Positions 1 to 64,000 of a stretch of 64,000 nt of DNA are shown here, piece after piece (the first letter of the stretch is position 1; each line of letters begins with the position of its first letter). The stretch is from Devosia sp. ZB163. Its GTDB lineage: Bacteria; Pseudomonadota; Alphaproteobacteria; Rhizobiales; Devosiaceae. A program made the translations under genes and the position numbers. Location: positions 186,001-250,000 of the forward strand of contig NZ_JAQRMY010000004.1 in the NCBI RefSeq assembly GCF_028613635.1, given 5' to 3'. Below the pieces are notes generated by a model. It was not told where the DNA came from, made no database searches, and saw only the letters and a program-made list of their open reading frames with translations.

Positions 1-891
1 GCCGGCGGGCTCGGAACGTTCCTGCACCATCGGGAGCCGGCCGACATTGCGCACCAGTCGGTCATCCGGTTGAACCGGGACACGCTCTACTCTGGCGTGG
101 TGCTCGACCTCGACGCGGGACCGGCGACGGTGATCCTGCCTGATGCCGGTGATCGGTTCATGTCGCTGCAGGTCATCAACGAAGACCAGTACACGACCGA
201 ACTGCACTACGGCGCCGGCAGCTACCCGCTGAACAAGGACAGCGTCGGCACGCGCTACGCGCTCGCTGCGATCCGCACGCTGGTCGACCCCAACGATCCC
301 GAGGATCTCAAGGCGGTGCACGCGCTGCAGGATGCCATGAGGGTCGAGCAGCCGGGCGGTCCCGGCACCTTCGAAGTGCCGCAGTGGGACCAGGCGAGCC
401 AGGCGGCGACGCGCCAGGCATTGCTGGCACTGGCGGCGCAACTGCCGGACACCAGGGGGATGTTCGGCACCAAGGACGAGGTGGACCCGGTACGACGTCT
501 CGTCGGCGCAGCCTCGGCCTGGGGCGGCAACCCGGAAGAGGGTGCGCTCTACCTCAACGTCGCGCCCGAAAAGAACGACGGGGCGACAACCTACAAGCTG
601 GTCGTGCCCAAGGACGTGCCCGTCAAGGGCTTCTGGTCGGTGAGCCGTTACACCAAGGACGGCTACTACGCGCCCAACGACCTCAATGCGTATTCCATCA
701 ACAACGTGACCGGAAAGAAGGCTGAAGACGGATCGGTGACGATCCATTTCGGCGGCTGTGAAGGCAGCGTGCCGAACTGCCTGCCGATCGATGATGGCTG
801 GAACTACATGGTCCGGCTCTACCGGCCCGATGCCTCCATCCTCGACGGCAGCTGGACATTCCCGCAGGCGGTGCCTGCAGAAGGGCCGTGA
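1..891 (+). CDS. DUF1254/DUF1214 family protein, 5' end cut by the window
   Basis: The frame is open from base 1 through the TGA at 889-891, so the start lies outside the window; a TTG at 70 is only the first start-like codon inside it. The visible N-terminal part (HREP, then VIRLNRDTLYS and VILPDAG) matches the DUF1254 domain, and the C-terminal part (SINN, GGCEG, NCLPI, WNYMVRLYRP, LDGSW) matches DUF1214. Proteins of this family are usually secreted and of unknown function. The next gene starts about 40 bases downstream and repeats the C-terminal motifs, so the two probably form one operon. The family call is firm; the biochemical role is unknown. Confidence 0.85.
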   Translation, partial: AGGLGTFLHHREPADIAHQSVIRLNRDTLYSGVVLDLDAGPATVILPDAGDRFMSLQVINEDQYTTELHYGAGSYPLNKDSVGTRYALAAIRTLVDPNDPEDLKAVHALQDAMRVEQPGGPGTFEVPQWDQASQAATRQALLALAAQLPDTRGMFGTKDEVDPVRRLVGAASAWGGNPEEGALYLNVAPEKNDGATTYKLVVPKDVPVKGFWSVSRYTKDGYYAPNDLNAYSINNVTGKKAEDGSVTIHFGGCEGSVPNCLPIDDGWNYMVRLYRPDASILDGSWTFPQAVPAEGP

Positions 892-929
892 CTGCAATGA
901 CGTGGAGCAAACCTCACAGGGGACGCATC

Positions 930-1487
930 ATGAAGATGACGCTGGGGGCCTTCGGGCTGGCGGCAGTGCTGATAGCAGTCGCGATGGGCCAGGAACTGGG
1001 CGACGATCAGGGCGCGCATGGCAAACACGGGACGGCCGCTCGCACGACCGGGATGGCGCCGTGGGCTTCGGCCGGACAGGGCACGATCACGGCAGCCACC
1101 CTTGTCGGCACGCCGGTCGGCTGGGCCGGTACCCCGGCGCGGTCCGTGCGCTCGTTCGGGATCGTCCCGGATCTGAACGACGGCAAGACCATCCACAGGC
1201 TGCACGTGCCGGCCGACCTGCCGGTGGACGGACTGTGGTCGATCAGCGTCCACGGCGGGCAGGGATTCTTCACGCGGAACGCGTTCGACGCCTATTCGAT
1301 CAACAACATCAACGCCACGAGGAACGCCGACGGGTCGGTCGATATCCAGTTCGGCGGCTGCGACGGCACGGTGCCCAACTGCCTGTCGACGCCGGCCGGC
1401 TGGAACTACACGGTGCGCCTCTACCGGCCGCAGGCCGCAATCCTCGATGGCAGCTGGATATTCCCGGAGGCACAGCCCGCCGGATAA
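930..1487 (+). CDS. short DUF1214 protein with N-terminal membrane or signal segment
   Basis: This 185-residue protein begins at ATG 930, with an AGGGGA ribosome-binding site at 917-922. A GTG at 888, overlapping the upstream stop, would add 14 residues but has no such site. Residues 1-20 form a hydrophobic export or anchor segment. The C-terminal 60 or so residues (SINNINAT, FGGCDGTVPNC, WNYTVRLYRP, ILDGSW) align closely with the end of the preceding DUF1254/DUF1214 gene, so this is a DUF1214-only paralogue without the DUF1254 part. The two probably act together at the cell envelope. Function unknown. Confidence 0.85.
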   Translation: MKMTLGAFGLAAVLIAVAMGQELGDDQGAHGKHGTAARTTGMAPWASAGQGTITAATLVGTPVGWAGTPARSVRSFGIVPDLNDGKTIHRLHVPADLPVDGLWSISVHGGQGFFTRNAFDAYSINNINATRNADGSVDIQFGGCDGTVPNCLSTPAGWNYTVRLYRPQAAILDGSWIFPEAQPAG

Positions 1488-1539
1488 CCCTTCAGGATGG
1501 CTCCTGACCCTTCGTGCGCATGGTCGCGAAGGGAAACTG

Positions 1540-1577
1540 CCCCGGCTTCCCGTCCCGGAAGCCGGGGATTTTGTTTC
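1540..1577. terminator. rho-independent terminator
   Basis: A perfect 11-bp stem (CCCCGGCTTCC at 1540-1550 with its complement at 1557-1567) has a 6-base loop and is followed by a T-rich run. It sits between the DUF1214 gene (+) and the converging small membrane protein gene (-), whose stop codon begins at 1577, and could serve both strands. Confidence 0.85.
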
Positions 1578-1873
1578 TAGTCGCGCACCGGTGGTCGGCA
1601 CAGTGCGAGCAGGATGCCGAAGGTGATGCCGGGCGCAAGCGCGGCGACGAGCGGCTGCAGGTGTTCGGGAAAGAAGGCGGCCCCCAGCGTCCAGGGCAGG
1701 CCAAGCACCAGGAGATACACGCCGGAAAGCGGCGTCGCGGCGCCGAACCAGCCGGTGAGGCCGACCGCGTTCCAGATCAGGGCGGCGGCGTAGAGAGCGC
1801 CGAAGCCGGCGACGACGAGGCGAAACAGCCAGTAGCCCAGCAGAGCCAAATGGGCGGCACCCTGGTCCTCCAC
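1577..1873 (-). CDS. small hydrophobic membrane protein
   Basis: The minus-strand frame encodes about 98 residues from a GTG at 1873. Three hydrophobic stretches (around residues 9-33, 45-66 and 75-92) suggest a small inner-membrane protein ending in CRPPVRD. The frame stays open further upstream to 2053, but that part runs antisense-in-frame through the neighbouring GlsB-type gene and is unlikely to be used. No clear ribosome-binding site precedes the GTG, so the start is uncertain. I do not recognise the family. It lies directly downstream of the stress-type membrane protein gene on the same strand. Confidence 0.55.
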   Translation of the reverse strand: MEDQGAAHLALLGYWLFRLVVAGFGALYAAALIWNAVGLTGWFGAATPLSGVYLLVLGLPWTLGAAFFPEHLQPLVAALAPGITFGILLALCRPPVRD

Positions 1874-1935
1874 CAGGGGAGAGGCCAGGACGGGCGGCTC
1901 ATGCGCCCGGCCTGGGTATTTATCCTTACGGCGCG

Positions 1936-2190
1936 TCAGGTGGCTCGACGGATGACGCGGATGACCAGGAGCAGGATGACTGCGCCGATCACCGCCATGA
2001 TGATGGAACCGATCAGGCCGCCGAAGCTGACCCCGATCATGGGGAGCAGCCAACCGGCCAACAGGCCGCCTACGATGCCGATGACGATGTCGCCAACCAG
2101 GCCGAAGCCCGAGCCCTTGACGATGAGACCGGCAAGCCAGCCGGCCACGCCACCAACGATCAGGATGATCAGGAGAGAACCAAGGTCCAT
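1936..2190 (-). CDS. GlsB/YeaQ/YmgE family stress-response membrane protein
   Basis: This 84-residue protein consists almost entirely of three hydrophobic glycine-rich helices, with the pattern GGVAGWLAG, GDIVIGIVGGLLAG and IGAVILLLVIR typical of the GlsB/YeaQ/YmgE (transglycosylase-associated) family. Members are small inner-membrane proteins often induced in stationary phase or by envelope stress; their molecular role is not settled. Length and all family glycines are as expected. The gene stands alone, upstream of the small hydrophobic protein gene on the same strand. Confidence 0.9.
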   Translation of the reverse strand: MDLGSLLIILIVGGVAGWLAGLIVKGSGFGLVGDIVIGIVGGLLAGWLLPMIGVSFGGLIGSIIMAVIGAVILLLVIRVIRRAT

Positions 2191-2225
2191 TATGAAGCCC
2201 CTCGCAACATAAGCGGCCGGAGCAG

Positions 2226-2253
2226 CATCGTGCGACTCACCCGCCGCACGATG
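2226..2253. promoter_or_regulatory. 9-bp inverted repeat upstream of the GlsB-type gene
   Basis: CATCGTGCG (2226-2234) and its exact complement (2245-2253) flank a 10-base spacer in the gap between the nucleoside hydrolase stop and the GlsB-type start. No T run follows. It may be an operator for the stress gene or a weak terminator for the hydrolase; the sequence alone does not decide. Confidence 0.4.
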
Positions 2254-2294
2254 AAGACTCGCTGCTAAGGGCCCGAACTGTCAATGCTTTGGCA

Positions 2295-3236
2295 TCAGGG
2301 CAGGCGGCTGAGCCGTTCGGTCAGCAGCGCGTAGAAGCCTTCGGCGTCGCCGGAACGCAGGTACATGACGTTCCTGGGCCGGCTGGTGACGCCCCAGTAG
2401 TCGGCAACGGTCATGCCCACGGTGAGCTCGCTGGCGGTCTCGATGACGACGTTGATGTGGCGGCCTTTGAAGAGCTCGGGCTTGAGCATGTAGGCGATGA
2501 CGCAGGGATCGTGCAGCGGGGCGCCGTTGGAGCCGTACTTCTGCAGGTCGAAGCGCTCGGAGAAGCTCAGCATCTGGTACACGGCCTCGCCGGACTTGTT
2601 GCCGAGCGCGCGGATCCTCGCGAGCCGTTCGGGCGTCGACAGGATCATGTGGGTGACGTCGAGCGGCAGCATGGCGATCGGCACGCCCGAGCGCAGCACG
2701 ACATCGGCCGCATCGGGATCGACATAGATGTTGAACTCGGCGGCGGGCGTGATGTTGCCCATCTCGAAATAGCCGCCGCCCATCATCACGATCTCCTCAA
2801 TGCGCGGGATGATGCGCGGCTCCTTGACCATGGCCATGGCGACGTTGGTGAGCGGCCCGAGCGTCGCGAGGGTCACGGTGCCGGACTCGTGCGCCATCAG
2901 CGTGTCGATGATGAAGTCGACGCCGTGCTGCTCCTCGATCTTGAGCTTGGGCAGCGGCAGGTCCGGGCCGTCGAGGCCGGTCTCGCCGTGCACGTGCTCG
3001 GCAGTGACGAGGGTGCGGCGCATGGGGCGCTCGCAGCCGGCATAGACGGCGATGTCCTTGCGGCCGGCGAGCTCGACCACTTTCAGCGCATTGCGGGCGT
3101 TCTGCGCGAGGCTGACGTTGCCGGCGACGGCGACGATGCCGAGGATATCGAAGTCCTGGGGCGAGGCGAGGGCCATCAGGATGGCGACGGCATCGTCCTG
3201 GCCCGGGTCGGTGTCGATAATGATCTTGCGTGCCAT
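2295..3236 (-). CDS. nucleoside hydrolase (IUNH family)
   Basis: The 313-residue protein starts at ATG 3236; an AGGGGCT site lies about 12 bases upstream. The diagnostic calcium-binding motif DTDPGQDD is at residues 8-15, followed by the family blocks VAVAGNVSL, TLGPLTNVA, MMGGG, AEFNIYVDPDAA and LPLDVTH, and the C-terminal HDP motif (PLHDPCVIAYML). It should cleave the N-glycosidic bond of ribonucleosides to give base and ribose in the cytoplasm, a salvage or catabolic step; purine or pyrimidine preference cannot be read from the sequence. Length is normal for the family. Confidence 0.93.
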   Translation of the reverse strand: MARKIIIDTDPGQDDAVAILMALASPQDFDILGIVAVAGNVSLAQNARNALKVVELAGRKDIAVYAGCERPMRRTLVTAEHVHGETGLDGPDLPLPKLKIEEQHGVDFIIDTLMAHESGTVTLATLGPLTNVAMAMVKEPRIIPRIEEIVMMGGGYFEMGNITPAAEFNIYVDPDAADVVLRSGVPIAMLPLDVTHMILSTPERLARIRALGNKSGEAVYQMLSFSERFDLQKYGSNGAPLHDPCVIAYMLKPELFKGRHINVVIETASELTVGMTVADYWGVTSRPRNVMYLRSGDAEGFYALLTERLSRLP

Positions 3237-3444
3237 GGGTTTAGCGCGAGCCCCTGAGAGATTGATTCCGGGGCGCATGTTAGTGGCGGAACGGCACAGC
3301 GCAACCCGGCGTGGAATGGGGGGCGAAGATCGCCCGAAGGGCAATTGTAGGCAAGTTCTCAGCGTTTTTTGTCCTGGCTCTGGAGGGCTCGTGAAGCCGG
3401 CGCTGCTAGTCGTTCCGGGACAACCGATCCGGAAAGGCGCAGAG

Positions 3445-4557
3445 ATGCTGTACGTGGACATTCCCACCAAGTCCGAGTTCGCGGCGCTGAGGGCCGTCAG
3501 GGCCGACATCTGCGTGTCGATCGTTACGCCGACGACGCCGGTGACGGGAGCGACCGGCGCCTCGCGCATCGCCTTCCGCAACGCGATCGCGCAGGTCTGG
3601 CGGCAACTGGAGGGGCGCGACAAGCGCCGCGTCGAGGCGGTGATGTCCCGGCTCGAGGACGTGGCGGGGGACGACGATTTCTGGGCGCATCAGGCGCACA
3701 CGCTGCTGGTGCTCGCGGCGCCGGACCAGCTCCACAGCTTCCGGCTGGCGACGAGCGTGCCCGAGACGCTCGATGTCGCCGACCGGTTCTACCTGAAGCC
3801 GCTGCTCAGGGCGCTGGCATTCCCGCAGGTGGCGCGGGTGCTGGCGCTGTCGGAAGGGGCGGTGCGGCTGATCGACGTCGAGCCGGACCAGCCGGCGCGC
3901 GAGGTGAGTGTCGATGCCTTGCCGCGGGACGGCGCGAGCGCGGTCGGCAAGTCGACGCTCAACGACCGCACCAGCGACGGCCGGGGCGGCGGGCTCGAGG
4001 AGCAGAACGTCCAGCTCGGCAAGTATGTGCGGGCGGTAGTCCGGGCCTTGCGGCCGGTCGTGGCCGGCAGCGACGTGCCGCTGATCCTCGCGTCCACCGG
4101 CCGGCTCGAGTCGATGTTCCGCGAGATGAGCAGCTTCGGCGAGCTCCTGCCCGAGACGATCAAGACATCGCCGGACCGCCTGACGCCGGGACAACTGGCG
4201 GAGGCGGCGCGGCCGGTGCTCGACGCAGCCTACCGGCGCCAGATCGACGATTTCGCCACGCTGTTCCATGAGCGGCGCTCCTCCGGGCGGGCGACTTCGG
4301 ACGTGTCGGATGCGGCGCGAGCGGCCACGCGCGGTGCCGTCGCGGCCATGCTGGTCAATATCGACGACCACATCCCCGGCCTCGTGGACGACGATGGCGG
4401 GGTGACGTTCGCCAAGACGGATGATGCCACGACCTACGGCGTGATCGACGAGATCGCCGGCCGGGCGCTCGACAGCGGCGCCAGGGTGCTCGGCGTCCGG
4501 GCCGCGGACCTGCCGGAGGGCGCGGAACTGGCCGCCGTGCTGCGCTATCCGGTCTAG
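3445..4557 (+). CDS. bacterial eRF1-like (baeRF family) protein
   Basis: The 370-residue protein starts at ATG 3445 after GGAAAGG; the frame is open further upstream through the divergent nucleoside hydrolase but without reason to start there. The segment FWAHQAHTLLVLAAPDQ followed by DRFYLKPLLRAL and VARVLALSEGAVRLIDVEP is characteristic of the bacterial archaeo-eukaryotic release-factor-like (baeRF) proteins, probably family 3 or 11. These are thought to act on stalled ribosomes or tRNA, but no member here has a proven role. A long acidic and alanine-rich C-terminal half follows. It is divergent from the nucleoside hydrolase with a gap of about 200 bases. Confidence 0.75.
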   Translation: MLYVDIPTKSEFAALRAVRADICVSIVTPTTPVTGATGASRIAFRNAIAQVWRQLEGRDKRRVEAVMSRLEDVAGDDDFWAHQAHTLLVLAAPDQLHSFRLATSVPETLDVADRFYLKPLLRALAFPQVARVLALSEGAVRLIDVEPDQPAREVSVDALPRDGASAVGKSTLNDRTSDGRGGGLEEQNVQLGKYVRAVVRALRPVVAGSDVPLILASTGRLESMFREMSSFGELLPETIKTSPDRLTPGQLAEAARPVLDAAYRRQIDDFATLFHERRSSGRATSDVSDAARAATRGAVAAMLVNIDDHIPGLVDDDGGVTFAKTDDATTYGVIDEIAGRALDSGARVLGVRAADLPEGAELAAVLRYPV

Positions 4558-4612
4558 CCGGAACGCGGGGCATCGCATCGGCGTTCTGCATGATCATCGC
4601 ATGGGAGCCAAG

Positions 4613-5854
4613 ATGCGAAACCAGAGGGTCACCGTCCGCCGCAAGGGACTGAACGACGCCATCGCCAAGACCAATTTCGAGCGCGTGCTCGGCAATGCGG
4701 CCCAGATGGCGGTCGTCGGCATCGGCATCGTCGTTGCCTTCGTCGCCGTGCGCGAGGCGCAGGTCGTCCTGGCGCCACTGTTTCTCGCCATCACCGTCGG
4801 GCTGATGTTCGGCCCGGTCGCCGACATGCTGGAGCAGCGCGGGGTGCCCGAACCGCTTTCGGCCGGTGTCCTGGTGCTTGTCTTCCTCGTCGGCATCCTC
4901 GTCGGCGGCGCCTTGTTCTACGGGCCCCTGAGCGAGTGGGCTGCGCGCCTGCCCGTCGTGTGGCAGCGCATACAGGCCGAACTCGCCAACTGGCGGGAGC
5001 CGATTGCGGCGATCGGGGCGTTGCAGGAGCAGGTGAAGGGCGTGCTGGGCGGCGGCGCATCCATGGAAGTGACAGTGCAGGACAGCAGCGCCGTCACCGG
5101 CATCGCCATGCTGGCGCCGGCGATCCTCGCGCAGATCGGCGTGTTCCTCGTCTCGCTCTACTTTTTCCTCGCGACGCGCGACAACATCCGCATCGCGACG
5201 CTCTCGCTCTGCGTCAGCCGGCGGATGCGCTGGCGGACCGCGCATGTGTTCCGCGATGTCGAGCAGAAGGTGTCGAAGTACCTGCTCACCATCTCGCTGG
5301 TGAACCTGGGGGTAGGGGTGGTCGTCACGCTCATGGCCTGGGCGGTCGGCCTGCCGTCGCCGCTGCTGTGGGGCGCAATGGCGGCGGTGCTCAACTACAT
5401 CCCGTTCATCGGGCAGGCCGTCATGGCGCTGGTGCTGTTCCTTGTCGGGCTCGGCACCACCGGCGGGCTGTTCGGCGGGCTGCTGCCGATGGCGCTCTAC
5501 TTCGGCATCAACTTCATCGAGGGCAACTTCGTCACCCCGAACCTGCTGGGTCGGACGATGACGATCAACCCGTTCATGATCTTTCTGGCGCTGACGTTCT
5601 GGATCTGGGCCTGGGGCCCGGTCGGCGGCCTTGTCGCGGTGCCCTCGCTGCTGGTGCTCTACTCGGTGGCGACGCACATCCTGCCGATGACCGCAGTACC
5701 GCCGCGGCGGGTGCGCCGGGCGCTGGAGCAGAAGGCAAACCGGGATGCGGACGCGGCCGAGCCCAAGGCGGCACCGCCATCACCGCCCAAGACCGCGAAG
5801 GAGCCGGCGCGGAAGGGTGCCGCTACCCGTTCCCGGACGGCACCTGCCGGGTGA
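4613..5854 (+). CDS. AI-2E family transporter (PerM/TqsA-like permease)
   Basis: This polytopic membrane protein of 413 residues has the AI-2E transporter pattern: an N-terminal helix pair, a soluble insert around residues 110-160, then five or so helices including the conserved LNYIPFIGQ and NFIEGNFVTPNLLG blocks. ATG 4613 is preferred because GGGAG lies 5 bases upstream; ATG 4601 in the same frame has none. The C-terminus is a charged tail rich in Ala, Pro and Lys. Substrates in this family vary and the name does not establish quorum-signal transport. It lies 55 bases after the baeRF gene on the same strand. Confidence 0.88.
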   Translation: MRNQRVTVRRKGLNDAIAKTNFERVLGNAAQMAVVGIGIVVAFVAVREAQVVLAPLFLAITVGLMFGPVADMLEQRGVPEPLSAGVLVLVFLVGILVGGALFYGPLSEWAARLPVVWQRIQAELANWREPIAAIGALQEQVKGVLGGGASMEVTVQDSSAVTGIAMLAPAILAQIGVFLVSLYFFLATRDNIRIATLSLCVSRRMRWRTAHVFRDVEQKVSKYLLTISLVNLGVGVVVTLMAWAVGLPSPLLWGAMAAVLNYIPFIGQAVMALVLFLVGLGTTGGLFGGLLPMALYFGINFIEGNFVTPNLLGRTMTINPFMIFLALTFWIWAWGPVGGLVAVPSLLVLYSVATHILPMTAVPPRRVRRALEQKANRDADAAEPKAAPPSPPKTAKEPARKGAATRSRTAPAG

Positions 5855-5939
5855 TGGCAATCTGGCCGATTGGACAGCCTTGACGCACCCGTACTCTGGC
5901 CTCACGCTTGACAGATTCCAGACGGGACAGAGGTGACTG

Positions 5940-7793
5940 ATGGCGGGCGAAGTGGCTGCGCATGCGGCCGAAGTGGCGGCGCACGGCGGCATCGACCTGG
6001 TGCAGATCGCCGCGATCCTGGGCGCGGGCGTCATAGCGGTGCCGCTGTTCCGGCGGCTGGGGCTCGGCTCGGTGCTGGGCTATCTTGCGGCGGGGCTGGT
6101 GCTGGGACCGTTTGGCCTCAAGGTGGTCAGCGATCCCCAATCGGTGCTGCACGCGGCCGAACTGGGCGTGGTGCTCTTCCTGTTCATCGTCGGCCTCGAG
6201 ATGGAGCCGGCCAAGCTCTGGGGCCTGCGCAAGGAGATATTCGGACTCGGCGTGCTGCAGGTCGGGCTGTGCGGCGCCGTCCTCACTCTCGCCGGCGTCT
6301 TCCTCCTCGGGCTGACGCCGGCAGTGGCGTTCGTGGCCGGCCTCGGCTTCGTGCTCACCTCGACCGCCATCGTCATGCAGATCCTCGCCGAGCGCGGCGA
6401 GCTGCAAACTCCGGACGGGCAGAAGATCGTCTCTGTGCTGCTGCTCGAAGACCTCGCGATCGTACCGCTGCTGGCGGCGGTGGCGCTCATCTCGCCGGGG
6501 GGCGATGCAGACGTCAGCGCCACGCAGCGCTGGATCAGCGTGGGCGTCGCGGTGGCCTCGATCGTTGCCGTGATCTTCGCGGGGCGCTGGGTGCTGAACC
6601 CGGTGTTCAAGCTGCTCGCAGAATCGAAGGCGCGCGAGGTGATGACCGCGGCGGCGCTGCTAGTGGTGCTGGGCGCGGCGCTGATCATGGAACTGGGCGG
6701 GCTGTCGATGGCCATGGGCGCCTTCATGGCGGGCGTGCTGCTTTCGACCTCGACCTTCCGGCATCAACTCGAGGCAGATGTCGAGCCGTTCCGCGGCCTC
6801 CTCCTGGGGCTGTTCTTCCTCGCGGTCGGCATGGCGCTCGACCTCAGGGTGGTGGCCGCCAACTGGCAGTTCATCGCGCTCGCGGTGCTGACCTACATGC
6901 TGCTCAAGGGCGCGGTGATCTACGGGCTCGCCCGGCTGCTGGGCGGGAGCAACCAGACAGCGCTCGAGCGGGCCGTGCTGATGGCGCAGGGCGGCGAGTT
7001 CGCCTTCGTGCTCTACACCACGGCAACCGCGAGCGGGCTGCTTAGTGGCGAGCTCAGCGCCATCTTCACGGCGACGGTCATCATCTCGATGGCGCTGACG
7101 CCGTTCTCGACGATGCTGCTGAAGTTCCTGCCCAAGCCGGCACGGTCGCTCGAAGGCGTGGAGAAGCCCGAGGGGCTGACCGGCAATGTGCTGATGATCG
7201 GGTTCGGGCGCTTCGGGCAGATCGCCAGCCAGCCGCTCATCGCCAAGGGCCAGCACTCGATCTCGATCATCGACAACGACGTCGAGATGATCGAGGTGGC
7301 GCAGACCTTCGGCTTCAAGATCTACTATGGCGACGGCACGCGGCTCGACATCCTGCGCGCCGCCGGGGCAGGGACGGCCGACCTCGTCCTCGTCTGCGTC
7401 GACAAGAAGGAGGCGGCGACGCGGATCGTGGAGCTGGTGAAGTCGGAGTTTCCGCTGGCCAAGGTCTTCGCCCGCTCGTTCGATCGCGGGCACTCGCTGG
7501 AACTGGTGAAGGCCGGCGTCGACTACCAGCTGCGCGAGCTCTTCGAGTCCTCGCTCGAGTTCGGCGCCGAGACGCTCAGGGCACTGGGTGTCGACACGAT
7601 GGAAGTCGACGAGATCATCGAGAAGGTGCGCGAGAACGACCGCCAGCGCTTCAGCCAGCAGATGGTAGGCGGCATCATGGCCGGCCGCGAACTGCTCATC
7701 GCCAATGCCGAAGACCAGGCGCGCGAAAGCGGCACGGTGGCGGGGCCGTCGGAGCCGATCATCGCGCCCGAGGGCGAGCAGGAGAAGGCTTAG
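5940..7793 (+). CDS. monovalent cation:proton antiporter-2 (CPA2) with TrkA-N domain
   Basis: The 617-residue protein has about 12 membrane helices (residues 20-395), the CPA2 signatures FIVGLEM, LTSTAIVMQIL and AFMAGVLLSTS, and then a cytosolic RCK/TrkA-N domain starting near residue 405, with a Rossmann loop GFGRFGQ and the acidic residue in SIIDND that binds the NAD ribose. This layout is that of KefB/KefC-like potassium efflux or K+/H+ exchangers, with nucleotide-controlled gating. The start at ATG 5940 follows an AGAGGTG site. Ion selectivity cannot be inferred with certainty; kefB is the closest familiar relative. Confidence 0.9.
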   Translation: MAGEVAAHAAEVAAHGGIDLVQIAAILGAGVIAVPLFRRLGLGSVLGYLAAGLVLGPFGLKVVSDPQSVLHAAELGVVLFLFIVGLEMEPAKLWGLRKEIFGLGVLQVGLCGAVLTLAGVFLLGLTPAVAFVAGLGFVLTSTAIVMQILAERGELQTPDGQKIVSVLLLEDLAIVPLLAAVALISPGGDADVSATQRWISVGVAVASIVAVIFAGRWVLNPVFKLLAESKAREVMTAAALLVVLGAALIMELGGLSMAMGAFMAGVLLSTSTFRHQLEADVEPFRGLLLGLFFLAVGMALDLRVVAANWQFIALAVLTYMLLKGAVIYGLARLLGGSNQTALERAVLMAQGGEFAFVLYTTATASGLLSGELSAIFTATVIISMALTPFSTMLLKFLPKPARSLEGVEKPEGLTGNVLMIGFGRFGQIASQPLIAKGQHSISIIDNDVEMIEVAQTFGFKIYYGDGTRLDILRAAGAGTADLVLVCVDKKEAATRIVELVKSEFPLAKVFARSFDRGHSLELVKAGVDYQLRELFESSLEFGAETLRALGVDTMEVDEIIEKVRENDRQRFSQQMVGGIMAGRELLIANAEDQARESGTVAGPSEPIIAPEGEQEKA

Positions 7794-7797
7794 GGGC

Positions 7798-8094
7798 CTA
7801 GTCGTTCCGTGCCAAAGGCGTGGCGGTGAGCTTCACGCCCAGCGCCCGCGCGACACCCAGCAGGGTGCTCAGCTTCGGATCGCCCCGTTCGCTGAGTGCC
7901 TTGTACAGCGCCTCACGCGTCACCCCGGCCTCCCGAGCAATGTCGCTCATGCCGCGGGCCCTGGCCACGACCCCCAGAGCCTGAGCAATGTAGGTGGCGT
8001 TGCCGCTCTCGAAGGCATCGGCCAGCAGCTCGGCCTGGGAGGTCGGGTCGTCAAGGAACTCCGCCGCATCGAACAGTGTGGTTTCGATCGCCAT
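7798..8094 (-). CDS. HI1420-type addiction module antidote (XRE family)
   Basis: The 98-residue protein shows the layout of the HI1420-like antidote family: an N-terminal FDAAEFLDDP, AELLADAFESGNATYIAQALG, and a helix-turn-helix in MSDIAREAGVTREALYKALS. It should bind its own promoter and neutralise a RelE/HigB-type partner. It has its own strong AAGGAGG site inside the end of the upstream toxin frame, and its ATG directly follows the toxin's TGA. The upstream toxin frame is interrupted, so this antidote appears to be orphaned. Two matching palindromes lie upstream of the module. Confidence 0.9.
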   Translation of the reverse strand: MAIETTLFDAAEFLDDPTSQAELLADAFESGNATYIAQALGVVARARGMSDIAREAGVTREALYKALSERGDPKLSTLLGVARALGVKLTATPLARND

Positions 8095-8382
8095 TCAAAC
8101 CTCCTTGGCGAGCTTCCTCGCCCGCTTGATGTCCTTGCTCTGGGTGGACTTGTCGCCACCCGCGAGCAGGACGATCAGCACCTTGCCGCGCTGCACGAAG
8201 TAGACCCGGTAGCCCGGCCCGTAATCGATACGAAGCTCGCCGATTCCGTCGAAGAACTTGGCGTCGCCCAGTAGTCCGGCTTACACGCGGACAATGCGCT
8301 GCGCGATCCGCTTCGCCGCCTGGGCGTCGGCCAGGCCCCGGAGCCAATGCCGAAAGTCCTCGGTCTGGCGAACTTCGATCAT
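8095..8382 (-). pseudogene. RelE/HigB-type (HI1419-like) toxin, interrupted by a stop codon
   Basis: Reading the minus strand from ATG 8382 gives MIEVRQTEDFRHWLRGLAD and continues to VRV, where codon 34 is TAA (bases 8281-8283). The same frame then continues without break through AGLLGDAKFFDGIGELRID, YGPGYRVYFVQ and DKSTQSKDIKRARKLAKEV to a TGA at 8095-8097, for 95 codons in all. The order and sequence match the HI1419-like RelE/ParE-type toxins, where this position is commonly glutamine; CAA to TAA is one base change. The toxin should therefore be truncated to 33 residues and inactive unless the stop is suppressed or is a sequencing error. Confidence 0.8.
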
Positions 8383-8384
8383 GT

Positions 8385-8440
8385 GTGAACCGTAGTTCAC
8401 GCCTCGGGTCGTGTAAAGTGCGGTGTGAACCGCAGTTCAC
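8385..8440. promoter_or_regulatory. twin palindromic operators of the antidote/toxin module
   Basis: Two 16-bp palindromes, GTGAAC-CGTA-GTTCAC (8385-8400) and GTGAAC-CGCA-GTTCAC (8425-8440), lie exactly 40 bases apart just upstream of the toxin start. Spacing of about four helical turns puts both on the same face of the DNA. They are the likely binding sites for the XRE-type antidote and would cover the module's promoter and ribosome-binding site. Confidence 0.75.
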
Positions 8441-8586
8441 GCGCTGTGCGATCGGGCTTGGAAAAACCGACCAAGGTTTAGGCAGGCTGCCTTAGAACCG
8501 TTCTCATCGGGACTTCACAGCGGTTCGATTCAATGCAAGGGTGAGTCTCTAGAGGGGAACATCGTAATGACGTATGGATTGCGACA

Positions 8587-11064
<2,478 letters not shown>

Positions 11065-11067
11065 GGC

Positions 11068-13260
11068 TTGACGAAAGCGAAGTGGCAGGCGGCTGACAGC
11101 GACATCAGGGCGATCGTCGCCGGCCGCCATGCGGATCCGTTCGCCCTTCTGGGCCTGCACCAGGTGGGCGAGACGTGGGTGGCGCGGACATTCATCCCAC
11201 ATGCGGAGACGGTTTCGGCGCGCACGCTCGACCAGCGCATCCTGGGCGAGCTGCAGCCGCGCGGCGACGGTTTCTTCGAAGGCGAGGTCAAGGTCAGCGG
11301 CCGGATACCGGTCAGCTACCATGCCCGCAACGACGGCGGCGAATGGGACGTGCTCGACCCCTACAGTTTCGGGCCGGTCCTGGGGCCGATGGACGACTAC
11401 TATATCGGCGAGGGCTCGCACCTGAGGCTGTTCGACAAGCTCGGCGCCCACGCGATGGAGTTCGAGGGCGTCAGCGGCACGCATTTCGCGGTCTGGGCAC
11501 CCAATGCGCGCCGGGTCAGCGTCGTCGGACCATTCAACGAATGGGACGGGCGGCGGCATCCGATGCGGATGCGCGTCAACACCGGCATCTGGGAAGTGTT
11601 CATCCCCAATGTCGGGCCGGGCGAGATCTACAAGTACGAGATCGTGGGCGCCAACGGGCAGCTGCAGCCGCTGAAGGCCGATCCGTTCGCGCGGCAGTCT
11701 GAGTTTCGGCCCAAGACCGCCTCGGTGATCGCCAACCCGCGTCCGTTCGAATGGACCGATGCGGCGTACATGGAGAAGCGCGCCAGGACCGACTGGCGGC
11801 GGAAGCCGGTCTCGATCTACGAGGTGCACCTGGGCTCGTGGCGGCGGCGGGCGGATGGCTCGTTCATGAGCTACGACCAGCTCGCCGAGCAGCTGATCCC
11901 CTATGCGGCCGACAGCGGCTTCACGCATCTCGAACTGCTGCCGATCACCGAGCACCCGTATGACCCGAGCTGGGGCTACCAGCCCACCGGGCTCTATGCG
12001 CCGACCGCGCGGTTCGGTGATCCCGCCGGGTTCGCGCGCTTCGTCGACACGGCGCACGCGGCGGGGCTGGGGGTGATCCTCGACTGGGTCCCGGCGCATT
12101 TCCCGACCGACGAGCACGGGCTCGCCCGTTTCGACGGCACGGCGCTCTACGAGCACCTCGATCCGCGCAAGGGCTACCACCCGGACTGGAACACCGCGAT
12201 CTACAATTTCGGGCGCCAGGAGGTTTCGAGCTTCCTCGTCAACAACGCGCTGTATTGGCTGGAGGCCTTCCATCTCGACGGGCTTCGCGTCGATGCGGTG
12301 GCCTCGATGCTCTACCTCGATTACTCACGCCAGCCGGGGGAGTGGGTGCCGAACCAGTTCGGGGGTAACCACAACCTCGAGGCGGTCGAGTTCCTCAAGC
12401 GGGTGAACACCGAGGCCTATGCGCAGCATCCGGGCGTGATGATGATCGCCGAGGAATCGACCTCGTGGAGTGGGGTGAGCGCGCCGGTGGATGCCGGTGG
12501 GCTGGGCTTCGGGTTCAAGTGGAACATGGGGTTCATGAACGACACCCTGCGCTACATGAGCCGCAACCCGATCCACCGCCGCTATCATCACAACGACATG
12601 ACCTTTGCGTCACTCTACGCTTACGCGGAGAACTTCATCCTTCCCCTGAGCCATGACGAGGTGGTGCACGGCAAGGGAACGCTGCTCAGCAAGATGGGCG
12701 GCGACGACTGGGCTCAGTTTGCAGGATTGCGTTCCTACTACGGGTTCATGTGGGGCTGGCCGGGCAAGAAGCTGTTGTTCATGGGGCAGGAGTTCGCGCA
12801 GCGCGATGAGTGGAACGAGTCGCGCGGCCTCGACTGGTGGCTGCTCGATGCGCCCTCGCACGAGGGCATCAGGCGGCTGGTGACGGACCTCAACGCGCTC
12901 TATCGCGAGCTGCCGGCGCTGCATGCGCGCGACAACGAGCCGGAGGGCTTCGAGTGGCTGATCGCGAACGACCATGCCAACTCGGTGTTCGCCTTCGCGC
13001 GCAAGGCGCCGGGCGCGGACCCGGTGGTCGTGATCTCGAACATGACCCCGATGCCGCGCGACAAGTACCGGGTGCCGATGCCCGTTGCCGGAACATGGGT
13101 CGAGCGGCTCAATACCGATGCGGGCTGGTACGGGGGCACCAACAAGGGCAACCAGGGCCGGGTCACCGCCCATGCCAGCGAGGTGGAGGGGCTCGGCCCG
13201 TACGCCGATCTCTACCTGCCGCCGATGTCGACTTTGTATCTGAAATACGATCCCGCCTAA
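11068..13260 (+). CDS. glgB: 1,4-alpha-glucan branching enzyme
   Basis: This 730-residue GH13 enzyme forms the alpha-1,6 branches of glycogen. After an N-terminal region and a CBM48 domain (VWAPNARRVSVVGPFN) comes the catalytic barrel, with the nucleophile Asp409 in DGLRVDAV, the acid/base Glu462 in MIAEES and Asp530 in LSHDEVVHGKG. The start is a TTG at 11068, four bases after the glgP stop, with GGGGG and AGGG close upstream; translational coupling is likely. Its length is that of the long E. coli-like GlgB type. Confidence 0.97.
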   Translation: MTKAKWQAADSDIRAIVAGRHADPFALLGLHQVGETWVARTFIPHAETVSARTLDQRILGELQPRGDGFFEGEVKVSGRIPVSYHARNDGGEWDVLDPYSFGPVLGPMDDYYIGEGSHLRLFDKLGAHAMEFEGVSGTHFAVWAPNARRVSVVGPFNEWDGRRHPMRMRVNTGIWEVFIPNVGPGEIYKYEIVGANGQLQPLKADPFARQSEFRPKTASVIANPRPFEWTDAAYMEKRARTDWRRKPVSIYEVHLGSWRRRADGSFMSYDQLAEQLIPYAADSGFTHLELLPITEHPYDPSWGYQPTGLYAPTARFGDPAGFARFVDTAHAAGLGVILDWVPAHFPTDEHGLARFDGTALYEHLDPRKGYHPDWNTAIYNFGRQEVSSFLVNNALYWLEAFHLDGLRVDAVASMLYLDYSRQPGEWVPNQFGGNHNLEAVEFLKRVNTEAYAQHPGVMMIAEESTSWSGVSAPVDAGGLGFGFKWNMGFMNDTLRYMSRNPIHRRYHHNDMTFASLYAYAENFILPLSHDEVVHGKGTLLSKMGGDDWAQFAGLRSYYGFMWGWPGKKLLFMGQEFAQRDEWNESRGLDWWLLDAPSHEGIRRLVTDLNALYRELPALHARDNEPEGFEWLIANDHANSVFAFARKAPGADPVVVISNMTPMPRDKYRVPMPVAGTWVERLNTDAGWYGGTNKGNQGRVTAHASEVEGLGPYADLYLPPMSTLYLKYDPA

Positions 13261-13290
13261 GCGGGACAACACGGGTTAGGGGAGGGAAGC

Positions 13291-14562
13291 ATGGCTGACT
13301 ATCGGACACCATCACCGCTGGCGCGCGAGGCGATGGCTTATGTCTTGGCAGGGGGACGCGGGACGCGCCTGTTCGAGTTGACCGACCGGCGCGCCAAGCC
13401 GGCCGTCTATTTCGGCGGCAAGTCGCGCATCATCGACTTCGCGCTGTCGAACGCGCTCAACTCCGGCATCCGCCGCATCTCGGTGGCGACGCAGTACCAG
13501 GCGCACTCGCTGATCCGCCACCTGCAGCGCGGCTGGAACTTCCTCCGCACCGAGCGAAACGAGAGCTTCGACGTGCTGCCGGCTTCGCAGCGCGTGTCCG
13601 AGACGCAGTGGTACGAGGGCACTGCCGATGCCGTGTACCAGAACATGGACATCATCGAGGACTACGGCCCGCGCTACATCGTGCTGCTGGCGGGCGACCA
13701 CATCTACAAGATGGACTACGAGATCATGCTCCGGCAGCACGTCGATACGGGCGCCGACGTGACCATCGGCTGCCTCGAGGTGCCGCGCATGGAGGCGACC
13801 GGCTTCGGCGTGATGGCCGTCGACGGGCGCGACCGGATCGTCGATTTCGTCGAAAAGCCCAAGAACCCGCCCGGCATTCCGGACAAGCCCGACTATGCAC
13901 TGGCGTCGATGGGCATCTACGTGTTCGAGACGCGGTTCCTGATGGAGCAGTTGCGCCGCGACGCGGCGACCGAGGGCTCGAGCCGCGACTTCGGCAAGGA
14001 CATCATCCCCTACATCGTCAAGCACGGCTCGGCCTGGGCCCATCGCTTCCCGCGCTCGTGCGTGCGCTCGCCCAACGAGGAAGTGGCGTACTGGCGCGAC
14101 GTGGGGACGGTGGATGCCTACTGGAAGGCCAATATCGACCTCTGCGACGTGACCCCGCAGCTCGACCTCTACGATCGCGACTGGCCGATCTGGACCTTTG
14201 CGGAGATCACGCCGCCGGCCAAGTTCGTGCACGATTTCGACGGACGGCGCGGCACGGCGGTGAACTCGCTGGTCTCGGGCGACTGCATCATCTCGGGCGG
14301 CGCGCTGACCAAGACGCTGCTGTCGACGGGCAGTCGCGTCCATTCCTATTCGGAACTGCACGAGGCGGTGGTGCTGCCCTATTGCACGATCGGGCGCGGC
14401 GCACGGCTCAGGAAGGTCGTCCTCGACCGGGGCGTCAACATTCCGGAGGGACTGGTGGTAGGCGAAGACGCCAGTTTCGACGCCCAGTGGTTCCGCCGCA
14501 CGGCCGACGGTGTGACACTGGTCACCCAACCGATGGTCGACGCCTATCTGGCCAGTCGCTAG
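13291..14562 (+). CDS. glgC: glucose-1-phosphate adenylyltransferase
   Basis: The 423-residue enzyme makes ADP-glucose, the committed step of glycogen synthesis. The nucleotidyltransferase motif [13 protein letters not shown] is near residue 20, followed by [20 protein letters not shown], the YRG-type substrate loop region [12 protein letters not shown], and a C-terminal left-handed beta-helix part. The start follows a strong AGGGGAGGGA site. Activity of such enzymes is normally controlled by fructose-6-phosphate and similar effectors. It lies 30 bases downstream of glgB and 10 bases upstream of glgA in the same operon. Confidence 0.97.
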
Positions 14563-14572
14563 CGGGGAACGC

Positions 14573-17648
<3,076 letters not shown>

Positions 17649-17661
17649 GGATCCTGTCGCA

Positions 17662-19821
17662 GTGAAACCGGTTCTGGTGCCGGGTGGCGGAAGCCCGGAG
17701 AAACTTGGCGCGACCATCACCGCCGAGGGGGTGAACTTCGCCGTTTATTCGGAGACGGCGTCGGCCATCTGGGTGTCGATCTACGACGAGCTCGACACGG
17801 AAATCGCACGCATCGAACTCGACGGACACGACGACCACATCCATCACGGGCTGGTGGCCGGCATCGGGGCAGGGGCCAGGTACGGCTTGCGCGCCGACGG
17901 GCGCTACGACCCCGACCAGGGCTATTTCTTCGATCCCGCCAAGCTCCTCGTCGACCCCTATGCAAAACGTATCGACCGCACCTTCGTGCGCTCGCCGCGC
18001 CTGCGGCTGCATCGCGACGAGGCGGTGGACACGGCGCCGCTGGTGCCCAAGGCGATCGTCGTCGGCGCCAGCAACAAGGCGGTGATGCCGCGCCGCAGGT
18101 CGCCGCAGTTCTTCTACGAGCTCAACGTGCGCGGCTACACCATGCGCCACCCCTCGGTGCAGGGGCCGCTGCGCGGCACCATTGCGGGGCTCACGACCAA
18201 GCGGGTGATCGACCACTTCAAGTACCTGGGCGTCGACACGGTGCAACTGATGCCGACGGCCGCCTGGATTGACGAGGGGCACCTGCCGGCGCTGGGGCTG
18301 ACCAACGCGTGGGGCTACAACCCGGTCACCTATTTCGCGCTCGATCCGCGGCTCGCGCCGCGCGGTCCGCAGGAACTGCGCACCATGACCGACATGTACC
18401 GCAAGGCGGGCATCTCGGTGATCCTCGACGTGGTCTACAACCATACCGGCGAGGGCGACGCCAATGGCCCCATGCTCTCGATGATGGGGCTCGACGCGAG
18501 GACCTACTACCGGTTCGTCGAAGTCGACGGCAAGCAGGTGCTCGTCAACGACACCGGCACCGGCAACACGCTGCGCGGCGACCATCCCGCGGTGCAGCGG
18601 CTGGTGATCGAGTCCCTGCGCTACTTCGTCGAGGAGATGGGCGTCTCGGGCTTCCGCTTCGATCTCGCCACCGTGCTGGGGCGCGAGCCGGGGTTCAATC
18701 CGGACGCGCAGATGCTGCAGATGATCAAGTCCGATCCGGTGCTCAGCAAATCCATCCTCGTCGCCGAGCCGTGGGATCCGGGTCCGGGGGGATATCAGCT
18801 CGGACGCTTCGGCAAGGAGTTCCACGAGCACAACGATACCTTCCGCGACGACATCCGCTCGTTCTGGAAGGGCGACCAGGGCAAGATCGGCGCGCTGGCC
18901 GGCAAGGTGGCCGGGTCGGCCGAGATCTTCAACTTCGCCGGCCGCAAGCCGAGCGCCGGGGTGAACATGCTTGCCGTCCACGACGGCTTCACCCTCGTCG
19001 ACCTGGTCTCCTATCTCGACAAGCACAACGAGGCGAACGGCGAGCAGAACCGCGACGGGCACAACAACAACTACTCGTGGAACTGCGGCGCCGAGGGGCC
19101 GACGGACGACGCGGGCATCAATGCCGCCCGGCGCCGCGACGTGCGGGCGCTGCTGGCGACGCTGCTCCTCAGCCGCGGCCTGCCGCTCATCCAGCAGGGC
19201 GACGAGTTCGGGCGCACGCAGAACGGCAACAACAATGCCTATGCGCAGGACAACGAGATCACCTGGCTCGACTGGGAGAAGGCCGACGGGGCGCTGGTCG
19301 ACTACGTTTCGGCCCTCAACGATTTCCGCCGGCTCCATCCGGCGATCACCCACGATCATTTCCTCACCGGGCAGGCGCGGCACGGCATCCGCGACGTGAT
19401 CTGGCTGCATCCCGACGGGCGGGAGATGAACGAGGGCGACTGGAACGATTCCCACGCCTCGGTCCTCGGCATGCGCCTCCAGACCGCCGACGAAGACCTC
19501 ATCGTCTGGTTCAACCGCCGGATCGACCCGGTCCTCGCACGCCTGCCCGAGGGCTACTGGACGGTCGGCCTGCTGTCGGACGACCAGGCCGTGCTGCCGC
19601 TGGCCGACGGCGCCGCGACGCTCCCCCCGCGTTCGGTCGTCGTGCTGCTGAAGGGCCAGATCCCGCCGTCGCAGCCGCAGGAAACCCCGCCGCAGCAGCC
19701 GCAGGAAGTCCCACCGCAGCCGGAAACGCCGCAACCGGCGCCCCAGCCGGACACGGTGCCGGGCGAACAGCCCCAGGAACTGCCGGGCAACGAGCCGCCC
19801 GAGGAGACGCCGACGGAGTAG
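17662..19821 (+). CDS. glgX: glycogen debranching enzyme with Pro/Gln-rich tail
   Basis: This GH13 isoamylase-type enzyme removes side chains from phosphorylase-limit glycogen. A CBM48 region leads into the barrel, with the nucleophile Asp334 in GFRFDLA, the acid/base Glu369 in VAEPWDPG and Asp441 in AVHDGFTL, numbered from GTG 17662. That start has GAGGA 11 bases upstream; a TTG at 17638, inside the end of pgm, is an alternative. The last 55 or so residues (from about 19660) are a low-complexity run of Pro, Gln and Glu with repeated PQ units. I do not expect such a tail in GlgX. Last gene of the glycogen operon. Confidence 0.93.
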   Translation: MKPVLVPGGGSPEKLGATITAEGVNFAVYSETASAIWVSIYDELDTEIARIELDGHDDHIHHGLVAGIGAGARYGLRADGRYDPDQGYFFDPAKLLVDPYAKRIDRTFVRSPRLRLHRDEAVDTAPLVPKAIVVGASNKAVMPRRRSPQFFYELNVRGYTMRHPSVQGPLRGTIAGLTTKRVIDHFKYLGVDTVQLMPTAAWIDEGHLPALGLTNAWGYNPVTYFALDPRLAPRGPQELRTMTDMYRKAGISVILDVVYNHTGEGDANGPMLSMMGLDARTYYRFVEVDGKQVLVNDTGTGNTLRGDHPAVQRLVIESLRYFVEEMGVSGFRFDLATVLGREPGFNPDAQMLQMIKSDPVLSKSILVAEPWDPGPGGYQLGRFGKEFHEHNDTFRDDIRSFWKGDQGKIGALAGKVAGSAEIFNFAGRKPSAGVNMLAVHDGFTLVDLVSYLDKHNEANGEQNRDGHNNNYSWNCGAEGPTDDAGINAARRRDVRALLATLLLSRGLPLIQQGDEFGRTQNGNNNAYAQDNEITWLDWEKADGALVDYVSALNDFRRLHPAITHDHFLTGQARHGIRDVIWLHPDGREMNEGDWNDSHASVLGMRLQTADEDLIVWFNRRIDPVLARLPEGYWTVGLLSDDQAVLPLADGAATLPPRSVVVLLKGQIPPSQPQETPPQQPQEVPPQPETPQPAPQPDTVPGEQPQELPGNEPPEETPTE

Positions 19822-19916
19822 GCTTGGCTCCGCAAACATAGATCGCCGCCGGCCGTTTGGCCGCGGGCCGCCGATGTGACATATGGGCTGCTGCAGTGTT
19901 TTGCAGGAGGTTCCGT

Positions 19917-21230
19917 ATGTCGCCGCTGCTCGGGCTCGTTCTTATCGCCGCGCTGGTGGGCGCCAGTTCCATCATCTCGATGTCGGAGATCGCCTTCGCG
20001 GCGGCGCGCGAGGTGCGGATACGCGCGCTGGCGGAGGGCGGGGACAGCCGGGCCATCCGGTTCGCCGCGCTGCGCGCCGATGCCGGCAACATCATCACGG
20101 CGTTCCAGATCGCCATCAACTCGATCTCGATTCTCGCCGGCATCGTCGGTGACGGGTTGCTCGGGCCGACGTTCGCCGACGCGCTGGCGCGGGTCGGGGC
20201 AGGGAGCCTTGCCGCGCCGGTCGGCTCGGTCCTCGCGTTCCTCTTCACGACGACGCTGTTCATCCTCTTCGCCGACCTGATCCCCAAGCGCATCGGCATG
20301 CTTATCCCCGAGAAGGTGGCGCTGGCGCTGGTGTGGTTCCCGGAGGCGGCGGTCTTGGTGCTGCGGCCGCTGGTGTGGCTGTTCAGCGGCATCGCCGACT
20401 GGGTGATCGCACGGCTCCACCTCGCGCCCTCCGGCCCGGTCGACGAGGTGACCACCGAGGATTTCCGCATGATCCTTGCGGGCGGGGAGAAGTCGGGGGC
20501 GCTGATGAAGAAGGAGCGCCGGCTGATCGAGAACGTGCTCGGGCTCGAGCTGCGCAGCGTCACCTCGGTGATGACGGTGCGCGACGAGATCGTCTACCTC
20601 GACCTCAGCGACCCGCTGGAAGTGCAGCAGGAAAAGGTCCGCCGCCGGCCGTTCTCGCACTATCCGATCTGCAATGGCGGCATCGACGAGGTGATCGGCT
20701 GCGTGCGGGCCGAGGATGTGCTCGCGACGGTGATGGATCGCGACGCGCCGGTCGATTTCGCCAAGGCGAGGCGCGACGTGCTGTCGGTGCCCGATACGCT
20801 CAATGTCTGGGAGGTGCTGGCCGAGTTCCAGTCGAGCGGCAGCGGCTTTGCCGTGGTAGTGAGCGAGTACGCGCATGTCGTCGGCGTCGTCACCTTCAAG
20901 GACCTGATGGGCGCGCTGATGCAGGGCCTCGCCAATCCGTTCGAGGAAGAGGCAATCATGCGCCGCGACGACACGAGCTGGCTCATCGACGGCGTCGCCC
21001 CGGTGGTCGACGTGGTCCGCGTGCTCAACATCAAGAGCTTCCCGCTCGACGGCGCCTACGAGACCATCGGCGGCTTCATCGTCCACACCCTGCGCCGCGC
21101 CGCCCGCAAGGGCGACAAGGTCGAGCTCGGCGGCTACCTCTTCGAGGTCGTCGACGCCGACACGCTGCGGCTCAACCAGCTGCTGGTGACCAGGATCGGC
21201 AGCAAGCCGGCGGGGCGGGGCGCTTCCTGA
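19917..21230 (+). CDS. hemolysin family (CNNM/CBS/CorC_HlyC) membrane protein
   Basis: The 437-residue protein has an N-terminal CNNM transmembrane domain (three to four helices, with ISMSEIAFAAAREVRIRALAE near residue 22 and FADLIPKRIG near 117), a cytosolic CBS pair (about 195-325; VMTVRDEIVYLD, FAVVVSEYAHVVGVVTFKDL), and a C-terminal transporter-associated domain (IGGFIVHTLRR, GDKVELGGYLFEV). Such proteins are linked to magnesium or cobalt homeostasis; the hemolysin label is historical. ATG 19917 is preceded by an ideal GGAGG site 6 bases away. Confidence 0.92.
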   Translation: MSPLLGLVLIAALVGASSIISMSEIAFAAAREVRIRALAEGGDSRAIRFAALRADAGNIITAFQIAINSISILAGIVGDGLLGPTFADALARVGAGSLAAPVGSVLAFLFTTTLFILFADLIPKRIGMLIPEKVALALVWFPEAAVLVLRPLVWLFSGIADWVIARLHLAPSGPVDEVTTEDFRMILAGGEKSGALMKKERRLIENVLGLELRSVTSVMTVRDEIVYLDLSDPLEVQQEKVRRRPFSHYPICNGGIDEVIGCVRAEDVLATVMDRDAPVDFAKARRDVLSVPDTLNVWEVLAEFQSSGSGFAVVVSEYAHVVGVVTFKDLMGALMQGLANPFEEEAIMRRDDTSWLIDGVAPVVDVVRVLNIKSFPLDGAYETIGGFIVHTLRRAARKGDKVELGGYLFEVVDADTLRLNQLLVTRIGSKPAGRGAS

Positions 21231-21237
21231 CCCTGGC

Positions 21238-21705
21238 TCAGTCCTGCGCGAACCCGAACTGCCGATACAGCCGCTGCGCCGTGGCGTTGTAGATGTCCAC
21301 CTTCAGCGCCAGCTCCTCGGCATGCCGGGCGCGTAGTGCCTCGATTGCCGTCGAGAGCAGGGCCGAGCCGATGCCGTGGTTGCGCCAGTGGGCGTCGACG
21401 ACGAGGTCCTTGACGAAGCTCGAGGTCCAGCACAGGCAGAAGCCCACGACGTCGTCGCCGTGCCTCGCGACGAGAGCGAGGTTGCGGTCGAACTCGCTGT
21501 CGGTCAACAGGCCCTCCCACCAGTCGAGCAGGTTGTCCGGCACCTTGCCGAAGCCGTTGGTGTAGGCGCGCTGCAGCAGCGCATGCACTCGCCCCGCATC
21601 GCTCGCGGCGATCGGCGCCACCTCCACTCCGGGGGGCCACACGGCGGGTGGTGCGGGGTCCGCGAGGGACCGTCTCAGGAGGAGGAATCCTTCGCTGTGA
21701 GTCAT
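21238..21705 (-). CDS. GNAT family N-acetyltransferase
   Basis: The 155-residue protein has the GNAT fold pattern: VVGFCLCWTS (strand 4), LVVDAHWRNHGIGSALLSTAI with the acetyl-CoA pyrophosphate loop RNHGIGSAL, and a terminal NATAQRLYRQFGF. It should transfer an acetyl group from acetyl-CoA to an unknown amine. The start is placed at ATG 21705 (THSEGFLLLRR); the frame is open to 21897 but the extra part has no family resemblance. It converges on the CNNM gene, with 7 bases between stop codons. Confidence 0.85.
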   Translation of the reverse strand: MTHSEGFLLLRRSLADPAPPAVWPPGVEVAPIAASDAGRVHALLQRAYTNGFGKVPDNLLDWWEGLLTDSEFDRNLALVARHGDDVVGFCLCWTSSFVKDLVVDAHWRNHGIGSALLSTAIEALRARHAEELALKVDIYNATAQRLYRQFGFAQD

Positions 21706-21968
21706 CTTGTGACCGGTCCCCGGGAGCTTACCAACGTTACCCTTCGTCCATGATTGGAGTGGTTCGAAAACGCCCGGAATCCGGCGGGTTTCGGGCGAAA
21801 ACATACCCTTGCTCCTTCGCACATCCGCCGCTCTCGAGGAGCCATATCCCGACCGTCGACGCGATGTCACGCCGATGACCGCTCGCTGCCCTGCCACCAG
21901 ATCTTCCGGCGGCGCGACACTGCAAGATTTGCCCTGCGGCCCAATCCGATCCGTATGGAGATGATCAA

Positions 21969-22379
21969 ATGCATCCGAACCTCAAGACTTCCGTTGCCGT
22001 TGCCATTGTGGCCCTGCTGTCGGCTCCGGCCCTCGCGGCCACCAATGACAGCGCCACCGTCGTCAATGCGATGAAGGCCGACGCACTCCCCGTCGGGAAC
22101 CTCACCGCAATGGTCGGCGAATGGACTGCCGGCGACCTGAGCTTCCTCGACAAGGCCGCCTCGATCAAGGTGTTCGACACCAAGACGCTGTACAGCGCCG
22201 GCGACCAGGAAAAGATCGCCAGCGCCGAGACGGCCAAAAGCGCCGATCTCACCAAGTTCCGCGCTGCCATCAAGGCCGATACCGGGCTCGCCAACTGGTT
22301 CAAGACCCACAATATCGACGTGAACCGGGTGATCGCGGTCGCCGATCCGAACGGCAACCCCGAGATCTTCCTCTACTGA
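21969..22379 (+). CDS. small secreted protein of unknown function
   Basis: The 136-residue protein starts at ATG 21969 with GGAG at 21957-21960. Residues 1-23 are a signal peptide with an ALAA cleavage region, so the mature protein of about 113 residues should be periplasmic. It has no cysteine and no motif I recognise; its sequence ends NRVIAVADPNGNPEIFLY. The 263 bases upstream hold no gene I can support, only a short inverted repeat around 21769-21796. It converges on the urease accessory cluster. Confidence 0.75.
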   Translation: MHPNLKTSVAVAIVALLSAPALAATNDSATVVNAMKADALPVGNLTAMVGEWTAGDLSFLDKAASIKVFDTKTLYSAGDQEKIASAETAKSADLTKFRAAIKADTGLANWFKTHNIDVNRVIAVADPNGNPEIFLY

Positions 22380-22390
22380 GCAAGAGACTG

Positions 22391-22414
22391 CGCCGGGCGG
22401 GCAACTGCCCGGCG
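22391..22414. terminator. stem-loop between convergent genes
   Basis: CGCCGGGC (22391-22398) pairs perfectly with GCCCGGCG (22407-22414) across an 8-base loop. It lies between the stop of the small secreted protein gene and the stop of ureG, so it may end transcripts from both sides. There is no U tract. Confidence 0.6.
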
Positions 22415-22418
22415 CCTG

Positions 22419-23047
<629 letters not shown>

Positions 23048-23051
<4 letters not shown>

Positions 23052-23476
23052 ATGAGCCTCATGATCACGAGCAGGAGGTAGCCGATGCCGAGCGCAAGGC
23101 AGAGCGGGGAGTAGTTCTTGCGGTCGAGCGTGGCGAACGGCTCCTCGGAGAAGCGGGCGCGCCAGCCGTCGGTGTAGCCGATGGCGCCGCGGCCGAGGAA
23201 CAAAGCGGCGAGGAGGAGCCCGACCACCGAGAGCCACCAGCCGCCGGCAGTGTGATCGGCCAGCGACAGCGCGAATACCCCGGCGGCAAGGACGAGGATC
23301 GACACGGCGAGCGAGGCGAGGCGCGGCACGCGCGTCACGCCGGGGCGGCCGATCACCGTGCGCGCCAGCAGCGCGGGGTCGCGGATCGGCCAGGGGCTGC
23401 CGATGGCCCACATGAAATGGGCGATCGCCACCGCCAGCAGCACGACGAAGATCAGGGCGGCGACGAACATGCTCAT
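23048..23476 (-). CDS. DUF3995 family membrane protein in the urease cluster
   Basis: The 142-residue protein has four hydrophobic helices (about residues 5-26, 53-75, 80-95 and 124-141) and the [10 protein letters not shown] segment typical of DUF3995. It lies between ureF and ureG, overlapping each by 4 bases (ATGA on both sides), so it is clearly part of the urease accessory operon. Known urease accessory sets do not require it. A link to nickel or urea is possible from context, but the protein lacks obvious metal-binding His or Cys clusters. Confidence 0.85.
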
Positions 23477-24273
23477 GAGCGGAATATCCTCGGTTCCAGC
23501 GTCTCGTGACGCATCTGCGCGATGTCAGCGGCGTAGGCGATCGCGCCGATATCGGCAAGTGTCGCGGAGGCCGCGGATTTCGCCAGCGCGGCGACGCGGG
23601 GTTCGAGGGCGGACATGATCCTGAGGCCGTCCGTCTGGCCCAGGGGCACGAGGCGGATGGCGACCGAGACCTGCCCGTGCACGGTGGCGGTCAGCCAGGC
23701 GAGAAGGGTGTCCTCGAGGTCGATGTCGTGGGCGGCGGCAATGGCGCCGACGGCGATCGGATAGGGGCAGGGCTGCGGCAGGCGGGCCAGCACCTCGGCC
23801 GGCCACAGGCTGGCGGCGCGGACATAGCTGTCGCCGGTGATGGTGGTCTCCATCCAGCGCTCGCGGCTCGAGACGAGCGCGAGGCTGAGGTCGGCGAGGG
23901 TGGACAGGGCGGTGATGGTGGCCTCCCCCCTCCCATCCTCCCCCGCAAGGGGGGAGGTGCCGCTCTGAGTTTGCGGCGCGATCGTGCCCGACACGCCGGC
24001 CGGCACCCTCCCCCTCGCGGGGAGGGTTGGAGAGGGGGGAGCGGCAGGCTCGGTCTCCCGCACCGCGCGCCAGGCGTGGGCGAGGAGGATGGCATCCGTC
24101 CTGATCCCGCCATGCGCCAGCGCGCCCTCGATCCAGCTCATCAAGCGTGCGGAATCGGTTACGCGACGATCTGCAATCGCCATCTCAAGTCCGGCCGACC
24201 AGGCGAAGGCCCCCACCGGGAAGGCGGGCGACAGCCAGGTGACGAGCTTCTGGAGCGCAGCGGGTGACGTCAT
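23473..24273 (-). CDS. ureF: urease accessory protein UreF with in-frame repeat insertion
   Basis: UreF acts as a scaffold with UreD and UreG in urease maturation. The protein begins [20 protein letters not shown] and ends [17 protein letters not shown], as expected for the family. It is 266 residues long, about 40 more than a usual UreF. The surplus lies near residues 75-120 ([35 protein letters not shown]) and is encoded by a GC-rich palindromic repeat inserted in frame. The insert falls between two helices, so activity may be kept. The start overlaps the stop of ureE (ATGA). Confidence 0.94.
23923..24041. repeat. palindromic repeat inside ureF
   Basis: Complementary outer arms (CTCCCCCC at 23923-23930 and GGGGGGAG at 24034-24041) enclose inner hairpins (CCTCCCCCGCAAGGGGGGAGG on the left, CCTCCCCCTCGCGGGGAGG on the right) and a core with GGCGCGATCG. 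The copy at 37829-37942 has the same plan and core. It is read through as part of UreF. Confidence 0.85.
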
Positions 24274-24743
24274 CGGTTGAGCAGCGCGTGCGCCGGCTCG
24301 CCGTGGTTGTGGGAATAGGCACCTTCCTCGGGATTGAAGGGCTCCGTCACGTCGGTGACCGTGGCGCCCAGCCCGCGCAGCATGTCGCGGATCACGTGGT
24401 CGCGCAGGATCAGCACGCGGTCATCCTCGATCTGCGTTTTGAGGTGCCGGTTGCCCAGGTGCCAGCAGAGGCGCTTCAGATGGATCTGGTCCCGCCCGCG
24501 CACCTCGTAGAGCTGCTCCTCGCCGGCGATGATCTCGACCAGCCGCCCGTCCTCGAGCTCCAGCATCGAGCGATCGGCAAGGGTCACGGGCTCGGGAAAA
24601 TCGACCAGCACGCTGTCGCCATGGACGAGCGTCAGGCTGCGCCGGCGCACGCGGCGTTCATCATGGAGGAGAACGGCCAGATCGAAAGGAATACCGCCCT
24701 TGCCGGGCGGCACATAGCTTACCGCTCGAAACGTCTGCGGCAT
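24270..24743 (-). CDS. ureE: urease accessory nickel-binding protein
   Basis: The 157-residue UreE is a nickel carrier for urease. The N-terminal domain (RRRSLTLVHGDSVLVDFPEPV) is followed by the metal-binding C-terminal domain with LCWHLGNRHLKTQIEDDRVLILRDHV, and a short histidine-containing tail (AYSHNHGEPAHALL) instead of the long His-rich tail of some homologues. It overlaps ureF by 4 bases. It opens the ureEF-DUF3995-ureG group, separated from ureC by five unrelated genes. In many relatives ureE directly follows ureC. Confidence 0.95.
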   Translation of the reverse strand: MPQTFRAVSYVPPGKGGIPFDLAVLLHDERRVRRRSLTLVHGDSVLVDFPEPVTLADRSMLELEDGRLVEIIAGEEQLYEVRGRDQIHLKRLCWHLGNRHLKTQIEDDRVLILRDHVIRDMLRGLGATVTDVTEPFNPEEGAYSHNHGEPAHALLNR

Positions 24744-24805
24744 GATACACGACCAAGTCTTCGAGGCTTCCCAACCTTGCCGCCGACCTTAGCGATGAAG
24801 CCGCC

Positions 24806-25129
24806 TCACCGCAAATGCGGCGTAACCCGTGCGCGCAGGATGTCGACGAGCTCGGGCTGCATGTAGGCGTAGCGATCCGGGATATCGAGGCAGATGACCC
24901 TGATGGATCGGATATGACGGCCGAAATCCCGCATGAGTTTGGCGCGGTGCGCGCGTTCCATGACGAAGACCGTATCGACGCCCTCGAGGTGTTCCGGCGT
25001 CAGTCGCTCCTCGGCGTCGGGCGCAAGCCCCGCCGACGCGACCTCGATACCCGGGTAGCCGGCAAAGACCTGCTCGGCCGTCGGCGAGCGGAGGCGGTTC
25101 CGGCTGCAGATGAAGAGGATCCGGCGCAT
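24806..25129 (-). CDS. low-molecular-weight protein tyrosine phosphatase-like protein
   Basis: The 107-residue protein starts RRILFICSRNRLRSPTAEQVF, which contains the Cys-X5-Arg-Ser phosphate loop (Cys8, Arg14, Ser15) of low-molecular-weight phosphotyrosine phosphatases. It is shorter than classical members (about 150 residues). A C-terminal LDIPDRYAYM supplies the likely catalytic Asp-Pro-like segment, here IPD rather than the usual DP. It should hydrolyse phosphotyrosine or a related ester. It lies 2 bases from the next membrane protein gene within a five-gene block separating ureC from ureE. Confidence 0.85.
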   Translation of the reverse strand: MRRILFICSRNRLRSPTAEQVFAGYPGIEVASAGLAPDAEERLTPEHLEGVDTVFVMERAHRAKLMRDFGRHIRSIRVICLDIPDRYAYMQPELVDILRARVTPHLR

Positions 25130-25131
25130 GG

Positions 25132-25719
25132 TCAGGCGCGGATGTTGAAATAGAAGACGATGGACCAGGCCTGATAGGCGAGATGGAGGATCACGAACCC
25201 CAGCTGGAAACGCCGGTTCGGCGTCCAGATCGCGATGGCCGAGAGCAGCAGCCCGACGGGTATCTGCACGAGGTAGGTCCAGTCCAGCGGGTCGAAATAG
25301 TCGGTTCCCTTGATCATCGTGTCGATGAGATCGAGGAAGAAGGTCAGCCCGAAGATCGAGAAGAACCAGTGGCGGCGCTTGATGAAGAAATCTTCGTAGC
25401 CTTCGTAATCGTCGAGCCTATCGGGGAACAGCAGCGCCGAGAGGGCGAACAGCGTGATCGAGTAGAAGATCAGGAAGGCGAAGGTGCCGAAGTTCCAGCT
25501 CTGGAGGCCGGCGAGGTCGTATTCCCACCACCAGAAGAGGATGAGCTCGATCGTGATCGAGGCCGCCCACAGCAGGTGGATGAGCGAGAGCTTGGCCCGC
25601 TGCGGGTGCTGGATGATGCCGGCGGCGCCCATCAGCAGGCGCGTAAGTCCCAGGCCGATGATCGTGCCCATGACGATGCGCACATGGACGAACACATCCT
25701 GGGCGACATCGACTTCCAT
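25132..25719 (-). CDS. six-helix membrane protein of unknown function
   Basis: The 195-residue protein has about six hydrophobic segments (near residues 14-34, 46-66, 77-97, 116-134, 148-165 and 172-191), with tryptophan- and aromatic-rich helices such as ELILFWWWEYDLAG. I do not recognise a family. It is 7 bases downstream of the MliC-like gene and 2 bases upstream of the phosphatase gene on the same strand, so the three probably form an operon. No catalytic motif is visible. Confidence 0.75.
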   Translation of the reverse strand: MEVDVAQDVFVHVRIVMGTIIGLGLTRLLMGAAGIIQHPQRAKLSLIHLLWAASITIELILFWWWEYDLAGLQSWNFGTFAFLIFYSITLFALSALLFPDRLDDYEGYEDFFIKRRHWFFSIFGLTFFLDLIDTMIKGTDYFDPLDWTYLVQIPVGLLLSAIAIWTPNRRFQLGFVILHLAYQAWSIVFYFNIRA

Positions 25720-25726
25720 GGGCGCC

Positions 25727-26068
25727 TCAGGGCGTGTTGGTGACTTCGCCGCAGTTGACCGGCGTCTGCGGGTCGGCCTGGAGGTCGGTGAGGGTCGCGT
25801 CGCTGCCCTTGGTCCAGAATTCGTACTGGCCGGCGGCGTAACGCGCGCCTGAACCGGACATCACGTTGACAAACACCAGCTTCTTGCCGCCCACCGGGAC
25901 GATGGCGAGGAAGTTGGGCTCGGCGTTGATGAAATCCACCGAGAACGGCTCGAGCCCCTCGCACTGGTAGTGCACGACGTTGCGCTCGAAATTGCCGGCG
26001 AGCTCGAGGACGACCTGCGCGGAAACATCCACATTCTGCATCATGGCGGCGGTGGCCAGGGCTTCCAT
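25727..26068 (-). CDS. MliC-like lysozyme-inhibitor domain protein
   Basis: The 113-residue protein has the MliC/PliC pattern: a first cysteine in VVHYQCEGLEPFSVDF, LVFVNVMSGSGARYAAGQYEFWTKG, and a final cysteine in PVNCGEV that would pair with the first. Such proteins inhibit host C-type lysozyme at the cell surface, and the SGSGARY stretch corresponds to the inhibitory loop. Unusually, the N-terminus from ATG 26068 (GAGGAGAAC site) is not a clear signal peptide or lipobox, so its export is unexplained. Confidence 0.75.
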   Translation of the reverse strand: MEALATAAMMQNVDVSAQVVLELAGNFERNVVHYQCEGLEPFSVDFINAEPNFLAIVPVGGKKLVFVNVMSGSGARYAAGQYEFWTKGSDATLTDLQADPQTPVNCGEVTNTP

Positions 26069-26125
26069 CGGCAGTTCTCCTCGCGATTCAGCAGGATGGG
26101 AGCCTAGCAGATGGAGGCGCGGTGG

Positions 26126-26974
26126 CTAGACGCTCTCCAGCGTCGCGGGGCGGGGCTGGTAGCCGTCGATGTCGGCATAGCCGTATTCGAGGGCGAGGCC
26201 GGCAGTGGTGTGGACCTTCCCGGATTTCTCCATCAGCGCCGGATCGGCGGCGAGGTGGGCGACGGCGCTGCCCTGGAACTCGGGGCTCTCGGCGTTCGAC
26301 ATGTCGAAGTACTGCGCGTTCTTCAGCACCTCCTCGGTGCGGACGAGGCCGGGATAGAGGGCGACGGCGGCGACGTCGAACTCGCGCATCTGGTGGGCGA
26401 CGTCATGGGCCATCTTGTCCATCGCGGCCTTGGAGACGCCGTAGACGGTGTTCTGCATGAACTTCTGGGCGGCCCAGAAAGAGATGTTGACGATGAGGCC
26501 CGAGCGCTGCCGCGCCATCTGCTCGGTGGCAATGCGTATGGCGCACCAGGAGGAGCGCACGCCGACATCCATCATGGCGTCCCAGCGCCACATCGGCTGC
26601 TGCCAGATCGGATCGACCCAGGTGAAGCGGTTGTCTTCCTCCATGCGCTCGTAGCCGCCCCAGGCGGAGTTGACGAGCACATCGAGCCGGCCTTCGTCGG
26701 CGATCACCCGCCGGACGATGGCTTCGGTCTCGATGTCGGAGGAATGATCGACCCGATGCGCGACGCACCGTCCCGGATACTTGCCGGACTCGTCGAGCAC
26801 CGAGGCCAGCGAGCCGGCCCGGTCGAGCCCGTCCGGGTGCTCACCATCCCGCTTGGTGCGCCCGGTAATGTAGACCGTCGCGCCCGCCTCCAGCAGCCCC
26901 AGCGCCACGCCGCGCCCGACGCCCCGGCTGGCCCCGGTGACGAGGCAAACCTTGCCCGCGAGATCGACCGCCAT
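26126..26974 (-). CDS. SDR family oxidoreductase
   Basis: The 282-residue short-chain dehydrogenase/reductase has the cofactor loop TGASRGVG at residues 14-21, the LVNSAWGG segment (in place of NNAG), ISFWAA (catalytic Ser region) and the active-site YGVSK motif. Basic residues after the second strand (TGRTKRDG) suggest NADPH preference. The overall pattern resembles DHRS1-like enzymes. Substrate unknown. It is the second gene of the five-gene block between ureC and ureE, 58 bases upstream of the MliC-like gene. Confidence 0.9.
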   Translation of the reverse strand: MAVDLAGKVCLVTGASRGVGRGVALGLLEAGATVYITGRTKRDGEHPDGLDRAGSLASVLDESGKYPGRCVAHRVDHSSDIETEAIVRRVIADEGRLDVLVNSAWGGYERMEEDNRFTWVDPIWQQPMWRWDAMMDVGVRSSWCAIRIATEQMARQRSGLIVNISFWAAQKFMQNTVYGVSKAAMDKMAHDVAHQMREFDVAAVALYPGLVRTEEVLKNAQYFDMSNAESPEFQGSAVAHLAADPALMEKSGKVHTTAGLALEYGYADIDGYQPRPATLESV

Positions 26975-27033
26975 GCTTGTTCCTCCGATTCACCGCGGGA
27001 ACATAGCATGAACAAAGATGCGGGGATAAGTTC

Positions 27034-27492
27034 TTACGACTGACCCGGCAGGTAGTCGGGGTCGAGCGCTTGATCGATGGTATAGGGGCAGGTTTCGGGG
27101 AGGGCCTCGATCGGCATGCCCGTCTCCGCAGCTGCATTTCGGCGGGCGATCAGATACTCGCCGTCGAGCGTGGTCGCGGGATAGGCCTTCAGGCTGGGGC
27201 TCCGACGGATGACACGCGCGATGCGGTACCGTTGCTCGAAGATCGTCGATGTCCAGCTTGGCGATCTTTTGTCCGGCTGGAACTGATGCTTCAGCAGGTG
27301 CGCCAGCAGCACCGCCATGCGGTTTTCGATCTCGCTTTCCTCGGAGCGCCCCAAGCTCTCGATCTCCTCGGCGACATTCTCGAGATCGACGCGGTCGAGC
27401 TTTCCCTCGCGGATGAGAGCGGCCTGCTCGGCACTCCATAGCGCCAAGTCCTGCCGGTATCCCGCAAGCCTCTTGAGGTCGATCTTGTTCAT
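27034..27492 (-). CDS. DUF29 domain protein
   Basis: The 152-residue protein matches DUF29: DLALWSAEQAALIREGKLDRVDLENVAEEIESLGRSE, then AVLLAHLLKHQFQPDKRSPSW. DUF29 proteins are common in alphaproteobacteria and cyanobacteria; their function is unknown. It begins the block of five genes between ureC and ureE. A 13-bp palindrome lies 19 bases before its ATG. Its sequence differs in style from the urease genes and gives no hint of a urease role. Confidence 0.9.
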   Translation of the reverse strand: MNKIDLKRLAGYRQDLALWSAEQAALIREGKLDRVDLENVAEEIESLGRSEESEIENRMAVLLAHLLKHQFQPDKRSPSWTSTIFEQRYRIARVIRRSPSLKAYPATTLDGEYLIARRNAAAETGMPIEALPETCPYTIDQALDPDYLPGQS

Positions 27493-27510
27493 GGCGGTAT
27501 CGTATCAAAA

Positions 27511-27523
27511 CTACCGACGGTAG
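27511..27523. promoter_or_regulatory. palindrome upstream of the DUF29 gene
   Basis: CTACCG-A-CGGTAG is a perfect 6+6 palindrome centred about 25 bases before the DUF29 start. Its place in the 65-base gap after ureC fits an operator. Confidence 0.4.
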
Positions 27524-27557
27524 CAAAACCGGTTGTGGTCTGAGCCGGCGCGCGAGC

Positions 27558-29267
<1,710 letters not shown>

Positions 29268-29433
29268 GACGATCCTCTGGGGCGACGCGCGTGTGTCGCC
29301 ATTTGAACCGCCTAATTCTGAGGCTGTCCAGATATCTGCCGCGAAAATCGGCAGGCAAACCAGAGTGGCAGAAACAAATTTGCCGGTCGCGGAATCGTGG
29401 CTTAGGCTGGGCGCTGTATTTGAGGGGATTTTC

Positions 29434-30261
29434 ATGAAACGGATTTTATGGTTGGCCGCGATTGCGGCCGGTAGCCTCGCCGTGGGCGGTGCAAACGCTG
29501 CTCCGTCGGTCGAACGGGGCGATTACCTGGTCAATTCGATTGCCGCGTGCGGCAGCTGCCACACCCCGCTGGGGCCCGAGGGCTATGTCGCCACGCAGGA
29601 GCTGGGCGGCCGGCTGGTCGAAGAGACACCGGCCTTCACCGCGATCGCACCCAACATCACGCCGGCCGGCCGGGTGAAGGACTGGACCGACGCCGAACTC
29701 GCCAAGGCCATTCGCGAGGGCGTTCGCCCCGATGGTTCGGTGATCGGCATGCCGATGCCGTTCGAGGTCTACAAGGGCCTGTCGGACACCGACCTCGCCT
29801 CGATCGTGATGTACCTGCGCACCGTACCGGCGGTGGAGAACGATCCGGGCACATCGGCCTACAACGTCCCGCTGCCGCCAGCCTGGGGCCCGCCGATCAC
29901 GAGCGTCGCCGATGTGCCTGAGGGCGTGACGGCGGAGTATGGCGCCTATCTCGCGGGCCCGGTGGGCCACTGCACCGTCTGCCACACGACCTTCGGGCCG
30001 CAGGGGCCGATGCTCGATACGGCGCTCGGCGCCGGCGGGCAGGAGTTCCATGGACCATGGGGCACGTCGGTCGCGGCGAACATCACGCCGACCGGGCTTT
30101 CGGGCTACAGCGATGCCGAACTCGCCACCATCATCACCACGGGCGTCCGCCCGAACGGAAGCCGGCTGCTGCCGCCGATGTCGATCGGGCACTACGCGAA
30201 GATGAAGCCCAACGACGTACAGGCAGTGGTCCTCTACCTGCGCTCGCTGCCGGCGAAGTAA
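29434..30261 (+). CDS. periplasmic diheme cytochrome c
   Basis: The 275-residue protein starts at ATG 29434 after a GAGGGG site. A signal peptide (to about ANAA, residue 23) precedes two class-I-type cytochrome c domains, with heme sites CGSCH at residues 39-43 and CTVCH at 180-184. Each domain ends with a typical [10 protein letters not shown] or [10 protein letters not shown] helix. Methionines in GMPMPFEVY and [10 protein letters not shown] may be the sixth heme ligands. The pattern recalls the cytochrome subunits of alcohol or gluconate dehydrogenases, but no dehydrogenase is adjacent. It lies divergent to ureC. Confidence 0.9.
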
Positions 30262-30271
30262 GCGATGGAGC

Positions 30272-30292
30272 GGGGAGCCAATGCGGCTCCCC
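30272..30292. terminator. stem-loop after the cytochrome c gene
   Basis: GGGGAGCC (30272-30279) pairs perfectly with GGCTCCCC (30285-30292) across a 5-base loop, starting 11 bases after the cytochrome c stop codon. A C run rather than T follows, so termination strength is uncertain. Confidence 0.6.
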
Positions 30293-30384
30293 CCGCCAGC
30301 TAGCTGCGCTTGATCAAGGTGACGGTCATCAGCGGTCGAGATCCGCAAGGAGCGTCAGCGAGCCTCGTCGCCGGAGGAGGGGCC

Positions 30385-30786
30385 TCAGTTCAGCTTGGCG
30401 TCTTCGGCCCTGGCCTTGCGGTAGGCGGCGATGAGGAAGCCAAGCATGTCGTCGAGGAAGGCCTCGCCCGTGCGGACGTCAGGGTCGGTCTGGGTGCGGG
30501 CGATGAGCGAGATGGCGAGCACCTGGATGGCGTAGGCGTGCTTGGCCTTGCCGTCCTGGTGGAACTGGTTGCCCTGCTTCTCAAAATCGCTGAGGAGGCT
30601 CGCATAGGCCGGCGGGGTCATGTTGGACTTGAAGCTGGCCCAGCTCGGCTGGCTGGTCCGGTCGATCAGGCGCGCGGCGAGGCTGCCGATGAGGAACATG
30701 GCCTCGGGGTCCTTGCCTCCGTTGGTGCGCAGGTCCTGCAGCACTGCCACGAAGCGTTCCTTGAAGTCCTGTTCCTTGGTGGCCAT
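30385..30786 (-). CDS. conserved-looking cytosolic protein of unknown function
   Basis: The 133-residue protein has no signal peptide or membrane segment. It is predicted mainly helical (FKERFVAVLQDLRTNGG, AMFLIGSLAARLID, AYAIQVLAISLIARTQ, DDMLGFLIAAYRKAR). I do not recognise a family. It stands alone on the minus strand between the cytochrome c gene and a small secreted protein gene. The 131-base divergent gap to the latter should hold both promoters. Its position between ureC and ureB appears incidental. Confidence 0.7.
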   Translation of the reverse strand: MATKEQDFKERFVAVLQDLRTNGGKDPEAMFLIGSLAARLIDRTSQPSWASFKSNMTPPAYASLLSDFEKQGNQFHQDGKAKHAYAIQVLAISLIARTQTDPDVRTGEAFLDDMLGFLIAAYRKARAEDAKLN

Positions 30787-30917
30787 TGCCGTCCTGCCCG
30801 TTGAAGCCGGCGCATCCCTAAACGAAAACGACCGGCAATGCCAAAGGACTCTGGCGGGGGCGGCTGCTTTTCGCCATAGAACGGGGCTCAGCTGACGCCA
30901 ATCACCTGGAGGCTCAC

Positions 30918-31301
30918 ATGAAATTCCGCTTCGCCGCGATCCTCGCCGCAGCCCTGTTCGTCGCCGCGCCGCAGGTGGTGCAGGCCCAGCACATGGAAAT
31001 CAATGCCATCATCGCCGATATCGGCGGCGTGAAGTTCATGCGCGATGCCGAGCGGGCGCACAGCGCGGCCGGCCTCCGGGTCATCCGGCTGTCGTCGCTG
31101 GCCGCCGCCGAGCGCAGCGCCGGGCGGCTCTACGCAGCAGTGGACCGCCATCGGCGCGCGATCCGCTTCCTGTGGGGCAATCTCGCCATCAACCCGATGG
31201 CGATGACAGCGATCCGCAACGAAGGCGTGGCGCTCGAGCAGATCGTCTCGCTGCAGGTGGCCGGTGACGGCGGCGGGGTGCTCTACGCGAACGACCTGTG
31301 A
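30918..31301 (+). CDS. small secreted protein of unknown function
   Basis: The 127-residue protein starts at ATG 30918 behind a GGAGG site. Residues 1-23 are a clear signal peptide (AAALFVAAPQVVQAQ), giving a mature periplasmic protein of about 104 residues that is Ala- and Arg-rich and has no cysteine. No family is recognised. It converges on ureB with only 4 bases between the stop codons, so the urt-ure transcript must end at or inside this gene. Confidence 0.7.
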   Translation: MKFRFAAILAAALFVAAPQVVQAQHMEINAIIADIGGVKFMRDAERAHSAAGLRVIRLSSLAAAERSAGRLYAAVDRHRRAIRFLWGNLAINPMAMTAIRNEGVALEQIVSLQVAGDGGGVLYANDL

Positions 31302-31305
31302 CGCC

Positions 31306-31611
31306 TCAGAGCTTCCCCATGATCTTCTGCTGGAAGCCATAGACCTCGCGCTTCCCCGACAGCGGGACCAGCTTCACCTCGCGCGTCTGACCCGGCTCGA
31401 AGCGCACCGCGGTGCCAGCGGCGATGTCGAGCCGCATGCCGCGGGCCTTCTCGCGATCGAAGCTCAGCCCGGCATTGGTCTCGTAGAAGTGGTAGTGCGA
31501 GCCGACCTGGATCGGCCGGTCGCCGGTATTGGCGACTTCGAGCGTGATCTGCGGCGCACCGACATTGAGCTCGATGTCGCCGGGGACGGTGCGGATTTCA
31601 CCTGGGATCAT
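31306..31611 (-). CDS. ureB: urease subunit beta
   Basis: The 101-residue structural subunit begins with the standard IPGEI and includes the family blocks [39 protein letters not shown] and the end [15 protein letters not shown] 31611 follows GAAAGGTG; a GTG at 31620 in frame is less likely. The subunit forms the (UreABC)3 core with UreA and UreC. It is the last gene of the urt-ureDAB transcript; ureC lies almost 2 kb further on, behind three unrelated genes. Confidence 0.96.
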
Positions 31612-31839
31612 CTGGATCACCTTTCTCGGTATCGCATTGCGAACACGGGATGTGGACGTTCATCCTGACCATGACCCACGTGCGAAACTCACCACAGTCC
31701 CTGGACGTGCGGAACTCGGGAAAGATCGATCGCGCCTTGGGGTTGGACTGGACCCTGACTGCACTTCTCCTCGCCAGCCCATCGAGCTCGGCAAAGTCCG
31801 CGTCGGTGTCGAGGCGGGCCCGGGGCAGGTGCCGTGCGT

Positions 31840-31843
<4 letters not shown>
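31598..31843 (-). CDS. possible 81-codon ORF coupled between ureA and ureB
   Basis: The 228 bases between ureA and ureB are unusually long for these adjacent subunits. A frame fills them: its GTG (31843-31841) overlaps the ureA stop as GTGA, and it ends 14 bases inside the ureB start. It would encode a basic, polar protein with three cysteines, two of them in a CxxC pair ([13 protein letters not shown]) near the C-terminus. I do not recognise it. Overlaps on both sides favour a real gene, but without homologues a chance open frame in GC-rich DNA cannot be excluded. Confidence 0.35.
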
Positions 31844-32142
<299 letters not shown>

Positions 32143-32150
32143 GGGCGGTC

Positions 32151-33092
32151 CTAGAGATGCCAGAGGCGGGGCAGGGTGCCTGCGCCGGAGAGGTGAGCGA
32201 TAAGTGGCGTGATGATCCGGCGCAACGCAAGCCCCGAAGGGGCCATGGCGCGCACGACGAGGCGTTCGCCGACGACGCTGGCGCCGGTTGCGTCGGTGAG
32301 GAGATCGCGGACCCGGTCGAGCTTCAGCTCGGCATCGGCGCCGACATAGAGGAGGGTCGCGAACGCGTTGGCGCCGTCGAGCAGGCCCAGCCCGTCGCGT
32401 TCGAGCGGGTCGGCGCTCAGCCGAGTCGCTTCGGCGTGGATCAGGCGGCCGCCGCGCCGGATGCGCCAGTTGTCGCGGAGGTGGGCGTTGCGCGCGGCTT
32501 CGCCCATGGCCTCGCGGCCGAGGAGGATCGCCTCGATGGCAAAAAAGCTCGCGTCGGGCGCGAGGTCGACCTCGAGGCCGCGATCGAGCCGGGCGCCCTC
32601 GAACAGGATCGTCTCCTGCGGCAGCCAGTCGAGATGGGCGCCCGCGCCGACCGTGATCGTCGAGCGCACCGTGGCGTCATCCCCGAGCGAGCGGTAGACG
32701 CGCTCGCAGGCCTGCGTGGTCAGCACCACCCGGGCGCCAGGCGCGGCGTCGATCTCCCAGGCGACATCATCCCCACCGGTGAGCCCGCCGGCGGTATTGA
32801 TCAGCACGGCCTGGAGGCTTTGGTCATGGGTATGCGGCAGCCGGATCTTGGCGCAGCCCTCCTGGAAGAGGGTGGTCAGCCGGGTGCGGCCGTCGAGCAC
32901 GCGCGTGCCGAGACGACCGACGCCGCGGGCGCGCTGGTGGCGGGGGAGGGCGGCCGCGTTGCTCCCCTCCCCCTTGAGGGGAGGGGTGGGGGGTGGGGGT
33001 CCTTCGGTTCTTGAACCGGGCCACCCCCTCCCTCGATCCCTCCCCTCAGGGGGGAGGGAGGCGACGGCTGCGGGCTCGGGTTGGATCGCCAA
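32151..33092 (-). CDS. ureD: urease accessory protein UreD with in-frame repeat insertion
   Basis: UreD binds apo-urease and forms the nickel channel with UreF and UreG. Family blocks are clear: [47 protein letters not shown], and FATLLYVG. The frame opens with a TTG at 33092, overlapping the urtE stop region. Residues 12-45 ([30 protein letters not shown]) are encoded by a palindromic repeat read in frame; without it the protein has the usual length of about 280. Translation could also begin downstream of the repeat, although no good start codon is evident there. Confidence 0.93.
32962..33060. repeat. palindromic repeat in the 5' part of ureD
   Basis: CTCCCCTCCCCCTTGAGGGG on the left and CCCTCCCCTCAGGGGGGAGG on the right are hairpins that also pair with each other. 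They flank a core with GGTGGGGGT and CCACCCCCTCCCTCGAT. The element is about 99 bp (33 codons) and keeps the ureD frame. The copy at 36082-36187 has nearly identical arms. Confidence 0.85.
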
Positions 33093-33094
33093 TG

Positions 33095-33796
33095 CTACAC
33101 CATCAAATGCCGGCGCACCTCGGGCAGGTCGAGGTCGGCGGCCGGGCCGGAATGCATGATCTCACCGCGATCCATGATGTAGATGTCGTCGGCGATCTCG
33201 CGGCAGAAGTCCAGATACTGCTCGACCAGGAGGATCGTCATCTGCTTTTCGTCGCGCAGGAACTGCAGCGCGCGGCCGATGTCCTTGATGATCGAAGGCT
33301 GGATGCCCTCGGTGGGTTCGTCCAGCACCAGCACCTTGGGTCGCGTCACCAGCGCCCGGCCGATGGCGAGTTGCTGCTGTTGCCCGCCCGACAGGTCGCC
33401 GCCACGACGCCCCAGCATCGACTTCAGGATCGGGAACAACTCGAAGATGTAGCCGGGGATGTTGCGGTCACCGGGCTTCAACCCGGCATAGCCGGTCTCG
33501 AGGTTTTCCTTGACCGTCAGCAGCGGGAAGATCTCGCGGCCCTGCGGAACGTAGCCGAGGCCCATGCGGGCGCGCTTGTAGGGCGGCGCCTTCTTCAGCA
33601 CGGCATCGTCGAAGACGATCTCGCCGGCCGAGACGTTGTTGATGCCGGTGATTGCCCGCATCGTCGAGGACTTGCCCACGCCGTTGCGCCCGAGCACCGC
33701 GGTAATGCGCCCGGGACGGCACTCGATGGTGATGCCCTTAAGCGCCTGCGCGGCGCCGTAGTGGAGGTCGATGGCGCGGATGGCGAGTGTGGTCAT
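33095..33796 (-). CDS. urtE: urea ABC transporter ATP-binding protein
   Basis: The 233-residue ATPase starts at ATG 33796 (TTLAIRAIDLHYGAAQALKG). Walker A is GRNGVGKSS, the signature is LSGGQQQQLAIGRAL, and Walker B is VLVLDEPTEGIQPSII, which marks the UrtE/LivF type. With UrtD it drives urea uptake across the inner membrane. Its stop overlaps the region of the ureD start. The open frame runs upstream through a palindromic repeat to 33952, but the family start is at 33796. Confidence 0.96.
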   Translation of the reverse strand: MTTLAIRAIDLHYGAAQALKGITIECRPGRITAVLGRNGVGKSSTMRAITGINNVSAGEIVFDDAVLKKAPPYKRARMGLGYVPQGREIFPLLTVKENLETGYAGLKPGDRNIPGYIFELFPILKSMLGRRGGDLSGGQQQQLAIGRALVTRPKVLVLDEPTEGIQPSIIKDIGRALQFLRDEKQMTILLVEQYLDFCREIADDIYIMDRGEIMHSGPAADLDLPEVRRHLMV

Positions 33797-33816
33797 GAGC
33801 GTGCTCCGGCGGTTGC

Positions 33817-33901
33817 GCGGGGAGGAGTTGGGGGTGGGGGTCCTTTTGCCCTCGACCCGCACCACCCCCACCCTCGAAACCTCCCCGCGAAGGGGAGGGA
33901 G
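33817..33901. repeat. palindromic repeat between urtD and urtE
   Basis: GCGGGGAGGAGTTGGGGGTG on the left complements, imperfectly, CACCCCCACCCTCGAAACC plus TCCCCGC on the right. Core and arms belong to the same family as the ureD copy. It lies in the short gap upstream of urtE. Confidence 0.8.
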
Positions 33902-33974
33902 GCGAGTTCCTGTTCCGGTGTTCTCCTCAAGGGCAGGAGGGATACGGAACATGGATGAAGGCTGTAGAACTGCA

Positions 33975-34730
33975 TCATCGGCCCAGATACCGCTCGATGA
34001 CGACCGGGTTGGCGCTCACCTGGTCGAGGGAGCCCTCGGCCAGCACCGAGCCTTCGGCGAGGCAGGTGACGCGGGTGCCCAGTTCGCGCACGAAACTCAT
34101 GTCGTGCTCGACGACGACCACGGAGCGGGTTCGTGCGATCTCCTTGAGGAGCTTGGCCGTCTCGACGGTTTCGGCATCGGTCATGCCGGCGACGGGCTCG
34201 TCGACCAGCAGCAACTTGGGGTCCTGGGCCAGCAGCATGCCCACCTCCAGCCACTGCTTCTGGCCGTGGCTGAGGTCGGCGGCGAGATCGTCCTTGCGGG
34301 CGGTGAGGCGGACGGTCGCGAGGATCTCGTCGATGCGGGCCTCGTCCTCTCCGCTCTGCGAATAGAACAGCGCGTTGAACACGCCGCGCGGCTTCTTGAG
34401 CGCCAGCACGAGATTGTCCCATACCGTGTGGCTTTCGAAGACCGTCGGCTTCTGGAATTTGCGGCCGATGCCGAGGTTGGCGATCTGCGCCTCGTCGAGC
34501 TTGGTGAGGTCGGTGCGCCCGTCGAAATAGACATCGCCATCGTCGGGGCGGGTCTTGCCGGTGATGATGTCCATCATGGTGGTCTTGCCGGCGCCGTTCG
34601 GGCCGATGATCGCCAGCATCTCGTTGGGATAGACGATGATCGAGAGGTTGTTCAGCGCCTTGAAGCCGTCGAAGGCGACGGAGACGCCGTTGAGATAGAG
34701 CATCGTGCCGGATTTGTCGGGGACGGTCAT
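33975..34730 (-). CDS. urtD: urea ABC transporter ATP-binding protein
   Basis: The 251-residue ATPase has Walker A IGPNGAGKTT, the UrtD-type signature LSHGQKQWLEVGMLL (SHGQ rather than SGGQ), Walker B LLLVDEPVAGMTDAE, and a switch histidine in VVVVEHDMSFV. This is the LivG-like partner of UrtE. Its ATG overlaps the stop of urtC (ATGA at 34727-34730). The start used gives a short N-terminal stretch before the ABC core (LYLNGVSVAFDGFKALNNL). Confidence 0.97.
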   Translation of the reverse strand: MTVPDKSGTMLYLNGVSVAFDGFKALNNLSIIVYPNEMLAIIGPNGAGKTTMMDIITGKTRPDDGDVYFDGRTDLTKLDEAQIANLGIGRKFQKPTVFESHTVWDNLVLALKKPRGVFNALFYSQSGEDEARIDEILATVRLTARKDDLAADLSHGQKQWLEVGMLLAQDPKLLLVDEPVAGMTDAETVETAKLLKEIARTRSVVVVEHDMSFVRELGTRVTCLAEGSVLAEGSLDQVSANPVVIERYLGR

Positions 34731-35902
34731 TCGGCGGGCTCCGGCGCGGTCTTGGTCGGGGGCAGGGTGGTGGGATCCTCGCCGGCCTCGGCGGCGGCGC
34801 TCTGTTCCTTGCCCTTGCGGGTGCGGACTTTCGCGAACAGGCCGACGAGGCCCTTGGGCAGGAACAGCGTCACCACGACGAACAGCCCCCCGAGCGCGAA
34901 CAGCCAGTATTCGGGGAGGGCGCTGGTGAACACGGTCTTGCCGAAGTTGACGAGCACCGCACCGATGATGGGGCCGACGATGGTGCCGCGACCACCGACC
35001 GCGACCCAGATCACGGCCTCGATCGAGTTCTCGGGGGCGAACTCGCCCGGGTTGATGATGCCGACCTGCGGCACGTAGAGCGCGCCGGCGATGCCCGCCA
35101 TCACGGCTGAGACGGTGAAGGCGAAGAGCTTCACGTTCTCGGGCCGCCAGCCGAGGAAGCGGGTGCGGCTCTCGGCATCGCGCACGGCAACCATCACCTT
35201 GCCGAGCTTGGAATTGACGATCATCGAGCAGATGAGGACGAACAGGGCAAGGAACAGCGCGCTCAGCGCGAACAGCGTCGCGCGGGTTGTCGCCGCCTGC
35301 ACGTTGAAGCCGAGGATGTCCTTGAAGTCGGTGAGCCCGTTATTGCCGCCGAAGCCGAAGTCGTTGCGGAAGAAGGCGAGCAGCAGGGCGAAGGTCATCG
35401 CCTGGGTGATGATCGAGAGGTAGACGCCGGTCACGCGGCTGCGGAAGGCGAGGTAGCCGAAGACGAAGGCGAGGATGCCCGGCACCAGCACCACCATCAG
35501 CATGGCGAACCAGAACATGTCGAAGCCGTGCCAGTACCAGGGCAACTCCTTCCAGTTCAGGAACACCATGAAGTCGGGCAGGACCGGGTTGGCATAGACG
35601 CCGCGCGTGCCGATCTGGCGCATCAGGTACATGCCCATGGCGTAGCCGCCCAGCGCGAAGAAGGCGCCGTGGCCGAGCGACAGGATCCCGACATAGCCCC
35701 AGACCAGATCGAGCGAGAGCGCGAGGATCGCGTAGCAGAGATACTTGCCGAACAGCGTCACCACGTAGGTCGGCACATGGAAGGGCGAGCCCGGCGGCAC
35801 CAGCAGGTTGAGCGCCGGCACGGCAATCGCGATGGCGACGAGGATCGCAACCAGCCAGATCGCCTTTCTGTCGAGGGCGCGGAAGAGGAGTTGGGTGATC
35901 AA
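34727..35902 (-). CDS. urtC: urea ABC transporter permease
   Basis: The 391-residue inner-membrane protein is the LivM-like permease of the urea transporter, with about ten helices. The family block LALSLDLVWGYVGILSLGHGAFFALGGYAMGMYLM is at residues 59-93, and the C-terminal VAVGGRGTIVGPIIGAVLVN is typical. The C-terminal tail after about residue 360 is charged and Pro-rich. Between its start and the urtB stop lie 316 bases occupied by two repeats. Confidence 0.96.
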   Translation of the reverse strand: MITQLLFRALDRKAIWLVAILVAIAIAVPALNLLVPPGSPFHVPTYVVTLFGKYLCYAILALSLDLVWGYVGILSLGHGAFFALGGYAMGMYLMRQIGTRGVYANPVLPDFMVFLNWKELPWYWHGFDMFWFAMLMVVLVPGILAFVFGYLAFRSRVTGVYLSIITQAMTFALLLAFFRNDFGFGGNNGLTDFKDILGFNVQAATTRATLFALSALFLALFVLICSMIVNSKLGKVMVAVRDAESRTRFLGWRPENVKLFAFTVSAVMAGIAGALYVPQVGIINPGEFAPENSIEAVIWVAVGGRGTIVGPIIGAVLVNFGKTVFTSALPEYWLFALGGLFVVVTLFLPKGLVGLFAKVRTRKGKEQSAAAEAGEDPTTLPPTKTAPEPAE

Positions 35903-35924
35903 TTGCCTGCTCCGGTGGCCTGGA

Positions 35925-36056
35925 ACCCCTCATCCGGCGCTACGCGCCACATTCTCCCCGACGGGGAGAAGAATACCGAGGGGCCGGTGCGGGGCACCAT
36001 TCCTCTCCCCGTCGGGGAGAGGGTGGATCGGCCGAAGGCCGAGACGGGTGAGGGGT
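35925..36056. repeat. palindromic repeat, second subtype, upstream of urtC
   Basis: ACCCCTCATCCG at 35925 pairs with CGGGTGAGGGGT ending at 36056. Inside are TTCTCCCCGACGGGGAGAA and CTCTCCCCGTCGGGGAGAG hairpins and a GGATCGGCCGAAGGCCGAGA segment. This looks like the interspersed element common in rhizobial genomes and is distinct from the adjacent copy at 36082-36187. Confidence 0.8.
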
Positions 36057-36081
36057 GGAGTCCGGTCGGTCGAACTGACGG

Positions 36082-36187
36082 CTCCCCTCCCCCTTGAGGG
36101 GAGGGGCTGGGGGTGGGGGTGGCGAGGAGAGCACGGCGGTGACTGCACCACCCCCTCCCTCGATCCCTCCCCTCAAGGGGGAGGGAG
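36082..36187. repeat. palindromic repeat between urtB and urtC
   Basis: The arms CTCCCCTCCCCCTTGAGGGG and CCTCCCCTCAAGGGGGAGGG, with the core ends GGGGGTGGGGGT and CCACCCCCTCCCTCGAT, match the ureD copy almost base for base; only the central 30 or so bases differ. It lies directly beside the other-subtype element in the urtB-urtC gap. Confidence 0.85.
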
Positions 36188-36218
36188 GCGCGAACAGCGG
36201 GCTTCCGGATCGGCATAA

Positions 36219-37973
36219 TCATTGCTCCACCGCCCGGCCCTTCAACGCAAACAGCCCCCTGGGCCGGCGCTGGATGAACAGGATGATCAGCACGAGGATC
36301 AGGATCTTGGCCACCACCGCGCCGGCGTAGGGCTCGAGGAATTTGTTGGCGATGCCGATCGAAAGCGCGCCGACCAGCGTGCCCCAGAGGTTCCCGACGC
36401 CGCCGAAGACCACGACCATGAAGCTGTCGATGATGTAGTTCTGGCCCAGGTTCGGCGAGACGTTGTCGATCTGGCTCAGCGCCACGCCCGCAAGGCCGGC
36501 GATGCCCGAGCCGAGCCCGAAGGTCATGGCGTCGACGAAGGGCGTGCGGATGCCCATGGCCGAGGCCATGCGGCGGTTCTGCGTGACGGCGCGCATCTGC
36601 AGGCCCAGCGAGGTTCGGTTGAGCACGGCGAGCAGCGCCACGAAGACCGCGATGGCGAAGATCACGATCCAGAAGCGGTTCCAGGTGATCGAGAGCCCAC
36701 CCAGGTCGAACGAGCCGGACATCCAGCTGGGGTTCGCCACTTCCTTGTTGGTCGGCCCGTAGGCGGTGCGGATCGCCTGCTGCAGGATCAGCGACAGGCC
36801 CCAGGTGGCGAGCAGCGTTTCGAGCGCCCGGCCGTAGAGCCAGCGGATGATGCCGCGCTCGATGGCGATGCCGATCAGCGCCGTGACGAGGAAGGCGAGG
36901 GGCAGGGCGATCGCCAGCGAGTAGTCGAGCATGCCGGGGAAGCTGCGCCGGATGATCTCCTGCACGGTGAAGGTGGTGTAGGCGCCCAGCATCACCATCT
37001 CGCCATGCGCCATGTTGATGACGCCCATCACGCCGAAGGTGATGGCGAGGCCGATGGCGGCGAGCAGCAGCACCGAGCCGAGCGAGATGCCGTACCAGAC
37101 ATTCTGCGCCACGCCCCAGGCGGCCTGCGTCTGGTTGAGCGCGTCGATGGCGCCCTGGATCTGGGGCTTCAGTTCCTCGGGCGAACTGGCGAGCACCGAG
37201 GTCAGCAGCGTGACTGCATCGCGTCCGCCGCGCGCCTTGAGCGCTGCCACGGCGGCGGTCTTTTCCTCCACCGAAGCATCCGTCTTGAGGATGATGGCAG
37301 CGCGGGCCGTTTCCATCACGGCCTTGATCTGGGGGTCGGCCTCGCTCGATAGCGCCGAGTTCAGCAGTTCGAGATTGTCGGGGTTGGCGTCGCGCAGCAC
37401 CGACTGGGCGGCGCTCATGCGGGTGCCGCGATCCTCGCTGAGAAGTGTCATCTGGCCGATGATGGTGCGCAGCCCGCGACGGAGGCCGTTGTTGACCTTC
37501 ACCTTCTCGGTGTCGCCCTTGGCGATGCCTTCGACCGCGGCGCCGGTCACCGGATCGGTCACCCCGTTGCGGGCGAGGAAGACGACCTGGCCGGTGGTCT
37601 TGGCTGCATAGAGATTGCCGTCGAGCAGCGTCTGCAACACCGGAACGGCGCGGGGATCACCCGTGGCGCCGAGAGCCTTGGCCGCAGCCTCGCGATCCTT
37701 GAAGTTGCCCGGCGCGAGAGCGTTGACGAGCGTTGTCAGCGTCGCGTCATCGGTCTGCGCGAAGGCGGGGGTGATCGAAAAGAGCAGGGCGAGAACGGTG
37801 AGCAGCGCTGCGATCCAGCGTGTCGCCACCCCCCTCCCAACCTCCCCCGCAAGGGGGGAGGTGTGGGCCGGTGCTTGTGGCGCGATCGAGCCATTCGCAC
37901 TGCTCGGAACTTCCCCCCTTGCGGGGGAGGCTGGGAGGGGGGAGGCCACAAGCCCGATCTGACCGTCGTTCAT
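36219..37973 (-). CDS. urtB: urea ABC transporter permease with long N-terminal region
   Basis: The C-terminal 300 residues are the LivH-like permease (LGSVLLLAAIGLAITFGVMGVINMAHGEMVMLGAY, ending RPRGLFALKGRAVEQ). As usual for proteobacterial UrtB, a periplasmic region of about 220 residues with HEAT-like helices precedes it. The first 50 residues from ATG 37973 are mostly encoded by a palindromic repeat ([36 protein letters not shown]), after which comes the true export segment WIAALLTVLALLFSITPAFAQ. A GTG near 37827 at the repeat's edge could be the start instead. Either way, the repeat now occupies the 5' end of the gene. Confidence 0.94.
   Translation of the reverse strand: MNDGQIGLVASPLPASPARGEVPSSANGSIAPQAPAHTSPLAGEVGRGVATRWIAALLTVLALLFSITPAFAQTDDATLTTLVNALAPGNFKDREAAAKALGATGDPRAVPVLQTLLDGNLYAAKTTGQVVFLARNGVTDPVTGAAVEGIAKGDTEKVKVNNGLRRGLRTIIGQMTLLSEDRGTRMSAAQSVLRDANPDNLELLNSALSSEADPQIKAVMETARAAIILKTDASVEEKTAAVAALKARGGRDAVTLLTSVLASSPEELKPQIQGAIDALNQTQAAWGVAQNVWYGISLGSVLLLAAIGLAITFGVMGVINMAHGEMVMLGAYTTFTVQEIIRRSFPGMLDYSLAIALPLAFLVTALIGIAIERGIIRWLYGRALETLLATWGLSLILQQAIRTAYGPTNKEVANPSWMSGSFDLGGLSITWNRFWIVIFAIAVFVALLAVLNRTSLGLQMRAVTQNRRMASAMGIRTPFVDAMTFGLGSGIAGLAGVALSQIDNVSPNLGQNYIIDSFMVVVFGGVGNLWGTLVGALSIGIANKFLEPYAGAVVAKILILVLIILFIQRRPRGLFALKGRAVEQ
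37829..37942. repeat. palindromic repeat at the 5' end of urtB
   Basis: CCCCCCTCCC (37829-37838) pairs with GGGAGGGGGG (37933-37942). Inside are CCTCCCCCGCAAGGGGGGAGG and CCCCCTTGCGGGGGAGG hairpins and the core TGGCGCGATCGAGCC. The 114 bp equal 38 codons. It has the same plan, orientation and reading frame as the ureF copy. Confidence 0.85.
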
Positions 37974-38042
37974 CTTTGGCCTCGAAGGAAATCCGGGAGA
38001 AGCGAGGGCGGCGGACCGCCCTCGCGAAGGCTGGGTGCCGGC

Positions 38043-39350
38043 TTACTGAGCCGTGGCGACGTCGCCGCCGCAGGCCTTGGTCTCGGTGTTGTAGTTGCCG
38101 CAGTTGATCGGGGCGGTCCAATCGGCCTCGATCGGCTTGGATTCGGGCAGGAAGTCGGACCAGGCGTCGCCCGGCACGAGGTCGCTGGCCGACACCACTT
38201 CGAATTGGCCGTCGGCCTGGATCTCGCCGATCAGGACGGGCTTGGTGATGTGGTGGTTGGGGAGCATCTTGGCGATGCCGCCGGTCAGGTTCGGCGTCTC
38301 GAGGCCGATGATGGCGTCGAGCACCGGGTCGGTGTCGGCGGTGCCGGCCTTCTCGACGGCCTGGACCCACAGGTTGAAGCCGATCACGTGGGCTTCCATC
38401 GGGTCGTTGGTGACGCGCTCGGGGTTCTTGATGAACTCGCGCCACTTGGCGATGAAGTCGGCGTTCTCCGGGGTATCGACCGACTGGAAGTAGTTCCAGG
38501 CGGCGAGGTGACCCACGAGCGGGGCGGTGTCGAAGCCGGCCAGTTCTTCCTCGCCGACCGAGAAGGCCACGACCGGGATGTCCTCGGCCTTGATGCCCTG
38601 GTTGGCGAGTTCCTTGTAGAACGGCACGTTGGCGTCGCCGTTGATGGTCGAGACCACGGCGGTCTTCTTGCCGGCCGAGCCGAAGGCCTTGATGTCGGAG
38701 ACGATGGTCTGCCAGTCGGAGTGCCCGAACGGCGTGTAGTTGATCATGATGTCTTCAGCGGCCACGCCCTTGTCCTTGAGGTACTGCTCGAGGATCTTGT
38801 TGGTGGTCTGCGGATAGACGTAGTCGGTGCCGGCGAGGACCCAGCGCTCGACGCCTTCTTCGTTCATCAGGTAGTCGACGGCCGGGATGGCCTGCTGGTT
38901 CGGAGCAGCGCCGGTGTAGAACACGTTGCGCTCGGATTCCTCGCCCTCGTACTGCACGGGGTAGAAGAGGATCGAGTTGAGCTCCTTGAAGACGGGGAGC
39001 ACGGACTTGCGGGACACCGAGGTCCAGCAGCCGAACACCGCGGCGACCTTGTTCACCGAGATGAGCTCGCGCGCCTTCTCGGCGAAGAGCGGCCAGTCCG
39101 ATGCCGGGTCGACGACCACGGCCTCGAGCTTCTTGCCGAGGAGACCACCCTTCTTGTTCTGCTCGTCGATGAGGAAGAGCATGGTGTCCTTCAGGGTCGT
39201 CTCCGAGATCGCCATCGTGCCCGACAGCGAGTGGAGGATGCCGACCTTGATGGTTTCTTCCTGTGCATGGGCGGCGAGGGGCGCGAGCGCCCCGGCAGTC
39301 ATCGCTACTCCCAGGCCGATACCGGCCATTATGCGACTAATCCCTGTCAT
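38043..39350 (-). CDS. urtA: urea ABC transporter substrate-binding protein
   Basis: The 435-residue periplasmic protein binds urea for the UrtBCDE transporter. It starts at ATG 39350 with GGAGGG 5 bases upstream, has a signal peptide to about AAHA (residue 28), and then the family start EETIKVGILHSLSGTMAISET. Other UrtA blocks are VFGCWTSVSRKSVLPVFKE, LFYPVQYEGEE and NIFYTGAAPNQQ-like NVFYTGAAPNQQAIPAVDYL. It is first in the urt-ure transcript, behind a sigma-54 promoter. A gap of 69 bases separates it from urtB. Confidence 0.97.
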   Translation of the reverse strand: MTGISRIMAGIGLGVAMTAGALAPLAAHAQEETIKVGILHSLSGTMAISETTLKDTMLFLIDEQNKKGGLLGKKLEAVVVDPASDWPLFAEKARELISVNKVAAVFGCWTSVSRKSVLPVFKELNSILFYPVQYEGEESERNVFYTGAAPNQQAIPAVDYLMNEEGVERWVLAGTDYVYPQTTNKILEQYLKDKGVAAEDIMINYTPFGHSDWQTIVSDIKAFGSAGKKTAVVSTINGDANVPFYKELANQGIKAEDIPVVAFSVGEEELAGFDTAPLVGHLAAWNYFQSVDTPENADFIAKWREFIKNPERVTNDPMEAHVIGFNLWVQAVEKAGTADTDPVLDAIIGLETPNLTGGIAKMLPNHHITKPVLIGEIQADGQFEVVSASDLVPGDAWSDFLPESKPIEADWTAPINCGNYNTETKACGGDVATAQ

Positions 39351-39393
39351 ATTTACCCTCCGACAGTTTGGTTGTTTGCACCGGAAGGGAAGT

Positions 39394-39409
39394 TGCAATC
39401 GCCGTGCCA
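39394..39409 (-). promoter_or_regulatory. sigma-54 (RpoN) promoter of the urt-ure operon
   Basis: The minus strand reads TGGCACGGCGATTGCA, a full match to the sigma-54 consensus TGGCAC-N5-TTGCA with the invariant GG and GC at correct spacing. Transcription should start about 12 bases downstream, near 39383, leaving a leader of roughly 33 bases before urtA. NtrC-type activation under nitrogen limitation is the expected control; a possible NtrC half-site TGCACCA is at 39649-39655. Confidence 0.85.
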
Positions 39410-40113
39410 GCACCGCGTTAGGACGCTAAGGCACTGAAACTAAATCGCGTTCTGTTCCGCGTGGCGGAAAAGCCGGGTGTGCCGCAGCGGGAGGCGGGAA
39501 GGCACCTGCCTGTTTTCTAGGCGCGCCTATTTACCTCTGCTTAAGAATTAAGCGGCGTGCGGAAGCGGCAACTACTGCCCGGTGACCGGACGTTTCAGTC
39601 CTGCTAAAGAAATCGGCACCGGAAGTTCCACTTCCGGCAGAGGTTGTTTGCACCACATCCTCGGCCCCGCGCCGGAGACGGCGTGGGGCTTGGTGCCCGC
39701 AACGCGGCCGGGCGAAAATCATCCCCGTGCGAGCGCAACCTTCCCCACCATCCACCGTTAAGCCGACGAGCTGCCGGTTTGAACCGGCGCTGGAATATCG
39801 GCGGAGACGGGAAGGGCTGACGCTCCCTTTTTGATTGAAGCCGGTGGGGCGCGGAGCTTCGGTTCCGCGCCTTCTTTTGTGCGGCCGAGGGGCGGCCCTA
39901 AATCACGGCACGACGCGGCGGCGTCCGCGACAAGCTTTATCCACCGGGGCGATCAGCTTTCGTTAGGCGGGTACGCAGGCACTGTGCCGGTCTTCTTGGA
40001 TTTGCTGTCGGCCACCGCTGTTCATAGACGAAAGTGTATTTGCCGAAGCTTGCGTCGATCGCGGAGCCGTGGACAGATGAGCATCCGTTTAGCGGCGGAT
40101 GGAGGAGGCTTGC
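39410..40113. other. 700-base intergenic region with repeats and terminator-like hairpins
   Basis: No convincing coding region is seen. The region holds palindromes GCTTAA-GAA-TTAAGC (39539-39553), CCGGAAGT-TCC-ACTTCCGG (39619-39637) and CCGGTTTGAACCGG (about 39775-39788). It also has two plus-strand hairpins with T runs: AAGGG/CCCTT with TTTTT (39812-39832) and GGCGCGGA/TCCGCGCC with TTCTTTT (39848-39878). No plus-strand gene lies upstream for these to terminate, so an untranslated RNA between about 39410 and 39880 is possible. The rest should carry the upstream activator sites of urtA and the promoter of the gene at 40114. Confidence 0.4.
39848..39878 (+). terminator. rho-independent terminator with no upstream gene
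   Basis: GGCGCGGA (39848-39855) pairs perfectly with TCCGCGCC (39864-39871) across an 8-base loop, and TTCTTTT follows. The nearest gene to the left, urtA, is transcribed away. The hairpin may end a small RNA. Confidence 0.6.
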
Positions 40114-40830
40114 ATGCAGTGGAATGTGGTCGTTCTGGCGGCGTCAGTTGCACTGGCTGCCGGGCTGGGCGCGGCGCCGGTCGCCGCAGAGGGATTGCTC
40201 AAGGGCATCGCCGGAACTCTGGGCGACACCGTGGGCAGCGTCGTCTCGCTCAACGACGACGACAACACGGCCCTCGTCAATCTCGACATCGGCGGGGGCA
40301 GCAACGTGCTGAACGCGGCGGTGGGCCGTGGGAGCAAGCCGCTGGCCAACGCCAACGTTTCCAGCACGGGTCTTCTGGACCGCACCGCCGTCGCGCTCGA
40401 TCTGGGTGGGCTCGGCCTCGATGTCGACCTCGACCTGGGGTTCGGTTCGGCCGACCCCGGCAACCCGGGTCGTCCGGGGCGCCCCGTGCTGGTGGGGAGC
40501 CTCGAAGGCGGCGACACGTTCGTCATCAGGTGCAACGTCAACAAGACCCGGGAGCTGCTGCAGGTCGCAGCGGCGGGCAAGATCACCGAGGCCGAGTTCC
40601 GGGCCTGGAAGCGATCGGCGAATGTCCAGATCGTCCCGGTCAGGCTCTGCCCCGCGGCGAAGAAGCAGGTGGCGGAGATCTTCAGCCACAGCCGGAAGAT
40701 CAATCAGCTCCAGCGTGCGGTGCAGGCGGACGAGCTGCTCTCGGCATCGCTGGGGCGCACGCGCTACGACGCAGGCGACGTCGCGGCCGTGCAGCGCAAG
40801 GCGGGCCAGCTGGTCGTCTACGTCTACTGA
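40114..40830 (+). CDS. secreted protein of unknown function
   Basis: The 238-residue protein starts at ATG 40114 behind a strong GGAGGAGG site and has a signal peptide ending near PVAAEG (residue 26). The mature N-terminal half is Gly-, Asn-, Asp- and Leu-rich (SLNDDDNTALVNLDIGGGS, LDLGGLGLDVDLDLGFG) and may form beta structure. The C-terminal half has two cysteines (FVIRCNVNKTRELL, PVRLCPAAKKQ) that could form one disulfide. I think similar secreted proteins occur in rhizobia but cannot name a family. It converges on the RND pump gene. Confidence 0.75.
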   Translation: MQWNVVVLAASVALAAGLGAAPVAAEGLLKGIAGTLGDTVGSVVSLNDDDNTALVNLDIGGGSNVLNAAVGRGSKPLANANVSSTGLLDRTAVALDLGGLGLDVDLDLGFGSADPGNPGRPGRPVLVGSLEGGDTFVIRCNVNKTRELLQVAAAGKITEAEFRAWKRSANVQIVPVRLCPAAKKQVAEIFSHSRKINQLQRAVQADELLSASLGRTRYDAGDVAAVQRKAGQLVVYVY

Positions 40831-40869
40831 CGAGGCGGGTGGGGCGCGGCAGCACCGCGTCCCTCGATC

Positions 40870-43800
40870 CTACTCGGCGGGAGCCGGAGCGGCCCCGTGC
40901 TCCAAGGCTTCGGCAGCTTCGAGTTCGCGCTGCAGGCGCTCCTCTTCCACGGCCTTGGGCTTACTGAACCGGGCCAGCAGCAGGTAGGCGACCGGCGTCA
41001 GGTAGAGTGTCGCAACCGCCGCGAGGCTGAGGCCGCCGACCATGATCCAGCCCAGCGCCGCACGCGCTTCCGAACCGGCGCCGCCGGCGATGATCAGCGG
41101 CACGCCGCCCAGCACCGTGGCGATCATGGTCATCACCACCGGCCGCAGCCGGATGTTGGCCGAGTTCTCCACCGCCTCGCGCACCGATTGGCCGCGGTCG
41201 CGCAACTGGTTGGCGAACTCGACGATCAGGATGCCGTTCTTGGCCATGATGCCGACCACCAGTACCAGGCCGATCTGGCTGTAGACGTTGAGCGTCACCC
41301 CCGTCAGCAGCATGGCGAACACCGCGCAGGCGAGCCCGAACGGCACCGTCGCCATGACGATGATGGCGCTCCACACGCTTTCGAACTGCGCGGCGAGGAC
41401 GAGCAGGATCACGATCAGCGCGAAGCCGAAGGTAATCAGCAGGCCGTTATTGCTGTCGCCGAGGGTCTTCGCCTCGGCCATGGGCACGATGGTCGCGCCG
41501 TCGGGCAGGAGGGGCTGCGCGATCTGCACGGCCTCGTTGTAGGCGTCGCCGAGCGCGAAGCCGTCGGTCAGCGCCGCCGTCACCGTGACGGCACGGCGCT
41601 GCTGCTCGCGGCCGAGCGAGGGCGCGATCGGCGCCTCGTTGAGCGTGGCGATGGTCGACATGGGCACGTAGCGCCCGTCCGTCGTCTTGATGAAGATCGA
41701 CTCGAGGTCGCCGGGGTCGTTCACCGGGCTCGAGGTCGAAAGCATGCGGACCGAGTAGCTCGCGTCGTTGATGAACACCGTGCCCACGTCCGAGCCGTCG
41801 ATCATCGCCTGCATCGTGGCCGAGAGGCCGTTGATGTCGATGCCGAGCTGGGCCGCCTTATCGCGGTCGATCGAGAGCGTCATCTGCGGCTGGGTGGTCT
41901 CGTAGTTCACCGAGACGCGGCCCCATTTCTCGTCCTTTTCGAGCTCGGACTTCATGGCATTGGCCGCTTGCGACAGCGTCTCGTAATTGTCGCCGAGGAG
42001 GGCGAACTGCAGGCCCGATCCGCCGCCGCGCACGCCGAGCGAATTGCCCTGGCGGATGTTGGCGCGGACGCCCGGCACCTGGGTCAGCTGCTGGTTGATC
42101 TCGGCGGCGATCTGCTGCTGGGTGCGCGTGCGGTGCTCCCAGTCGGCCAGCGTCATGATGATGAAGCCGGAATTGGTGTTCGAGCCGAAGCCCGAGATAG
42201 AGAAGATGCTCGTCGCCTCGCCGCTGTCCTTGTAGGGCTGCAGCATGTCCTCGATCTTCTGCATCTGGGTGCGGGTGAAATCGAGGCTGACCGTGGCAGG
42301 CGCGTTGACGTTGATTGCGATCTGCGCGCGATCCTCGGGCGGCGTCAGCTCCTGCTTCAGCGTGCCGAACACGCCCCAGGCGGCGGCCGCAAAGACCAGC
42401 GCGAAGACGATCACGACGAGCGGGTTGTTGAGCGCCCAGCGCAGCGTGTGCCGGTAGAAGCCGGAGAGCAGCCCGCCGAAGCGTTCCATCGCATTGGGCG
42501 GGCGCTCGGTATGCGGCTTCAGCATGCGCGAGGCCAGCATGGGAGCCAGCGACAGCGCCACGACCGCCGAGAGGCCGACCGAGATGGCGAGGGTGAAGCC
42601 GAACTCGCGGAACAGCAGTCCCGTCTGCCCCGGCAGGAACGAGATCGGGATGAAGACCGCGGCCAGCGTCACCGTCGTCGCGATGACGGCGAAGAACACC
42701 TCCTGCGTGCCGAGCACGGCGGCGGCGCGTGGCCCTAACCCCATGCCGCGCCGTCTTGTGATGTTCTCGAGCACGACGATCGCGTCGTCCACGACGAGCC
42801 CGGTGGCGATCACAAGCGCCAGCAAGGTCAGGATGTTGAGCGAAAATCCGAAAGCATAGATTCCGGCCACCGTGCCGATCAGCGCAACGGGCATCGTCAC
42901 CGCCGGGATGATAGTGGCGCGCCAGTCGAGCAGGAACAGGTAGATGATGACGATGACGCCGATGACGGCGATCATCAGCGAGCGCTCGACCTCGTGCACG
43001 GCGCCGGCGATGAAGACGGATTCGTCGGACGAGATCTTGATGTCGACGCCCGGGGGCAGGGTGGTCTTGAGGCTCTCGACCGCCGCCTTGACGCCGTCCG
43101 AGATCTGCATGGTGTTCGATTGCGCCTGGCGCACGATGCCGAGCCCGATGCCGGACTTGCCGTCGCTGCGCAGGCCCGAGTTGGCGGCGCCGGGCGAGAA
43201 GACGACATTGGCGACGTCGCCGAGCCGGGTCGTGCCCTTGATGACGATGTTCTCGAACGCCTCGGGCGTGTTCACCTCGGCGATGGCGCGGATGGCGATG
43301 TTCTGGTTGGTGCCGTTGAGCGAGCCCGCCGGGCTGTCGAAGGCCATGGTGGACAGCGCGTTGCGGATGTCGCCGACCGTCAGCCCCAGGCTCGCGAGCT
43401 TGATCTGGTCGACGTCGATCTCGAACGACCGGTTCTGGCTGCCGTTGACCTGCACGTCGGCAACGCCGGGCACGGCGGCGAGGCGCTCGGAAATGGTGTT
43501 CTCGACCAGCTCGGTCAGCTCGTCCTTGCTCATCGTGTCCGATGTCACGGCGAGCTGGATGATGGCCTGCGCATTCGCGTCGGCCTTGACGATGGTCGGG
43601 GTCTCGGCGCCGTCGGGCAGGCGGTTGGCGATGCGGCCGAGGGCGTCGCGAATGTCCGAGGTGGCGTTGTCGAGATTGGTGCCGTCGTTGAACGTCATCG
43701 ACACGCGGCTGCGGCCGTAGGACGAATCCGACGAGATCGATGCCACGCCCTGGATGCGGGCGACCACGCCCTCGATCTCGGCCGTAATCTCGCGATCCAC

Positions 43801-44004
43801 GGTCTCAGCCGAGGCGCCGGAGAAGGTGGTGCTGATCGAGAGCGTCGGGCGCTCGACATTGGGCAGCTCGCGGATCTCGACGCCGAAGAAGGCGGCGAGT
43901 CCGGCCACGATGATCAGGCAGCTGACGACGATGGCGAGCACCGGGCGGCGGACGAACAGTCCCGCAATGGCCCCGCCGCGTTCGTTCTGGGACTGGATGC
44001 TCAT
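40870..44004 (-). CDS. RND efflux pump inner-membrane subunit (AcrB/MexF-like)
   Basis: The 1044-residue protein is a hydrophobe/amphiphile efflux RND transporter with 12 helices and two large periplasmic loops. The proton-relay aspartates lie in ATGLVVDDAIVVLENITRR (TM4) and the lysine in GIMAKNGILIVEFANQL (TM10). ATG 44004 follows a GGGGG site 7 bases upstream. With the adaptor upstream it should export drugs or other amphiphiles by proton exchange, using an outer-membrane channel encoded elsewhere. A palindromic repeat separates it from the adaptor gene. Confidence 0.95.
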   Translation of the reverse strand: MSIQSQNERGGAIAGLFVRRPVLAIVVSCLIIVAGLAAFFGVEIRELPNVERPTLSISTTFSGASAETVDREITAEIEGVVARIQGVASISSDSSYGRSRVSMTFNDGTNLDNATSDIRDALGRIANRLPDGAETPTIVKADANAQAIIQLAVTSDTMSKDELTELVENTISERLAAVPGVADVQVNGSQNRSFEIDVDQIKLASLGLTVGDIRNALSTMAFDSPAGSLNGTNQNIAIRAIAEVNTPEAFENIVIKGTTRLGDVANVVFSPGAANSGLRSDGKSGIGLGIVRQAQSNTMQISDGVKAAVESLKTTLPPGVDIKISSDESVFIAGAVHEVERSLMIAVIGVIVIIYLFLLDWRATIIPAVTMPVALIGTVAGIYAFGFSLNILTLLALVIATGLVVDDAIVVLENITRRRGMGLGPRAAAVLGTQEVFFAVIATTVTLAAVFIPISFLPGQTGLLFREFGFTLAISVGLSAVVALSLAPMLASRMLKPHTERPPNAMERFGGLLSGFYRHTLRWALNNPLVVIVFALVFAAAAWGVFGTLKQELTPPEDRAQIAINVNAPATVSLDFTRTQMQKIEDMLQPYKDSGEATSIFSISGFGSNTNSGFIIMTLADWEHRTRTQQQIAAEINQQLTQVPGVRANIRQGNSLGVRGGGSGLQFALLGDNYETLSQAANAMKSELEKDEKWGRVSVNYETTQPQMTLSIDRDKAAQLGIDINGLSATMQAMIDGSDVGTVFINDASYSVRMLSTSSPVNDPGDLESIFIKTTDGRYVPMSTIATLNEAPIAPSLGREQQRRAVTVTAALTDGFALGDAYNEAVQIAQPLLPDGATIVPMAEAKTLGDSNNGLLITFGFALIVILLVLAAQFESVWSAIIVMATVPFGLACAVFAMLLTGVTLNVYSQIGLVLVVGIMAKNGILIVEFANQLRDRGQSVREAVENSANIRLRPVVMTMIATVLGGVPLIIAGGAGSEARAALGWIMVGGLSLAAVATLYLTPVAYLLLARFSKPKAVEEERLQRELEAAEALEHGAAPAPAE

Positions 44005-44035
44005 GGTTTGCCCCCAAAGCCGGCGCGCAAAGAGT

Positions 44036-44161
44036 ACCCCCACCCCTGTCCCTTCCCCGCAGGGGGGCGGGAGACGCCCACACAACGCTGGGTGACCGTG
44101 GGACGAAGGCTATTCGGTCTGGTCTCCCTCCCCCTTGCGGGGAGGGGACAGGGGTGGGGAA
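44036..44161. repeat. palindromic repeat between efflux adaptor and pump genes
   Basis: ACCCCCACCCCTGTCCCTTC plus CCCGC at the left end complements GCGGGGAGGGGACAGGGGTG at the right end. The plan (outer arms, inner hairpins, variable centre) is that of the copies in the urea cluster. It fills the gap between the two efflux genes. Confidence 0.8.
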
Positions 44162-44179
44162 GCGTTTCCCGCGCCGCCC

Positions 44180-45406
44180 TCACGACGGATTTCCTTCCGT
44201 CGGCCGTTGCCGATTGCCACCCTCGCCGCCGCCCGCCGGCTCATCGAGCAGCCTTACGCTGGCGCCGGCGGTGAGCTGCTGGACGCCCTGCGTCACCACC
44301 TGGTCGCCGGGCGTCAGCTCGGCCTTCACCAGCACGCCGTCCGAGTTGCGCTGGATGATCTGCACCGGGACGCGCTCGACCTTGCCGTCGACGAACTTCC
44401 ATAGGTAGCTGCCGGCGCTCGACCACTGGATGGCGAGGGGGTCGACGGTGGGGAATTCCTCGCCGGCGAAGGTGAGGGACACCGAGAAGGACATGCCCGG
44501 CCTCAGGCGGCCGTCGTCATTGGGGATCTGGGCTTCGACCTTGAGCGTGCGGCTGGCCGTGTCGATGCGGTTGTCGACGGCGCTGACCGTGCCGGCAATG
44601 GTCTCGCCGGGGAGGGCCACGGCGGACGCGGTGAGCGGCATGCCGATCGTGACCGACGAGGCATAGCGCTCTGGCACCCAGAAGCTGACCGTGATGTGGG
44701 AGGTGTCCTCGATCGTCGTCACCACGGTCTGCGTGGTCACGGTGTTGCCCGGGCTCACCTGGAACAGCCCAACCGTGCCGGCGATGGGGGTCGAGATGGT
44801 GCGCTTGGCCAGCGCGAGTTCGGCGTTCTGCTGTTCGAGCCGGGCATTGTTGTAGGCGAGCCGCGCCGTGGCGACCTGCACTGTCGTAGTGGCATTGGCC
44901 TTGGCCAGCTCGTCGAAGCGCTTGACGGCTTCCTCGGCGTCCGAGAACGCGAGCTGCGCGCGCTCGGCAGCGATCTTTTCGGCGTCGGCGTCGAGCCGGC
45001 CGATCACGGCGCCGGCCTCGACCGCGTCACCCGGCTTCACCACGAGTTCGGCGAGCGTGCCGGCCGCGGGAGAGATGACGGTCACGGAGCGGGCCGCGCT
45101 GCTGTCCCCGATCGCGGTCAGTTTGTCGTTGATGGTGGCAACCGTAACGGGCGCCGTGACGACCACGAGGCTGCGATTGCCGCCACGCCCGCCGCCTGCA
45201 CCCGGGCCGCCTCGCTGTCCGCCCGGTGCCGCCTGCTGGCCACCGCCCTGGCCGCCGGCCGGTCCGGTCGCGGCTTCCGCCTGGGGCGCAAAGGGCAGCT
45301 CGATGCCGTAGCGCGCCAGTGTCTCGGGTGCGCCGGGCACGAAGAAGACATAGGCGGCCGCGGCCGCTCCCAAGACGATGAGCGAAACCAGCAATTGCCT
45401 TATCAA
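44180..45406 (-). CDS. RND efflux periplasmic adaptor subunit (AcrA-like)
   Basis: The protein has an N-terminal membrane anchor (LLVSLIVLGAAAAAYVFF) and a Gly/Gln/Pro-rich linker. The HlyD/AcrA core follows: a lipoyl half (SPAAGTLAELVVKPGDAVEAGAVIGRLDA), a coiled-coil hairpin (AERAQLAFSDAEEAVKRFDELAKAN), the second lipoyl half, and beta-barrel and membrane-proximal domains. The TTG at 45406 with GGGAA upstream fits the expected N-terminus; ATG 45478 in the same frame would add 24 residues and has no clear site. It precedes the pump gene and should form the tripartite complex with it. Confidence 0.92.
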   Translation of the reverse strand: MIRQLLVSLIVLGAAAAAYVFFVPGAPETLARYGIELPFAPQAEAATGPAGGQGGGQQAAPGGQRGGPGAGGGRGGNRSLVVVTAPVTVATINDKLTAIGDSSAARSVTVISPAAGTLAELVVKPGDAVEAGAVIGRLDADAEKIAAERAQLAFSDAEEAVKRFDELAKANATTTVQVATARLAYNNARLEQQNAELALAKRTISTPIAGTVGLFQVSPGNTVTTQTVVTTIEDTSHITVSFWVPERYASSVTIGMPLTASAVALPGETIAGTVSAVDNRIDTASRTLKVEAQIPNDDGRLRPGMSFSVSLTFAGEEFPTVDPLAIQWSSAGSYLWKFVDGKVERVPVQIIQRNSDGVLVKAELTPGDQVVTQGVQQLTAGASVRLLDEPAGGGEGGNRQRPTEGNPS

Positions 45407-45580
45407 GTCACAGTTCCCAACGCGATTTAGGCCCGCGGGAGAAGCGGGCGACAATGGCGCGAACGATACCATCGGCAACCGGCGCCCGACATTAAATCAA
45501 CGTAACAATTCCTTGCGCTGGCAGGAGCTTCCCGGCTGGGCGTCGTTGCGGCGGACGCGGCGCGCGCGCCGATGGCGGAC

Positions 45581-46228
45581 TTAGTGCCGCGTCTCCAGCC
45601 GGTCGGCCAGCCAGGCATGGCCGGCGTTGCGGGCAAGACTGGCCGCCGTCTCGCCCTTGGCGTTCTTCGCCGAGGAATCGGCTCCAGCGAGGAGCAGCAG
45701 GCCGGCAATGGCGCCGTCGCCATGATGTCCGGCTGCGTGCAGCGGGGTGAAGCCGTCGGCCTGGACCTGGTTGGGGTCGGCCCCGGCGCGGAGCAGTTTT
45801 TCCACCATCGCGGCGTTGCGCTTGGCGCAGGCGGCGTGGAGGGCCGCGACCTTCTGAGGGTTCTGCGCCGCGGCGTTGACGTTGGTCGTCAGCGGCAGCA
45901 GCAGGTCGAAGGCCTCGGGGTTGTCGAAGAAGGCCGCCAGCGACAGCGGCGTGAAGCCGTCGGCCGACAGCTCGTTGGCATCCCAGCCGTTGGCAAGGGC
46001 GGCTTCGAGGCGGGCGCCATCCCTCAGGATGATCGCCTCGTGCGGATCGAGTTCGCGGAGCATGGCGCGGACGGCGGAAATGGCGCCGACATTGCCCATA
46101 TAGGCTGCCCAGGCGACGAGCGAGGCGCCGCTCGTATGGCGCGTGCCGACCAGCCCCGGATCGTGCGACAGCGCCGACCGGAGCCCATCCAGATCTCCCT
46201 TGGCCACGAGATCGAAAGGATCGCTCAT
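45581..46228 (-). CDS. ankyrin repeat protein
   Basis: The 215-residue protein begins SDPFDLVAKGDLDGLRSAL at ATG 46228 and contains about five ankyrin repeats, the clearest being DGFTPLSLAAFFDNPEAFDLLL, LHAACAKRNAAMVEKLLRAGADPN and DGFTPLHAAGHHGDGAIAGLLLLAGAD. There is no signal peptide, so it should be cytosolic and mediate protein binding. The partner is unknown. The gene seems monocistronic, between the efflux adaptor and the GlxA-type regulator. Confidence 0.88.
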   Translation of the reverse strand: MSDPFDLVAKGDLDGLRSALSHDPGLVGTRHTSGASLVAWAAYMGNVGAISAVRAMLRELDPHEAIILRDGARLEAALANGWDANELSADGFTPLSLAAFFDNPEAFDLLLPLTTNVNAAAQNPQKVAALHAACAKRNAAMVEKLLRAGADPNQVQADGFTPLHAAGHHGDGAIAGLLLLAGADSSAKNAKGETAASLARNAGHAWLADRLETRH

Positions 46229-46318
46229 GGGACGAGCATACGCGTATGCAAACCGCACTTGAAGGGCCTCCCCGCACTAAGTCGGAGAACGCGCGTGTGC
46301 CTCCAGCGTTCCGCCGCG

Positions 46319-47320
46319 TCAGACGGTGGAGCGGGCCAGCAGCCGTGCGGCGCTGGGTGGGACGTCGTTGACGCGGCCCCAGGCCCGGCGCAACTGGCGG
46401 CTCGAGGCGAAGCCCGAACGCTCGGCGACGCGCTCGAGGTCGAGCCGCGTCTCGGTGAGCAACTGCCGGGCGAGGGCCACGCGCAGGCGGTTGACGTAGT
46501 CGGGGATGCTCATCCCGGCGTGCTCGTTGAACAGGCGCGACAGATGCCGCGGGCTGGCGATGGCGATGCCCGCCAGGGCCTCCAGCGTCCAGTCGCGCGT
46601 CGGGTCGGCGGTGATCGCATCCTGCACGCGGTGGATCGCGGGGTGGATGTGGTTTCGCCCCTCGAGCCAGGGCGAGAGCTGCGGGTCGGTGCCGGCGCGG
46701 CGATGGTAGACGACGAGGTAGCGGGCCACGGCGGCGGCTGTCGACGGGCTCGTCAGCTGCGCGATGATGTGGAGCATCAGGTCGATGCCGGCGGTGATGC
46801 CGGCGCTGGTGTAGCGTTCGCCGTCCTCGACATAGAGCCGGTTGTCGAGCACGCGCGCCGTGGGCGCCGCAGCGGCCAGCTCGGAGCAATCGGAGAAATG
46901 CGTGGTGCAGCTCCTGCCGTCGAGCAGCCCGGCGCGGGCCGCGAGCAGGGCGCCCGAGCAGATCGAGACGAGGCGGATGCCCGGTCTTATGCTGGTTCTG
47001 AGCCAGTCGACGATCTCGTCCGTGCCGGCGCCGGGCGGATCGAGTGGATGGCCGGCCGCCATCGGCTCCTCGGCATGGCCCGAGATCACCACCATGGCGT
47101 CGGGCTCGATGCCCTCGGGGAGCGGCTCAATGCCCGCGAGCTTGAGGCCGATGGAGCTCGTAACTTCGGGCAGGGGGCCGACATAGCGGACATCGAACGC
47201 CACATCGGCCTGCTGCATGTTCGCGCCGCGCAGGGCCTCGATCGGCCCGGCGACGTCGAGCAGCAGCGTCCGCGCCGGCAGCACGCAGTAGACCGGGATC
47301 CGGCGCGGGGCAGGGCTCAT
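46319..47320 (-). CDS. GlxA family transcriptional regulator (DJ-1/PfpI plus AraC)
   Basis: The 333-residue protein has an N-terminal DJ-1/PfpI (amidotransferase-like) domain with the nucleophile-elbow segment RLVSICSGALLAARAGLLDG. A C-terminal AraC-type double helix-turn-helix follows (WTLEALAGIAIASPRHLSRLFNEHAGMSIPDYVNRLR, ERVAERSGFASSRQLRRAWGR). Such regulators often control catabolism of quaternary amines or other amides. Its ATG overlaps the stop of the isochorismatase-like gene (ATGA at 47317-47320), so the two are co-translated. It presumably controls that gene or its pathway. Confidence 0.92.
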   Translation of the reverse strand: MSPAPRRIPVYCVLPARTLLLDVAGPIEALRGANMQQADVAFDVRYVGPLPEVTSSIGLKLAGIEPLPEGIEPDAMVVISGHAEEPMAAGHPLDPPGAGTDEIVDWLRTSIRPGIRLVSICSGALLAARAGLLDGRSCTTHFSDCSELAAAAPTARVLDNRLYVEDGERYTSAGITAGIDLMLHIIAQLTSPSTAAAVARYLVVYHRRAGTDPQLSPWLEGRNHIHPAIHRVQDAITADPTRDWTLEALAGIAIASPRHLSRLFNEHAGMSIPDYVNRLRVALARQLLTETRLDLERVAERSGFASSRQLRRAWGRVNDVPPSAARLLARSTV

Positions 47321-47877
47321 GCGGCGGCGGCCGCGGGGCGGCCGGCGAGGGCCTCGGCAATGGTGCAGACGCGGGCGAAGCGCCCATCGAGTACCGCAGC
47401 CGTACGGGCCTTCAGCTCGTCGACGCTCCAGGTGCGGCCGGTGGCATCGGTCAGCGCCATGGTGTGGGTCGCCTCGGTGACGTAGTCCACCTGCCAGCCG
47501 AGATCGGAGGCGTGGCGCGTCGTCGTCTCGCAGCACTGCTCGGTGCGGATGCCCGAAACGATCAGCCGGCGGATGCCGTTCTCGGTGAGCCACACATCGA
47601 GGCCCGAGCCGACCAGCGCCGAATGGCGCGTCTTCATGAACTCCGCATCGGGCGTCAGCTGCAGCTCCGCCAGCGGCCGCACGAAGCCCGACGCCAGCGA
47701 GAAGATACCCTCGGGCTCCACATGCAGTATCCGGACGACGGCGTGCCCCTTGGCCCGCGCCCCATCGATCAACGCCTGCTGGTTGCCGAGATAGGTCGCA
47801 TAATCGGTCTCGAACCAGTTCTGCCGCTGGCGGAAGGATTCCTGGGCATCGATGACGAGAAGGGCGGTATCGGACAT
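47317..47877 (-). CDS. isochorismatase-like cysteine hydrolase
   Basis: The 186-residue protein has the catalytic triad of the family: Asp10 in LLVIDAQ, the lysine in FMKTRHSAL, and the cysteine in SGIRTEQCCETT. Such enzymes hydrolyse amides such as nicotinamide or ureido compounds, or isochorismate; the substrate is open. ATG 47877 is the family start. It is the first gene of a two-gene operon with the GlxA-type regulator, overlapping by 4 bases. A dispersed repeat lies upstream. Confidence 0.9.
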   Translation of the reverse strand: MSDTALLVIDAQESFRQRQNWFETDYATYLGNQQALIDGARAKGHAVVRILHVEPEGIFSLASGFVRPLAELQLTPDAEFMKTRHSALVGSGLDVWLTENGIRRLIVSGIRTEQCCETTTRHASDLGWQVDYVTEATHTMALTDATGRTWSVDELKARTAAVLDGRFARVCTIAEALAGRPAAAAA

Positions 47878-47991
47878 TTCTGGACCTCGCGGGCTGGATG
47901 AGTTGCCCAAGGCTAGGCCGTGCGAGCATGCGGCGAAAGGCACGGAGCGGTCAAGGAGCGGACAGAAAAGGACATTGGTTGGTGCTGTGGT

Positions 47992-48135
47992 CCATCGCCA
48001 TCGCATGGGTCCCCGGGTCAAGCCCGGGGATGACGGTGGTTGGTTGCTTTGTCAGTTCACAAGGCATGCCCACTCCACCCAATACGCATCTCTGTCACCG
48101 TCATTCCCGGGCTTGACCCGGGGACCCGGCGATGG
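47992..48135. repeat. large dispersed inverted repeat
   Basis: CCATCGCC (47992-47999) pairs with GGCGATGG (48128-48135). Inside, GGGTCCCCGGGTCAAGCCCG on the left mirrors CGGGCTTGACCCGGGGACCC on the right, each also a hairpin by itself. It belongs to the same group as the copy at 54222-54339 and recalls the CCCGGGCTTGACCCGGG elements widespread in alphaproteobacteria. It fills most of the 279-base gap upstream of the hydrolase gene. Confidence 0.85.
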
Positions 48136-48156
48136 CGCCGAGTGCTCAGAACCCGC

Positions 48157-49221
48157 CTACAACCCCAGGAACCGGAACGGCTTCGTCTCCACGAACTTTT
48201 CCGTCGCGTCGCCGGCAAACGTGTTCGCCTGATCAGGCCCGAGGTCGAGCTTGCGGGTCGTGCCGGTCTCCTCGGAGAAATCGATTTTCTTCAGATCAAC
48301 CCAGAACGTGTTGGGGGTCAGCGCCGACTCGAACAGGTACAGCCCGCGCTTGTGGTCGAGGACGGTGCGCCAGCGGGTCGAGGAGATGTTGGGCTGGTCC
48401 GGGGTGGTGATGCCGAACGGGACCGAGGTGTTGCGGATCACGCTGACCACGCTGGCGAGCGCCCGGTTGGGCTCCTCGTCCTTGGGGATGGCGTTGACGT
48501 AGAACATGGCGCGGGCGAAGCGATCCGAGGCGCGGTTGGTGCCGGGCAGGAACACCGTGCCGCCGATCTGTTCCCAGTAGCTGTTGAGCGCTAGCTGCTC
48601 GTCGAAGGTCGGCGAGTTGGTCATCACCTGGTACTGCCGGCCGTGGTGGATCACCTGCTTGCCGCCGATGTACTCGACGATGGCGCTGTCGCCGGTCGCA
48701 TCGGAAAGCGACAGATGCACGGTGGCGAGCCTGTCCTCATCCGGCATCTTGTCGGTCACGAGGACGAAGGGCTCGGTCTCGAGGACGGCGACCGCCTCGG
48801 CAACGGTGGCGAAGTTGTCGAGCATGTACTGGGCCCAGAGCGAGATCGCGAGGCCGGGCTGGGTGCCGTCGAAGGCGGAGTACTCGGACTCCACCAGCCA
48901 GAGCAGGTTGGCCATCAGGCCCTTCTCGTTCACACCGTCCGTGGTCGCAATGTCGTAGGCCGTAGCGACGACGCTGCCGTATTTCGACGTCCACTGGATG
49001 GTGTTGGGGCCGGTCTCCCCGGTCCGCTCGACGCCGCGGGGCAGGATCCAGAGGTTGGTGCCGATGTCGGTCTTCCAGTCCATCGACCGGGCGGTGATGA
49101 CATTGTCGTTCGGGCCCAGGTAGACGAGCCGGGTGCAGGCAAGCACCTGGGTGAGACCGAGCAGGCCGGCAAGAGCCGCGGTCACGAGGAGCAGGCCGAA
49201 GGAAGGCGCAAGACTGGACAT
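48157..49221 (-). CDS. exported linear amide C-N hydrolase (choloylglycine hydrolase family)
   Basis: The 354-residue precursor starts at ATG 49221 with GGAG upstream. A hydrophobic leader ends in VLA-Cys, leaving Cys29 as the N-terminal nucleophile of an Ntn hydrolase. CTRLVYLGPNDNVITARSMDWKTD carries the family Arg and Asp, and later blocks include GVNEKGLMANLLWL and VMTNSPTFDEQL (the Asn of the oxyanion hole). It should hydrolyse an amide such as an acyl-homoserine lactone, penicillin V or conjugated acid in the periplasm; the substrate cannot be read from the sequence. Confidence 0.9.
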   Translation of the reverse strand: MSSLAPSFGLLLVTAALAGLLGLTQVLACTRLVYLGPNDNVITARSMDWKTDIGTNLWILPRGVERTGETGPNTIQWTSKYGSVVATAYDIATTDGVNEKGLMANLLWLVESEYSAFDGTQPGLAISLWAQYMLDNFATVAEAVAVLETEPFVLVTDKMPDEDRLATVHLSLSDATGDSAIVEYIGGKQVIHHGRQYQVMTNSPTFDEQLALNSYWEQIGGTVFLPGTNRASDRFARAMFYVNAIPKDEEPNRALASVVSVIRNTSVPFGITTPDQPNISSTRWRTVLDHKRGLYLFESALTPNTFWVDLKKIDFSEETGTTRKLDLGPDQANTFAGDATEKFVETKPFRFLGL

Positions 49222-49330
49222 GGCAAGGCTCCGTGCCGTTCTGGAGGGCAACGTGAGGCCATGCCGTTCTAGGCGGGCAGTGCCGAAGCGAGGCTTGCCC
49301 GCCCAGGTCGCATTCTCCGAAATATCGAGG

Positions 49331-49528
49331 CTAAAGCGTCGGAAGTCCTGCCTGGAGCGGGATCGGCGTCACCGTGCTGTCCTCCTCGGACAGGTCGAGC
49401 TCGCCTTCTTCGGATAGCTCGCGTTCGGCCCGGGCCCAGTACTGTTTGTCCGTGCCTTCGGGACGCCCATCGTTCTCCCACAGGTAGTAGGCGCGATCGC
49501 GGATGCGGTTCTCGATGTTAGGGTTCAT
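49331..49528 (-). CDS. DUF2934 protein
   Basis: The 65-residue acidic protein (NPNIENRIRDRAYYLWENDGRPEGTDKQYWARAERE) matches DUF2934, a small domain common in Rhizobiales and of unknown function. ATG 49528 follows a GGAGGAAGAG site. The tail is acidic (ELSEEGELDLSEED). It lies divergent to the FdhF-type oxidoreductase, with a 106-base gap that should hold both promoters. Confidence 0.88.
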   Translation of the reverse strand: MNPNIENRIRDRAYYLWENDGRPEGTDKQYWARAERELSEEGELDLSEEDSTVTPIPLQAGLPTL

Positions 49529-49634
49529 TGGCTCTTCCTCCACAACGCGGTGACAACGTCGCTGCGCTCCTGCGGTTGCGCCATTGGCGGTGCTGCGCGC
49601 TCGATGCTAGCTTCGCGCCCGACGAGGAGTTCAG

Positions 49635-51806
49635 ATGACTATCGACGACAGGCCGCGGATCGTAGGCGGTGGCCCAAAGAAGCTGCTCTACACGGTCGAA
49701 ACCATCCGCAAGATCGGAATCGGCAAGGCAGCCAAGGCACTCACCGCCCACAACGCCTGCAAGGCCTGCGCCTATGGCATGGGCGGCCAGCGGGGCGGGA
49801 TGACCAATGAACTCGGCGAGTTCCCGTCCGTCTGCAACAAGTCGGTGCAGGCGCAATCGACCGATATCCAGCCGCCGATTCCCAACGAGGCGTTCCTCCA
49901 TCCGCTGGGCGACCTGCAGCAGCTCTCGGGACGCGAAATGGAGCGGCTCGGCCGGCTGAATACGCCCCTGTTCAAGGCGGCGGGCGCCGACCGGTTCGAG
50001 CCGGTGAACTGGGACTTCGCCATCGCCCATTCGGCGGCGCAGCTGAAGACCACCGATCCCAACCGGACGTTCTTCTACTCCTCCGGCCGCTCCTCCAACG
50101 AGGCGGGCTTCGTCTTCCAGCTGCTGGCGCGTGCCTGGGGGACCAACAACGTCAACAACTGCTCGTACTACTGCCACCAGGCGACCAGCGAGGGGCTCGC
50201 CACCACCATCGGCAAGGGCACGGCCACGGTGGAGCTCGAGGACCTGACCGGCGCCGACCTCATCTTCGTCATCGGCGCCAACCCGTCGTCGAACCATCCG
50301 CGCTTCATCCACATGCTGAAGAACTGCCGCGACCGGGGCGGGGACGTGATCGTCATCAACCCGGCCAAGGAGCCTGGGCTGGTGAAGTTCGCCGTGCCCA
50401 AGTCGCCGAGCTCGATGCTCAAGGGTGGGAGCGAGATCGCGTCGGATTATCTGCAGCCGCGCATCGGCACCGACATCTGGCTGCTCAAGGGGCTGATGAA
50501 GGCGATCCTCGCCATGGGCGCGGAGGATCGCGCCTTCATTTCGGGGCACACGGCGAACGTCGAGCAACTCCTGGCAGATCTTCATGACATATCGCTGGAA
50601 GAAATCGCGACTATCACCGGTGTTTCGGTCGAAAGCATAGAGCGGTCCGCCACCATCTACGCCCGCCGGCAGAACGTCGTCTTCGCCTGGGGCATGGGCA
50701 TGACCCACCACCTCCACGGCGTCGGCAACGTCGAGGCGATCGCCAACCTCGCCCTGCTTAGAGGTATGATCGGCAAGCGTTTTTCCGGGCTCTTGCCCCT
50801 GCGCGGCCACTCCAATGTCCAGGGCATCGGCACCATCGGCGTCAAGCCGGTCGTCTCCGAGCAGGTCTTCACCGCCATGGAGCAAACCTTCGGAATAAAC
50901 CTCAGCCGAATCAATGGCTTGGACACCATGGCCAGCCTCGAGTCTGCCGCCCGCGGCGAGATCGACGCCGCCGTCATCATGGGCGGCAACCTCTGGGGCG
51001 CCACCCCCGACACCGCCTTCTCCACCCGCGCCATGGAGGCGATCGGCTTCAAGCTGTTCCTCACGACCACGCTAAACCGCGGACATGTCAATGGGTTAGG
51101 TGACGGCGAGGTCATGATCCTCCCGGTCACCGCGCGCGACGAAGAGTGGTCTCCGACCACCCAGGAGTCGATGTTCAACTATGTCCGCCTCTCCGACGGC
51201 GGCATCGAGCGCCTCGACAACGTCCGCCCCGAAACGGTGATCCTCTGCGACCTCGCCAAGCAGCTGCTCCCGGACACGCCGATCCCCTTCGAGCGATTCA
51301 AGGAACACCGGCAAGTCCGTGAGGCCATTGCGAAAATCGTGCCCGGGCTCGAGCAGCTCGCCGATATCGACGTCGCCAAACGCGAGTTCCACGTCCGCAA
51401 CCGCGTGATGCACACCCCCGAGTTCGCGACGCCGGATGGCAAGGCCCACTTCACGGTCGTCTCGGTCCCCAAGCCGCCGACCAAGCTGACGCTGGCCACC
51501 GTCCGCTCGGAAGGCCAGTTCAACACGATCATCTACGAGGAGCAGGACAGCTATCGCCTGAAGGCAGGCCGCGACGCAATCTTCCTCAACCGGGAAGACA
51601 TGGCGGATCAAGGAGTTACCGAGGGGCAGCGGATCACCATCGCATCCGACACCGGCCGGATGGCGGGGACGGCAACCGGCTTCGACCTGCCGCGCGGCTC
51701 GGCGCTCGCCTACTATCCCGAGGCCAACGTTCTCTGCGGCACCGCGGTCGACCCGCGCTCGAAGACGCCGGCTTTCAAGTCCGTGCCCATCTGGATCGAG
51801 GCATGA
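49635..51806 (+). CDS. FdhF/YdeP family molybdopterin oxidoreductase
   Basis: The 723-residue protein has a CxxC near the N-terminus (HNACKACAYGMGGQRGGMTNE, as in YdeP-like proteins), molybdopterin-guanine-dinucleotide binding blocks (FYSSGRSSNEAGFVFQLLAR, VIGANPSSNHPRF, GMGMTHHLHGVGNVEAIANLALLRG), and a C-terminal MopB-CT domain (YRLKAGRDAIFLNREDMADQGV). There is no signal peptide. Substrate is unproven; E. coli YdeP is linked to acid resistance. It shares a 4-base overlap with the DUF2461 gene downstream. Confidence 0.92.
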   Translation: MTIDDRPRIVGGGPKKLLYTVETIRKIGIGKAAKALTAHNACKACAYGMGGQRGGMTNELGEFPSVCNKSVQAQSTDIQPPIPNEAFLHPLGDLQQLSGREMERLGRLNTPLFKAAGADRFEPVNWDFAIAHSAAQLKTTDPNRTFFYSSGRSSNEAGFVFQLLARAWGTNNVNNCSYYCHQATSEGLATTIGKGTATVELEDLTGADLIFVIGANPSSNHPRFIHMLKNCRDRGGDVIVINPAKEPGLVKFAVPKSPSSMLKGGSEIASDYLQPRIGTDIWLLKGLMKAILAMGAEDRAFISGHTANVEQLLADLHDISLEEIATITGVSVESIERSATIYARRQNVVFAWGMGMTHHLHGVGNVEAIANLALLRGMIGKRFSGLLPLRGHSNVQGIGTIGVKPVVSEQVFTAMEQTFGINLSRINGLDTMASLESAARGEIDAAVIMGGNLWGATPDTAFSTRAMEAIGFKLFLTTTLNRGHVNGLGDGEVMILPVTARDEEWSPTTQESMFNYVRLSDGGIERLDNVRPETVILCDLAKQLLPDTPIPFERFKEHRQVREAIAKIVPGLEQLADIDVAKREFHVRNRVMHTPEFATPDGKAHFTVVSVPKPPTKLTLATVRSEGQFNTIIYEEQDSYRLKAGRDAIFLNREDMADQGVTEGQRITIASDTGRMAGTATGFDLPRGSALAYYPEANVLCGTAVDPRSKTPAFKSVPIWIEA

Positions 51807-52483
51807 TGAGCGGCTTTCCCAAGCAGACCTTCGAGTTCCTCGCGGGGATCGCAGCGCACAACGAGAAAGCCTGGTTCGACGCCAACCGGCCGCTCTACGA
51901 GGCCGGCTATGTGGAGCCGGGAAAGGCATTCGTCGCCGAGATCGGGCCGAAGCTGAAGGCCCTGTCACCCGAGGTGAACTTCGATCCCAAGGTCAACGGG
52001 TCGATCTCCCGCATCAACCGCGACATCCGCTTTTCCAAGGACAAGCGGCCATACAAGCAGCACCTGGCGCTGTGGTTCTGGCATGGCGACAAGCGCGGCT
52101 GGGACCGGCCGGGCTTCTACGTGCATATCGAGGCCGAGCGGGTGTTTCTCGGCGCCGGCATGTACGGCTTCGACAAGAACATGCTGGACAACTTCCGCCA
52201 GTCGGTGATCCACCCGCGTTCCGGCAAGGCGCTGGTCGCCGCGGTGGCCGAAGTGAAGGCGAAGGGTGCCTACGGTATCGGCGAGAAGACGCGCAAGCTG
52301 ATGCCGCGCGGCTTCGAGGCGGACCCGGACCGCGCCGAGTTCCTGCTCTACGAGGGGCTGACGGCCGGCATCGAGTTGCCGGCCAACGCCGCTGCCCAGC
52401 CAGACTTTGCCGACGTGTGCATGGAGCACTTCACCAACACCTGGCCGATCGCGCGCTGGCTGATCGCCGAGGTGGCGAGCTAG
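51803..52483 (+). CDS. DUF2461 protein
   Basis: The 226-residue protein has the complete DUF2461 (TIGR02453) pattern: FLAGIAAHNEKAWFDANRPLYE, SRINRDIRFSKDKRPYKQHLALWFW, FYVHIEAERVFLGAGMYGF, and MPRGFEADPDRAEFLLYEGL. Function is unknown. It overlaps the oxidoreductase stop by 4 bases (ATGA), and a second ATG at 51806 is also usable. The two genes are probably one operon ending at the stem-loop near 52508-52528. Confidence 0.92.
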   Translation: MMSGFPKQTFEFLAGIAAHNEKAWFDANRPLYEAGYVEPGKAFVAEIGPKLKALSPEVNFDPKVNGSISRINRDIRFSKDKRPYKQHLALWFWHGDKRGWDRPGFYVHIEAERVFLGAGMYGFDKNMLDNFRQSVIHPRSGKALVAAVAEVKAKGAYGIGEKTRKLMPRGFEADPDRAEFLLYEGLTAGIELPANAAAQPDFADVCMEHFTNTWPIARWLIAEVAS

Positions 52484-52497
52484 CATTTCGGCGCTTG

Positions 52498-52534
52498 TCG
52501 CGCTCTCGGAAAAGTCTGCAACTTTTCCTGAAAG
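52498..52534. repeat. inverted repeat between convergent genes, possible terminator
   Basis: GGAAAAGT (52508-52515) pairs with ACTTTTCC (52521-52528) around CTGCA, within an outer GCGCT/AGCGC pair. It lies between the stops of the DUF2461 gene and acdS and could end both transcripts. The sequence GAAAAGTCTGCAACTTTTC looks like a widespread rhizobial repeat. Confidence 0.65.
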
Positions 52535-52543
52535 CGCTCCAGT

Positions 52544-53560
52544 TCAGCCGTTGCGGAAGGCGTAGCCGTAGCCGTTGAGGGCAGGGGCGCCGCCGAGGTG
52601 GGCGTAGAGCACCTTGCTGCCCTTGGGGAAGTAGCCGGTCTCGACCAGGTCGATCATGCCCTGCATGGATTTGCCCTCGTAGACCGGGTCGGTGATCATG
52701 CCTTCGAGGCGACCGACGAGGCGGATGGCGTCCTTGGTTTCCTCGGAGGGGACGCCGTAGATCGGGTAGGCGTATTCCTCCAGCAGCACCACATCGTCGC
52801 CGGTGATTGGCCGGCCCAATTCGACCAGTTCGGCGGTGCGCTGGGCGATCTCAAGCACCTGGGCCCGGGTCTGCTGCGGGGTGCAGGAGGCATCGATGCC
52901 GATGACGTTGCGGGCGCGACCGTCGGCGGCAAAGCCCACCAGTATCCCGGCATGGGTCGAGCCGGTCACGGTGCAGACGACGATGTAGTCGAACGTGAAG
53001 CCGAGTTGCGCCTCCTGCTGGCGCACTTCGTCGGCGAAGCCGACATAGCCGAGCCCGCCGAACTTGTGCACCGAGGCACCGGCGGGGATGGGGTAGGGCT
53101 TGCCGCCGGCCGCCTCGACCTCGGCGATGGCGTTCTTCCAGCTGTCGCGGATGCCGATGTCGAAGCCGTCGTCGACCAGACGCACGTCGGCGCCCATGAT
53201 GCGGCTCAGCATGATGTTGCCGACGCGATCGTAGACGGCGTCCTCGTGCGGCACCCAGCTTTCCTGCACCAGCCGGCACTTGAAGCCGATCTTGGCGGCG
53301 ACTGCGGCGACCATGCGCGTGTGGTTGGACTGCACGCCGCCGATCGACACCAGCGTATCGGCGCCCGAGGCGATGGCGTCGGGGACGATGTACTCGAGCT
53401 TCCTCAGCTTGTTGCCGCCGAAGGCGAGGCCGGAGTTGCAGTCTTCGCGCTTGGCGTAGATCTCGACCTCGCCGCCGAGATGGGCGCCGAGGCGCTCCAG
53501 CTTCTCGATCGGTGTCGGCCCGAAGGTCAGCGGATAGCGAGGGAACTTCGCGAGGTTCAT
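52544..53560 (-). CDS. acdS: 1-aminocyclopropane-1-carboxylate deaminase
   Basis: The 338-residue PLP enzyme cleaves ACC, the plant ethylene precursor, to 2-oxobutyrate and ammonia. Lys51 in [11 protein letters not shown] binds PLP. The residues that separate true ACC deaminases from D-cysteine desulfhydrases are all present: Ser78 (VQSNH), Tyr294 and Glu295 (DPVYEGKS), and Leu322 (AHLGGAPAL). The start matches the family ([20 protein letters not shown]) and has an AGGAG site. The regulator acdR is divergent. The gene suggests a plant-associated lifestyle and a nitrogen source consistent with the urea genes. Confidence 0.97.
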
Positions 53561-53581
53561 GGGCAGGCTCCTGAGGTCGGG

Positions 53582-53601
53582 ATTGCCTCAAGGCTAGCAA
53601 T
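53582..53601. promoter_or_regulatory. possible AcdR operator
   Basis: ATTGC (53582-53586) and GCAAT (53597-53601) form an inverted repeat with a 10-base spacer, 22 bases upstream of the acdS ATG. Spacing is compatible with a Lrp-family site. The short arms make this tentative. Confidence 0.35.
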
Positions 53602-53702
53602 TGTCTCGCGAAGGGTGCTTTCTATTTTGGGTAGTGGACTGCGGTGGTGTGATCGGCTGATCGCAGCACATCGCGCCATCCAGCTCACCGATGAGGCCAC
53701 AA

Positions 53703-54179
53703 ATGAAAGAATCTTCCGAAGTGGATCTCGACCGCATCGACCTCAAGATGCTGCGCGCTCTGCAGCGCGATGGCCGGATCAGCAATGCGGACCTTGCCGC
53801 CGAGGTTGGCGTCAGCGCCGCAACCTGCCACCGGCGGACGCAGCACCTGATCGAAGCCGGCTACATCTCCGGCGTTCGCGCCATGGTGGATCCGGCGCGG
53901 GTGGAACTTGGGACGCTCGTGCTCGTGGGGGTGGTGCTCGATCGCTCGACGCCGGAGAGCTTTGCGGCCTTCGAGAGCGCGGTGCAGAAGCTGAAGTTCG
54001 TGCTCGATTGCCACCTGGTGGCCGGCGACTTCGACTATTTCCTCAAGATCCGGGTGCGCGATCTGGCGGATTTCAACCGCCTGCACGGAACGCAACTGCT
54101 CGGGCTGCCCGGCATGCGGCAGACCCGGACCTTTTTCGTGATGAAGGAAGTGGCCGATAGCCGGCCACTGGATTTTTGA
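53703..54179 (+). CDS. acdR: Lrp/AsnC family regulator of acdS
   Basis: The 158-residue protein has an N-terminal AsnC-type helix-turn-helix (LDRIDLKMLRALQRDGRISNADLAAEVGVSAATCHRR) and a C-terminal RAM ligand-binding domain (VDPARVELGTLVLVGVVLD, CHLVAGDFDYFLKIRVRDL). It is divergent from acdS across 142 bases, the standard arrangement of AcdR, which activates acdS in response to ACC. ATG 53703 with GAGG upstream is preferred to ATG 53691. Confidence 0.92.
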   Translation: MKESSEVDLDRIDLKMLRALQRDGRISNADLAAEVGVSAATCHRRTQHLIEAGYISGVRAMVDPARVELGTLVLVGVVLDRSTPESFAAFESAVQKLKFVLDCHLVAGDFDYFLKIRVRDLADFNRLHGTQLLGLPGMRQTRTFFVMKEVADSRPLDF

Positions 54180-54221
54180 GGGGGCCTGGCGACCGCTGGG
54201 GCACCGTGGCCTGCAGCCTCT

Positions 54222-54339
54222 CCCTCATCACCGGGCTTGTCCCGGTGATCCAGCAACCGCGCGTCGGTGCGGCGAGGGAGTCGTTTCACGCGGCAGACGC
54301 CGCGTGGCTGGATGGCCGGGACAAGCCCGGCCATGAGGG
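54222..54339. repeat. dispersed inverted repeat downstream of acdR
   Basis: CCCTCATCACCGGGCTTGTC and the following CCGGTGATCCAGC on the left mirror GCTGGATGGCCGGGACAAGC and CCGGCCATGAGGG on the right. Each arm folds on its own. The arm core CCGGGCTTGTCCCGG relates it to the copy at 47992-48135. It fills the gap between acdR and the convergent TolB-like gene and may end both transcripts. Confidence 0.85.
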
Positions 54340-54370
54340 GCATGATGAGGCGTCCAAGCGTGAGGAAGCT

Positions 54371-55270
54371 CTACCGCACCGGATACGCCACGTAGGCAAA
54401 CCGCTTGCTGTCGGGCGCCCAGGAATTGACGTTGATCGTGCCCTGGCCGCCGTTGAAGCCGATGATGTCGCGGGTGCCGGTGCCATCCGGGCGCATGAAG
54501 CGGAGGATCACGTCCTTGTCGGCGGGGTGCCCCTGGGTGCCCGGGGGATAGCTCAGGTAGGCGATCGACTGGCCGTCGGGCGAGACGTGCGGGAACCAGT
54601 TCACCCGCTCGTCGAAGGTGACCTGCGTCAGCTCCGAGCCGTCGGTGCGCATCCTGTAGATCTGGGCGTGGCCGGGCGAACCCTGCTCGGAGTTGAACCA
54701 GATCCACTGGCCGTCCGGCGAATACTCGGCGCCATCGTTGGGCACCAGAAAGTCGGTCAACTGTGTGTCCGGGCCGCCATCGGCAGGAATGGTCCAGATG
54801 TTCACCTTGGCCCATTGGTTATCGCCGATGGCGTTGATGCCGACATAGGACAGCGTCTTGCCGTCGGGCGAGATGCCGTGGAGGTAATAGTGGTGGCGGT
54901 GCGGGTAGGTGTTCGACACCCGCCTCGGCGTGCCGCCGCCGATCGGCAGCGCATAGAGGTGCCCGTCGTCGGAACTGACGTAGATCGTCTGGCCGTCGGG
55001 CGAGAGCACGTGGTCGTTGTTGAGGTCGCGAAGGTGACCGGTGTCGATCTTCTCCGGGGCAGCCGAACCGTCGGAGGGGATGCGCCACAGCTCGCCGCCG
55101 GCATTGAAGACGAGCGTCCGGCCATCCGGCGTCCAGTTCGGCGCCTCGATCACTTCGGAGGCGGTGAAGACGACCCGGCGATCGCTACCATCGAACGAAA
55201 TCGTGGTCAGTTCGGACAGCTGGCCCTGCTGCAGCTCGCGGCCGCGGCGTGCGAATGGCGTAGTTGGCAT
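54371..55270 (-). CDS. TolB-like WD40/PD40 beta-propeller protein
   Basis: The 299-residue protein contains about six PD40-type repeats with the motif SPDG or TPDG followed by a hydrophobic strand (APNWTPDGRTLVFN, VLSPDGQTIYVSSD, GISPDGKTLSYVG, EYSPDGQWIWFNS, HVSPDGQSIAYLSY). It is a single beta-propeller like the C-terminal half of TolB. ATG 55270 has GGGGGA upstream. No signal peptide is visible from this start, so it is probably cytosolic. The role is unknown. Divergent from ettA. Confidence 0.88.
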   Translation of the reverse strand: MPTTPFARRGRELQQGQLSELTTISFDGSDRRVVFTASEVIEAPNWTPDGRTLVFNAGGELWRIPSDGSAAPEKIDTGHLRDLNNDHVLSPDGQTIYVSSDDGHLYALPIGGGTPRRVSNTYPHRHHYYLHGISPDGKTLSYVGINAIGDNQWAKVNIWTIPADGGPDTQLTDFLVPNDGAEYSPDGQWIWFNSEQGSPGHAQIYRMRTDGSELTQVTFDERVNWFPHVSPDGQSIAYLSYPPGTQGHPADKDVILRFMRPDGTGTRDIIGFNGGQGTINVNSWAPDSKRFAYVAYPVR

Positions 55271-55391
55271 GAGTTCCCCCAGAGGGGCCCTCAATAGCCG
55301 ATTTGATCGGGTGCGGGGACAGATTCCTGCGGTACTCGGCCTGGGGCCGAGGCGGGAAACCTTCCTCGCCCGCCACTCAACGGAGGTGGTG

Positions 55392-55420
55392 TTGCCCCGC
55401 GCGGCGGGTTCCCCTACATA
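55392..55420 (+). promoter_or_regulatory. probable housekeeping promoter of ettA
   Basis: TTGCCC (55392-55397) and TACATA (55415-55420) are spaced by 17 bases, close to the sigma-70-type consensus of alphaproteobacteria. Transcription would begin near 55427, leaving a leader of about 38 bases before ettA. Confidence 0.5.
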
Positions 55421-55464
55421 CGGCGCTTGTTTCCCCGAATTCAGCGGCAGGACCCTTACGCTTC

Positions 55465-57120
55465 ATGGCGCGCCAGTTCATCTACCACATGCACGGCCTC
55501 AACAAGGCCTACTCCAACGGCAAGAAGGTTCTGGACAACATCCACTTGAGCTTCTACCCGGACGCCAAGATCGGCGTCCTGGGTCCGAACGGTTCGGGTA
55601 AGTCGACCCTGCTGCGCATCATGGCCGGTATCGACACCGAGTTCACCGGCGAAGCCTGGGTGGCCGATGGCGCCAAGGTCGGCTACCTGCCGCAGGAGCC
55701 GCAGCTCGACCCGCAGCTCGACGTCAAGGGCAACGTCATGACGGGGGTCAAGGAGAAGAAGGACATCATCGACCGCTACAACGAGTTGATGATGAACTAC
55801 TCCGACGAGACCGCCGACGAGGCGACCAAGCTCCAGGACATCATCGACAGCCAGAACCTGTGGGACCTCGACAGCCAGGTCGAAGTGGCCATGGAGGCGC
55901 TGGGCTGCCCGCCGGGCGATGCCTCGGTGGACAATCTCTCGGGTGGCGAGAAGCGCCGCGTGGCGCTCTGCGCGCTGCTGCTGTCGAAGCCCGACCTGCT
56001 GCTGCTGGACGAGCCGACCAACCATCTCGACGCCGAAACCACGGCGTGGCTGGAAAACCACCTGCGCGAGTTCGCTGGCGCGGTGCTGATCATCACCCAC
56101 GACCGCTACTTCCTCGACAACGTCACGGGCTGGATCCTCGAGCTCGATCGCGGCCGTGGCGTGCCGTACGAGGGCAACTACTCGGCCTATCTCAACGCCA
56201 AGGCCAAGCGTTTCGCGCAGGAACAGTCCGAAGACGCGGCCCGCGCCAAGGTGCTCGAGCGCGAGCGCGAGTGGATGGGCCAGAGCCCGCAGGCGCGCAT
56301 GGCCAAGTCCAAGGCCCGTATCCGCGCCTATGACGAGCTGGTGAAGGTCAACGAAGCCCGCACGCAGTCGAACACGGCGCAGATCATCATCCCGCCGGGC
56401 GAGCGTCTGGGCCACAATGTCATCGACATCGAGGGCGTCACCAAGTCTTACGGCGACCGCGTGCTGATCGACAACCTGACCTTCAAGCTGCCGCCGGGCG
56501 GCATCGTCGGCGTCATCGGCCCGAACGGCGTCGGCAAGTCCACGCTGTTCCGCATGATCACCGGCCAGGAGAAGCCGGACTCCGGCACCATCACTGTCGC
56601 CGACAACGTCAACCTCGGCTATGTCGACCAGAGCCGCGACACGCTCGCGCCGAACAAGACGGTGTGGGAGGAAATCTCCGGCGGCAACGAGATCCTGATG
56701 CTGGGCAAGCGCGAGATGAACTCGCGTGCCTACACGTCGGCGTTCAACTTCAAGGGCGCCGACCAGCAGCAGAAGGTCGGCAACCTTTCAGGCGGCCAGC
56801 GCAACCGCGTGCACCTCGCCAAGATGCTGAAGTCGGGCGCCAACGTGCTGCTCCTCGACGAGCCGACCAACGACCTCGACACCGAAACCCTGGCGGCGCT
56901 CGAAGAGGCGCTGGAGGAATTCGCCGGCTGCGCCGTGATCATCAGCCACGACCGCATGTTCCTCGACCGCCTCGCCACGCACATGCTGGCGTATGAGGGG
57001 GATAGCCACTTCGAGTGGTTCGAAGGCAACTTCCAGGATTACGAGCAGGACAAGATCCGGCGGCTGGGCGCGGACTCGGTGAACAACCACCGGGTGACAT
57101 ACAAGAAGCTGACGCGGTAA
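55465..57120 (+). CDS. ettA: energy-dependent translational throttle protein (ABC-F)
   Basis: The 551-residue soluble ABC-F ATPase binds the ribosomal E site and gates elongation by ATP/ADP ratio. Walker A motifs GPNGSGKST (residues 40-48) and GPNGVGKST, signatures LSGGEKRR and LSGGQRNR, and DEPTNHLD and DEPTNDLD mark the two ABC domains. The linker (EREREWMGQSPQARMAKSKARIRAYDEL) and the C-terminus (LGADSVNNHRVTYKKL) are specific for EttA. ATG 55465 is the family start; the frame is open upstream to 55303. Only a weak AGGA site precedes it. Confidence 0.96.
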   Translation: MARQFIYHMHGLNKAYSNGKKVLDNIHLSFYPDAKIGVLGPNGSGKSTLLRIMAGIDTEFTGEAWVADGAKVGYLPQEPQLDPQLDVKGNVMTGVKEKKDIIDRYNELMMNYSDETADEATKLQDIIDSQNLWDLDSQVEVAMEALGCPPGDASVDNLSGGEKRRVALCALLLSKPDLLLLDEPTNHLDAETTAWLENHLREFAGAVLIITHDRYFLDNVTGWILELDRGRGVPYEGNYSAYLNAKAKRFAQEQSEDAARAKVLEREREWMGQSPQARMAKSKARIRAYDELVKVNEARTQSNTAQIIIPPGERLGHNVIDIEGVTKSYGDRVLIDNLTFKLPPGGIVGVIGPNGVGKSTLFRMITGQEKPDSGTITVADNVNLGYVDQSRDTLAPNKTVWEEISGGNEILMLGKREMNSRAYTSAFNFKGADQQQKVGNLSGGQRNRVHLAKMLKSGANVLLLDEPTNDLDTETLAALEEALEEFAGCAVIISHDRMFLDRLATHMLAYEGDSHFEWFEGNFQDYEQDKIRRLGADSVNNHRVTYKKLTR

Positions 57121-57127
57121 GGCCGCG

Positions 57128-58186
57128 GTGGATCTGCCGCTGACCGAGCGCATCCGTGGTTGCCTCCTGGGGGGCGCCTGCGGTGATGCGCTCGGCGCTC
57201 CGGTGGAGTTCTGGTCGACGCAGCAGATTGCGGCGCGCTATGGCAGCAAGGGGATAGTTGGGTTCGCCCACGACGTCGGTCCGGCAGGCGCGATTACCGA
57301 CGATACCCAGATGACCATGTTCACGGTCGAAGGCCTGATCCGCGCCAGGGTGCGACAGAGCCTTCACGGCGCCGTCGACTGGGCGGCTGTCGTGCACCAT
57401 GCCTACCTGCGCTGGCTGAGGACTCAGCTCAGCACCTACGATGCACGATCCACGATCGAAGGCCTTGATGGTTGGCTGATCGAAGAACGGCGGTTGTGGT
57501 CGCAGCGCGCGCCGGGCACCACCTGCCTGGTGGCGCTCAGAAGCGCGACTGACTTTGGGATTCCAGCAGATAACGACAGCAAGGGGTGCGGCACCGTCAT
57601 GCGGGATGCGCCCTGGGGCTTGGCCTTTCCGGGCGATCCCGACACCGCCTTCAAGCTGGCGTTCAACGCAGCTGCCACGACGCACGGTCATCCGACGGCG
57701 CATTACGCGTCCGGGGCAGTGGCCGCAATCGTCGCAAGACTTTGCGCTGGCATGGATCTCGCGGGTTCGGTCGATCGGACCATTGCAGAGAACCTCATGG
57801 ACCCGGACGGGGTCGAGGTGGCGGCTGCGCTGTCCCTGGCGCTGCAGTTTTCCGGCACGACTGGCTGGCGGTCCAGCCTGCTGGAACTTGGTGGCGGCTG
57901 GGTCGCCGAAGAAGCCCTCGGCATTGCAGTGCTTTGCGCGCTGTCGGCCGAAACGCCGCGCGCCGCACTGATCGCCGCGGTCAATCACGATGGCGACTCC
58001 GACTCAACCGGAGCGATCTGCGGCAATCTGCTCGGCGCTGCCCTTGGGGCCGACGTGTTCCCTGCCGAGTGGGTCGAGCAACTGGGAGTGCGGGACCTGC
58101 TAGAGACGCTGGCGGTCGACCTTGCCGGAAGCATTGCGCAAGATTTCAGTGCCAGCGCGGCCGGGGCCCGCTACCCAGGCTGGTAG
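57128..58186 (+). CDS. ADP-ribosylglycohydrolase family protein
   Basis: The 352-residue protein begins at a GTG 7 bases after ettA. Both metal-binding motifs of the family are present: TDDTQMTMF with Asp58 and Asp59, and NHDGDSDSTGAICGNLLGA with Asp288, Asp290 and Asp292. The N-terminal GCLLGGACGDALGAPVEF is also typical. It should remove ADP-ribose from arginine or another target, as DraG does, or act on a related ADP-ribose compound. No DraT-like transferase is in the window. The stem-loop at 58204-58222 probably ends the ettA transcript. Confidence 0.92.
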   Translation: MDLPLTERIRGCLLGGACGDALGAPVEFWSTQQIAARYGSKGIVGFAHDVGPAGAITDDTQMTMFTVEGLIRARVRQSLHGAVDWAAVVHHAYLRWLRTQLSTYDARSTIEGLDGWLIEERRLWSQRAPGTTCLVALRSATDFGIPADNDSKGCGTVMRDAPWGLAFPGDPDTAFKLAFNAAATTHGHPTAHYASGAVAAIVARLCAGMDLAGSVDRTIAENLMDPDGVEVAAALSLALQFSGTTGWRSSLLELGGGWVAEEALGIAVLCALSAETPRAALIAAVNHDGDSDSTGAICGNLLGAALGADVFPAEWVEQLGVRDLLETLAVDLAGSIAQDFSASAAGARYPGW

Positions 58187-58203
58187 AGAGGTGGGGCAGG
58201 GTG

Positions 58204-58222
58204 CGGGCAGCGCGGCTGCCCG
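58204..58222. terminator. stem-loop between convergent genes
   Basis: CGGGCAGC (58204-58211) pairs perfectly with GCTGCCCG (58215-58222) across GCG. It lies between the stops of the ADP-ribosylglycohydrolase gene and argG. No T run follows. Confidence 0.55.
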
Positions 58223-58239
58223 GCTCCTCGCCCGCCAAG

Positions 58240-59640
<1,401 letters not shown>

Positions 59641-59753
59641 TCACATCGCTCGCATAGGAGCGGGGCGCATCGATTCTGCGGCCGGCTGGGCGTACGACTT
59701 GACCGCATCGGCGGCTGGATCGAGAAGTCGGGGCGACAACGCGGATGCACACG

Positions 59754-60518
59754 ATGGCTGACTGGTCTCCCGCCAACTACCTCAAGTTCGAAGACGAGCG
59801 AACGCGGCCGGCTCGGGATCTGCTGGCGCAGGTGCCGGTCGCGCGACCGCGGCGGGTGGTGGATATGGGGTGCGGGCCGGGCAACTCCACGGAGTTGCTG
59901 GTCGAGCGGTTTCCCGAGGCGGAGGTGGTCGGGCTCGACAACTCGCCGAACATGCTGGCGGAGGCGCGGAAGCGTGTCCCGCGAGCGAGGTTTGCGGAGG
60001 CGGATGCAGGGAAATGGGTCCCGGACGCGGGAACCGATGTGGTTTTCGCCAACGCGATCTACCAGTGGGTTCCGGACCATCTGGAGGGTCTGTCGAGGGT
60101 CGCCGCAGGCCTGCCCGCAGGTGGGGTGCTGGCCGTTCAGATGCCCGACAACGTGGCAGAGCCCAGCCATCAACTGATGCGGCAGGTGGCGGCGGAGGGG
60201 CCGTGGGCGGAGAAGCTGCGCGACGCGGCGAGGCCGCCGCTGCCGCCGGTGCGGACCTATTACGATGCGCTGAGGCCGGTCTCGCAGCGGCTCGACATCT
60301 GGCATGCGGTCTACAACCACGTGCTGTCCGGCCCCGAGGCGATCGTCGAATGGGTGAAGGGCACCGGGCTCAGGCCGTTCATCGATCCGCTCGAGCCGGA
60401 CGAGCGCGAGGACTTTCTCGCGCGCTATCTCGCGCTGATTGCGGAGGCCTATCCCCGGACCGGCGACGGCAAGGTTCTGCTGCGGTTTCCGCGGCTGTTC
60501 ATCGTTGCGGTGAAGTAG
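59754..60518 (+). CDS. tam: trans-aconitate 2-methyltransferase
   Basis: The 254-residue SAM-dependent enzyme methylates trans-aconitate, a toxic by-product of the citric acid cycle. The SAM-binding motif [15 protein letters not shown] starts at residue 35; [29 protein letters not shown] and [12 protein letters not shown] are typical Tam blocks. ATG 59754 gives the family start [22 protein letters not shown] 59745 is possible. No clear ribosome-binding site is seen for either. Divergent from argG. Confidence 0.93.
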
Positions 60519-60524
60519 GCGGCC

Positions 60525-60646
60525 TCAGGCGGCGGCGTTCACTTCCACCACGTTGCGGTCGGGGTCGAGGACGTAAAGCTGGAACCTAGCGTCCCGCTCC
60601 GCTTTGCGATAGCTCGGAAGCCATAGTCCACGCGCCGCCGGAGCCC
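60525..60646 (-). pseudogene. C-terminal remnant of a VOC/glyoxalase family gene
   Basis: On the minus strand a frame ends at the TGA of 60525-60527 and reads LWLPSYRKAERDARFQLYV, then LDPDRNVVEVNAAA. The LDPDRNVVEV end is the conserved C-terminus of VOC (glyoxalase/bleomycin-resistance) proteins, with the last metal-ligand Glu. Only about 40 of some 130 residues remain; the region where the N-terminal part should lie is occupied by the secreted-protein pseudogene on the other strand. It looks like a truncated relic. Confidence 0.5.
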
Positions 60647-60649
60647 AGG

Positions 60650-60976
60650 ATGCTACCTCGCCTTGCCTTCCTCGCAACCGTCGCCGTGCTGACCCTCACA
60701 GCGCCCGCCATCGCCAAGGACGCGCGGTGCTTCACGACCGACGACGGTTACTACGACTGCGATTTCGAACCGCTCGGCGACGGCAGTTTCGAGATCACGG
60801 CGGAAGGCTATCCGTCGTTCTAGCTGGTCATGGACAGTCCCGGCGTCGCGTTCGGCTATGGCCGGTATGAGCCGGGCGGGAACTTCGTCGCGCTGCCCGG
60901 TTCGTACCTGCGCAACGAGCAGGATGGCGCGTGCTGGGACAATGACGAGACGGCCACCCAGATCTGCGCCTGGTAG
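60650..60976 (+). pseudogene. small secreted protein gene interrupted by an amber codon
   Basis: ATG 60650 has GGAG 6 bases upstream and opens a signal peptide (LPRLAFLATVAVLTLTAPA, then IAK), followed by DARCFTTDDGYYDCDFEP and GDGSFEITAEGYPSF. Codon 58 is TAG (60821-60823). The same frame continues LVMDSPGVAFGYGRYEPGG, NFVALPGSYLRNEQDGACW, DNDETATQICAW to a TAG at 60974-60976, for 108 sense and stop codons before the end. Cysteines on both sides of the stop suggest one original disulfide-bonded protein. Sense-like composition after the stop favours a recent mutation or sequencing error. Family not recognised. Confidence 0.65.
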
Positions 60977-61042
60977 ACGGGCTGGCCTAGCGCCGAGCAC
61001 GGTGATAAGTGCGGCGCCTTTGGCGGAACGCGGAGCATCACC

Positions 61043-61888
61043 ATGACCTCTCCCTTTGAAATCCCGTTCGATGGCGCGGTGATCCGCGGCGAGGCGGATG
61101 GCTTCGGCATCCCTGTCGTGTTCCTCCATTCCGGCGTCACCGACCGGCGAATGTGGGCGGAGCAGATGCGCGAGCTGGCGGAGGAGGGCTACCACGTCAT
61201 CAGCTACGACCGGCGCGGCTTTGGCGAGACGCAGACGGAGGATGTGCCTTTCAACCACCTCGTCGATCTCGAGACGGTGCTCGACCAGCTGAGCGTTCAC
61301 GCGGCGATCCTCGTCGGTTCCTCGATGGGTGGCGCGCTGGCGCTCGATTTCGCGCTCGAGCATCCGGAGCGGACGATCGGCCTCGTCCTCGTGGGGACGG
61401 CGATCACGGGCGGCGAGAGCGCCGAGATTCCGGAGGAAGCCGCCGATCTCGAGGATGCGCTCGAGTATGCCGAGGAGCGCGGCAACGTCGATACGATCAA
61501 CCGCATCGAGGCGCACCTGTGGCTCGACGGTCCGCTGAGCGAGTCCGGGCGCGTGCAGGGGGAGCCGCGCGAGCTCTTCCTCAAGATGAATGCGGTGCAC
61601 CTCAACCACCCCAAGCTGACGCAGGAAGAGGAGCCCGAGCCGGCGATCGACAACCTGGGTTCGATCACCGCGCCGACGCTGCTGGTCGTCGGCGAGCTCG
61701 ACATGCCCGACATCATCGACCGGCACGAGGACCTGTCGGAGGAGATGGAGAACGCCTTCGCGGTGGTGCTCGAGGACACGGCGCACTTCCCCAGCCTCGA
61801 GCGTCCGGACCTGTTCAACCCGATCCTGTTCGAGTTTCTCGAGGCGGTGACGGGGCAGGGCGAGAACGACGAGGATGAGGCCGACTAG
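61043..61888 (+). CDS. alpha/beta hydrolase
   Basis: The 281-residue protein has the alpha/beta-hydrolase fold signature: the oxyanion HSGVTDRRMW, the nucleophile elbow GSSMGG with Ser94, an acid in LLVVGELDMPD, and the catalytic His in DTAHFPSLERPD. The substrate is unknown; the cap region is acidic (EIPEEAADLEDALEYAEE) and so is the C-terminus. It starts at ATG 61043 with GGAG upstream. Its TAG stop shares the bases CTAG (61885-61888) with the convergent FtrA gene's stop. Confidence 0.9.
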   Translation: MTSPFEIPFDGAVIRGEADGFGIPVVFLHSGVTDRRMWAEQMRELAEEGYHVISYDRRGFGETQTEDVPFNHLVDLETVLDQLSVHAAILVGSSMGGALALDFALEHPERTIGLVLVGTAITGGESAEIPEEAADLEDALEYAEERGNVDTINRIEAHLWLDGPLSESGRVQGEPRELFLKMNAVHLNHPKLTQEEEPEPAIDNLGSITAPTLLVVGELDMPDIIDRHEDLSEEMENAFAVVLEDTAHFPSLERPDLFNPILFEFLEAVTGQGENDEDEAD

Positions 61889-62853
61889 GCAGCCTTTCGT
61901 CCGAAGGCCCGGCGGAAGGCCGTCGGGCTGACCCCGGTGCGGGCGCGGAAATGGTGCCTCAGCGTTTCCTGCGAGCGGAAGCCGCTCGCGGTGGCGATGG
62001 CGTCGAGGTCGAGCCCGGTCGTTTCGAGCAGTTCCTTGCAGCGTTCGACCCGCTCGGCGATCAGCCAGTTGAGCGGGCTGAGGCCGGTGCCCTCGTTGAA
62101 GTGTCGAATCAAGGTCCGCTCGGAAAGCCTTGCGGTTTCGGCCATGCGGGCGATCGACCAATCGTCGTCGAGCCGCCCCCTCAGCGCGTCGAGCAAAGGC
62201 CCGATGCGACCCCGGCGTTCGCGTGGAACGGGGCGGGCGACGTACTGGGCCTGGCCGCCCTCGCGATGGGCCGGCAGCACGAGGCGGCGGGCAACCATGT
62301 TGGCGACCTCGGCGCCGAAATCCTGCCGGACGATGTGGAGGCAGAGGTCGATCCCGGCGGCTGATCCCGCAGCGGTCAGCAGGTTGCCGTCCTCGGTGTA
62401 GAGAATGTCCGGCTCGACGGTGATGCCGGGGAAGTCCTCGGCGAGAATGCCGGCATAGCGCCAGTGGGTCGTGGCCCGGCGACCGTCGAGTAGGCCGGCT
62501 CTCGCGGGCACGAAGACGCCGGAGCAGAGCGTGGCGATGCGGGCGCCACGGGCGTGTGCAGCCCGCAGCGCATCGGCCAATGGCTCAGGGATGGGTTGCT
62601 TCGCGCCGCGCCAGCCGGGCACGACGATGAGCCCGGCTTGCTCGAGCCGGCCGAGGTCATGTGCCGCGTCGACCGTGATGCCGCCTGTAGAGCGATACGG
62701 GCCGGGTTCGATGCCGACGACCTCGTGGCTGTACCAGTCGAGGTGCGCGAACTCGGGTCGCGGCAGGCCAAAGACTTCGACGGCGATGCCGAACTCGAAC
62801 ATGCAGAGCTGGTCGTAGGCTAGGCTGGCGACGTGGCGGTTGGGCTCAATCAT
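61885..62853 (-). CDS. ftrA: FtrA-like transcriptional regulator (DJ-1/PfpI plus AraC)
   Basis: The 322-residue protein has an N-terminal DJ-1/PfpI domain with Cys110 in ATLCSGVFVPARAGLLDG and a C-terminal AraC helix-turn-helix pair (WSIARMAETARLSERTLIRHFNEGTGLSPLNWL, LDAIATASGFRSQETLRHHFRARTGVSP). It closely fits the FtrA group, often found divergent from a rhodanese gene as here. It may sense a reactive sulfur or other signal through the cysteine, which is inference. Start at ATG 62853. Confidence 0.88.
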   Translation of the reverse strand: MIEPNRHVASLAYDQLCMFEFGIAVEVFGLPRPEFAHLDWYSHEVVGIEPGPYRSTGGITVDAAHDLGRLEQAGLIVVPGWRGAKQPIPEPLADALRAAHARGARIATLCSGVFVPARAGLLDGRRATTHWRYAGILAEDFPGITVEPDILYTEDGNLLTAAGSAAGIDLCLHIVRQDFGAEVANMVARRLVLPAHREGGQAQYVARPVPRERRGRIGPLLDALRGRLDDDWSIARMAETARLSERTLIRHFNEGTGLSPLNWLIAERVERCKELLETTGLDLDAIATASGFRSQETLRHHFRARTGVSPTAFRRAFGRKAA

Positions 62854-62949
62854 GATGGCGGGATGTTACCGCATATTGGCGATCCCGCCACTCGCAGATC
62901 ATGTCATTTCACGGCAGCTTCCTGCCATTCGAACCGATTGGAGGCGTTC

Positions 62950-63381
62950 ATGCCAAGCAATGTCACTCAGGTCCCCGCCGCGCAGTCCGCAGAAGCGCTG
63001 GCACATTTCTCGCGCCGGCTCGGTTTCGAGACCGACTGCTGGGACGTGCACGATGCGTTCAGCCGGGGCGTGCAGGACTTCGTGCTGCTCGATGTGCGCA
63101 GTCCCTCGCTCTACGCCGAGGGACATGTGCCCGGCGCGATCAACCTGCCGCATGGCAAGATCACCGAGCGGCGGATGGCGGAGTGGCCGGCCGGGACGAT
63201 GTTCGTGACCTACTGCGCCGGGCCGCACTGCAACGGCGCGAACAAGGGCGCCATCCGGCTCGCCCAGCTCGGTCGCCCGGTCAAGGAGATGATCGGCGGC
63301 GTCACCGGATGGCTGGACGAGGGGTTCCCGCTCGCGGCGGGCGAGGCACTGGTGAGCCTCGCGCCCGCCGCGGCGGAGTGA
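62950..63381 (+). CDS. rhodanese-like sulfurtransferase
   Basis: The 143-residue single-domain rhodanese has LLDVRSPSLYAEGHVPGAINLPHGKI and the catalytic loop with Cys89 (TYCAGPHCNGANKGA; second Cys at 94). It should carry sulfur as a persulfide. ATG 62950 follows GGAGG; the frame is open upstream to 62833. It is divergent from the ftrA-like regulator across about 96 bases, so the regulator probably controls it. Confidence 0.92.
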   Translation: MPSNVTQVPAAQSAEALAHFSRRLGFETDCWDVHDAFSRGVQDFVLLDVRSPSLYAEGHVPGAINLPHGKITERRMAEWPAGTMFVTYCAGPHCNGANKGAIRLAQLGRPVKEMIGGVTGWLDEGFPLAAGEALVSLAPAAAE

Positions 63382-63834
63382 TCAGACCGGCAGCAGGTCT
63401 TCGAAGTGCTGGCTGAGCTGGTCTGTGGGGATGTTGGTCAGATCCTTGGGAAGCTCGGCCATGATGGTGTGCTTCAGGCCCTTGCTGAGGGCGGGACGCA
63501 GATCGCCAAGGGCAGTGGGTGCCGCGGCCACGATGAGGCGGTCGAAGGCATGCTGCTGGTGCTTGCGCTCCAGCTCTTCGGCGACGCTCTCGACGAAGCG
63601 CCGCTCGCGAACCGCCACCGGGTCGGATGAGTATTCCATGGCGCTGCGGCCGAAAGCGCTGCCGGAGGAAAAGCTGCGCCCCTGCTTGTCAGCCATGATC
63701 TCGCTGGCCCTCAGCGGCTCCTGCTCGAACATCAGTCCGTCGACGGCCTTGAGGCCCTTGCCGGGCCCCGAGTGCTCGAAAACCTTGGCTGTCGCTCCGT
63801 CCGCTATGAGGATCCAGGTCACCTTGGCTTTCAT
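63382..63834 (-). CDS. Host_attach family protein
   Basis: The 150-residue protein (KVTWILIADGATAKVFEHSG, FSSGSAFGRSAMEYSSDP, RRFVESVAEELERKHQQHAFDRLIVAAAP, LPKDLTNIPTDQLSQHF) matches the Host_attach family, first linked to attachment of Agrobacterium to plant cells and structurally related to eRF1-like folds. It lacks a signal peptide. ATG 63834 follows GGAGAG. A perfect FNR/FixK-type box lies 56 bases upstream. Its stop abuts the rhodanese stop. Confidence 0.9.
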   Translation of the reverse strand: MKAKVTWILIADGATAKVFEHSGPGKGLKAVDGLMFEQEPLRASEIMADKQGRSFSSGSAFGRSAMEYSSDPVAVRERRFVESVAEELERKHQQHAFDRLIVAAAPTALGDLRPALSKGLKHTIMAELPKDLTNIPTDQLSQHFEDLLPV

Positions 63835-63889
63835 GGCACTCTCCATTGTTGGGTTTACGCCAGTCTCAATGCAGGACGTGGCGATTGGT

Positions 63890-63903
63890 TTGATCACGAT
63901 CAA
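63890..63903. promoter_or_regulatory. FNR/FixK-type binding site
   Basis: TTGATCACGATCAA is a perfect palindrome and a full match to the FNR/FixK consensus TTGAT-N4-ATCAA. It lies 56 bases upstream of the Host_attach ATG and could activate that gene under low oxygen. It could equally serve a gene to the right; the last 97 bases of the window show no other feature I can support. Confidence 0.75.
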
Positions 63904-64000
63904 GGATCGTGACGTTTCCGATCACAAACTCTCATTTGTCGGTGTGTGGGGCGGCTGCTAGAAGCGGAGCAGCACAGGGGCCGCCAGGCCTAGAAAGTCC

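Follow-up and report, generated by a model that had tools for sequence, protein, structure and literature searches.

REPINs were defined by Bertels and Rainey (2011), and in the REPIN/RAYT (TnpA-REP) systems, as the available text of that work describes them, two inverted hairpin units replicate, the gene is located between inverted units and the types of gene and repeat are matched (PMC3116915). According to the accessible part of the account of Di Nocera (2013), palindromic repeats of the CGTC type are most frequent in alphaproteobacteria, some of them lie inside genes, and no dedicated transposase is reported for them; a single 8–9 bp stem, a 4–5 bp loop, a CGTC tag and a CCA-type tail are given as their structure (PMC3733652). 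The same part of the account counts RPE-4 and RPE-6 of the Rickettsia palindromic elements (RPE) among the CGTC REPs, and it does not include Devosia (PMC3733652). RPEs are likewise similar palindromic repeats present in many copies, of which in-frame copies are kept in protein genes (PMC3733652), and bacterial MITEs of the Coxiella type are presented, in the text at hand, as short non-autonomous elements able to add protein segments (PMC5896051). Finally, Caulobacter VsrA (CCNA_02930), a Vsr-like nuclease with a DUF559 domain, accounts for an SOS response that arises when a methyltransferase is missing and has been proposed as a (mismatch) repair enzyme, and the consulted portion of that report makes no mention of a palindromic element (PMC12907096).

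The element described here lies in frame in ureF of Devosia sp. ZB163, within a stretch of 64,000 nucleotides (the window), and belongs to a group of repeats that we named family A. It resembles the REPIN/RAYT systems in the three respects listed above, but RAYT was not found in 19 Devosia genomes and the associated gene encodes a PD-(D/E)XK nuclease of the DUF559 type, not an HUH tyrosine transposase. With the CGTC REPs it shares abundance in alphaproteobacteria and an occasional intragenic location; yet family A, a 115–120 bp double unit composed of inner and outer arms, differs from them in size and architecture, and its ends contain a GACGG...CCGTC stretch. The comparison with RPE made in the earlier note is apt as an analogy of behaviour. 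The Devosia element is GC-rich, mostly intergenic and DUF559-associated and resides in a free-living host. The statement in the same note that no such system is known in this bacterial group needs a qualifier, given the alphaproteobacterial CGTC repeats and the intragenic copies among them (PMC3733652, as far as its text was available). Unlike bacterial MITEs, family A has no detectable target-site duplication, and in contrast to the repair role proposed for VsrA (PMC12907096, from the part at hand), we propose Devosia DUF559 as a mover of palindromes. In open-licence PMC papers we found no link between DUF559 and palindromic repeats, and this link is also new relative to the earlier note. Taken together, we consider it fairly probable that the ureF element represents the short version of a REPIN/RAYT-like system, with a DUF559 nuclease standing in for RAYT.

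As the earlier note had described, ureF of the window contains a GC-rich palindrome of 119 bp with outer and inner complementary arms (Table 1). When the fold of 23915–24050 (minus strand) was compared with dinucleotide shuffles, z scores of -5.4 with DNA and -6.5 with RNA parameters were obtained, and 0/200 shuffles were as good either way. A search for repeat pairs at default settings gave no pair within 23880–24080, which is explained by the shortness and imperfect match of the arms. No stop interrupts the frame, as had been claimed for both sides of the element, and the Pfam UreF (PF01730) match at residues 38–223 spans it. UreF is indeed longer than usual, yet the surplus, previously put at about 40 residues, is somewhat larger and amounts to 47 (266 aa vs. 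219 aa in L073, a close relative without the insert).

Table 1. Coordinates of ureF and of the palindromic elements in the window of Devosia sp. ZB163.
Feature	Position	Strand	Remarks
ureF, 266 aa, carries the insert	23473..24273	-	Pfam UreF (PF01730) 9.3e-29; predicted fold matches 4hi0, 3sf5, 6jc4
Family A palindromic element, in frame in ureF	23923..24041		minus strand codes residues 79-119, ending ...GRGEAT
Outer arm of ureF element	23923..23934		pairs with 24029-24041; sequence and folds
Inner hairpin 1 of ureF element	23937..23957		
Inner hairpin 2 of ureF element	24007..24025		
Outer arm of ureF element	24029..24041		pairs with 23923-23934; sequence and folds
Family B palindromic element	32966..33057		N-terminal end of ureD ORF
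Family B palindromic element	36086..36184		between two transporter permease ORFs
Second family A copy	37829..37944		before or at the beginning of an urtB-like ORF for a permease of the urea/branched-chain type

The nearest relatives of this UreF are Devosia records with 78–79% identity (UreFs of 78 loci). An alignment of 24 UreFs, the check proposed in the earlier note, gave a clean gap where the insert-free rows lack the segment. Three of the proteins, all of 266 aa (L025, L026, and L027), share with the window UreF the palindrome itself, its site and its orientation. The 284-aa UreF of Devosia sp. Root413D1 (L028) has at this site a longer palindrome of another family, and the 238-aa UreF of Devosia sp. 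66-14 (L043) retains a single-hairpin in-frame remnant of a palindrome that was remodelled in place by internal deletion; 18 other relatives are devoid of the segment. The segment is present also in UreF of genome G015 (L106). Its arms are nearly perfectly complementary in L025, L026, L027, and G015, and the spacer between them varies. In a tree of 55 UreFs, a subset of the 78 loci from which the insert columns were removed, the seven complete carriers form one clade (support 94/88) and the other 48 proteins are without the segment. L080 (Devosia sp. Bin1), left out of this tree and placed separately in a 29-row tree, has the initial residues of this insert and then breaks off, its contig ending within the palindrome; it groups with an insert-free row, so that two changes are needed, this placement resting on 73 residues only. 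As L080 stands apart from the seven carriers on so short a sequence, a single event is not certain, and the data fit one insertion event as well as two at this position. L028, in turn, is nested in the carrier clade, which suggests a renewed hit at, or overwriting of, the ureF site. The break of the Devosia sp. Bin1 contig within the ureF palindrome looks as if assembly had failed at the hairpin, and draft genomes probably show too few palindrome copies.

Alignment with relatives, comparison of the DNA and the tree thus agree with the proposal that a palindromic repeat was inserted in frame and survives as an extra segment of UreF: insert-free relatives exist, the carriers share the palindrome, and further copies of the element are present elsewhere in the genome, so that neither condition named as refuting in the earlier note holds. 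Judged from these sequence comparisons, the palindromic DNA of ureF is an insertion into the gene. An ordinary GC-rich loop specific to the family, with no insertion involved, could account for a segment common to seven to eight relatives, but is scarcely conceivable, since 48 of the 55 UreFs lack the segment and the same DNA occurs at about 25 strong places of the genome; the empty sites in relatives and the dispersed copies rule it out. An assembly artefact is unlikely, as the segment was found in separate assemblies.

To describe the encoded segment we compared five orthologues in ten pairs and obtained dN/dS values of 0.44–1.51 for the insert vs. 0.10–0.21 for the rest of UreF, which points to a nearly unconstrained, passenger-like stretch. 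In the AlphaFold prediction the insert forms a loop between helices 56–74 and 110–132 with pLDDT of about 58 (mean for UreF 85.1), and the predicted fold has 4hi0, 3sf5, and 6jc4 as its top PDB matches. The model suggests that the inserted loop is probably disordered. We also considered that the insert was co-opted and that a new property of UreF explains its persistence. The segment does persist between orthologues separated by as many as 0.46 synonymous differences per site and the frame is kept in every complete copy; however, a required UreF would keep its frame in any case, dN/dS is near 1 for the insert, the predicted confidence is low, and the segment was replaced by an unrelated family in L028 and shrank in L043. 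Co-option therefore appears very improbable. On the insertion reading, a dispersed non-autonomous element made of two inverted hairpin units and a short spacer would have landed in frame in ureF, and two features would have let it survive there, namely the scarcity of stop codons in most frames of the element and the location of the site in a loop that joins two UreF helices; it would be translated as a nearly unconstrained, probably disordered loop.

Searching the genome with the element, as the earlier note had advised, returned 64 matches, palindromic places being counted on both strands. The inner-hairpin pattern gave 238 forward-strand matches in the 4.59-Mb genome, 73 of the paired form, vs. 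0 for the reversed-pattern control. A covariance model (R1) was built from 13 family A copies and gave 25 strong matches and about 20 weaker ones in the own genome; for this count duplicates on both strands were merged and six weak places (33–41 bits) dropped, leaving 45, of which 25 reached at least 77 bits. R1 matches were present in 17 of the 19 same-genus genomes when up to 60 candidates per genome were scored. Family A consists of two inverted hairpin units and a spacer, and at least two further families (B and C) share this architecture. In family A 95.9% of pair cells were standard vs. 91.8 in shuffles and the covariation score was 0.227 vs. 0.146, above all 500 shuffles; two of the five pairing measures, namely pairs with two-sided changes (70/500 shuffles as high) and pair types (477/500), were no better than shuffles. 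In 92 full copies, taken from several genomes, complementarity extends some bases past the ends of the model, and the two termini bear GACGG and CCGTC. These copies gave no sign of target duplication, the longest word shared by the flanks being 2.58 vs. 2.61 in shuffled pairs; direct words are not in excess in the flanks, and a DDE-type MITE with target duplication is unsupported.

Most of the 45 own-genome copies are intergenic. Only the ureF copy is clearly inside a conserved gene, and no second clear in-gene copy was found among the 45. Most copies are open in at least three of the six frames (range 0 to 6). A screen of 105 elements for in-gene location included 20 loci preselected for long open frames and gives no fair in-gene rate. 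At L146:1340-3274 (C1:728582-728698 of the own genome) a copy of family A is in frame with a 645-aa ORF that matches O-antigen ligase downstream of it, a possible in-gene case. Within the window, at 37829–37973, the second family A copy has no stop in any of the six frames, and it may provide the permease ORF either with a 5′ leader or with an N-terminal extension. The family B palindrome at 32966–33092 codes the first stretch of the ureD ORF, where a translation start before or after it is possible, and lone inner hairpins of the same type with no detected partner are located at 33880–33898 and 44127–44145.

In-frame insertion of palindromes recurs, as seen in CobN. With the element model, family A copies were located within the CobN/Mg-chelatase genes of G012 and G011, and the two genes carry them at different positions. 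Comparison of 15 Devosia CobNs revealed four regions that are filled in different species by differing proline-/glycine-rich segments, and a fold z below -3 was determined for 24 of the 29 CobN segments vs. 0 of 45 conserved CobN stretches. In CobN of G005 (L274/L316) a segment of about 160 aa comprises a complete DUF559 domain, in frame between palindrome-coded arms, and other species have palindromes without DUF559 at this site.

DUF559 (PF04480) was detected in 17 of the 19 same-genus genomes, with at least 76 matches. Simple hairpin expressions had a match within about 200 bp at 25 of 30 DUF559 loci (hand count). In a flank test we compared the left 300 bp with the reverse complement of the right 300 bp around DUF559, using 50 of the 76 listed matches plus the C2 copy of the own genome. 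In Devosia 40 of 50 DUF559 loci scored above the 99th percentile of shuffles and 39 reached a score of 14 (median 31.5 vs. 9); all six own-genome copies passed. None of 500 random intervals had a flank score of at least 14, and none of 84 intervals shifted by 900 bp within the same DUF559 loci passed. Outside Devosia, within the order, 16 of 26 loci passed vs. 0/520 shuffles, two of the initial 28 loci being dropped for too short flanks. Ten of the 50 Devosia loci and 10 of the 26 others had no such repeats at the threshold, which counts against DUF559 as a mover. At L306 (G002) the DUF559 frame is interrupted by a stop; the long inverted repeats on its two sides are almost perfect, and their hairpins adjoin the gene.

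Family A itself flanks DUF559 at L322, L326, L330, L311, and L297 (five genomes), one flank holding a full copy and the opposite flank a half copy, and the DUF559 frame of L297 runs into the same 15 residues as the window UreF. The arms of the element are shared with DUF559 loci of five genomes, but DUF559 is not a DDE transposase; for one DUF559 protein of the family A loci, a match to the solved structure 3hrl was obtained ("Endonuclease-Like Protein", E 2.4e-14). None of the six own-genome DUF559 copies has family A arms, so the family of the ureF element is either orphaned in this genome or served by another nuclease. RAYT (Y1_Tnp, PF01797) was matched in 8 of the 61 genomes of the whole search and in none of the 19 same-genus genomes, the own one included, which rules it out as a mover for the genus sample.

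Similarity of DUF559 proteins correlated with similarity of their arms (rho 0.43, 50 loci; L306 was left out for its in-frame stop and L160 added, here and in the DUF559 tree). After removal of pairs with similar outer flanks rho was 0.345–0.351, with a permutation maximum of 0.17. The five family A loci lie close together in the tree of DUF559 proteins, yet they do not form one clade, and two changes are needed, not one. At the level of genomes, at least three hairpin matches were found in 20 of 25 genomes with DUF559 vs. 5 of 36 without it (Fisher p 2.4e-7; 61 genomes of the order, kinship ignored); five of the 25 have fewer than three, and the five DUF559-less genomes hold 7–38 hairpin matches. 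The control pattern also differs slightly between the DUF559 groups (p 0.028; 61 genomes, kinship ignored). The table of R1 against DUF559 for 45 genomes has counts of 28, 2, 2, and 13 (p 1.3e-7, kinship ignored), and covers the genomes searched for both, 16 same-family genomes of the R1 search being left out. Only two Devosia genomes, G006 and G016, had no DUF559, and it was these same two that had no R1 match.

These data bear on whether the palindromes require a dedicated enzyme at all. They might be copied by general replication or recombination (template switching, gene conversion), DUF559 being near them only through a shared tolerance of intergenic places. The mostly intergenic position of the elements and the remodelling of L043 in place by internal deletion agree with such copying, but it explains neither the two-sided inverted repeats at DUF559 vs. 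0/84 shifted intervals of the same loci nor the matching of arms to nuclease sequences, and local processes hardly give dispersal to dozens of unrelated places. We regard it as unlikely.

More serious is a second alternative, the main rival of the reading that we prefer, in which DUF559 is a homing-type guest that settles in or beside palindromes, these being its empty sites, and the palindromes spread otherwise. Homing endonucleases related to Vsr exist. DUF559 belongs to the Vsr-like nucleases (PMC12907096, from its available text), and at the family A loci it lies beside a full and a half copy, as would suit a guest; the G005 CobN likewise holds DUF559 in frame where other species have palindromes without it. 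However, an independent guest explains less simply that nuclease and arms co-vary and that palindrome-rich genomes almost always have DUF559; no other mover is known, RAYT having been looked for in the genus and not found (19 genomes). With these points on both sides, we see homing as a possible but rather doubtful explanation.

If DUF559 does act as the mover, the following sequence of events may be envisaged. The gene of this Vsr-like PD-(D/E)XK nuclease would occupy RAYT's place between inverted copies of the hairpin unit; the nuclease would nick or cut the hairpin units, possibly in single-stranded or cruciform form, and short copies would spread in trans without target-site duplication. 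The function of DUF559 as mover, the nature of the cut and the form of its substrate, and the copying step are parts of this scheme that we infer. Not every DUF559 protein need be an enzyme of a mobile element, as Caulobacter VsrA was proposed to act in mismatch repair. On a broader scale, it seems to us an evenly balanced question whether DUF559 nucleases move a large class of palindromic elements in Hyphomicrobiales that has so far gone undescribed. This class would correspond to REPIN/RAYT but be based on a nuclease, and its short copies, and at times whole nuclease genes, would have repeatedly landed in frame in host proteins such as UreF and CobN.

Palindromic repeats of alphaproteobacteria have been described, in the accessible part of the account, as lacking a dedicated mover (PMC3733652); if the proposed scheme is true, DUF559 would be that mover. 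An abundant domain of unknown function would thereby gain a role, a large class of "spurious" proline-/glycine-rich protein tails would be explained, and an enzyme-substrate pair that is directly testable would be at hand. The ureF and CobN sites offer, as series provided by nature, the empty state, the full insert, its replacement, a remnant, and an insert that includes the nuclease, which can be used to study how genes gain disordered segments from mobile DNA.
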